Shown: positions 1 to 34,460 of the stretch, one piece after another
Position numbering within the stretch: the stretch's first letter is position 1
Layout: every line of letters begins with the position of its first letter
Assembly: GCA_018062785.1 (NCBI GenBank)
Contig: JAGORO010000013.1
Location: 1 to 34,460, forward strand
DNA: 34,460 nt
Direction: 5' to 3'
From: Candidatus Saccharimonadota bacterium
Lineage (GTDB): Bacteria; Patescibacteriota; Saccharimonadia; Saccharimonadales; UBA4665
Made by a program: the position numbers and the translations under genes
Notes under the pieces: generated by a model
What the model saw: the letters and a program-made list of their open reading frames with translations, nothing else
What the model was told of the DNA's origin: nothing
Database searches by the model: none

Positions 1-320
<320 letters not shown>

Positions 321-718
321 TTACGTTCCAGGAAATGTGCATCGCTTTATCAAAAGCTGGCAAAGCCAGCCTTTGACGAAAGCTTTTGGCACAGAATCAA
401 TTTTTCGCGTGCGGTACGCGGAAGCAGTAGTTTCCTACAGCTTCCTTGCGTTTCCTCCGCGAGAAAATCAATTCTGTACTCAAATGCACACTTCCTGGCT
501 AAAAGTACGTTGACTAGTTATTGGTGTGAAAACACACTAATAGTAACGTTTGTAATACGTTGCTTTGACCTTTTCTAACTTATCCGTCTACTTTTGTAAT
601 GGACATCGACACCGACTGCGACAGCCCCTCGGACTTGAGGGAAAAGAGCAGCCGGAGTCGGCGGATTTATTCCGCGACCCCGCGCGACGAGAAAAACCGT
701 AGGTTTGTCTCTGTTATG
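321..718 (+). other. Structured 23S-5S spacer
   Basis: The ~400-base spacer contains no gene or tRNA that I can see but is rich in inverted repeats. Bases 328-342 (CCAGGAAATGTGCAT) can pair with 484-498 with one mismatch. Nested inside, 391-408 pairs imperfectly with 458-477, and a GGAAGC/GCTTCC hairpin lies at about 419-446. GCTGGC-AAA-GCCAGC forms a small hairpin around 355-369. Nearer 5S, short hairpins are visible (CCCTC/GAGGG near 627-643 and GCGGA-TTTAT-TCCGC near 661-675). Such stems are typical of rRNA processing sites cut by RNase III-like enzymes. That role is inferred. Confidence 0.7.
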
Positions 719-832
719 TCGGTGCCCATAGCGAGAGGGAAATACCTGTTCCCATACCGAACACAGCAGTCAAGCCTCTCAGCGGTTACAATACTTGGGC
801 CTTCTAGCCCTGGGAAAATAGCACGGTGCCGT
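719..832 (+). rRNA. rrf: 5S ribosomal RNA
   Basis: The 5S core is recognisable from the GTTCCCATACCGAACACAG stretch (749-767) and the TGGGC/GCCC region near 795-810. Helix I pairs CGGTGCC (720-726) with GGTGCCG (825-831), using two wobble pairs, which sets the ends. The ~113-base length is normal for 5S. It follows 23S in the usual 23S-5S order and is followed directly by an intrinsic terminator. Confidence 0.93.
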
Positions 833-891
833 TTTAATAAAAAAGACTCCTTACAGGAGTCTTTTTTATTAGACACCGTGCTATTTTCCCA
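811..891 (+). repeat. Inverted copy of the 5S rRNA 3' end around the terminator
   Basis: Bases 811-828 (TGGGAAAATAGCACGGTG), inside the 5S 3' end, are perfectly complementary to 874-891. The rRNA terminator hairpin sits between the two arms, so the transcript could fold into a long compound stem that competes with 5S helix I. The 18-base perfect match is seen directly; any processing or regulatory role is inferred. Confidence 0.85.
836..870 (+). terminator. Intrinsic terminator of the rRNA operon
   Basis: A perfect 15-base stem (836-850 with 856-870) with loop TTACA carries a GACTCC/GGAGTC core and a run of six T in the 3' arm. It lies four bases after the end of 5S. Confidence 0.93.
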
Positions 892-919
892 GAAAGTGAA
901 CTAGTAAAATAGCTACAGC

Positions 920-1021
920 AGCACTTTTGCTACTGCAAAAGTGCTTGCGGGTACCGTTCTATAAAAAAGACTTCCGAAAGGAGGTCTTTTTTAATGAGAA
1001 AACCGGGATAGGTTTTCTCAT
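920..1021 (+). terminator. Hairpin cluster with a second terminator after 5S
   Basis: Three further hairpins follow the rRNA terminator. Bases 920-930 pair perfectly with 935-945 (loop TACT). Bases 962-975 pair with 980-993 around a GAAA tetraloop with one wobble and a T-run, which makes a second intrinsic terminator. Bases 994-1004 pair perfectly with 1011-1021. No gene is visible between them. The cluster may be a backup terminator for the heavily transcribed rRNA operon, or it may hold a small RNA. Confidence 0.75.
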
Positions 1022-1086
1022 CGCGCAGGGCCTCGCACCAGCAAGGCTGGCCACTCGGCTCTGGCTGCTCTTTCCTGGGAAGTTAT

Positions 1087-1121
1087 ATATAAAATACCGA
1101 AGTAAATTCGGAATTTTATAT
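1087..1121 (-). terminator. Terminator of the phosphatase gene
   Basis: Bases 1087-1101 pair with 1107-1121 with one A-A mismatch (loop GTAAA). The hairpin is A/T-rich with a CCGAA/TTCGG core and lies just after the stop codon of the minus-strand gene. It would work in either direction. Confidence 0.65.
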
Positions 1122-1131
1122 GATTTTAGAT

Positions 1132-1713
1132 CTAATATTTGTGTAAAGAAGCGATATCGTTACCATCGAATGTAAAGGTGATTATGCAGTCGTGGTCGTA
1201 GGCTTCGCTAATGTTGTGTTGGCCGAAGTCAGTGTCGTGAACATGGGAGTAGAGGGCGGCCATTACACCAGAGTGAGCTACGAGGAGAATGGTAGCATCC
1301 TCGTAAGTACCACTAATCTCCGTAATAGTCTGAATTGTGCGCTGCTGCATGTGTTGTAGCGTTTCACCTTCTGGTGGGGCGTAGGCGGTGTCTCTGTCTA
1401 GGCTGGGATATAGCTCGTAGGCTTCTTTGGTAAGCAGGTTAGCAGCTAGACCGTAATTTACCTCACGTAGGCCGGCCGTTTTGTGGATGGGTTGCTGTAT
1501 GTTGAGCTCTTGGGCTAACTGATAGGCAGTAATAAAGGCGCGCCCTAAGTCACTAGAATAAACAGCGTCAAATTCAACACCGTTAAGTTTTTTAGTTACA
1601 GCTTTGGTGGGCTCTAGCCCGTCTGGCGTTAGTGGTGTATCTAGCCACCCAGATAATCTGCCAGCAAGATTGTTAAGAGTTTTGCCATGTCGGACCAGAT
1701 AAAATCGGTTCAT
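1132..1713 (-). CDS. Histidine phosphatase family protein (phosphoglycerate mutase-like)
   Basis: This 193-residue protein belongs to the histidine phosphatase superfamily. The N-terminal LVRHGKT motif (residues 6-12) supplies the catalytic phosphohistidine and arginine. A second Arg comes from SSDLGRAFITA (residues 54-64), and the C-terminal LVAHSGVM motif (about 144-151) supplies the second histidine. The size suits single-domain phosphatases such as CobC/GpmB-like enzymes rather than the larger cofactor-dependent glycolytic mutase. The substrate cannot be read from sequence; phosphoglycerate or another small phosphoester is possible. No Shine-Dalgarno is seen; a weak -10 (TAAACT, complement of 1721-1726) lies seven bases before the ATG, so the mRNA may be leaderless. 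It is convergent with the rRNA operon. Confidence 0.9.
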   Translation of the reverse strand: MNRFYLVRHGKTLNNLAGRLSGWLDTPLTPDGLEPTKAVTKKLNGVEFDAVYSSDLGRAFITAYQLAQELNIQQPIHKTAGLREVNYGLAANLLTKEAYELYPSLDRDTAYAPPEGETLQHMQQRTIQTITEISGTYEDATILLVAHSGVMAALYSHVHDTDFGQHNISEAYDHDCIITFTFDGNDIASLHKY

Positions 1714-1877
1714 AAGAACAAGTTTAGCACGAAAAGTACAAACCTATTGATATAAACGGTGTAAATACAACGACTATTTAATGATAAATAAGTGGTTTAT
1801 AAGGGGTTTAGTATGACTTGGTTACGCTATTTTTGCGCGAGCACTAGCGACTTAGGTATAAAAATAGTATTCGGAAG

Positions 1878-1988
1878 TTGATGTAAAATGAACAATTATA
1901 TATAGATAAACAGGGGTGATATATAGTACTTTTGGTGTTGAGCGTGTAACAACATGTATTGACTACCTCAGTAAAACACTTGTATCAT
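1878..1988 (+). promoter_or_regulatory. Two candidate promoters in a 350-base gene-free stretch
   Basis: The 1714-2065 interval is A/T-rich and has no convincing ORF. TTGATG (1878-1883) and TATAGA (1901-1906) are 17 bases apart. TTGACT (1959-1964) and TATCAT (1983-1988) are 18 bases apart, and the second pair is the more likely driver of the secreted-protein gene at 2066. A clear AAGGAG (2051-2056) precedes that ATG. Confidence 0.5.
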
Positions 1989-2065
1989 GAGCATGTATAA
2001 CTCTACTTATATGTAGAAGAAATACAAAAATAATAAAAACAAACACTATAAAGGAGTTTTACCAA

Positions 2066-2686
2066 ATGCGTAAAACAGCTTTTGTGCTCGCACTAGTGTT
2101 CGCAGCCGCCGCAGTACTTGTACCGGTATCCGGCTATGCTGCCACTAATCCGAGCTTTACACAGGTTATTAACGCCGGCACGCAGTCTATTGACATCGTG
2201 GACGGTACGGGCACTGCAGTGGCTAGTCCTTCGGTTGCTTTTGGCGCCGTAAATTTTGACTTTGCATGTCAGACAGCTACTGGTACCTTGGCTCCATCCA
2301 CTGGTACTGTCAATAAAATCGCAGTCAAAAACCCTAAAAAATCTGGCATCAAGGTTGACTTGAATGCTGTAACCCCTGCTACTGACAAGTGGACAAGCGG
2401 TACAGACAACTACTCGTATCGCGATGCTACGAGCTCCGGTTGTGCTACTGGTCAGCTTACCGTTGGTACTGGTACATTTACCAAAACTGCCGGTAGTGGT
2501 ACTCCAACACAGACTACTCCTGGTGGCTCATTTAGCTCTACTAGCTCTGTGACACTTCTTAACAACACTGGTACGACTGCCTACAATGCAGAACTAACAG
2601 ACTACTCTTTGAGCCAGAAGATCCCTGCCGAACAGGCAAGTGGCTCTTACACGCTCCCAATGAACATTACGTTCATTGCACAATAG
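2066..2686 (+). CDS. Secreted WxL-like surface protein
   Basis: This 206-residue protein has a classic signal peptide (MRKTAFVLALVFAAAAVLVP..., probable cleavage after GYA-A near residue 26). The mature part is Thr/Ser/Gly-rich and beta-strand-like. Residues ~40-206 align by eye with the C-terminal domain of the protein at 4461: both have IVDGTG, SPSV-F, a C-Q-A-GTL stretch, a central Cys (SSGC / AGC) and the ending S-x-x-IPAEQ...SY-L...AQ. That plan resembles WxL domains, which bind peptidoglycan on Gram-positive cells, but the W-x-L tripeptide itself is missing here (GIKVDL stands in its place). It has its own promoter, Shine-Dalgarno and terminator, so it may be expressed more strongly than its neighbours. 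The WxL assignment is by analogy only. Confidence 0.8.
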   Translation: MRKTAFVLALVFAAAAVLVPVSGYAATNPSFTQVINAGTQSIDIVDGTGTAVASPSVAFGAVNFDFACQTATGTLAPSTGTVNKIAVKNPKKSGIKVDLNAVTPATDKWTSGTDNYSYRDATSSGCATGQLTVGTGTFTKTAGSGTPTQTTPGGSFSSTSSVTLLNNTGTTAYNAELTDYSLSQKIPAEQASGSYTLPMNITFIAQ

Positions 2687-2706
2687 TCCTCTGACTATTT
2701 GCATGC

Positions 2707-2738
2707 AACCTGCACTCGGTACAGAGTGCAGGTTTTTT
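2707..2738 (+). terminator. Intrinsic terminator after the first secreted protein
   Basis: A perfect 11-base stem (2707-2717 with 2724-2734, loop GGTACA) ends in six T (2733-2738). It separates the first secreted-protein gene from the DUF916-like gene. Confidence 0.93.
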
Positions 2739-2769
2739 ATATGGAAAAGGTAAGCAAAAGCGTGTACAG

Positions 2770-2775
2770 TAATAT
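2770..2775 (+). promoter_or_regulatory. -10 box immediately before the DUF916-like gene
   Basis: TAATAT ends only five bases before the ATG at 2781, and no Shine-Dalgarno is present. No clear -35 is seen. This fits a leaderless transcript. Confidence 0.45.
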
Positions 2776-2780
2776 CTGAG

Positions 2781-4442
2781 ATGAAGAGATATATATCTGG
2801 TGTGGGGTTTGGGCTAGTTCTAGCCATTGTAGGTCTATTTGCGTATGGCGCGGGTGTGTACGCGCAGTCGCTTTCGATTGGTGCCAATCCTGCCAATCCA
2901 AAAGCCGATAATCTCCGTAGCCAAAATATATTTATCCTTAAGCTAAAACCAGGCGAAACAGCCAAAGATGGCATCCAAGTTTCGAACCCAACAAAGATGC
3001 AAAGAACGGTTAACCTAGGAGTAGTCGATGCGGGGTCCTCGGTAGACGGATCATTTTCTTGTCTGCAGAATTCAGAGAAGAAGAAAGGTGTTGGTAATTG
3101 GATAGCGTTAGACAAGAAACAAGTAACCCTAGAGCCCGGCACACAAGAAGTAGTTGGTTTCACCGTAACTACACCTTCAAACGCCGGCCCAGGCGAGCAT
3201 GGCGGCTGTATAACCTTCCAAGATACTAAGTCGTACGCAAAAACGTCGGGTTCGGGTATCCAGCTTGGTTTTAGGGGCGCCATTCGCGTAGCCGTAACAG
3301 TGCCCGGCAAGATTCGCAAAGAACTGACAATAGTTCGTATCGATACAAAACGCAACGAAGATGGCTCGTACATGGTTTCGCCAGTTGCGAAAAACAGTGG
3401 AAATGTATCGCTGGATGTCAATGCTCGAGTACAACTAAAAAGTATCTTTGGGCAAAAAAGTCGCATACTAGACGATGCGAAGTATCCGATTATGCCAGAT
3501 AGTACCACTGGCTGGCCGTACCGGTTCGAGCGACCTTTTTGGGGTGGATTCTATAAGGCGTACACGTCGCTGAGCTATAACGCAGATCCAAATGCTGGCA
3601 TCGGTGAGCGTATGGGTGACACTAAAAAAACTTCGAAGGTATCTTCCAACTTTTTTATGATTCCTGCACCTCAAGCCATTGCGGTGTATGTTGCGGCAAT
3701 TTTACTACCGGTGCTACTGCTGGTTATATGGCTGCGTAACAAACGAAAAAAGGCAACGCTAGGAAAAAAATGGGAAACATATTTGGTCGAAGCAGGCGAC
3801 TCCCTGACGGCGATTGCGGCGGAGCGAGGCATTAAATGGAAGCGTTTGGCAAAAATGAACCGTATCAAACCCCCATATGGCCTCATGATCGGCCAAGAGT
3901 TGTTGGTTCCGCGTGTGCATTCAGGTCGATCTCGAATAAATAATGCAGCACAGCCTGCTACTTCACAGTTGCAACCATCATCTCTGGGTCGTGCGGAGCA
4001 GGGTCGGATAAGCCGGCAATATATGCAGCAAAATACCCAGATAGATACGGCTCTGCCTGTCGATCCGCGAGATATTCCTTGGCCATCTCAAGAAGAGGAG
4101 TATCGTGCATGGCAAGCAACGCGTTCGGTTAATCATAGCTCGTCAGCTGACAGTAGGGCATCAAACAGATTCCAGAACCCCTATCATGGCGATGAAGATC
4201 CAGCCGAACTGGCAGAGAGCTGGAACGGACCGTCCCAAGAGATGGCCGAGCAACATGGTGCCGTCGAAAGCCCAGCAGATGTGCCGGCCATGCACTGGAT
4301 GTGGGATGACCTTGCGGATGAGCCAAAAAAATCAACCCAAAAGAAGACTACTTCAAAGGCTGCTGAGCGGGCAAAACCGCGCCGAAATACTAAACCGATA
4401 GCCAAAAAAACAGTAACCCCCAAAAGAAAGGCTAGAAAGTAG
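2781..4442 (+). CDS. DUF916-like membrane protein with LysM domain
   Basis: The 553-residue protein has an N-terminal signal sequence (residues 5-29, ...GVYAQS). An extracellular region follows (about 30-290) that resembles the DUF916/WxLIP fold: P-x-NP near 37-40, LKPGET (55-60), a WIAL strand followed by LEPG (117-120) and the PGEHGG turn (137-142). A transmembrane helix spans about 296-318 and is followed by the basic stretch RNKRKK. A clear LysM domain covers 333-377 (YLVEAGDSL..IA...G..W..L...N...GQELLVP), and a long polar tail ends in a Lys/Arg-rich segment. In Firmicutes, DUF916 proteins are encoded beside WxL proteins and anchor them to the wall; the neighbours here fit that pattern. 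The positive charges after the helix put the LysM domain in the cytoplasm, which is odd. It probably forms a unit with the gene 18 bases downstream. Confidence 0.82.
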   Translation: MKRYISGVGFGLVLAIVGLFAYGAGVYAQSLSIGANPANPKADNLRSQNIFILKLKPGETAKDGIQVSNPTKMQRTVNLGVVDAGSSVDGSFSCLQNSEKKKGVGNWIALDKKQVTLEPGTQEVVGFTVTTPSNAGPGEHGGCITFQDTKSYAKTSGSGIQLGFRGAIRVAVTVPGKIRKELTIVRIDTKRNEDGSYMVSPVAKNSGNVSLDVNARVQLKSIFGQKSRILDDAKYPIMPDSTTGWPYRFERPFWGGFYKAYTSLSYNADPNAGIGERMGDTKKTSKVSSNFFMIPAPQAIAVYVAAILLPVLLLVIWLRNKRKKATLGKKWETYLVEAGDSLTAIAAERGIKWKRLAKMNRIKPPYGLMIGQELLVPRVHSGRSRINNAAQPATSQLQPSSLGRAEQGRISRQYMQQNTQIDTALPVDPRDIPWPSQEEEYRAWQATRSVNHSSSADSRASNRFQNPYHGDEDPAELAESWNGPSQEMAEQHGAVESPADVPAMHWMWDDLADEPKKSTQKKTTSKAAERAKPRRNTKPIAKKTVTPKRKARK

Positions 4443-4460
4443 CAGCCAAGAGAACCCCCC

Positions 4461-5741
4461 ATGAATAGTACCTGGTTGCACATACGTACCAAGCAAAAGA
4501 AGGGGCTAGCAGTTGTTATTATTTGGTCTGCATTGGTTTTCGTGCTGAGCTTGGGGGTTTTTGTCCCCGAGACTCAGGCGGTTGCAGTACTTATTCAGTC
4601 AAAAACAGCTTCTGTAAATGGGAAAACGTTGTCGGCTACCTTTAGTTCAACACCGGTTGCCGGTAGGCTACTCATAGCAGTCTGCGGTGCTTATAATAGT
4701 TCTTCTGCGTCGACTACTCCGGCTGGCTTTACGGTGGCAAGGGCCGAGGCGGGGAACCCTGCCCAAAGCATCTTTTATAAAGTTTCAACAGGGGATGAAG
4801 CCAGTGTTACCTGTACGGCGCAGTCAACCACGCAAATGGGTATACATATCTACGAATATGCTGGTACACTTGCGACCGCACCATTTGATAAAGTCAATCC
4901 TACATCATCGTCTGGAACTACTGGTCCCGCAAATTCTGGGTCGCTAGCTACTGCCTATGTGCCAGAACTGCTGTTTGCAGCCGTTACCGCTCGTGGCAAC
5001 AGTACATTCACGGCGTGGTCAAGTGGCTTTACGGAACAAAATGATTTTAAGAGCGGCACTACTGTATACTTTGGCGCAGCCCATAATACAGTAACTACCA
5101 GTGGTACGTATTCTACGGCAGCGACACTGGGTGCCAATGGCTGGTGGCGGTGGCGCGGCCAGCATGCGGCGTTTAAGCTTATGCCGATACAGCTGGTGGC
5201 CGATATTGTTGATGGTACGGGTGCTAGTGTTAGCTCGCCATCAGTAACTTTTGCGAATCAGACATTTGGCTTCACGTGCCAGACAGCAGTGGGTACGCTT
5301 GGAACTACCACGCAAAAGTTACGGATAAGTAATACTACCGCCGCTCCGGGATGGGCTCTTTCGATTGCCCCAACGGCCGGCGTAACGGCTACTTGGGCGG
5401 ATGCCAGTACAAATAAGTATGACTTCAATGATCCAACAACCGCTGGTTGCGGAGATGGTGCGGATGCCGATACGCTCGGGGGCCAGATGACCATAAACCC
5501 CAGTGCCGGAACAGTAACCGCAGTAACGAATGGGTGTAATAATACGGGAGTAACACTTGGAACATCTACTGCCTTTAGCCAGGGAGTAAAAGATTCGATT
5601 ACTCTAGTGAACGGAGGTAGTACGGCAGGTATCAACTGCACGTGGGACGTAACCGGTATTACGATCTCGCAAACAATACCAGCGGAACAGTACTACGCAA
5701 GCTATAGCCTCGGGCTTACTCTTACGTTGGTCGCCCAGTAG
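4461..5741 (+). CDS. Secreted two-domain surface protein with C-terminal WxL-like domain
   Basis: The 426-residue protein has a long signal sequence (basic start, hydrophobic 15-35, PETQA-VA). Residues ~45-240 form a beta-rich domain of the kind seen in secreted and phage-like proteins (AGRLLIAVCGAY, ...IFYKVSTGDEASV, a Trp-rich end). I cannot name this domain. Residues ~247-426 match the protein at 2066 and here retain a W-x-L tripeptide (PGWALSI), four or more Cys and the shared IPAEQ ending. It starts 18 bases after the DUF916-like gene with only a weak AAGAGA site. It plausibly works with that protein at the cell surface; the binding partner is unknown. Confidence 0.8.
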   Translation: MNSTWLHIRTKQKKGLAVVIIWSALVFVLSLGVFVPETQAVAVLIQSKTASVNGKTLSATFSSTPVAGRLLIAVCGAYNSSSASTTPAGFTVARAEAGNPAQSIFYKVSTGDEASVTCTAQSTTQMGIHIYEYAGTLATAPFDKVNPTSSSGTTGPANSGSLATAYVPELLFAAVTARGNSTFTAWSSGFTEQNDFKSGTTVYFGAAHNTVTTSGTYSTAATLGANGWWRWRGQHAAFKLMPIQLVADIVDGTGASVSSPSVTFANQTFGFTCQTAVGTLGTTTQKLRISNTTAAPGWALSIAPTAGVTATWADASTNKYDFNDPTTAGCGDGADADTLGGQMTINPSAGTVTAVTNGCNNTGVTLGTSTAFSQGVKDSITLVNGGSTAGINCTWDVTGITISQTIPAEQYYASYSLGLTLTLVAQ

Positions 5742-5824
5742 GGCGGAGATGGCGCCACCGGCCGAACTACCTACAGCTCATTGGGTCGGTTAGCAGACGA
5801 TCAATAAAATAATTAACAATACTA

Positions 5825-5853
5825 TTGACACAAGCACAATATAGTGCTAATAT
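5825..5853 (+). promoter_or_regulatory. Strong promoter before the KGG stress gene
   Basis: TTGACA (5825-5830) and TAATAT (5848-5853) are separated by exactly 17 bases. This is the best sigma-70-type match in the window. Transcription would start near 5860, leaving a ~118-base leader before the ATG at 5978. Confidence 0.82.
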
Positions 5854-5872
5854 TTAGATATCGATACACGAG

Positions 5873-5906
5873 AGAGGGTTCGTCCGTTTGGGTGACCCTC
5901 TTTTTT
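5873..5906 (+). terminator. Attenuator-like hairpin in the KGG leader
   Basis: AGAGGGT (5873-5879) pairs with ACCCTCT (5895-5901), and the loop can extend the stem with wobble pairs. Five more T follow (5902-5906). It has the form of an intrinsic terminator but lies between the promoter and the gene, so it could attenuate expression or end a ~45-base RNA. A weaker second promoter (TTGTGA 5930-5935, TAGATT 5954-5959) lies after it. Confidence 0.7.
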
Positions 5907-5977
5907 GCTATCGTCAAACTAACTAATTTTTGTGAAATGTATGCGTGTGAGTGTAGATTTTGCAGAGGAGACACAAG

Positions 5978-6181
5978 ATGGCAGGTACTAAAGCAGGTGG
6001 CAGCAAAGCTGCTGCAACAAACAAGCAAAAGTATGGCAGCGATTTTTACGCAAAGATCGGTGCTAAGGGCGGTAAGCTCGGTAAAACTGGTGGCTTTGCT
6101 GCTGGTGAGGCTGGCCGTGAACGCGCACGTGTCTATGGTGCCATTGGCGGTCGCATTAGCCGTCGCACCAAAAAGGCGTAG
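5978..6181 (+). CDS. KGG-repeat general stress protein
   Basis: This 67-residue, very basic protein has Gly-Gly-Lys/Arg repeats (AKIGAKGGKLGK, YGAIGGRIS) typical of the KGG/stress-induced family related to E. coli YciG and B. subtilis GsiB. The ATG at 5978 is preferred over an in-frame TTG at 5960 because AGAGGAG (5964-5970) lies seven bases before it. These proteins are small, hydrophilic and usually stress-induced; their molecular role is not established. The strong promoter and leader hairpin suggest a highly expressed, regulated gene. A symmetrical terminator follows. Confidence 0.85.
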   Translation: MAGTKAGGSKAAATNKQKYGSDFYAKIGAKGGKLGKTGGFAAGEAGRERARVYGAIGGRISRRTKKA

Positions 6182-6197
6182 AAAAATAGGTAGTGCT

Positions 6198-6231
6198 ACC
6201 AAAAACAGTCTCCTCGGAGACTGTTTTTGGT
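6198..6231 (+). terminator. Terminator after the KGG gene
   Basis: A 16-base perfect inverted repeat (6198-6213 with 6216-6231, closing as a CTCG tetraloop) has the A-run and T-run inside its arms, so it could work in both directions. The 6232-6414 stretch after it holds no gene; the A-rich bases before 6415 lack a Shine-Dalgarno. Confidence 0.88.
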
Positions 6232-6414
6232 ATACACATTCTGGGTACGGGCTTTTGGTACAATGACAAAAAGCTCTTGTGTTTCTACCGCTCATTTCGA
6301 GCGCGCAAGGTACAGAGGAGGCAGCATCGGTGGGGTAGTTGCTTTGTGGAGTAAAAAGAGGTAAAATTACTCTCGGATCGCATAAATAAAAATACAACAA
6401 AAAATATAACAAAA

Positions 6415-9400
6415 ATGTCTCCAGACAACGAGCAGTTACCACCAGCTACTTCTTTGTCGCCTGAGGGCTATCCTCAAGGTGATTCTCTTGACGCACCAAT
6501 TTTGTCTATGAATGTTCTGGAAACAGGGTTGATGGGGGTGGACATAGATCCAGATCAGCCATCGCCAAACTCTCACTATCGCCTCAGAGACAGATTTTCT
6601 TGGCGGGCGCTAACTCATAACCAGCAGCACAAGAAGCTAACCACAAGCCTACTTATTATCATCATACTTTTGCTGGTTGGGCTGTTATTTTTGGTATGGC
6701 GATACGGAGGTCATACAAAAGAAGTTACATACGTCACTCCCCAAGAGCAGACGAGCGATTTTATACGGGGAATGGCACCGTCAAAAAAGGTGTACCAGAT
6801 CAATGGTCAACTTCGAGTTGATAACAAATCAACCCTAGGCGCGCTACAGGTCAAGGGACCTAGTACGTTTGGGAGTGATGTATCGATCGGGGGCGCGCTC
6901 GTGGTCGGGGGCAGGGTAGTAGCTACCAATATGCAGGGTTCTGTCACTGGATCGCTTCAGGGTACATTTGTCGGTACTGGTAACGGCACGTTTGGGGGCG
7001 GTTTTAATGGCACTGCTTCCGGTACTTTTAGCGGAGACGGCAGTGGGCTAACGGGTATTACTGCGCAGAATTGCCCTAACTGTGTGAGGCTTCAGAATAG
7101 TGTAGACTCTCCTCAGACAGGCTCGATTAGCATTGACGGTACGTATGCTGGAGGGGCTGCTCAGCTAAGCGGCGGGCTAACGGCGGCCTCAGGTGCTTTT
7201 TCTGGGTCTATCGCAGCTCAGCGGTTGAGTATACGATCTATGATGGGCGGCATAAGTGTCCAGGACGGTGCTGGTACGAGTATTTTTGGTGTCGACTCGG
7301 CCGCACGAACTGTCCGGGTGCAAACACTCCTGCCGCAAGTTGCGGCCTCGACAATATATACTGCAGCTAATCCTGGAGTTACTGTCGATAGGCGTCAAAC
7401 ACAAGCCTTTTCGTTGCCAAGTGGTTATGTGCCCGGTATATCAAGTGTGATGGTAAAGGGTAAGGACGGACTAGCTCGGTATGTCGTTGTGGGAGTATCC
7501 ACTTCTACGAGCAGCTCGGCTTTGTTTATGGTACGGTGTACCGATGATGTCTGTGGCGGTACGGTGATTACACAGATTGAGGACGCCATGCCGTATGATC
7601 CATACTCCACGTACACTGGCGTCGATGCAGCGGTAGGGTCTGATGGCTACCTACGGATCGTTTACAGTGATGACCTTGGAGGTGGTAGTATGTACTTAGT
7701 GCGTTGTCTCGACCAAGACTGCGCTAGCACTACCAGCACGCAACTTCAATCTAACCCTAGTTTCGCGGAGGGCTTAGTTTTGTTCGCAGACAACACCGCA
7801 GGGGTACTGTATGCCCGTCTGGCTAATCCCGGTACGTATCCGTCGGAATATTCCAGCACATACCTAAAGTGTGGCGACCTAGACTGTACTACGCAGCAAT
7901 CAACCGATATGCCGGGTGTTACTCAAGCTGCCATAGTGATGCCGGGTGACCTAGTACTCAGCCCAAACGGTTTGCCGGTTATGACATATGTAGAGTATGA
8001 CAGTAACTCGTCCCAGAGTAACGCGTACCTAGTACTGTGTACTACCGCTACATGCAGTACGAACACAAGAACTCTTATACCGCACAGTACACCTAGTGTT
8101 GTGTCTAAAGCGACATTAGCTATCGGGCCCGATGGGCACGCGAGGGTTCTCACCCAAGGATACGATACCACTGCCTATGATTCGTACACTGTGATTACCC
8201 TGTGCCATGACAATACCTGTAGCCAACCGACGACTCGAGAGCTACCTGAATTATCGCTCGCTATTATTCCAGCGACAATGCAAGTCATGGCCGATGGTAC
8301 TGCATGGATTATGGGTTACAACGACCAAGGGCAGATGGTATTGGCCGTATGTAATGATGCAAGTTGCTCTTCGACTCGGGTCGAAACAGCCGATGCTCAG
8401 GGTGCACTGCCGTCCTCGTACCTAGCGAACGATGGCCGTATGGAGGTTGGCTACGTAAGCTGGGATGACAGCAGCATCGTCCACATGAAGATGCCAGCTA
8501 CGGGTCCTCTGCTGGAATACGAAGTTGGTAAGGTAGACGCAAGTGCCGTGCCAGGGCCTTCTATCTCCATTGGCAGTACGTTGGAGCGCTTTGGGCAGAT
8601 TTTCTTGCAGGACGCAAATATCGAGACCGCTGATGGGCTCGGTGGGTTGAGCGTAAACCGCCTCTACGGTGGCCTTCCCAGCGACATCGTGCCATCTCTG
8701 GCGACATTTAGCACCAATGGACAGATACGAACAGCCATTGGGGGTAACGGCAACATCACTATATATAACGATGGCAATGTCGATCCGCTCAAGATCATCG
8801 ACACCAATGGACAGATACGAACAGCCATTGGGGGTAACGGCAACATCACTATATATAACGATGGCAATGTCGATCCGCTCAAGATCATCAGTAGTGCTGG
8901 TTTGCAGGTACTAAGCGTCGATAGCTCTGGGGTACTCAATCTCAATGCGGGGGTAAGCAGCCTGCAGCCGACTGGTAACGGCACAGATGTGAGCATTTTG
9001 CAGGGGTACGACGGTAGCGGCAATGTATCGGTCCGTATCAAAGCCGATGGCGGGATTGTCTCTGGCCGTACAGACTGTACTGGCTGCCAACCCGAAACCC
9101 TAAGCTCAACAGTAGACATTCAACTCGATAACGCATACTACAGAGGTGTGCAATACGAAAACTACCTCTACGTATCAACTAATACCCAGGTGAACTCCCA
9201 GTCACATACAGGGGCTATGGTAGTCTATGACGTGAGTAACCCAGCTGTACCAAAACGTATTGGGGCGTTCGGCGCTGGTAAGGGTGCTTGGGGCGAACTC
9301 AAGATAGTTGGCAGGTATGGCTACGTACCATCACTCGACCCAGGAAACGAGGTATTGCTTTTTGATATGACGAATCCTGCCGCACCAAAACTTCTAAAGA

Positions 9401-11628
9401 CTATCCCAACATCACACAGCGATGAGTTTGATATTGAGGTGGTGGACACGCGAATGTACGTACTGAGTCGAATGGGGATCGATACGTTTGATATAACCGA
9501 TCCGGCAAATCCTTTGCTCATACACTATCTCGCATTACCGAACGAATGGGGCAATGTATCGATAGCCTTTGTCAACGGTGTGCTTGCGGTGCGCAATACT
9601 GATTATTCTACACTTCAGATAATCTCACTCGCTAATCCTGACGTGCCTGCTCTTGTGACAATAGTGCCGACAGGGTCCGGTTCTAGATCGTACGCTGACA
9701 TGGTGAAGGCTGGGAACTACCTGTATATTCCGCAAGGTCTTGGGCGGGCATTCACTATTGCTGATATGAATGAGCCTACACAACCCATTCTTGCTAGTGT
9801 ACAGGCATCTTCTGGGTCTAGTAAGACACTGTATCTAGATGGTTCTACGCTTTATGCTCTTGGATACGGTATGCTAGATAGGTACGATATCTCGGCTCCG
9901 GATAGTCCAGTTCTGATCGATACAATGACGACACCAAATTACGAGCAAATCTATGCTGTTGGCAGCGCAGTTTATGCAGTAAATGATATAAGCAAGACGC
10001 TGAGTGTGTACACAGCCGACTCGGTCTCGTCACTCCAGAATGTACAGGCCCGCGACGTCGGCGTCAGTGGATCGGTAAACGTTGGCGGTAGTCTACAGGT
10101 GGCGAACGGTGTTGGTGTCCAAAACAGTAATTTGACTGTCATGGGGCTGGAGACACCTCGCATTACAGGTCACTGGAGTGGACAGGGAGGGGGTAGCTTA
10201 CTTGGGGATGGTAGTGTTACCTACTACTACCGTGTCGCGTACCTTGATCAGTACGGGAGGGAAGGACCAGCCTCGCCGGAATACGCCGTGCCGAGCGGCA
10301 CAATGAGTCCGATATCGTCATTATTCTATTTTGGGCAGGTTACTCCAGGCGGAGCAGGTGCATTAACTGGTACCTACCAGTACGTCTATAATGTCGAGAC
10401 CGCCCTTGGGGCAAGTACGCCCAGTGGGCCCTCGTCGCCCGTAACTGTTGCTGGTCAAGAAGTGGTATTCAATGGGCTCTACCTGTATCCAAACGACCAG
10501 ATTACAAAGGTAAACCTGTACCGATGCCAGCTGCCGGCTTGTAGTAGTTACCAGCTGGTTGGCTCACGAACTGGTCCGTTCGATTCGACCATACTCTCTA
10601 TGACCGACGATAACCCAACACCAAGCGCTGTTACTCCGCCTACAGTCAATACTGCTCGCACTAACACTAATATGGTATTCATTCGCACCAATACCCAGAC
10701 GAGAGCTACCAAGGTCAAACTGTACCGCTCGACAACAAAGGGCTCTGGCTATAGCTACCAAATACTAGATCCCTCCGGTGATTTGTTGTATGATCAGGGT
10801 GATTTAGGTACGGTCGGTTCGCCGCTAATGACAGATACGACAGGCCGAGTGGGGATCGGTACGCTTAACCCCGAAGCACGGCTACACGTCGAAGGTACAG
10901 CACTGTTCCGTAGTCAAGAGGACGAGGTAAATGCGCTGTCGATCCAGAATGTTGCCAAGCAGGCGGTCTTTACGGCCGATACCCAGAACATGCGTATCGG
11001 TATTGGCACAAGCACTCCGCAATCAAGCCTGCAGATCAGTAGCTCGAATAACAGCCCCCTGCTCCTTGTTTCCGATACAACCGCTCCAGCCCAAGATGTC
11101 CTAATGATTGCAGATGGCGGTGCGACAACCTTCCGTAATCAGACTAACTCATCGTCGGCATTTAGTATTCAGAATGCGGCTGGGGCGAGCTTGTTCTCTG
11201 TTAGTACGGCAAATGCGCAGGTCCAGATTGCGGGCGGGGTTGACCTGAAGTTTGCAGGGTCGGGCAATGTTCGCAATGCGCTCACCAAGGACTATGCTTG
11301 TAGTGCGGCCGAGCTTGTCAATGACATTGTGGCAGTAAGTGGTGCGGGTACGGTTGGTAGAACGGTGACAGCAAACAGCAATCGTGTGGCTGGTGTGGTG
11401 GTTGCTAAACCGAATGCCACCACCTGTACAGTGGCATTTTCTGGTGCGGTGCAGGTTTGGTTCTCGACCAACGCCTCGCCCAGCACCATAGGCGACCCTG
11501 TCATAACTTCTGCAATTGGCGGTGCAGCCCAGTCGACAACAAATCCGGCGGCGGGTAGCATGGTGGGCGTGTCGACGTCTTCAAAGGACGGTGTAAATCT
11601 GGTATGGGTGCTTCTAAGAGGTAATTAG
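6415..11628 (+). CDS. Giant membrane-anchored surface protein with two predicted beta-propellers
   Basis: The 1737-residue protein has a polar cytoplasmic start (1-75), one transmembrane anchor (about 77-96, no signal-peptidase site) and a very long outer part. Residues ~120-220 form Gly-rich strand repeats with the GDGSGLTGI motif seen in fibre proteins. Residues ~310-700 carry six C-x4-C motifs starting at Cys 375, 431, 486, 542, 597 and 646, a ~55-residue spacing that suggests a six-bladed propeller with a disulfide per blade. Residues ~766-825 are an exact double repeat. Residues ~900-1195 contain LVIVD-like repeats (YDVSNPAVPK, FDMTNPAAPK, FDITDPANP, YDISAPDSP), a second propeller. Fibronectin-like segments and two VGIGT-x-P motifs (about 1479 and 1528) precede the end. 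A role in adhesion or host contact is inferred. No Shine-Dalgarno is seen. Confidence 0.85.
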   Translation: MSPDNEQLPPATSLSPEGYPQGDSLDAPILSMNVLETGLMGVDIDPDQPSPNSHYRLRDRFSWRALTHNQQHKKLTTSLLIIIILLLVGLLFLVWRYGGHTKEVTYVTPQEQTSDFIRGMAPSKKVYQINGQLRVDNKSTLGALQVKGPSTFGSDVSIGGALVVGGRVVATNMQGSVTGSLQGTFVGTGNGTFGGGFNGTASGTFSGDGSGLTGITAQNCPNCVRLQNSVDSPQTGSISIDGTYAGGAAQLSGGLTAASGAFSGSIAAQRLSIRSMMGGISVQDGAGTSIFGVDSAARTVRVQTLLPQVAASTIYTAANPGVTVDRRQTQAFSLPSGYVPGISSVMVKGKDGLARYVVVGVSTSTSSSALFMVRCTDDVCGGTVITQIEDAMPYDPYSTYTGVDAAVGSDGYLRIVYSDDLGGGSMYLVRCLDQDCASTTSTQLQSNPSFAEGLVLFADNTAGVLYARLANPGTYPSEYSSTYLKCGDLDCTTQQSTDMPGVTQAAIVMPGDLVLSPNGLPVMTYVEYDSNSSQSNAYLVLCTTATCSTNTRTLIPHSTPSVVSKATLAIGPDGHARVLTQGYDTTAYDSYTVITLCHDNTCSQPTTRELPELSLAIIPATMQVMADGTAWIMGYNDQGQMVLAVCNDASCSSTRVETADAQGALPSSYLANDGRMEVGYVSWDDSSIVHMKMPATGPLLEYEVGKVDASAVPGPSISIGSTLERFGQIFLQDANIETADGLGGLSVNRLYGGLPSDIVPSLATFSTNGQIRTAIGGNGNITIYNDGNVDPLKIIDTNGQIRTAIGGNGNITIYNDGNVDPLKIISSAGLQVLSVDSSGVLNLNAGVSSLQPTGNGTDVSILQGYDGSGNVSVRIKADGGIVSGRTDCTGCQPETLSSTVDIQLDNAYYRGVQYENYLYVSTNTQVNSQSHTGAMVVYDVSNPAVPKRIGAFGAGKGAWGELKIVGRYGYVPSLDPGNEVLLFDMTNPAAPKLLKTIPTSHSDEFDIEVVDTRMYVLSRMGIDTFDITDPANPLLIHYLALPNEWGNVSIAFVNGVLAVRNTDYSTLQIISLANPDVPALVTIVPTGSGSRSYADMVKAGNYLYIPQGLGRAFTIADMNEPTQPILASVQASSGSSKTLYLDGSTLYALGYGMLDRYDISAPDSPVLIDTMTTPNYEQIYAVGSAVYAVNDISKTLSVYTADSVSSLQNVQARDVGVSGSVNVGGSLQVANGVGVQNSNLTVMGLETPRITGHWSGQGGGSLLGDGSVTYYYRVAYLDQYGREGPASPEYAVPSGTMSPISSLFYFGQVTPGGAGALTGTYQYVYNVETALGASTPSGPSSPVTVAGQEVVFNGLYLYPNDQITKVNLYRCQLPACSSYQLVGSRTGPFDSTILSMTDDNPTPSAVTPPTVNTARTNTNMVFIRTNTQTRATKVKLYRSTTKGSGYSYQILDPSGDLLYDQGDLGTVGSPLMTDTTGRVGIGTLNPEARLHVEGTALFRSQEDEVNALSIQNVAKQAVFTADTQNMRIGIGTSTPQSSLQISSSNNSPLLLVSDTTAPAQDVLMIADGGATTFRNQTNSSSAFSIQNAAGASLFSVSTANAQVQIAGGVDLKFAGSGNVRNALTKDYACSAAELVNDIVAVSGAGTVGRTVTANSNRVAGVVVAKPNATTCTVAFSGAVQVWFSTNASPSTIGDPVITSAIGGAAQSTTNPAAGSMVGVSTSSKDGVNLVWVLLRGN
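8712..8889 (+). repeat. Exact 90-base tandem duplication inside the giant gene
   Basis: Bases 8712-8799 recur without a change at 8802-8889, a period of 90 bases or 30 codons. The encoded unit (TNGQIRTAIGGNGNITIYND followed by GNVDPLKII and D or S) appears twice in a row. The identity includes third codon positions, so the duplication is recent or kept identical by recombination. Confidence 0.97.
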
Positions 11629-12146
11629 GTCGCTCGGCTGTTTTTCTGATTTTTGCGTCTATAGGTTCTGCAAAGACGTGATTTTGTGACATGCCATTTG
11701 GCGCTGCAATTATGGCAAGTGTACGTATGGGTGTCGGTTTGGAGGCTGCGCTCGAAACAGGTAGGGCAGGTGGCGCGAGCGTGTAGCCAGTCGCGGTAGC
11801 TGTCGAGGCAGTCCTCGATGTAGTCTGGATCGATTGTTATTTTGAATCGCCCAGCAAGGACTCTAGCATGATGCCAAGCGGCAACCTCCATCTGGAGTAG
11901 TTCGATGTCGCTCGTAAAGCTTTCGTGCTGAAGTAGCGCATGGGCTGTTTCGTGCAGAAGTGTCCAGCACTCTTGCATGTCTCCGCTCTGGCCAAAATGG
12001 TAGCGAACCATAGCATTCTTTGGATCCCAAGCGAAGCGTACCCCTGATAAAAACGTTATCCTAGGATACTCTGACCTTAGCTGCTCCAACAGATCGCTAG
12101 GCGTTTGCGAGCTCTTTGGCATAGTAGTAGCAACCGTGGATGACAT
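11625..12146 (-). CDS. ImmA/IrrE-like zinc metallopeptidase with zinc ribbon
   Basis: The 173-residue protein contains LLHETAHALLQH (about residues 48-59), the HExxH zinc-peptidase motif in the setting of ImmA/IrrE-type proteins; a third ligand could come from the Glu in LQMEVAAW downstream. The C-terminal part has two C-x2-C pairs (CPTC, CHNC), making a zinc ribbon. The ATG at 12146 is supported by AAAGGA five bases upstream on the minus strand, giving a 50-base overlap with the ROK gene; an in-frame ATG at 12122 is the alternative. Its stop interlocks with that of the giant gene by three bases. The substrate is unknown; family members cleave or sense repressors, but no repressor is encoded next to it. 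Confidence 0.7.
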   Translation of the reverse strand: MSSTVATTMPKSSQTPSDLLEQLRSEYPRITFLSGVRFAWDPKNAMVRYHFGQSGDMQECWTLLHETAHALLQHESFTSDIELLQMEVAAWHHARVLAGRFKITIDPDYIEDCLDSYRDWLHARATCPTCFERSLQTDTHTYTCHNCSAKWHVTKSRLCRTYRRKNQKNSRAT

Positions 12147-12912
12147 TGACGTCCTTTACTTGGGTTGGTAAGTAGGCTTTGGGCTTGCGGATGACTGGGT
12201 GGAGGTTTGGCTCCACTATTTCGCGCACAAAATGGGCGAATTTATCCGCTTCTTGGCCCGCGCCACCGCCAAAGACGATGGCATCTGGTTGGAAGGTGGC
12301 AATGAGCGGCCCGATGCCAGCGGCGATTCTCTGACTAATTTCCTGCCAAAGTGCAGGGTCGGATATGTCGGATGCGCGTTGATCGTAGCGTGCGACCACT
12401 GCTCGGCCGGAAGCGAATTCCTCCCAAGGCTGGTAGGTGCCCTCGTAAAAAAGGGGCATTTTGCCGAACTCCGTGTCATCGAGCTTGTGGTCGAGTGCGC
12501 CATCTACATAGAGCCCACCACCGATGCCAGTGCTGATTGATACGTAGAGCACACGTGAGTACTGGTCTTTGAGGGCGACGCCCTCGGCGAGCGTGGCGAG
12601 TCGGGCGTCATTCAGTAAGTGCATGGCTATACCGGTACGATCATGGATATCTGATCGCAGAGGGAAATTAGTCCAAGGTCGATTGCCCAATGCGAGCACT
12701 ACGCCTGTTTCTTGGTCGACGAGACCTGGCACAGACATAACGCCTGTTTGAAACTTCTCTGGCAAGGCGTGTATTTCTTCGGTGAGACGCTGTACAAAAT
12801 CTGGGTAATGTTCTGGCGTTTCAAAACGAACTTGTGTAAGTATGTTTTTGTCGTCATCGAGCACACACACCAGTGTTTTGGTGCCGCCTAAGTCTACGCA
12901 TAGGTAATTCAT
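12097..12912 (-). CDS. ROK family sugar kinase-like protein
   Basis: The 271-residue protein has the ASKHA/ROK phosphate-1 motif (CVDLGGTKT, residues 5-13), a VPGLVD motif (about 65-70), the LNDARLATLAEG segment containing the catalytic Asp (about 100-111) and ISTGIGGGLYVDG (about 126-138). The usual ROK zinc motif (C-x-C-G-x2-G-C-x-E) is absent: after the EFGKMP segment the protein reads EEFASGRAVVA. This fits a glucokinase-like or N-acetylhexosamine kinase-like enzyme without the structural zinc. The sugar cannot be assigned. AGAGGGA precedes the ATG by about nine bases. It is divergent from rpsA and overlaps the metallopeptidase gene downstream. Confidence 0.85.
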   Translation of the reverse strand: MNYLCVDLGGTKTLVCVLDDDKNILTQVRFETPEHYPDFVQRLTEEIHALPEKFQTGVMSVPGLVDQETGVVLALGNRPWTNFPLRSDIHDRTGIAMHLLNDARLATLAEGVALKDQYSRVLYVSISTGIGGGLYVDGALDHKLDDTEFGKMPLFYEGTYQPWEEFASGRAVVARYDQRASDISDPALWQEISQRIAAGIGPLIATFQPDAIVFGGGAGQEADKFAHFVREIVEPNLHPVIRKPKAYLPTQVKDVNVIHGCYYYAKELANA

Positions 12913-12970
12913 GTAGTGATCCCTCTTTTCTATAGACTATTGTAGCAGAATCACCCACAGAACAGACACC

Positions 12971-12999
12971 TTTACTTATAGGGGTGGAACAGATATAAT
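12971..12999 (+). promoter_or_regulatory. Promoter of rpsA
   Basis: TTTACT (12971-12976) and TATAAT (12994-12999) are 17 bases apart. The leader holds a small hairpin (CAGCCC-ACG-GGCTG near 13025-13038) and a strong AAGGAGG at 13052-13058. Confidence 0.82.
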
Positions 13000-13069
13000 A
13001 GCTAACAAGTCTGAACGGAGTTACAGCCCACGGGCTGCCGCAGTACACAATAAGGAGGCATATTTACTC

Positions 13070-14140
13070 ATGCCAAAATCAACTACTAATCTAACAATGG
13101 ACGAGCTTTTAGCTGCTCATGACATCAAACAGCTTGCTGCTGGAGATGTCGTCGAGGGGGCGATTAGCTCTGTTCGTAAGCACCAAGTTTGGGTGGACCT
13201 CGGTCCGTCTGGCGTTGGTATCGTCATGCGCCGCGAAGTTGGCCACGGTCAAAGCCTAGAGGTAGGCAGCTCGGTAACTGTGAGTGTTATCGATCCAGAG
13301 ATGGACGAAGGCTACGCGCTGCTTAGTATGCGTCGCGCTGCCAAAGACCGCGGTTGGGACGAGCTACAACGTGTGTTTGAGGCAGGCGAAATTCTAGAGG
13401 TCACAGCCTACGACGCAAACCGAGGTGGTTTGCTCGTTGAGCTCGAAGGTATCCGTGGTTTCTTGCCGGTTTCTCAGCTCGCTGCAGGACACTACCCACG
13501 CGTATCTGGCGCTGATAAGGACGAGATTCTACAAAAGCTGGCAGCTCTCACCAAGCAACCAATTCGCGTACGAATTTTGGACGTCAGCCGCAAGGACAAC
13601 AAACTTATCTTCTCCGAGAAAGAGGCCGTCAAGGATGACATGCAGGCTCGCTTCTCCGAGCTCAAGGTTGGCGACGAAGTCGAAGGTGTTGTAACTGGAG
13701 TAATTGACTTCGGGGCATTCGTAAACGTTGACGGCATTGAGGGTCTGATCCATATTTCCGAGATTTCTTGGGAACGCGTCGAGAATCCACGCGATTACGT
13801 TAAGGTTGGCGAGACTGTCAAGGCGAAGATTATTGCTATCGACAAAGACCGTCTGAGCCTGAGTCTTAAGCAGATGAGTGAAGACCCATGGCTCCAAGAG
13901 GTCAAGAGCTTCAAGAGTGGCGACAAGGTAGAAGGCAAGGTAACACGAATCACACCGTTTGGTGCATTTGTGCAGCTTAGCCCGAGTGTCGAAGCCCTCG
14001 TGCATGTCAGCGAAATGGGCGATGACGATAGCGTAGACCCAGAAAAAATCTTCCAGCTCAACGAGAAAAAGACGTTCAAGGTGCTCGACATCGACACCGA
14101 GGCACGTAAGATATCTCTGAGCCTCAAGGGAGCAAAGTAA
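13070..14140 (+). CDS. rpsA: 30S ribosomal protein S1 (four S1 domains)
   Basis: The 356-residue protein has four S1 RNA-binding repeats at about 21-88, 103-185, 196-265 and 282-354. The third (VGDEVEGVVTGVIDFGAFVN..GIEGLIHISEISW) and fourth (SGDKVEGKVTRITPFGAFVQ..VEALVHVSEM) are canonical and the first two are more divergent. E. coli S1 has six domains; four-domain forms are common in Gram-positives and small genomes. S1 brings mRNA to the 30S subunit. Its presence matters here because several nearby genes look leaderless. It sits directly before infB, in a translation cluster. Confidence 0.93.
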   Translation: MPKSTTNLTMDELLAAHDIKQLAAGDVVEGAISSVRKHQVWVDLGPSGVGIVMRREVGHGQSLEVGSSVTVSVIDPEMDEGYALLSMRRAAKDRGWDELQRVFEAGEILEVTAYDANRGGLLVELEGIRGFLPVSQLAAGHYPRVSGADKDEILQKLAALTKQPIRVRILDVSRKDNKLIFSEKEAVKDDMQARFSELKVGDEVEGVVTGVIDFGAFVNVDGIEGLIHISEISWERVENPRDYVKVGETVKAKIIAIDKDRLSLSLKQMSEDPWLQEVKSFKSGDKVEGKVTRITPFGAFVQLSPSVEALVHVSEMGDDDSVDPEKIFQLNEKKTFKVLDIDTEARKISLSLKGAK

Positions 14141-14144
14141 CAAC

Positions 14145-14192
14145 TAGGTTCTAGGTGATAGGTTCTAGGTGCGCAGAAGCACCTAGGGCCTA
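14145..14192 (+). repeat. Palindromic repeat between rpsA and infB
   Basis: TAGGTTCTAGGTG occurs twice in direct order (14145-14157 and 14159-14171). The second copy pairs with 14179-14192 through a 14-base stem containing two wobble pairs and a GCAGAA loop. AACCT-rich sequence continues to 14212. It looks like a dispersed REP-type element; there is no T-run, so it is a poor terminator. Confidence 0.7.
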
Positions 14193-14229
14193 AAACCTGA
14201 AACCTATAACCTTCCGTGAAAGGACGATT

Positions 14230-15993
14230 ATGGCAGCGACAATAGAGATTCCAGACAACTGTACAGTAGGCGTATTGGCGGAACTTCTTCGTGTGCCTGT
14301 GACGCGTCTCATTACGGTATTAATGAAAAACGGTATCATGGCTACCATTAATGAGCGCATCGACTTCGAGACGGCGCAGATTATCGTTGGCGAAATGGAC
14401 CTAGGTGTTGAGCTTACAAAGCAGGCTAGCGTAGTCGCCGAGCCAGTCAAGCGTGAGAAAACTACCGCAAGCGAAGCCGCCACAAACCGCCCACCGGTGA
14501 TTGCGGTTATGGGCCATGTCGATCATGGCAAAACCAGTCTACTCGATGCCATACGCGGTGCTGATGTAGCCAAAGGTGAGGCCGGTGGTATCACGCAGCA
14601 CATTTCTGCTTACCAGATTACGCATAACAACCGAGTTATTACGCTGCTCGATACACCGGGACATGAGGCATTTGCTGCGCTGCGTGAGCACGGTGCGCAT
14701 CTGACTGACATCGTGATTATTGTCGTGGCTGCTGATGACGGCGTAAAGCCTCAGACGATTGAGGCAATCCGCTTTGCGCGCAAGGCTGGCGTGCGGATTA
14801 TCGTTGCCATCAACAAAATGGACAAAGAAGGCGCCAACGAAAATCAGGTTAAGCAGCAGCTCGCGGAGCAAAACTTGCTCATCGAGGAATGGGGCGGAGA
14901 TATCGTTGCGTTGCCGGTTAGCGCTAAGACCAAAAAGGGTATTCCGGAATTGCTCGATATGCTACTGCTTGTTTCTGATGTCGAGGAGCTGAAAGCCGAT
15001 GCAACGGTACCTGCACGAGGTTTGATCATCGAAGCGCGCGTCGAGCAGGGCCGAGGCCCGATAGCTCATGCGCTTATCGATGAAGGCACCTTGCGCGTCG
15101 GTGATTATATCGTGGCTGGCGGTTCGTATGGTAAGGTTCGCACGCTTGAGTCTACTAATGGGCAAGCAATCAAAGAAGCTGGCCCTTCGACTCCGGTAGC
15201 TATTAGTGGCTTTAAGACCTTGCCCGAATTTGGGGATACTTTCCATCTTGTTACCAATGAGAAGCAGGCTCGTCAGGGTTCGGAGAGTATCGCCGCCGAT
15301 CGTGCCCGTAGCGGTGGACACACCGACATCTCTGGTACAGAAATGCTTCGATTGATCAGTCGCAAGGATGCTCTCGAGGAATTGCCTATTCTAATCAAGG
15401 CAGACGTACAGGGCTCACTTACATCTGTAGCGGATAGTTTGAAGGCGATCGATACAGAAGAAGTAGCGGTTCGGATCGTTGGCTCTAGTGTGGGGCCTGT
15501 AAACGAGAATGACATTCATCTTGCGCATAGTGCAGGTGCGATTATTTATGGATTTAACTCGAGTGTTGCCAATAACATCAAGCGCATCGCTAACCGCGAC
15601 CAAGTCCCAATTCGTCTGTACAATGTGATCTACGAGCTTATAGATGATGCTAAAGACGAGTTGAGTAAATTGCTCGCCCCAGAAGTGATTGAAACCGAAC
15701 TAGGAAAGCTGGAGATAAAGGGTGTATTCAAGACGACCAAGACCGACATCATTTGTGGCGGTGAGGTGCTGTCAGGCAAGCTGACGACACCGGCACTCGT
15801 GAGAGTTCATCGCGGCAAAGAACAGATTGGTGAGGCCAAGCTAAAAGGTCTCAAACGCGGTCCGAATGATGCGACGGATCTAGTGCAGGGAGAGATGGGT
15901 GGTATCGACCTCGAAACGACTTCGCGAATAGAGCTGCAACTTGGCGATACATTGGAGTTCTATAAAGTCGAGACCAAAGACCGTACACTCTAA
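14230..15993 (+). CDS. infB: Translation initiation factor IF-2
   Basis: The 587-residue GTPase delivers initiator tRNA to the 30S subunit. A short IF2-N-like helical region occupies about 1-60. The G domain then shows GHVDHGKT (about 95-102), GGITQH switch I, DTPGHEAF (G3), NKMD (G4) and SAKTKKG (G5). Domain II, domain III and the tRNA-binding C-terminal domain follow, ending with the usual GDTLEFY. It is much shorter than E. coli IF-2 (890 residues) because the N-terminal extension is reduced, as in other small genomes. AAAGGA lies five bases before the ATG. It lies 89 bases after rpsA, with the palindromic repeat between. Confidence 0.97.
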
Positions 15994-16122
15994 GGTAAAG
16001 CGGCCATCTGTTAACAGGGGTGAAAAAACTGGTTCGGTGCAAGAGCGGCTCGGCCTGTACGGGTACTACGCGCTATGCCTATATGTAAAGCCTATAACGT
16101 TTCATCTTTTAAGTTGTATTTT

Positions 16123-18063
16123 TTATAGCAGAGAAATGGGATCAATATCGTACGACCAACCTGAAGGCAAAAGCTTAATAACAGAGATCAGATTAGTACG
16201 TGATGAGCTTTTTACAATAACATTCCAAGTGAACTTACCGTTACTCTTTGCGTAAAAAGCAGGGGCGGGCCCCTCGACTGCTATGCCCTTTTGCTCACGT
16301 AGCACCGTAGCTAATGATGCAGCCGTGCGCTCCGAGCCGGCATTTGTGGCGCGGCTACAAGAAAGTTTTAGCATGAATTGGAAGGGAGGAAAATGGTACG
16401 CCCTGCGCTCTGTAAGCTCGTGCCTGTAGAATGCTTGCCAGTCTTGATTCGCTCCGTTGAGTACAATTTGGTTCTCGGGGCGATAGGTTTGAACAAACAG
16501 CCTTCCTGGGTGTGCTGAGTCATGGCCACGGCCGATTCTGCCCGCAACTTGATTGAGCAAAAAATTTGTTCGTTCTGCTGCTGTGTAATCTGGTAGCGCG
16601 AGACCAGAATCGGCATTTAATATACCGACAAGGGACAGCTTCGGTAGGTCTAATCCTTTGGCAATCATCTGTGTTCCGATGAGGATCTGTACGTCTCCAC
16701 GCTGCAAAATATCGATAGTTTTCTCCAGCTGGTTGTCTTTCTGGGTATCTGTGTCGAATCGTTGCAGTGCGACATTTGGGAAGTACTTTTGGGCTTCATC
16801 GACGAGTGCTTTGGTGCCATAGGAACGTAGCAGTATGTCGGTATTTTGGCAGTCAGGACACGACAAAGACATCGATTTATTGCGCCCACATTGATGACAC
16901 ACTGTTGTATGTTTGTCTGCATGATAGGTTAGTGGAAGATCACAATATGCGCAAAGCGCCTGCCAGCCGCAGTTGCTGCAGAGTATGCTGTTTGCTGTGC
17001 CGCGCCGGTTTAGGAATAAAAGACATTGCCTAGATTGAGCGATGGTTTGTCGCATTGCTTCAATGAGAGGCGTGCTCAACAATGGGCTGCCGGATCGATT
17101 TGATTCTTGGCGCATGTCGATAATAGAGACTTGCTTTTTTGAGAGACGGGGTAGCGCAGTTTCGGCTAGGGAAATGATGGGAGCTGCTTTTTGCTTCGCG
17201 ATGAAATATTCTTCGATGGTTGGTGTTGCTGTTCCGCTAACGAGCATTGCGCCATGCAAGCTGGCGAGCTTGGCAGCTACTCGTTCGGTTCGGTAATGGG
17301 GTGCGGAGTCGCTTTTGTAGGACGGGTCGTGGGACTCATCGATAATGATTAACCCCACATTTTGGATAGGTGCGAACAGAGTCGACCGAGGTCCTAGAAT
17401 GATTTGCGGGCCATGCGTTGCCAAGATTTCGTACCAAAGCGTTCGCCGCTGTGTTGGCCTGAGGCGAGAGTGGATTACTCGCACCGGAACATCGGAAAGT
17501 CCACTGAAGGCTGCCGCTAGCTGTCCGGTCAGCCCGATCTCGGGAGTCAAAAGGATTACCGCTCGACCCTTTTGTATTGCCGCTAGCGAAAGCTCTTGGT
17601 ATATCCTTGTCTTGCCACTGCCCGTTATGCCGTGCAAAAGATTGTAGCCGACTGGACGCATTTGGGAGATGGCTTTCTGCTGTGGGAGCGTTAGCGGGGG
17701 TAGACTGAGCAGCGAAGCGGCTGTGTTGGTCGTTGTTTTTGGATCGGTTGTTTTGGGTAAGACGGTGGTTGGCGGCAAGAATTGCCGTACGATCGTCCCG
17801 AACGGAGCTGGATAGTAGCTTGCGAGCCAGTCTAGCAGCTCGAGCATCTCTTGCGGGATAGGCGGAAAGTCTGCAATTGCTGCGACGGGCTTAACTGTAA
17901 AGACTGGTTTCTGGACTTCTCGGAAAACGATGCCGAGCGTGCGCGCGCGCCTCATTGTGGTCTGTACGATAGTGCCAAGCTTAAGCTTCGACGTACTTGC
18001 ATAAGTGAGCGGCTCGGAGCCATGATACTTCATATCCCCAATCAATATCTCGTAGTAGCGCAT
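16123..18063 (-). CDS. priA: Primosomal helicase PriA
   Basis: The 646-residue protein restarts stalled replication forks. It has a 3' DNA-end-binding domain at the N-terminus, Walker A GITGSGKT (145-152), a DESH box (242-245), and the eight-cysteine zinc-binding module CSNC...CAYC...CHQC...CPDC (about 360-405). The helicase core ends with TQMIAKGLD and QVAGRIGRG. It is shorter than E. coli PriA (732) but complete. It is convergent with infB; the 129 bases between them show no clear terminator. A TATACT box seven bases before the ATG suggests a leaderless mRNA. Confidence 0.95.
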   Translation of the reverse strand: MRYYEILIGDMKYHGSEPLTYASTSKLKLGTIVQTTMRRARTLGIVFREVQKPVFTVKPVAAIADFPPIPQEMLELLDWLASYYPAPFGTIVRQFLPPTTVLPKTTDPKTTTNTAASLLSLPPLTLPQQKAISQMRPVGYNLLHGITGSGKTRIYQELSLAAIQKGRAVILLTPEIGLTGQLAAAFSGLSDVPVRVIHSRLRPTQRRTLWYEILATHGPQIILGPRSTLFAPIQNVGLIIIDESHDPSYKSDSAPHYRTERVAAKLASLHGAMLVSGTATPTIEEYFIAKQKAAPIISLAETALPRLSKKQVSIIDMRQESNRSGSPLLSTPLIEAMRQTIAQSRQCLLFLNRRGTANSILCSNCGWQALCAYCDLPLTYHADKHTTVCHQCGRNKSMSLSCPDCQNTDILLRSYGTKALVDEAQKYFPNVALQRFDTDTQKDNQLEKTIDILQRGDVQILIGTQMIAKGLDLPKLSLVGILNADSGLALPDYTAAERTNFLLNQVAGRIGRGHDSAHPGRLFVQTYRPENQIVLNGANQDWQAFYRHELTERRAYHFPPFQFMLKLSCSRATNAGSERTAASLATVLREQKGIAVEGPAPAFYAKSNGKFTWNVIVKSSSRTNLISVIKLLPSGWSYDIDPISLL

Positions 18064-18070
18064 ACTGAGT

Positions 18071-18076
18071 AGTATA
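18071..18076 (-). promoter_or_regulatory. -10 box of priA
   Basis: TATACT (complement of 18071-18076) lies seven bases before the priA ATG, with no room for a Shine-Dalgarno. No good -35 is seen. Confidence 0.5.
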
Positions 18077-18113
18077 AGCCACTCGAAGTCAGGCTGCTCG
18101 AGAAAAAATGGTG

Positions 18114-18152
18114 TTGAATTCGCAATGAGTAGTTGCTATATTAGATATAGCA
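18114..18152 (+). promoter_or_regulatory. Promoter overlapped by a palindromic operator
   Basis: TTGAAT (18114-18119) and TATATT (18137-18142) are 17 bases apart. The -10 lies inside a perfect 19-base palindrome, TGCTATATTAGATATAGCA (18134-18152), with a 3-base centre. The next gene encodes a winged-helix protein, so autorepression is a natural inference. Confidence 0.68.
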
Positions 18153-18194
18153 CGTTGTGGGAACAACAATAAAAGGGTAAACGGTATGTAAAGT

Positions 18195-18485
18195 ATGTTA
18201 GATGTATTTATCACCTCAAGAGTTCGACGCAAGATCATCGTTATCTATGCAAAATATCCTGACTTTAAGACGCATGTTCGAGGTCTTGCCAAACTTATCA
18301 AGGAAGATGCCGGTAATATTCAGCGTGAACTCAAGCGACTCGAAAAGGCCGGTTTTTTGCAGAGCGAAAAACAAGGCAATACCAAGATTTACCACACTAA
18401 CAAGCAGTTTATTATCTTTAAAGAACTCCAAAGTATCGTCCTAAAGAGCCAGCGCGCCCAGCAGCAAAAACGTCAACAGGTCTAA
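18195..18485 (+). CDS. Winged helix-turn-helix transcriptional regulator
   Basis: The 96-residue protein is a compact winged helix domain. A helical start (RRKIIVIYAKYPDFKTHVRGLAKLI) leads into a recognition helix region (AGNIQRELKRLEKAGF) and a wing (LQSEKQGNTKIYHTN). The C-terminal tail is Gln/Arg-rich. It resembles ArsR/MarR-like one-domain regulators; no metal or redox Cys is present. The ATG at 18195 is chosen because the ATG at 18186 runs straight into a stop. No strong Shine-Dalgarno is seen. The palindrome over its promoter is its most likely binding site. Its other targets cannot be told. Confidence 0.75.
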   Translation: MLDVFITSRVRRKIIVIYAKYPDFKTHVRGLAKLIKEDAGNIQRELKRLEKAGFLQSEKQGNTKIYHTNKQFIIFKELQSIVLKSQRAQQQKRQQV

Positions 18486-18583
18486 GGTAATGAGTAACAG
18501 CGCTTCGTTTTCTTCACCGGAGCCCTAGTATAGAGCATCCTACTTATACCGGTTTTGACATAGAGGAGGAGGTAGAAAAGAAC

Positions 18584-18979
18584 GTGCCGTTTGGCAGTAA
18601 GCCAAATCGTGACCTTGCGCGTTGGGCATGGCTGGCAGCGCGCGCTCGGGCAGATTTTGCACTCGTTATTACAGAGCCCAACTTGCAACTAACTGCTGAT
18701 CAGGCCGCTACCATATACGATGCATTCGACGAGCTTGTTGATGATTTTGATGACTACGTGACCACAGGCTTGATAGGTGAATGCGCCGCAGAGCGGGAAC
18801 CGGGCTATATCCCTCCGTTGCTCGAAGAAATATCTGATAAAACAGAGGCGCTAATTGACGAACTAAACGGAGATGATACATCGGATGTTTTGTCTTACGG
18901 TATGCTACAGGGCTCCGAAGTTCTACGGGAACTTACGCAAAGAAGAACGACAATTAAAAAACCCATCCAAACAAGATAG
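18584..18979 (+). CDS. Hypothetical acidic helical protein
   Basis: I do not recognise this 131-residue protein. It is rich in Asp/Glu and Ala/Leu and appears helical, without signal peptide, membrane segment or Cys pairs. The GTG start at 18584 is supported by GAGGAGGAGG (18563-18572) eleven bases upstream. It lies between the regulator and rpsU on the same strand, but rpsU has its own promoter. Its codon use looks like its neighbours', which supports it as a real gene. Confidence 0.6.
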   Translation: MPFGSKPNRDLARWAWLAARARADFALVITEPNLQLTADQAATIYDAFDELVDDFDDYVTTGLIGECAAEREPGYIPPLLEEISDKTEALIDELNGDDTSDVLSYGMLQGSEVLRELTQRRTTIKKPIQTR

Positions 18980-19007
18980 GTAGCCATTAGAGATGTGTAT
19001 TTTGAGC

Positions 19008-19036
19008 TTGTTTGGTCGCCCCTGTTACTGTATACT
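19008..19036 (+). promoter_or_regulatory. Promoter of rpsU
   Basis: TTGTTT (19008-19013) and TATACT (19031-19036) are 17 bases apart. The -10 ends nine bases before the rpsU ATG, so the leader would be 0-3 bases long. Confidence 0.7.
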
Positions 19037-19045
19037 GTCTAGCGT

Positions 19046-19261
19046 ATGATTGAGGTTACACGAAAAGACGGCAAAGAGTCTGTCGAAAATTTGGTTCGTC
19101 GGTTTAACCGACGTGTGCAGCAGTCGGGATTGGTTTTGGCCGTTAAATCAGGCCAATATTTTGAGAAGCCACTCAGTAAGCGCGATCGTCGCAAAAAAGC
19201 GATCATCCGCACTGAGCGTAAGGCTATTAAGCTCAAAAAAATCAAACTCGGCCAGAAGTAG
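19046..19261 (+). CDS. rpsU: 30S ribosomal protein S21
   Basis: The 71-residue basic protein fits S21 in length and pattern: N-terminal VTRKDGKESVENLVRRFNRR, then a Lys/Arg-rich C-terminal half (SKRDRRKKAIIRTERKA). S21 contacts the 16S 3' end near the anti-Shine-Dalgarno. The gene has a promoter with a -10 box nine bases before the ATG and no Shine-Dalgarno, so it is probably read from a leaderless mRNA. It precedes yqeY by 150 bases, an order (rpsU-yqeY) common in bacteria. Confidence 0.92.
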   Translation: MIEVTRKDGKESVENLVRRFNRRVQQSGLVLAVKSGQYFEKPLSKRDRRKKAIIRTERKAIKLKKIKLGQK

Positions 19262-19411
19262 CAGGTTTTTGGACGTGGCATTCCAAGATGAATAGAAAGT
19301 AGTGTATAAGAGCACGCGATCTATGCACGGTTTTGCCGCTGTTATTACTTGATTTTCTTCTAGTTATCACACAACGCTCCAATAGGAGCAGACTAAGAGG
19401 GCGCATTATAT

Positions 19412-19861
19412 ATGTTGAAGCAAAAACTCAATGATGATATCAAAACAGCCATGCTAGCAAAAGATGCAGCACGGCTTGAGTGCTTGCGCGGCCTAAAAAG
19501 TGTGATCTTGTATGCCGAGGTAGCGGCCGGCAAGCGTGACGAAGGCCTATCAGACGACGAGGTTGTGGCTTTGTTTGCCAAAGAAGCTAAAAAACGCCAA
19601 GAAAGCGCAGACCTATACACGCAAGGTGGCTCAGAAGAGCGCGCTACCAAAGAACTCGCCGAGAAGGCAATCATCGAAGAGTACCTGCCCGAACAGATGA
19701 GCGAGGCTGATTTGGTTGTTATTGTAGATGAGGTTATTGCCGTAACAGGGGCGACAGGTGTGCAAGCGATGGGGCAGGTTATTGGCGCGGTAAAAAGTCG
19801 CGCGGGCGCTACTGCAGACGGAGCCATGATTGCAAAAATCGTAAAGGAGAAACTGAGTTGA
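19412..19861 (+). CDS. yqeY: GatB/YqeY domain protein
   Basis: The 149-residue protein matches stand-alone YqeY proteins: helical N-terminal half (LNDDIKTAMLAKDAARLECLRGLKS), KRQESADLYTQGG..ERATKELAE, EEYLPEQMSE, and the tail MGQVIGAVKSRAGATADGAMIAKIVKEKL, which resembles the tRNA-binding tail of GatB. Its function is not firmly known; a link to tRNA amidation or tRNA handling is inferred from homology. AAGAGGG (19395-19401) lies ten bases before the ATG. The stop overlaps the adenylate kinase start (TTGA), so the two are translationally coupled. Confidence 0.9.
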   Translation: MLKQKLNDDIKTAMLAKDAARLECLRGLKSVILYAEVAAGKRDEGLSDDEVVALFAKEAKKRQESADLYTQGGSEERATKELAEKAIIEEYLPEQMSEADLVVIVDEVIAVTGATGVQAMGQVIGAVKSRAGATADGAMIAKIVKEKLS

Positions 19862-20391
19862 TTCTACTAATGGGACCTGCCGGTGCGGGCAAGAGTATGC
19901 AGGGTCGAAAACTATCCGACGAGTACGGCTACGCCTATATTTCTACGGGCGAAGTTTTTCGTCTCCTGATCACAGGTCGTCGTCGGGAAGAGATGCTCGA
20001 GGGCAAGCTCTTGAGTGATGCAGAGACGATCCATGTCCTAGACAAGGTTTTAGACATTGTCGACACCAAAGCACCTTTTATATTGGATGGGTTTCCTCGC
20101 ACAGGCAACCAGGTCACTTGGCTACTGGGTGAAATTGCGGCTGGTAGATTCAAAAAACCAACCGTCGTACACCTTGATATAAATGAGGATGAAATTCGTG
20201 CTCGACTCAATAAACGAGGGCGCATAGACGATACAGAAGAAGCGATCACACGACGTTTTCAGGTGTACCAAGAAAAAACCCAGCCAATCCTAGAGCAAAT
20301 GAAAGCAGCTGGTATAACTGTCTTGCACATTGATGCTATCGGCAAGCCGGCAGAGATTCATACCAACATCAAAAAAGCACTCGGCATCTAG
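19858..20391 (+). CDS. adk: Adenylate kinase (short form)
   Basis: This 177-residue P-loop kinase makes ADP from AMP and ATP. Visible motifs are GPAGAGKS (residues 6-13), YISTGEVFR in the AMP-binding segment, DGFPRTGNQ (about 78-86) and the arginine-bearing RIDDTEEAITRRF, where the LID is cut to a few residues. At 177 residues against ~215 for E. coli Adk, it is the short LID-less form. The TTG start at 19858 is preferred: AAGGAG lies eight bases upstream and the next ATG would delete the first beta strand. UMP/CMP kinase activity cannot be excluded. It is followed by map, a classic adk-map order. Confidence 0.88.
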   Translation: MILLMGPAGAGKSMQGRKLSDEYGYAYISTGEVFRLLITGRRREEMLEGKLLSDAETIHVLDKVLDIVDTKAPFILDGFPRTGNQVTWLLGEIAAGRFKKPTVVHLDINEDEIRARLNKRGRIDDTEEAITRRFQVYQEKTQPILEQMKAAGITVLHIDAIGKPAEIHTNIKKALGI

Positions 20392-20404
20392 GGGCGGCCA
20401 CAAG

Positions 20405-21151
20405 ATGCACCCAAAATCCCCCGAAGAGATTCAGGCGATGCGAGAAGGGGGGCGTATGTTAGGCCAAGTCCTACAACACCTCAAGCAAAGCGTAGTTGCC
20501 GGCATGACCCCCAAGGACGCATCACGACTCGCTAGCGTAGAGCTAAAGCGATTGGGTGGCAAACCAGCCTTTAGGGGGTTTGAGGGCTTCCCGGACATCA
20601 TCTGTATCTCTAACAATAATGAAGTACAGCACAGTATACCGAGCGATGTGCCGTTTCAGGATGGCGATATTGTTAACTTCGACTTTGGTGTGCTTCACAA
20701 GAGTATGGTGACGGATGCAGGTATTACGATCTGTATTGGCGGCAATCCCGACAAAGCTGGCGCGCGACTTCTCGAAGGTACCGAGCGAGCGCTGTACGCT
20801 GGGCTAGATCAGGTGAAAGATGGCGCACGCGTTGGTGATATTTCGGCGGCTATCGAAAAGGTTCTCGTTTCGTATAATTTGGGTATCGTTCGCGAGCTAG
20901 TAGGCCACGGCGTAGGATACGAACTACACGAATCTCCAGAGATACCCAATTACGGGCGGAGTGGTACAGGACCTAAGCTTAAGGCTGGCATGACCATTGC
21001 GATCGAACCAATCACGACCCTCGGTGATCACCGTATTTTCCAAGCTCATGATGGCTGGACCCTACTAACAACCGACGGCAGTCGGTCTGCTCAGTTCGAA
21101 CACACAGTACTGGTGACCGAGACCGGTTGCGAAATCCTCACCGAAGCGTAG
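20405..21151 (+). CDS. map: Methionine aminopeptidase type I
   Basis: The 248-residue enzyme removes the initiator Met from new proteins. Its five metal ligands are visible: Asp in VNFDFGVL, Asp in VTDAGITI, His in VGHGVGYELHE, Glu in AIEPITTL and Glu in QFEHTVLV. The sequence starts with the family's usual SPEEIQAMREGGRML. The ATG at 20405 is chosen because that motif follows it directly; an upstream in-frame ATG at 20330 lies within adk. The upstream purine-rich AGGGGCGG overlaps the adk stop, so the genes are probably co-transcribed. Confidence 0.95.
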   Translation: MHPKSPEEIQAMREGGRMLGQVLQHLKQSVVAGMTPKDASRLASVELKRLGGKPAFRGFEGFPDIICISNNNEVQHSIPSDVPFQDGDIVNFDFGVLHKSMVTDAGITICIGGNPDKAGARLLEGTERALYAGLDQVKDGARVGDISAAIEKVLVSYNLGIVRELVGHGVGYELHESPEIPNYGRSGTGPKLKAGMTIAIEPITTLGDHRIFQAHDGWTLLTTDGSRSAQFEHTVLVTETGCEILTEA

Positions 21152-21170
21152 GTGTTGAGAACGACAGCGG

Positions 21171-21200
21171 TTGCACTAGCCTAAGCAATAACGGTATACT
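21171..21200 (+). promoter_or_regulatory. Promoter of ftsA
   Basis: TTGCAC (21171-21176) and TATACT (21195-21200) are 18 bases apart. The -10 ends nine bases before the ATG at 21210, leaving essentially no leader. Confidence 0.68.
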
Positions 21201-21209
21201 ATCCCTAAT

Positions 21210-22445
21210 ATGCGCGAACACGCGGAAAAGCACTATGTCGGTCTAGACATCGGTACCTCACACGTCCGGTGTGTTGTGGGTGTGCATGGCACAGATGAGA
21301 CAGGTGGCATATCTGTGGTCGGTCACGGTGTTGCGGTAAATCAAGGTATGCGCAAAGGCGTCATTATGCATGTCGATGAAGTAGCGACGGCAATTGCCGA
21401 TGCAGTGTCTGAGGCGGAGCGTATCTCTGGTGTGCGCATCAATCGGGCGACGATTAATATCAATGGCTCGCACGTTACCAGTATGAACTCGAAGGGTGTT
21501 GTTGCCATTGGTGGAGCCAACCGCGAAATTACCTTCGAGGACCGTGAGCGCGTTGAAGAGGCAGCCGCCATAGTTAAACTGCCTAGCAACAGAGAGATTA
21601 TTCAGATTTTTGCCAAAAACTATAGGCTTGATGGCCAAGATAACATCAAAGATCCGGTGGGCATGACCGGAGTTAGGCTCGAGGTTGACTGCCATATCGT
21701 TACGGCAGCTACACCAAATATACGCAACCTAGACCTTGTGCTCGAGCGAGCGCAGGTTATTCCTTCGAATCGTACGGTCTCGGCGTTGGCTGCAGCCGAG
21801 GCGACTCTCGATCGAAAGCAAAAAGAAGCTGGCACGGTCCTTGTAGATATTGGTGCTGGCACTACCAATCTAGTCGTGATCGAAGATGGTGAAATCCAGC
21901 ATGTAGCAGTTATACCGATGGGGGGCAATAACATTACGAACGATCTGGCGATCGGGCTCAAGACCGACCTAGACGTGGCCGAGCAGGTTAAGCTTAAGCA
22001 TGCGCGCATTGGAGATCAGACCGACAAGACGTTCCGTATTATTGTCGATGGCACTGGCTATACTTTTGAGCAGCAAGAAACGAACATGATCGTTGAGGCT
22101 CGTGTCGCGGAAATTTTAGAGTATGTCGACAAGGAACTGCAGAGAATTCATCGGTCACGCAAACTGCCGGGGGGTATCGTGCTGGTTGGCGGTACGTCGA
22201 TATTGCCTGGGTTGACAGAACTTGCAAAGCAAAAATTACAACTCCCAGCTCGAATTGGTAAGATCAAGGGCCTCGGAGGCCTAGTCGATACCGTAGACGA
22301 CCCTGCCTTTGCGACCGCAACAGGACTTATGATGCTCGATGTTATGTTGGCACCATTTAGCCCCGAACAACAAAACAGTCCATCGCTTATTAACAGAGGT
22401 GGTTTGGATTCAATATCGGGATTATTTAAAAAGTTCAAATTCTAA
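21210..22445 (+). CDS. ftsA: Cell division protein FtsA
   Basis: The 411-residue actin-like protein tethers FtsZ to the membrane. It shows the phosphate-1 loop VGLDIGTSHVRCVVG (10-24), the 1C domain region after about 85, phosphate-2 LVDIGAGTTNLVVIEDG (about 211-227), a conserved MGGNNITNDLAIGL segment and the adenosine motif IVLVGGTSILPGL. The last residues (GLDSISGLFKKFKF) form a short amphipathic helix suited to membrane binding. It has no Shine-Dalgarno and probably a leaderless mRNA. ftsZ follows with its own promoter. Confidence 0.96.
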   Translation: MREHAEKHYVGLDIGTSHVRCVVGVHGTDETGGISVVGHGVAVNQGMRKGVIMHVDEVATAIADAVSEAERISGVRINRATININGSHVTSMNSKGVVAIGGANREITFEDRERVEEAAAIVKLPSNREIIQIFAKNYRLDGQDNIKDPVGMTGVRLEVDCHIVTAATPNIRNLDLVLERAQVIPSNRTVSALAAAEATLDRKQKEAGTVLVDIGAGTTNLVVIEDGEIQHVAVIPMGGNNITNDLAIGLKTDLDVAEQVKLKHARIGDQTDKTFRIIVDGTGYTFEQQETNMIVEARVAEILEYVDKELQRIHRSRKLPGGIVLVGGTSILPGLTELAKQKLQLPARIGKIKGLGGLVDTVDDPAFATATGLMMLDVMLAPFSPEQQNSPSLINRGGLDSISGLFKKFKF

Positions 22446-22557
22446 ACAGACAAGTCTTTTACTCGGGCATTTCGCACGGATTGGTGGCATCGAGGAGCGC
22501 TATGCTCACATAACTGTATCGTCAAGAACAATAGGTAAAAAATGTGCGCGCAGGTCG

Positions 22558-22587
22558 TTGAATAGTGGTACCGCGGCAGTGTATACT
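22558..22587 (+). promoter_or_regulatory. Promoter of ftsZ
   Basis: TTGAAT (22558-22563) and TATACT (22582-22587) are 18 bases apart. Here the leader is ~28 bases and has AGAGAGGG (22604-22611), in contrast to ftsA. Confidence 0.65.
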
Positions 22588-22622
22588 ACAAATATATAGG
22601 TAAAGAGAGGGAAATTTCTATC

Positions 22623-23984
22623 ATGGCACAGGCAGTAGACCCAAGCATTGAAACGTTTGCTCGTATAAAGGTAATTGGTATTGGCGGAGCGGGCGGTGCA
22701 GCGGTTAACCGCATGGTAGAAGCTGGAGTCGACGGTGTAGAGTTTATCGCTATAAACACCGACGCTCAGGCACTCCACAACTCAAAGGCAGGTACCAAAA
22801 TTCATATCGGTAAAGACACGACTCGCGGGCTTGGTGCTGGTGCCGACCCTGAGGTGGGCGAGCGAGCGGCTATGGAGTCCGAGGAAGACATCAAGAAAGC
22901 CCTCGAAGGAACAGACATGGTATTCGTGACTATTGGTGCCGGCGGCGGTACTGGTAGTGGAGCTGGTCATGTCGTGGCAAACATTGCTCGAGACATGGGA
23001 ACACTTGTCGTCGGATTTGCTACCAAACCCTTTGCGTTCGAAGGCGAAAAACGTCGTCGTAATGCCGAAGTTGCGGTCGAAAAACTCCGCGGAAGTGTCG
23101 ACACGCTAATTATTATTCCGAATGATCGTCTTCTACAGACAATCGATCGCCAAACGCCTCTTCTCGACGCATTCAAGGTCGCGGATGATGTCTTGCGCCA
23201 AGGGGTACAGGGCATCTCAGACCTCATTACTGTGCATGGGCTTATCAACCTTGACTTTGCAGACGTGAAGGCCGTGATGAGTAATGCCGGCTCTGCGCTT
23301 ATGGGAATTGGCCGCGCTAGCGGCGAAAACCGTGCCGTCCAAGCAGCTCAACAGGCGATCGACTCTCCATTGCTCGAAGTTTCTATCGATGGCGCACGGG
23401 GTATACTCTTTAACGTCATCGGCGGCAATGATCTTTCCATGCACGAGATCAATACTGCGGCAGAGGCGATTACAGCTGCCGCTGACCCTGATGCAAACAT
23501 CATATTCGGTGCAACCATTAGTCCAGAACTTGAGGGCGAGATAATTATTACGGTGGTTGCAACTGGGTTTGATGCTGCGTACTTTGGTAACCGTAATTCG
23601 AAGCGATCATCGGCCGTCTTACATTCCAGCCCCTCAGACGAGATACCGCTTGCTCGACCTGTCGATGGCATTGCCAAGGCTACCGATGCCGATATTAACT
23701 CTGTCAATATGGAAGTTTCCGAAGATCATGCCGAGCAAGTCGAACAAATTACCGACTTCTCAAATGACGATGGCCCAACAACAGATATCTGGAAAGACGC
23801 CGAAGGGGTCAAGACGCACCATAACGAAAGAGCTGGTGCGATCATCTATAGTGACGATGATGACGCGCCCAAGCTCCATTCGCCGATTATTTCCCCAGAC
23901 GAGGACGAACTAGAGAAGCCATCATTCCTGCGCCGACTGACTCGACGCAAAAATAAGGACGATAAAGACGACTCAGACTCCTAA
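22623..23984 (+). CDS. ftsZ: Cell division protein FtsZ
   Basis: The 453-residue tubulin-like GTPase forms the division ring. It contains the [12 protein letters not shown] start (about 20-31), the tubulin signature [13 protein letters not shown] (about 106-118), the NDRLL segment and the T7 loop [11 protein letters not shown]. After about residue 320 the tail is long, acidic and disordered. It ends with a conserved-looking peptide ([12 protein letters not shown]) that probably binds FtsA, followed by a charged end. Its tail is longer than that of E. coli FtsZ (383 residues). It is terminated by a strong hairpin. Confidence 0.97.
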
Positions 23985-24008
23985 AAACACCCATCACTTG
24001 TCTTGCAG

Positions 24009-24038
24009 AAAAAACGAGATAAAACTATCTCGTTTTTT
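24009..24038 (+). terminator. Terminator after ftsZ
   Basis: A perfect 13-base stem (24009-24021 with 24026-24038, loop AAAC) ends in six T. Confidence 0.93.
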
Positions 24039-24039
24039 A

Positions 24040-24328
24040 GTCTAGGGCGGCTTACTCGTGTTGTAAAAACATAGAACCGACAATGGATAGAGTGAATACA
24101 AAATTTAACAGATAAGATTGGCGGTGTACGTACTAAATAATACATCGCCGTCATGCTTTACCTACACTACCTGTAGGGGTATAGTACTTAGTAAGCACGC
24201 TATATGTGGCAGGGGAATAGCAAAATCTATATTCTTGGCTAGTGTCGTACTTTATAAAACAATACGTAAATGACGATCTACAGAAGGGTTACTCGAAGGA
24301 GTTGCCGTAGACAGAAGAGAGGAGGCCT
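24040..24328 (+). other. Gene-free leader region before nrdR
   Basis: This stretch of ~290 A/T-rich bases holds no convincing ORF. A hairpin pairs GGCGGTGTA (about 24121-24129) with TACATCGCC through one wobble, and CCTACA/TGTAGG forms another near 24160-24177. The ACGCTATATGTGG segment (about 24197-24209) loosely resembles half of an NrdR box, but I see no pair of boxes and no clear cobalamin riboswitch. AGAGGAGG (24318-24325) precedes the nrdR ATG closely. Confidence 0.5.
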
Positions 24329-24805
24329 ATGACATGTGGTCAATGCGACGTGGATGACACTAAGGTTATCGAGAGTCGAGATGTTTCAGAGGGACAGGCC
24401 GTTCGTCGTCGTCGAGAATGTACGGGATGTGGCTATCGGTTTACCACGTATGAACGTGTAGAACGCCCACAGCTGATCGTTGTTAAGAATGATGGCACCC
24501 GACAGCTGTTTAGTAGACAAAAGCTCCTAGCAGGCCTGTATAGGGCATGTGAGAAGACTCAAGTTACTAGCATGCAGCTCGACAAACTCGTGAGCGGAAT
24601 AGAGCAAGATCTATATGCTTGCTCCGAAGAGGAGGTCCGCTCGGGTAAGGTTGGCGAAATGGTCATGGACAGGCTCGCCACGCTAGACGAAGTAGCGTAT
24701 GTCCGATTTGCAAGTGTATATCGAAGGTTTAAGGATATCGCAAGCTTCGAAAAGGAACTGGCGGAAATACGAGAGCGAAAGAATAGCGGAGTAGTCTCGG
24801 CATAG
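24329..24805 (+). CDS. nrdR: Transcriptional repressor NrdR
   Basis: The 158-residue protein represses ribonucleotide reductase genes when dATP is high. A zinc ribbon is formed by the Cys pairs in MTCGQC and CTGC, followed by YRFTTYERVERPQLIVVK, a NrdR hallmark. An ATP-cone domain covers about 48-138. The start gives the normal length, although the usual MKCP reads MTCG. It lies 90 bases before the ribonucleotide reductase gene on the same strand, so regulator and target probably share a transcript. Confidence 0.95.
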   Translation: MTCGQCDVDDTKVIESRDVSEGQAVRRRRECTGCGYRFTTYERVERPQLIVVKNDGTRQLFSRQKLLAGLYRACEKTQVTSMQLDKLVSGIEQDLYACSEEEVRSGKVGEMVMDRLATLDEVAYVRFASVYRRFKDIASFEKELAEIRERKNSGVVSA

Positions 24806-24895
24806 AATAACCTAGTCAAATGATGGAAAACCAAATAAATACATTCACAAAAAGAACGTAAAGCAAGAATAGTCAGAAAAAAAGGGAGGATGGAA

Positions 24896-27727
24896 ATGGC
24901 ACAATCAACAACAGAGGTAAAGAGGCTTTTTACCAAGGCAAGGCACAAAGCGTATCAACAGATAGAGTGGGAGAAGCGTGATTCATCGCTCAAGAATCCG
25001 TTTACGGGCGAAGTAGTGTTCGAGCAAAAAGAGGTAGAAATTCCGACTTCTTGGTCGATGAACGCCCTAAACATTGTGGCGCAGAAGTACTTTACCGGCA
25101 CGCCGGGCGAAAAAGATCGCGAAACATCGCTCAAGGATCTGATTGACCGTGTTGTTGATACGGTAGTTCGTCAGGGTCAGCAAGAAGGATACTTTGCAAA
25201 CGACACTGATGCCGAGTCGTTCCGCGAAGAACTCAAATACGTTCTGGCCACGCAGCGAGCGGCGTTCAACAGCCCAGTATGGTTCAATATTGGCGCTAAA
25301 GAGCGCGCACAACAGGCAAGCGCTTGTTTTATCTTGGGTGTCGAAGACGAAATGACCTCTATCCTCCAGTGGTACACCGATGAAGGCATGATCTTTAAGG
25401 GCGGTTCGGGTAGTGGCGTCAACGTCAGTAGCATCCGCTCGAGCGTTGAATCACTTGGCAAGAGTGCTGGGACAGCCTCTGGTCCGCTGAGCTTTATGCG
25501 TGGTGCCGATGCCAGCGCTGGGGCTATCAAGAGTGGTGGCAAGACACGACGTGCGGCCAAGATGGTTATCCTCAACGCCGATCATCCAGACATCGAAGAG
25601 TTTATCTGGTGTAAATCTATCGAAGAAGACAAGGCACGTGTTCTCCAAGGAGCTGGCTTCGACATGAGTCTAGACGGCAAAGACATCTTTAGTGTGCAGT
25701 ACCAGAACGCCAACAACTCTGTCCGTGTCACCGACGAATTTATGCAAGCAGTCGTTGACGACAAAGACTGGGACCTCAAGGCCGTTACGACTGGCAAAAC
25801 CGTTCGTACTGTTCGGGCACGAGATATCTTCCGTCAGTTTGCCGAAGCAGCATGGCGCTGTGCTGACCCTGGTATGCAATTCGATACGGTCATCAACAAG
25901 TGGCACACGACGCCAAATGCCGGCCGAATTAACGGCTCGAACCCTTGTAGCGAGTACATGCACCTCGATAACTCAGCTTGTAACTTGGCGAGTATCAACT
26001 TACTCAAGTATCTTAACGATGACTTCAGCTTTGACATTGAGGCTTTTAAGCACACGGTAGAGTTGATCTTTACTGCCCAAGAAATCTTGGTTGGCTACAG
26101 CTCATACCCAACAGAGCGAATTACCAAAAACGCTAAGGCGTACCGCGAGCTCGGTATTGGCTACGCTAACCTCGGTGCGCTGCTCATGGCACAGGGCCTT
26201 CCGTACGACAGCGAAGAGGGTCGAGCGCAAGCAGCAGCAATTACTGCGCTCCTGACTGGCCACAGCTATGCGACGAGTGCGCGTATGGCGCAAAAAGTTG
26301 GCCCATTTGCTGGCTTTAACAAAGACCGCGACAACATGATCAAAGTGCTTCGAATGCATCGAGAAGCCGTCCGTCATATCGATGCTGGCTTGGTGTCCGA
26401 GGACCTGCTTAGCGCTGCCGCAAACTCTTGGGACGAAGCAGTTGAGCTCGGCGAGCTGTACGGTGTACGCAACAGTCAAGCGAGTGTATTGGCGCCAACT
26501 GGCACCATCGGTCTCATGATGGACTGTGATACAACTGGTATCGAGCCAGATCTCGGCCTCGTGAAGGTCAAGAAGCTGGTCGGTGGCGGTACGATGAATA
26601 TCGTGAACCAGACGGTGCCGCGCGCCCTTAAGGCACTCGGCTACAGTGACTCCCAGACCAAAGACATCGTCGCCTACATTGACACCGAAAAGACCATCTT
26701 AGGCGCACCACATCTCAGTAAAGAGCACGAGCCAGTGTTTGCTTGCTCGATGGGCGACAATTCCATCCACTACCTTGGCCACGTCAAAATGATGGCCGCT
26801 GTTCAGCCATTCTTATCTGGTGCTATTAGTAAGACGGTCAACATGCCAGAAAGCGCTAGTGTCGAAGAAGTCGAGCAGCTCCACATCGATTCTTGGAAAA
26901 TGGGCCTGAAAGCGGTGGCAATTTACCGAGACAACTGTAAGGTTGCACAGCCACTGAGCATGGCCAAGAAAGATGGCGATGAGAAGAAAGAAGAGACTCC
27001 GGTCGCTGCCAACCAATCTGTTGTAAGTGACGATGGCAAGATTGTACTGAAAGGCGCTGTGCGGCGTAAATTGCCACGTAAGCGCACCAGTCACACCTAC
27101 CACTTTGAGATTGCTGACCTCGATGGCTTCTTTACGGTCGGTGAGTATGCCGATGGTACCCCAGGCGAAATCTTCATCATCTGCAGCCGACAGGGATCGA
27201 CGCTGGCAGGTCTTCTCGACTCGTTTGCTATCAGCATGAGTCACGGCTTGCAGTATGGTGTGCCACTCAAGAGTTACGTCAAGACGCTACGAGGCACCAG
27301 CTTTGCACCATTTGGCATCACGGACGATCCAGACATTCGTACCGCAAGCTCCGTAACAGATTACATCGTGAGACGGCTTGCGCTCGATTACCTCAGCTTC
27401 GAGGATCGTCTCGAGTTGGGTTTGGCAAGCTTCGACGATATGCCAGAGGGTCAAACCAGTCTTCTTGGTGATGAGAGCGACGAAAGCCAGCCAGAAGGTA
27501 GCGAAGATGACGAGACGGTCGAATCGGGCCGCGAGACAGCAGAAAGTGTCAAGATCCAAGAGGTAGAGCCTACTTCACAGGCAATGGCGCCGGCCGCCAG
27601 CGGCAAGGGTAGTAAAGCAATCAAGGACACAACAGCTCCGCTTTGCTATAACTGTGGCAATCAGACACAGCGGTCGGGGAGTTGTTATGTGTGCACCTCC
27701 TGCGGCTCCACCACCGGCTGTTCCTAG
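24896..27727 (+). CDS. nrdJ: Adenosylcobalamin-dependent (class II) ribonucleotide reductase
   Basis: The ~943-residue enzyme makes deoxyribonucleotides using a B12-generated radical, without oxygen or a second subunit. Visible features are the FNSPVWFN segment, GGSGSGVNVSSIR, NPCSEYMHLDNSACNLASINL with the active-site Cys-x-Glu, and APTGTIGLMMDCDTTGIEP. A variable linker then leads to a C-terminal Cys-rich module (CYNCG..., CYVCTSCG, GCS) that carries the redox cysteines or a zinc ribbon. The ATG at 24896 is preferred to 24890 because GGGAGG (24884-24889) abuts the earlier ATG but is six bases from this one. No B12 synthesis gene is visible, so the cofactor would have to be scavenged. Confidence 0.95.
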   Translation: MAQSTTEVKRLFTKARHKAYQQIEWEKRDSSLKNPFTGEVVFEQKEVEIPTSWSMNALNIVAQKYFTGTPGEKDRETSLKDLIDRVVDTVVRQGQQEGYFANDTDAESFREELKYVLATQRAAFNSPVWFNIGAKERAQQASACFILGVEDEMTSILQWYTDEGMIFKGGSGSGVNVSSIRSSVESLGKSAGTASGPLSFMRGADASAGAIKSGGKTRRAAKMVILNADHPDIEEFIWCKSIEEDKARVLQGAGFDMSLDGKDIFSVQYQNANNSVRVTDEFMQAVVDDKDWDLKAVTTGKTVRTVRARDIFRQFAEAAWRCADPGMQFDTVINKWHTTPNAGRINGSNPCSEYMHLDNSACNLASINLLKYLNDDFSFDIEAFKHTVELIFTAQEILVGYSSYPTERITKNAKAYRELGIGYANLGALLMAQGLPYDSEEGRAQAAAITALLTGHSYATSARMAQKVGPFAGFNKDRDNMIKVLRMHREAVRHIDAGLVSEDLLSAAANSWDEAVELGELYGVRNSQASVLAPTGTIGLMMDCDTTGIEPDLGLVKVKKLVGGGTMNIVNQTVPRALKALGYSDSQTKDIVAYIDTEKTILGAPHLSKEHEPVFACSMGDNSIHYLGHVKMMAAVQPFLSGAISKTVNMPESASVEEVEQLHIDSWKMGLKAVAIYRDNCKVAQPLSMAKKDGDEKKEETPVAANQSVVSDDGKIVLKGAVRRKLPRKRTSHTYHFEIADLDGFFTVGEYADGTPGEIFIICSRQGSTLAGLLDSFAISMSHGLQYGVPLKSYVKTLRGTSFAPFGITDDPDIRTASSVTDYIVRRLALDYLSFEDRLELGLASFDDMPEGQTSLLGDESDESQPEGSEDDETVESGRETAESVKIQEVEPTSQAMAPAASGKGSKAIKDTTAPLCYNCGNQTQRSGSCYVCTSCGSTTGCS

Positions 27728-27738
27728 GCATTCGCACC

Positions 27739-27782
27739 AACTATCTAAAAGCCCGGCTTTGCCGGGTTTTTAGATAGTTTTT
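27739..27782 (+). terminator. Terminator after nrdJ
   Basis: A 19-base stem (27739-27757 with 27761-27779, one wobble, loop TTT) has a CCCGGC/GCCGGG core and a short T-run. It is one of the longest terminator stems in the window. Confidence 0.95.
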
Positions 27783-27970
27783 CTGGTTATAATGCATTTT
27801 TTCTCTGCGGTACTCACTCGCTGTATGTTCATACAGCTCCCTCTGTTCCTCAAGAAGAAGATACATTCTAACTCAGAGTGCGAGCGCCTAGCTCCTCCTT
27901 CGCTCACTGGCGTTCGCTGCTCTTTTCAAGTAGTTGTACAAAAAATCCAGAAATAAATTCTGGATTTTTT
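27783..27970 (+). other. Gene-free stretch ending in a terminator; possible small RNA
   Basis: No ORF is convincing here. An extended -10-like TGGTTATAAT (27784-27793) is followed by ~145 bases containing a hairpin (GCTGTAT-GTTC-ATACAGC, near 27820-27837). An intrinsic terminator ends the stretch, with 27940-27952 paired perfectly to 27958-27970 and a six-T run. A terminator with no gene before it suggests a small RNA, but no good -35 is seen. Confidence 0.4.
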
Positions 27971-28070
27971 GCTCTATAATTTTGTCTCGAAATTTGAGAA
28001 TTCAATAACTCATCGAAGTCTCTTATTGCTCGTAACTCTTGTATCTTGTCTCTTGATTCTGCTCGTGTGC

Positions 28071-28076
28071 TACACT
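28071..28076 (+). promoter_or_regulatory. -10 box of the thioredoxin-like gene
   Basis: TACACT ends six bases before the ATG at 28083. TTGTCT (28046-28051), 19 bases upstream, is a weak -35 candidate. Confidence 0.4.
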
Positions 28077-28082
28077 GGGCAT

Positions 28083-28355
28083 ATGAAGCTTATGGTGGTG
28101 TATCGGCCAGATTCTGAACATGCGCGATCCGTCGAGAGTTACTTGGGTGATTTAGAGCGTCGGCGCACGGTAGACGAAGGCCAAATCGAGCGCGTAGATA
28201 TAGATACTAGAGAAGGGGCACAGACAGCAGCTGCCTACGGCATTGTGAGCTATCCTACGATGATAGTTACCGACGATAATGGTGGATTTCTGAAGATGTG
28301 GGGTGGGGAGTTGCCCTTGCAGAACGAGCTCATGAGCTACCTCTTTAGGGCATAA
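28083..28355 (+). CDS. Thioredoxin-fold protein lacking the CxxC motif
   Basis: The 90-residue protein reads as a small thioredoxin fold: strand MKLMVVYRP, helix, strand IERVDIDTREGAQTAAAYGIVSYPTMIVTDDNG. The conserved cis-Pro (SYPTMIV) is present. The site where CxxC should be reads RPDSEHA, with no cysteine anywhere, so it cannot be a disulfide reductase. The ATG at 28083 is preferred; an in-frame extension to 27969 would add a hydrophobic helix but needs a TTG start inside the terminator. It lies three bases before the Nudix gene, so the two are co-transcribed. Confidence 0.75.
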   Translation: MKLMVVYRPDSEHARSVESYLGDLERRRTVDEGQIERVDIDTREGAQTAAAYGIVSYPTMIVTDDNGGFLKMWGGELPLQNELMSYLFRA

Positions 28356-28358
28356 AAT

Positions 28359-28880
28359 ATGGAAGACCAAGAAGAAATCCTAGACTTAGTAAATAAAAAC
28401 GACGAAGTGATTGGGACGATTCGGCGCAGCGAAATACATACACTCGACGACCTGCAACATGGTTTCATTCGTGCGGTCGATATGTTTATTGTTAACGATG
28501 AAGGGAAGGTGTGGGTGCCCAGGCGAACTGCTGATAAGCAGATTGCACCGAATGGCCTTGACTTCAGTGTTGGCGGGCATGTTTCGTCGGGCGATGACTA
28601 CCTCGAGACTTGTATTCGAGAAGCAGCCGAGGAGGTGAATCTTCATATTCGACCTGATGAACTTGAATTTGTAAAGTCGTATACACCCAATAGCATACAA
28701 TATTTTCGAAAGGTATATGTATATCGCTCTAATGATACGCCAGATTTTAACCCGCATGATTTTACAGAAGCACACTGGTTAACCCCAGATGAAGCAATTG
28801 CTCGCTTAGATGCAGGTGAGCTGGCTAAATCATCACTTCGGCCAACCCTGCTTGACCTCAAAGACTATCTACAAAAATAA
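28359..28880 (+). CDS. Nudix hydrolase (IPP isomerase-like subgroup)
   Basis: The 173-residue protein carries a Nudix box, GHVSSGDDYLETCIREAAEEV (about residues 69-89), in which the first Glu of the consensus is Asp; the REAAEE metal-binding core is intact. The N-terminus (EEILDLVNKNDEVIGTIRRSEIH...QHGFIRAVDMFI) is like YfcD/isopentenyl-diphosphate isomerase-type Nudix proteins. A housecleaning hydrolase of a nucleotide or diphosphate is most likely; isomerase activity is not supported, as the usual Cys is not evident. It follows the thioredoxin-like gene with a three-base gap. Confidence 0.85.
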   Translation: MEDQEEILDLVNKNDEVIGTIRRSEIHTLDDLQHGFIRAVDMFIVNDEGKVWVPRRTADKQIAPNGLDFSVGGHVSSGDDYLETCIREAAEEVNLHIRPDELEFVKSYTPNSIQYFRKVYVYRSNDTPDFNPHDFTEAHWLTPDEAIARLDAGELAKSSLRPTLLDLKDYLQK

Positions 28881-28884
28881 TTAC

Positions 28885-28914
28885 TTGCGCAGTAACAGAG
28901 AAATTTGCTATACT
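28885..28914 (+). promoter_or_regulatory. Promoter of the ileS operon
   Basis: TTGCGC (28885-28890) and TATACT (28909-28914) are 18 bases apart, like the ftsA promoter. Transcription would start near 28921 and give a ~250-base leader before the first ORF. Confidence 0.65.
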
Positions 28915-28920
28915 TTTGGA

Positions 28921-29168
28921 CAGAGGCGTTGTAAAGTGTACATCTGCGAGACTACACTTTACAGAGGTGATTATCCCCCACCTGCAAGATATTTTGCCGC
29001 TTCGGGAAGAACACTTCTCGACACGAGAGCTAGTAGAGCCCGACGGGTAGCCCGTAATAGCAATAACTGAGTGCTAAAAGAATCACTTCTTTTGGAAGCC
29101 AGATGGTACCTCCCAAGATGAAATTCATTTGGGATCTGGCATCTAACAGAGGTGATTTTTATTTGGAG
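28921..29168 (+). promoter_or_regulatory. T-box riboswitch candidate (tRNA-Ile sensing leader)
   Basis: The 3' part has the defining T-box fold. GCCAGA (29098-29103) pairs with TCTGGC (29135-29140), the seven-base bulge TGGTACC (29104-29110) follows, and TCCCAA (29111-29116) pairs with TTGGGA (29129-29134). In T-boxes the bulge TGGN pairs with the NCCA end of uncharged tRNA; TGGT fits the A discriminator of tRNA-Ile. Upstream are a perfect 10-base stem (28931-28940 with 28953-28962) and several hairpins. Ile codons that could be the specifier occur at 28942 (ATC), 28970 (ATT) and 28973 (ATC); I cannot choose. No terminator follows. Instead GTACCTCC (29106-29113) can pair 7 of 8 with GGAGTTAC (29165-29172), which holds the Shine-Dalgarno, so control is probably translational. 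IleRS lies in the operon downstream. Confidence 0.8.
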
Positions 29169-29174
29169 TTACAA

Positions 29175-29345
29175 ATGGAAAGTTTTTATGCATCAGAATA
29201 CAGAGTAGACGTTACTTCCCAGCGGGAGATGTCTGGCCTCGAGGTCGATCTTGCTAATATGGCCGACATGGGAAAATACATAAAGCAATTCGAGGCCTTT
29301 TTTGCTGGGCTTGAAGAGATAGGGCTACTCGAGGAGAGGCAATGA
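29175..29345 (+). CDS. Small acidic ORF leading the ileS operon
   Basis: This 56-residue ORF is unrecognised. It is acidic and mostly helical, with no signal peptide or Cys. The ATG at 29175 is six bases after GGAG (29165-29168); a longer frame from 29103 would start inside the T-box bulge and is not credible. Its TGA overlaps the SGNH start by four bases (ATGA). It may act mainly as the ribosome entry point whose translation, set by the T-box, is passed on to the next two genes. Confidence 0.65.
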   Translation: MESFYASEYRVDVTSQREMSGLEVDLANMADMGKYIKQFEAFFAGLEEIGLLEERQ

Positions 29346-29941
29346 AGACAATCCTAGTCTACGGAGATTCAAACACTTGGGGGCAAAATGAATCAAGCGA
29401 GCGCTACCCATATCAGGTTCGATGGGTAAACCAACTTACAGCCAAATTGGGCAGCGAATATTGCGTGATACCGGCCGGCCTATCTGGCAGAGTTGCAGGC
29501 AGCCACGAAGTAGTCGAGCCGCAAAAACGAGGCAAAGACTCGTTCGAGGTTGTATACAAACAGGCCTTTCCACTCGATGTGCTTATTGTGGCCCTCGGCT
29601 CAAACGACATAAAAGAGAAGTACGACTTAACTTCTGAACAGATTACGGCGGACCTATTGTGGTACGCAGAGTCGTTGCAGGAAGCGACTGATTACACCGG
29701 CCAACCCGTGCGGCCGCTCGTTCTTTTTGTCGCGCCACCTAATTTTGTGTATAGCCAAAACGGGTTTACGGGTGATGAACAAAAAAGACAGGCAGTTATT
29801 TCGGGCCTAACTGAGGCGGGACAAGAGGTGGTAGTAGCAAACAGCATTGGTCTTTCCGAAGATGGAGTGCATTTTTCTCCGAAGGGGCACGACCAAATGG
29901 CGATGAAAGTATATGAAAAACTAAAGGAGATGGGTGTATGA
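29342..29941 (+). CDS. SGNH/GDSL hydrolase
   Basis: The 199-residue esterase-like protein has block I GDSNTWG (8-14, nucleophile Ser), a Gly in the PAGLSGR segment (about 44-50), block III GSNDI (about 86-90, oxyanion Asn) and block V DGVHFSPKGH (catalytic Asp and His) near the end. There is no signal peptide, so it acts in the cytoplasm. It resembles arylesterase/acyl-CoA thioesterase-like SGNH proteins; the substrate is unknown. It overlaps the ORF before it and ileS after it by four bases each, so it is translationally coupled on both sides. Its link to isoleucine charging is not evident. Confidence 0.87.
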   Translation: MKTILVYGDSNTWGQNESSERYPYQVRWVNQLTAKLGSEYCVIPAGLSGRVAGSHEVVEPQKRGKDSFEVVYKQAFPLDVLIVALGSNDIKEKYDLTSEQITADLLWYAESLQEATDYTGQPVRPLVLFVAPPNFVYSQNGFTGDEQKRQAVISGLTEAGQEVVVANSIGLSEDGVHFSPKGHDQMAMKVYEKLKEMGV

Positions 29942-32784
29942 AGTTCAAAAGCGGCACAAGACGACGAGCGTTAGAGTACGAAAAAGACTGGGTACAGCGG
30001 TGGAAACAGAATAACACCTTCGAAAAGTCGGTCGAGAACCGACCAGAAGATAATCGGTATGTTTTCTATGATGGTCCACCGTTTATCTCTGGGGTGCCGC
30101 ACCATGGTACGCTCCTGAGTTCGATCGTCAAGGATGCAGTGCCACGGTACTGGACCATGAAAGGCAAGCGGGTTGAGCGTGTATGGGGTTGGGATTGCCA
30201 TGGCTTACCAGCCGAGCGGTTTACAGAGAAAAAGCTCGGGATCCATAGCCGCCAAGAGGTTATCGAATACGGCATCGAAAAGTACATCGTTGCGACCCGA
30301 AACAATATGGTTCAGACAAGCAGCGAGTGGGAAGATGTCGTAGATCGTATTGGCCGTTGGGTAGAGTTCCGAGGCGCCTATAAAACCATGGACAAAGAGT
30401 ACATGGAGTCTATTTGGTGGGCGTTCAAGACGCTATACGAGCAGGGCAAAATATTCGAGGGCGAAAAGGTTCTGATGTACTGCACGCTCGACGGTACTCC
30501 GCTGTCGAAAGCCGAGGTTACTATGGACGCAGGCGCCTACCAAGATGTGACCGACCCAAGTGTGTACGTGAAGTTCAAGCTCGAAGACGGTAGGATATTG
30601 CTGGCTTGGACGACCACGCCGTGGACACTCCCTGCCAACACAGCCTTAGCCGTCAACGAAAAGCTGACATATGTCGAAGTAGAAGTAGCAGGTGAGCGGT
30701 TTATACTGGCAAAAGAGCTGGTTACTAAGGTGTTGCAAGACGAAAAACATCAGCCAATTGACCACAGGCTACTCGGCGAGATACATGGGCGAGAGCTGGT
30801 AGGGCAGAAATATCAGCCACTGCTTGGCGTTGATCGTGGCCAAAATGCCCATACGGTTTGGCACGCTCCGTACGTCAGCCACGAGGACGGTACCGGTATC
30901 GTCCATATTGCACCTGCCTACGGCGAAGAGGACTTCTTGCTCGCAAAAGACAAGAAAATACCGGTGGTGCACACCATTGATCAAAACGGCATATTCACCG
31001 AGTCAGCGTGGAGCGGGCAAAACGTCTGGGGGGTGAACAAACAGATTGCCAAGGATCTCAAGGAACAAGGTGTTGTGTGGAAGGTAGACTATATCAGGCA
31101 TAGCTATCCGCACTGTCACCGCTGTGGCACCAAACTGATGTATCGTGCCCATCCGAGTTGGTTTATGGACATCGAGGGCCAGCGGACGCTCATGCTCGAG
31201 AAAAACGAACCAATAACGTGGTTCCCAGAGCATGTAAAGCACGGGCGTTTCGAGAAAACCATCGAACAGGCGCCAGACTGGAATATCTCTCGGGATCGCT
31301 TCTGGGCGACGGCGATGCCCGTCTGGAAGTCCGAGAGTGGTAAGATCCGCGTGGTTGGAAGTTATGCTGAACTTGCCGAACTTTCGGGTGTAGTCCTAGA
31401 GGATTACCACCGGCCGTGGATCGACGATGTAACATTTGAGATTGATGGCGAGAAGTACACGCGGATCGATAAGGTGATGGACAGTTGGTTCGAGGCGGGC
31501 AGTATGCCATTTGCACAGTTCCACTATCCGTTTGAGAACAAAGAGAAATTTGAGGCCAATTTCCCAGGCGACTTTATCGTCGAGTACATCGGTCAGGTGC
31601 GCGCATGGTTTTACTACATGCACGCGATGAGTGTGGCGTTATTTGGCGAAAATAGCTTCAAAAACGTCATCGTTACAGGCAATGTTGCCGGTAATGATGG
31701 ACGGAAAATGAGCAAGAGCTATGGAAACTATACCGATCCGAATGAGCTAATGGACAAATTTTCGGCCGATAGCTTGCGCTACTTGTTGCTGTCGAGCCCA
31801 CTTTTGAACGGTGAGGATTTTGCGCTCCAAGACAAAGAAGTTGGCGATGTTGCGCGGAAGCTCAGTATGGTCTGGAATATGTACGATTTCTTTACGCTCT
31901 ACGCCGAAGCAGACGAGTGGGAATGGGACGGGAAGCTAAGTGATCCAATAGAGAAGTGTACTAATGCGCTCGACATCTGGATACTTTCGCGGTTACATCA
32001 GCTCGTTGGAGAGGTGGAAAAGCATATGGATAGCTACAATATCCCTGATGCCATGAGTCCGATCTTGCCGTTCTTGGACGACGCCAGTAACTGGTATGTG
32101 CGCCGGAGTCGCCGCCGTTTTTGGAAGAGTGAGGACGATGCCGACAAGGAAATGGCCTACCGGACACTCCACTATGTACTGGTGCGACTGGCCTATGTAC
32201 TGGCGCCATTTACGCCGTTTTTGAGCGAGGAGCTCTACCGTAATCTGACGGGCGATGCTGAGTCGATTCACCTTAAGGATTGGCTACCGGCAGGCAAGCC
32301 GAATGAGCTTGTGATGAATGAGATGGAGGAAGTCCGTGAGTACGTTAATCAGGGGCTAAGCTTGCGGGCGAAAGCAGGGCTCAAGGTTCGTCAACCCTTG
32401 GCGAGTGTTACCGTGCCAAAACTGGGTGAACATGTTGATTTCGTAGCTATTTTGCAAGATGAGATGAATGTCAAAGAAGTAAAAACCGGCTCTGAGGTTG
32501 CAATTGACGAAAAGCTTACGCCAGAACTCAAGCGCGAAGGACTGATGCGTGAGGTAGTACGCCATGTTCAGGCTGCTCGTAAGGCCGCAGGACTGCAGGT
32601 AGACGACAGAATAAGCCTTATGCTTACCTCTGACAATTCAGAGCTTATACGAGCCCTAGAAGAGCACAGGAGCGTTATTATGGCGGAGACGCTGGCCGAA
32701 GCACTCGAACTAACCGGTCATGCTGGCGCCCAAGAGGTGAAGGTCGAAGGGCTAGCGCTGCAGCTCTACCTGCAAAAAACGTAA
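29938..32784 (+). CDS. ileS: Isoleucyl-tRNA synthetase (long, eukaryote-like type)
   Basis: The 948-residue class I synthetase charges tRNA-Ile. Its signature 1 reads GVPHHGTLL (about 51-59), where the HIGH motif is HHGT. The CP1 editing domain contains LAWTTTPWTLPANTALAV and HIAPAYGEEDF; KMSKS appears intact as RKMSKSYGNY (about 584-593). The anticodon-binding domain follows, ending without the Cys-rich zinc module of E. coli IleRS. This architecture matches type-2 IleRS of eukaryotes and many actinobacteria and CPR, which is often mupirocin-resistant. It starts with an ATGA overlap after the SGNH gene and is under the T-box leader. Confidence 0.96.
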   Translation: MKFKSGTRRRALEYEKDWVQRWKQNNTFEKSVENRPEDNRYVFYDGPPFISGVPHHGTLLSSIVKDAVPRYWTMKGKRVERVWGWDCHGLPAERFTEKKLGIHSRQEVIEYGIEKYIVATRNNMVQTSSEWEDVVDRIGRWVEFRGAYKTMDKEYMESIWWAFKTLYEQGKIFEGEKVLMYCTLDGTPLSKAEVTMDAGAYQDVTDPSVYVKFKLEDGRILLAWTTTPWTLPANTALAVNEKLTYVEVEVAGERFILAKELVTKVLQDEKHQPIDHRLLGEIHGRELVGQKYQPLLGVDRGQNAHTVWHAPYVSHEDGTGIVHIAPAYGEEDFLLAKDKKIPVVHTIDQNGIFTESAWSGQNVWGVNKQIAKDLKEQGVVWKVDYIRHSYPHCHRCGTKLMYRAHPSWFMDIEGQRTLMLEKNEPITWFPEHVKHGRFEKTIEQAPDWNISRDRFWATAMPVWKSESGKIRVVGSYAELAELSGVVLEDYHRPWIDDVTFEIDGEKYTRIDKVMDSWFEAGSMPFAQFHYPFENKEKFEANFPGDFIVEYIGQVRAWFYYMHAMSVALFGENSFKNVIVTGNVAGNDGRKMSKSYGNYTDPNELMDKFSADSLRYLLLSSPLLNGEDFALQDKEVGDVARKLSMVWNMYDFFTLYAEADEWEWDGKLSDPIEKCTNALDIWILSRLHQLVGEVEKHMDSYNIPDAMSPILPFLDDASNWYVRRSRRRFWKSEDDADKEMAYRTLHYVLVRLAYVLAPFTPFLSEELYRNLTGDAESIHLKDWLPAGKPNELVMNEMEEVREYVNQGLSLRAKAGLKVRQPLASVTVPKLGEHVDFVAILQDEMNVKEVKTGSEVAIDEKLTPELKREGLMREVVRHVQAARKAAGLQVDDRISLMLTSDNSELIRALEEHRSVIMAETLAEALELTGHAGAQEVKVEGLALQLYLQKT

Positions 32785-32801
32785 GTTACTGCCTGTAGTG
32801 C

Positions 32802-32807
32802 TATACT
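32802..32807 (+). promoter_or_regulatory. -10 box of the C26 peptidase gene
   Basis: TATACT ends seven bases before the GTG at 32815. No Shine-Dalgarno or good -35 is visible, so this is another leaderless candidate. Confidence 0.5.
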
Positions 32808-32814
32808 AGGCAGA

Positions 32815-33501
32815 GTGAACGAGACAAAAAAACAGACCGTAATAGGTATAGTGCCATGTTTTGACGAAGGGTATCATTTACCCCAGTCGAGTGCTGCGTA
32901 CTACATTCGGCGAGATTATTCGCGTGCTATCGCATCGGTGGGAGCTGTGCCTGTGCTCTTGAACCCCGAAATGCCCATGAGTTACATCATGGAGCTTTGC
33001 GATGGTATCGTCATTGCAGGTGGTGAAGACATCGAACCATCTCTGTATGGTGGAGCAAACAATATGTACCCCAAAGAGCCCATTGAGCGGAGCCAATGGG
33101 AGTTTGGTTTGATCAAGGAATGCGACAAACAAAAGGTGCCAATCCTTGGAATTTGCTACGGTATGCAGCTACTTGCCGTGTATTACGGTGGTGCGCTACA
33201 CCAAGACATTGCAACAGAAGTACCAGAAAGTATTAATCACAACAGAACCCTACATAATGTGCGATTTAGAGAAGATTTCTTGGGGTTTGAAGCTGGTTCA
33301 AATGTTGTTGTAAATTCTAGACATCATCAAGCCGTTGCGGTTGTCCCTGACGGTTTTTTGGTCTGTGCAGAGGCGTCGGACGGTGTGATCGAGGCCATTC
33401 AAGGCAGGGGGCACTTTGGGGTGCAGTGGCATTCGGAAGCAGATGAAACTTCGCGCCATATCTATCGCTTGTTCGTCGAGCATTGTCAGATGCACTGGTA
33501 G
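32815..33501 (+). CDS. Class I glutamine amidotransferase-like peptidase C26
   Basis: The 228-residue protein resembles gamma-glutamyl-GABA hydrolase (PuuD) and related peptidases. Visible are IVIAGGEDIEPSLYGG (oxyanion region), GICYGMQLLA with the nucleophile Cys, NSRHHQAV, and GVQWHSEAD giving the catalytic His and Glu. It would hydrolyse a gamma-glutamyl amide; whether the substrate is a peptide, a wall fragment or a polyamine adduct cannot be told. The GTG start is set by the TATACT box seven bases upstream and by the N-terminal strand TVIGIVPCF. Confidence 0.88.
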   Translation: MNETKKQTVIGIVPCFDEGYHLPQSSAAYYIRRDYSRAIASVGAVPVLLNPEMPMSYIMELCDGIVIAGGEDIEPSLYGGANNMYPKEPIERSQWEFGLIKECDKQKVPILGICYGMQLLAVYYGGALHQDIATEVPESINHNRTLHNVRFREDFLGFEAGSNVVVNSRHHQAVAVVPDGFLVCAEASDGVIEAIQGRGHFGVQWHSEADETSRHIYRLFVEHCQMHW

Positions 33502-33505
33502 GGGG

Positions 33506-33570
33506 TTTACAAACAGGGGTGTAGCTGATAGAATTGATTGGTTAATAGCACCCATTTGAATACATGGGTG
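33506..33570 (+). promoter_or_regulatory. Promoter and leader hairpin of rplU
   Basis: TTTACA (33506-33511) and TAGAAT (33529-33534) are 17 bases apart. In the leader, CACCCAT (33549-33555) pairs with ATGGGTG (33564-33570). The hairpin might be a ribosomal-protein leader, but seven base pairs alone do not prove that. Confidence 0.65.
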
Positions 33571-33593
33571 AACAAGAAAGTAAGGGAAGCGTA

Positions 33594-33902
33594 ATGAAAA
33601 AAGCAATTATTGCTACCGGCGGTAAGCAGTATGTCGTTACCGAAGGTGAAACACTCAGCATTGAGCGCGTCAAAGACGCCGGCAAGAGTGTATCGTTCGA
33701 AGCACTACTCGTCATAGATGGCGATAAGGCTACAGTGGGGACACCGAACGTCAAGGGCGCAAGCGTCAAGGCATCGGTCGTAGATGCCGAAGCTCGTGGC
33801 GAGAAAGTCACAGCTATTCGCTACAAAGCGAAGAAGCGTGTTCGTAAGGTCCATGGTCATCGCCAAGACATCATGACCATCAAGATCGACAGTATAGGCT
33901 AG
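33594..33902 (+). CDS. rplU: 50S ribosomal protein L21
   Basis: The 102-residue protein matches L21: start KAIIATGGKQYVVTEGETL, then VLVIDGDK-type strands, and the conserved end KAKKRVRKVHGHRQDIMTIKI. The ATG at 33594 gives the normal length; an upstream in-frame ATG at 33564 lies in the leader hairpin. AAGGGAAG precedes it. L27 (rpmA), the usual partner, does not follow; a terminator does. Confidence 0.96.
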   Translation: MKKAIIATGGKQYVVTEGETLSIERVKDAGKSVSFEALLVIDGDKATVGTPNVKGASVKASVVDAEARGEKVTAIRYKAKKRVRKVHGHRQDIMTIKIDSIG

Positions 33903-33923
33903 CTATACTAGGCCAATGGTCCA

Positions 33924-33955
33924 AAAAAACACCCACAATTTGGTGGGTGTTTTTT
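33924..33955 (+). terminator. Terminator after rplU
   Basis: A perfect 13-base stem (33924-33936 with 33943-33955, loop AATTTG) has a CACCCAC/GTGGGTG core and six T at the end. Confidence 0.94.
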
Positions 33956-34306
33956 GATGATTCAAAAAAGTATTCAGATTACTGTGGATAACTTTCGGCA
34001 GTATTTGAAATTGGAGTAACATTTACTACGAATTCTAGATAGGGTATTTATGAAATTTAAACAATTTTGGTAACAAATAACAGAGGTGGAATGAAATTGT
34101 ATCAAATATCACAACAATTTCATTTCCATTTTGATCTGTTTTTGTACAATATTTTTTGCACAAAAAAACCAGTTTTTGTGATTGTCATCTTGGCCCTTCA
34201 TCGGCAGAATAGGGGTAGGTTCAAAAAATAAAAAACGTAAGAGCCTAAAACAAAGCTGGTCTCTCCCAAAAATAACGAGAAACCAACACAAACATTTTCA
34301 AACCAA
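33956..34306 (+). other. A/T-rich gene-free stretch with hairpins
   Basis: This ~350-base stretch has no convincing gene. TTTACT (34022-34027) and TATTTA (34045-34050), 17 bases apart, are a candidate promoter. An almost perfect inverted repeat pairs 34088-34100 with 34114-34127 (one bulged A), and CACAAAAA/TTTTTGTG forms another near 34159-34180. ACAGAGGTGG (34080-34089) repeats a motif found in the ileS leader. It may be a long 5' leader of the following gene. Confidence 0.45.
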
Positions 34307-34460
34307 ATGAACAAACCAAAACAATCACTTGCCCCTGCGGCCCATACCCCAGTTCGGAAACGAACAAGGGGTTTTGTGCTGCTCCAGCACCTCAGTGTTT
34401 TGGTGGCCTTTGTTTTCCTAGCTCTACCCCTGTTTTCGCTTACGCGCGTGCCTACGCACG
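34307..34460 (+). CDS. N-terminus of a membrane or secreted protein (runs off the end)
   Basis: An open frame from the ATG at 34307 continues to the end of the window (51 codons). It starts polar and basic (MNKPKQSLAP, then PVRKRTRG) and continues with a hydrophobic helix (about residues 28-44, LSVLVAFVFLALPLFSL), a signal peptide or anchor. No Shine-Dalgarno is clear. The family cannot be told from this part. Confidence 0.65.
   Translation, partial: MNKPKQSLAPAAHTPVRKRTRGFVLLQHLSVLVAFVFLALPLFSLTRVPTH

Follow-up and report, generated by a model that had tools for sequence, protein, structure and literature searches.

The locus studied here lies in a window of 34,460 nucleotides (the whole stretch of DNA that was analysed) from a Candidatus Saccharimonadota bacterium. 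It raises the question of whether the leader of an isoleucyl-tRNA synthetase operon is a riboswitch of the T-box kind and, if so, how it would control the genes behind it. The earlier note had proposed a tRNA-Ile T-box in front of an ileS operon in a probable Patescibacterium, and this was borne out by a discriminator, an AUC specifier and an ileS gene recognised by TIGR00392. The candidate promoter and the genes of the locus are as follows.

28885 to 28914, forward strand: candidate promoter TTGCGC-18-TATACT, directly 5′ of the leader (sequence reading; suggestive only)
29175 to 29345, forward strand: first ORF of the operon, 56 aa from ATG, without a Pfam match
29342 to 29941, forward strand: SGNH/GDSL hydrolase gene (PF13472, E 9e-11)
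29938 to 32784, forward strand: ileS, isoleucyl-tRNA synthetase (TIGR00392), the gene predicted to be regulated

In the profile search, the ileS product scored 780.7 bits against a TIGR00392 cut-off of 621.4. The first ORF would be 60 aa long from an alternative start, TTG at 29163. The 56-aa ORF and the GDSL hydrolase gene separate the window leader from ileS; among the leaders of the order, ileS lies 3′ of the element in 76/79, at a median distance of 22 nt. The small genes between the T-box and ileS vary by genome (GDSL hydrolase, GNAT-like protein and others; 29163–29941 in the window) and look like unrelated genes captured into the regulated operon. A −10-like hexamer was present 5′ of the specifier hairpin in 45/79 relatives, compared with 27% in shuffles.

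The search with RF00230 that the earlier note had proposed came back empty, with no match to the window leader at E ≤ 5 and none in its own genome. A mir-3126 match in the Rfam search was rejected as spurious; it fell on the palindromic hairpin, on both strands. Rfam was silent on the leader, and T-box membership was therefore tested by other means. The leader was matched by blastn in 24/99 related genomes, and a covariance model (R1) was built from 22 leaders, the window sequence among them. R1 found the element in 203/295 genomes of the order, almost always immediately 5′ of ileS, and more weakly in 98/380 sampled genomes of the phylum; antisense R1 matches are explained by the nearly palindromic sequence of the hairpin. 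Where matches to the core motif carried names, these were nearly all Candidatus Saccharibacteria, among them an oral taxon 348 strain and the complete genomes CP025011 and CP011211; these named relatives place the host of the window in Candidatus Saccharibacteria. The failure of RF00230 is a detection limit for short-Stem-I forms, not a biological feature, and was most likely caused by the model expecting a longer Stem I.

Elsewhere in the phylum, T-box presence is readable from existing models, since RF00230 gave a signal in 123/362 genomes, 13 of which passed the cut-off; the Saccharibacterial class accounted for 0/13 of these. The RF00230-type T-boxes of other phylum classes (L083–L112) precede proS, argS, hisS and tyrS as well as genes of amino-acid biosynthesis, argG and trpD among them, and some genomes carry at least six of them. 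The suggestion that a T-box would be notable in this lineage stood as far as the lineage, Patescibacteria, is concerned, but its rarity argument was weakened because the T-box is common in the order (203/295 genomes) and widespread in the phylum.

The 263-nt leader folded 6 SD better than dinucleotide shuffles. Its 5′ parts were placed as listed.

28929 to 28963, forward strand: variable hairpin UGUAAAGUGUA...UACACUUUACA, adjoining the 5′ side of the specifier hairpin (MFE fold)
28965 to 28983, forward strand: Stem I specifier hairpin AGGUG-AUUAUCCCC-CACCU (sequence)
29004 to 29041, forward strand: Stem II with S-turn, GAA (29009–29011) opposite AGUA (29032–29035) (sequence)
29043 to 29060, forward strand: stem IIA/B element ACGGG-UAG-CCCGU-AAUAGC (sequence, relatives)
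29069 to 29073, forward strand: RRRxG purine motif GAGUG (sequence)

Almost all blastn-matched leaders had the same order of parts: a GYGG-CUAUCAA-CCRC hairpin, GGAAGAA...AGUAGA, an ACGGG-type stem IIA, RRRxG and a hairpin, followed by AA, A1, UGGUACC, A2, one more strand that runs into a U-tract, and ileS. The variable hairpin occupies the same place in relatives, in which the S-turn strands GGAAGAA...AGUAGA are also kept; such S-turns have been described in stem II (PMC7583486). The CG/CG core of stem IIA/B was invariant or nearly so across 59 leaders. Pseudoknot complementarity in the family reached 3.41, above all tail-swap controls (mean 2.81, maximum 3.10), and testing of the window copy revealed no clear pseudoknot complementarity. 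RRRxG was located in 77/79 leaders by a parser that required the motif, and AA preceded A1 in 77/77. The arrangement 5′-RRRxG-StemIII-AA-3′ is among the T-box parts given in a review (PMC7583486), and the window contains GAGUG-StemIII-AA.

The Ile codon AUC of the window specifier lies at 28973–28975, a position assigned by eye, the automatic specifier search having chosen another hairpin. An AUC hairpin stood in this position in nearly all 79 leaders of the order, with a loop that was mostly CUAUCAA; the window loop is atypical, with 9 nt instead of the usual 7 and with C instead of A after AUC. Leaders found by the same model outside the order precede ileS, valS, tyrS, aspS and thrS. Among these, an AUC-A hairpin loop was present before 19/19 ileS genes and a GUC-A loop before 15/19 valS genes (AUC-A/GUC-A versus ileS/valS, two crossovers in each direction; Fisher p 1.2e-6), the tyrS leaders had UAC, and GAC occurred in 2/4 leaders of aspartyl enzymes. 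Short of experiment, no functional evidence is stronger than a predicted specifier codon that changes with the gene in this way. Across Patescibacteria, the specifier codon of short-Stem-I T-boxes (L073–L152) mostly fits valS, tyrS, aspS, thrS or ileS, and a valS leader (L149) has, upstream of the element, two adjoining hairpins with the loops GUC (Val) and AUC (Ile).

A search for tRNA-Ile(GAU) in the draft assembly of the window's own genome did not find it, so the ACCA end was read from the tRNA-Ile(GAU) of relatives, including members of the same genus. This end is complementary to UGGU, in agreement with the earlier reading of the bulge as a match to tRNA-Ile. The contig begins within the 23S rRNA 3′ end, with 5S behind it (window 1–834). 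The tRNA-Ile(GAU) gene not found in the assembly may sit in an rRNA-operon gap.

The discriminator itself was examined by sequence, covariation and duplex energies.

29098 to 29140, forward strand: antiterminator, formed by helices A1 and A2 around the T-box bulge

The earlier note had described TGGTACC between two 6-bp helices, and this is what the window contains. A1 (GCCAGA/UCUGGC, 29098–29103/29135–29140) and A2 (UCCCAA/UUGGGA, 29111–29116/29129–29134) are both perfect 6-bp helices, and the 7-nt bulge UGGUACC lies between them at 29104–29110. In a 59-leader alignment that had been fitted to the covariance model, A1 was 99.7% paired with two-sided changes in 4/6 pairs, and A2 was 98.7% paired with two-sided changes in 4/4 pairs. 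The alignment of related ileS leaders that had been proposed as a second check thus gave A1/A2 pairing of 99–100% and compensatory changes in 8/10 pairs. Loss of either TGGTACC or the covariation in relatives had been named as evidence against a T-box; the bulge was exactly UGGUACC in 61/77 parsed leaders and a near variant in the others, and both helices covary. UGGAACC was found in 6/77 ileS leaders of the order (L036, L045, L046, L059, L207 and L209), a UGGA variant whose fourth base would be mismatched with A73 of tRNA-Ile. The window A2 starts with U-A, not with the usual G-U, and U-A was seen in 10/59 leaders. That usual G-U pair acts as the main steric sensor of tRNA charging (PMC7583486).

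Around and before this discriminator, two further helices and a U-tract were recognised.

29074 to 29095, forward strand: Stem III, CUAAAAGAA-UCAC-UUCUUUUGG (folds, covariation in relatives)
29080 to 29158, forward strand: predicted terminator hairpin enclosing A1/A2, in which 29080–29090 pairs with 29148–29158 (covariation, energy)
29156 to 29164, forward strand: U-tract UUUUUAUUU, 3′ of the terminator stem (sequence, relatives)

Stem III closed in 72/77 parsed leaders versus 4% of shuffles, and in the 22-leader alignment 8/9 of its pairs had two-sided changes; for the fold of Stem III, A1 and A2 together, 95.0% pairing and two-sided changes in 17/23 pairs were obtained. A pairing of AAGYG with CACUU was also considered and was dropped, as it showed no covariation (L006, L012), whereas CUAAAAGAA/UUCUUUUGG covaries. 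The terminator stem is A+U-rich, with a duplex energy of −12.1 kcal/mol in the window. In the fitted 59-leader alignment, this helix was 96.0% paired with two-sided changes in 13/13 core pairs, and the terminator helix, A1 and A2 together were 95.6% paired with two-sided changes in 23/28 pairs; none of the shuffles was as good (0/500), and slid versions were 36–50% paired. In the window, UUUUU at 29156–29160 is flush with the helix. A U-tract (at least 5 T in 8 nt) followed the helix in 79/79 leaders versus 15% of control places, a count that is partly selected, as the U-tract columns belong to the covariance model. It is not merely selected, because most first-round blastn matches stopped 5′ of the U-tract. 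The last 10 nt before the U-tract paired with the Stem III side at a mean of 0.84, compared with 0.02 downstream of the bulge. The fold with the terminator (OFF) was predicted to be more stable than the fold with Stem III (ON) in 76/77 leaders (mean −31.1 versus −21.5 kcal/mol). The 3′ strand of Stem III is the 5′ strand of the terminator, and the two are therefore mutually exclusive. The earlier statement that the leader has no terminator does not hold against this covarying helix with its U-tract; a simple terminator scan misses the hairpin because its loops are limited to 3–8 nt. The expression platform is best described as a conserved hairpin with a U-tract, namely a predicted intrinsic terminator competing with the tRNA-bound fold. 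In a few members of the class (L077, L079, L147), a separate hairpin terminator follows A1 and is not nested, indicating that the platform changed within the class.

The earlier note had instead favoured a translational switch, in which, without uncharged tRNA, 29106–29113 would pair with the Shine-Dalgarno sequence of the first ORF, and tRNA binding would free it. Such a pairing is possible in the window, where GUACCUCC and GGAGUUAC form a duplex with one mismatch at −6.0 kcal/mol, and the actinobacterial short-stem-I (class III) T-boxes mostly act on translation (PMC10482949). As a conserved switch, however, the pairing failed: across 71 relatives, the longest run between the T-box flank and the Shine-Dalgarno region was 3.80 versus 3.98 with shuffled Shine-Dalgarno regions. 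In a second test, the pairing probability of the Shine-Dalgarno sequence was 0.47 versus 0.44 for neighbouring bases. Shine-Dalgarno sequestration is at chance level by both tests. A translational switch would also assign no role to the U-tract that directly abuts a covarying helix in all leaders, and we regard it as unlikely.

Taken together, our preferred reading is that the leader is a tRNA-Ile T-box that regulates transcription of the ileS operon by attenuation, to which we assign a probability of about 0.83. The evidence is computational throughout. Sequence comparison establishes the parts, the mutually exclusive covarying helices, the U-tract, the match of gene and specifier and the tRNA end; from it we infer that the tRNA binds, that its charging is discriminated and that transcription does terminate. 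Uncharged tRNA-Ile would bind AUC through its GAU anticodon and UGGU through its ACCA end, and the bound tRNA would keep Stem III and A1/A2 joined as one discriminator. With Stem III formed, its 3′ strand would be barred from 29148–29158, no hairpin would precede the U-tract, and RNA polymerase would read through into ileS. With tRNA-Ile charged or absent, the downstream strand would capture the Stem III strand instead; the resulting long hairpin, with A1/A2 still inside it, would be followed by U5, and transcription would stop.

The terminator helix can form together with A1 and A2, which lengthen it, and this would also fit the opposite logic: tRNA bound to A1/A2 would nucleate the enclosing helix and promote termination, so that uncharged tRNA would repress ileS. 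This is very improbable. The terminator would destroy a conserved, covarying Stem III and its purine flanks, which are required for tRNA binding in known structures (PMC7583486), and the need of Stem III for tRNA capture therefore counts against the inverted logic; repression of ileS on starvation would also make little physiological sense. Another reading accepts the family as T-boxes and holds that the window copy has decayed and lost charging discrimination or tRNA binding, as its atypical AUCC specifier loop, the U-A pair at the base of A2 and the lack of a clear pseudoknot might suggest. Its discriminator, Stem III, S-turn and terminator are nevertheless intact, the U-A pair recurs in 10/59 leaders, and R1 gives it 122 bits, one of the highest scores in the order, though its sequence is among the 22 used for the model. 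Decay of this copy is unlikely, and attenuation by a working T-box remains our preferred reading.

The class III T-boxes (short Stem I; for example, ileS of Nocardia farcinica and Mycobacterium tuberculosis) share with the Saccharibacterial leaders the ileS target, a short Stem I with an AUC apical loop, the Stem II S-turn, stem IIA/B, Stem III and a UGGUACC-type discriminator. They differ in that class III T-boxes mostly control translation (PMC10482949), whereas in the Saccharibacterial leaders a predicted terminator and U-tract replace the Shine-Dalgarno sequestrator; the Saccharibacterial specifier loop typically has 7 nt (9 in the window), and a variable hairpin stands 5′ of the specifier hairpin. 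The class I transcriptional T-boxes (RF00230; for example, Bacillus subtilis tyrS) have in common with them the specifier, Stem II, Stem III, the antiterminator and an intrinsic terminator with a U-tract, the Saccharibacterial one being predicted, but the Saccharibacterial leaders are without the long Stem I and its elbow-binding module. In the canonical transcriptional T-box, the 3′ strands of A1/A2 build the 5′ strand of the terminator (PMC7583486), whereas the Saccharibacterial A1/A2 would remain paired within the terminator, the strand taken being that of Stem III. The RF00230-type T-boxes of Patescibacteria, from the same phylum and with the same discriminator, mostly have the canonical terminator wiring: in most of them, the nucleotides before the U-tract pair with the 3′ strands of A1/A2 or with a hairpin that comes after these. 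Other short-Stem-I leaders of the phylum showed mixed wiring.

The T-box as a kind of riboswitch is already known, and the lineage is poorly documented. No report of published T-boxes from Saccharibacteria, Patescibacteria or CPR was found in a search that reached few subscription papers and no bioRxiv. What is new is the Saccharibacterial family missed by RF00230, together with its predicted use of a terminator although Stem I is short, and the predicted nested wiring. It seems fairly likely that this is a distinct platform, with the tRNA-binding discriminator nested in the terminator, Stem III and the terminator as the switch and a Saccharibacteria-wide link of ileS to isoleucine supply, and that the regulons of the phylum (Ile, Val, Tyr, Asp and more) are apparently undescribed.

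Annotation based on RF00230 overlooks the Saccharibacterial T-box family. The nested wiring would be a second route from tRNA binding to terminator control, in which the contested strand belongs to Stem III and not to the antiterminator. Host-dependent Saccharibacteria are probably isoleucine-auxotrophic. A 2024 perspective on Patescibacteria mentions no native riboswitch and states that nothing at all is known of the mechanisms behind the switch between starved free cells and host-attached ones (PMC11665869). With a tRNA-charging sensor on ileS, starvation sensing would become open to direct tests in oral Saccharibacteria grown in culture.
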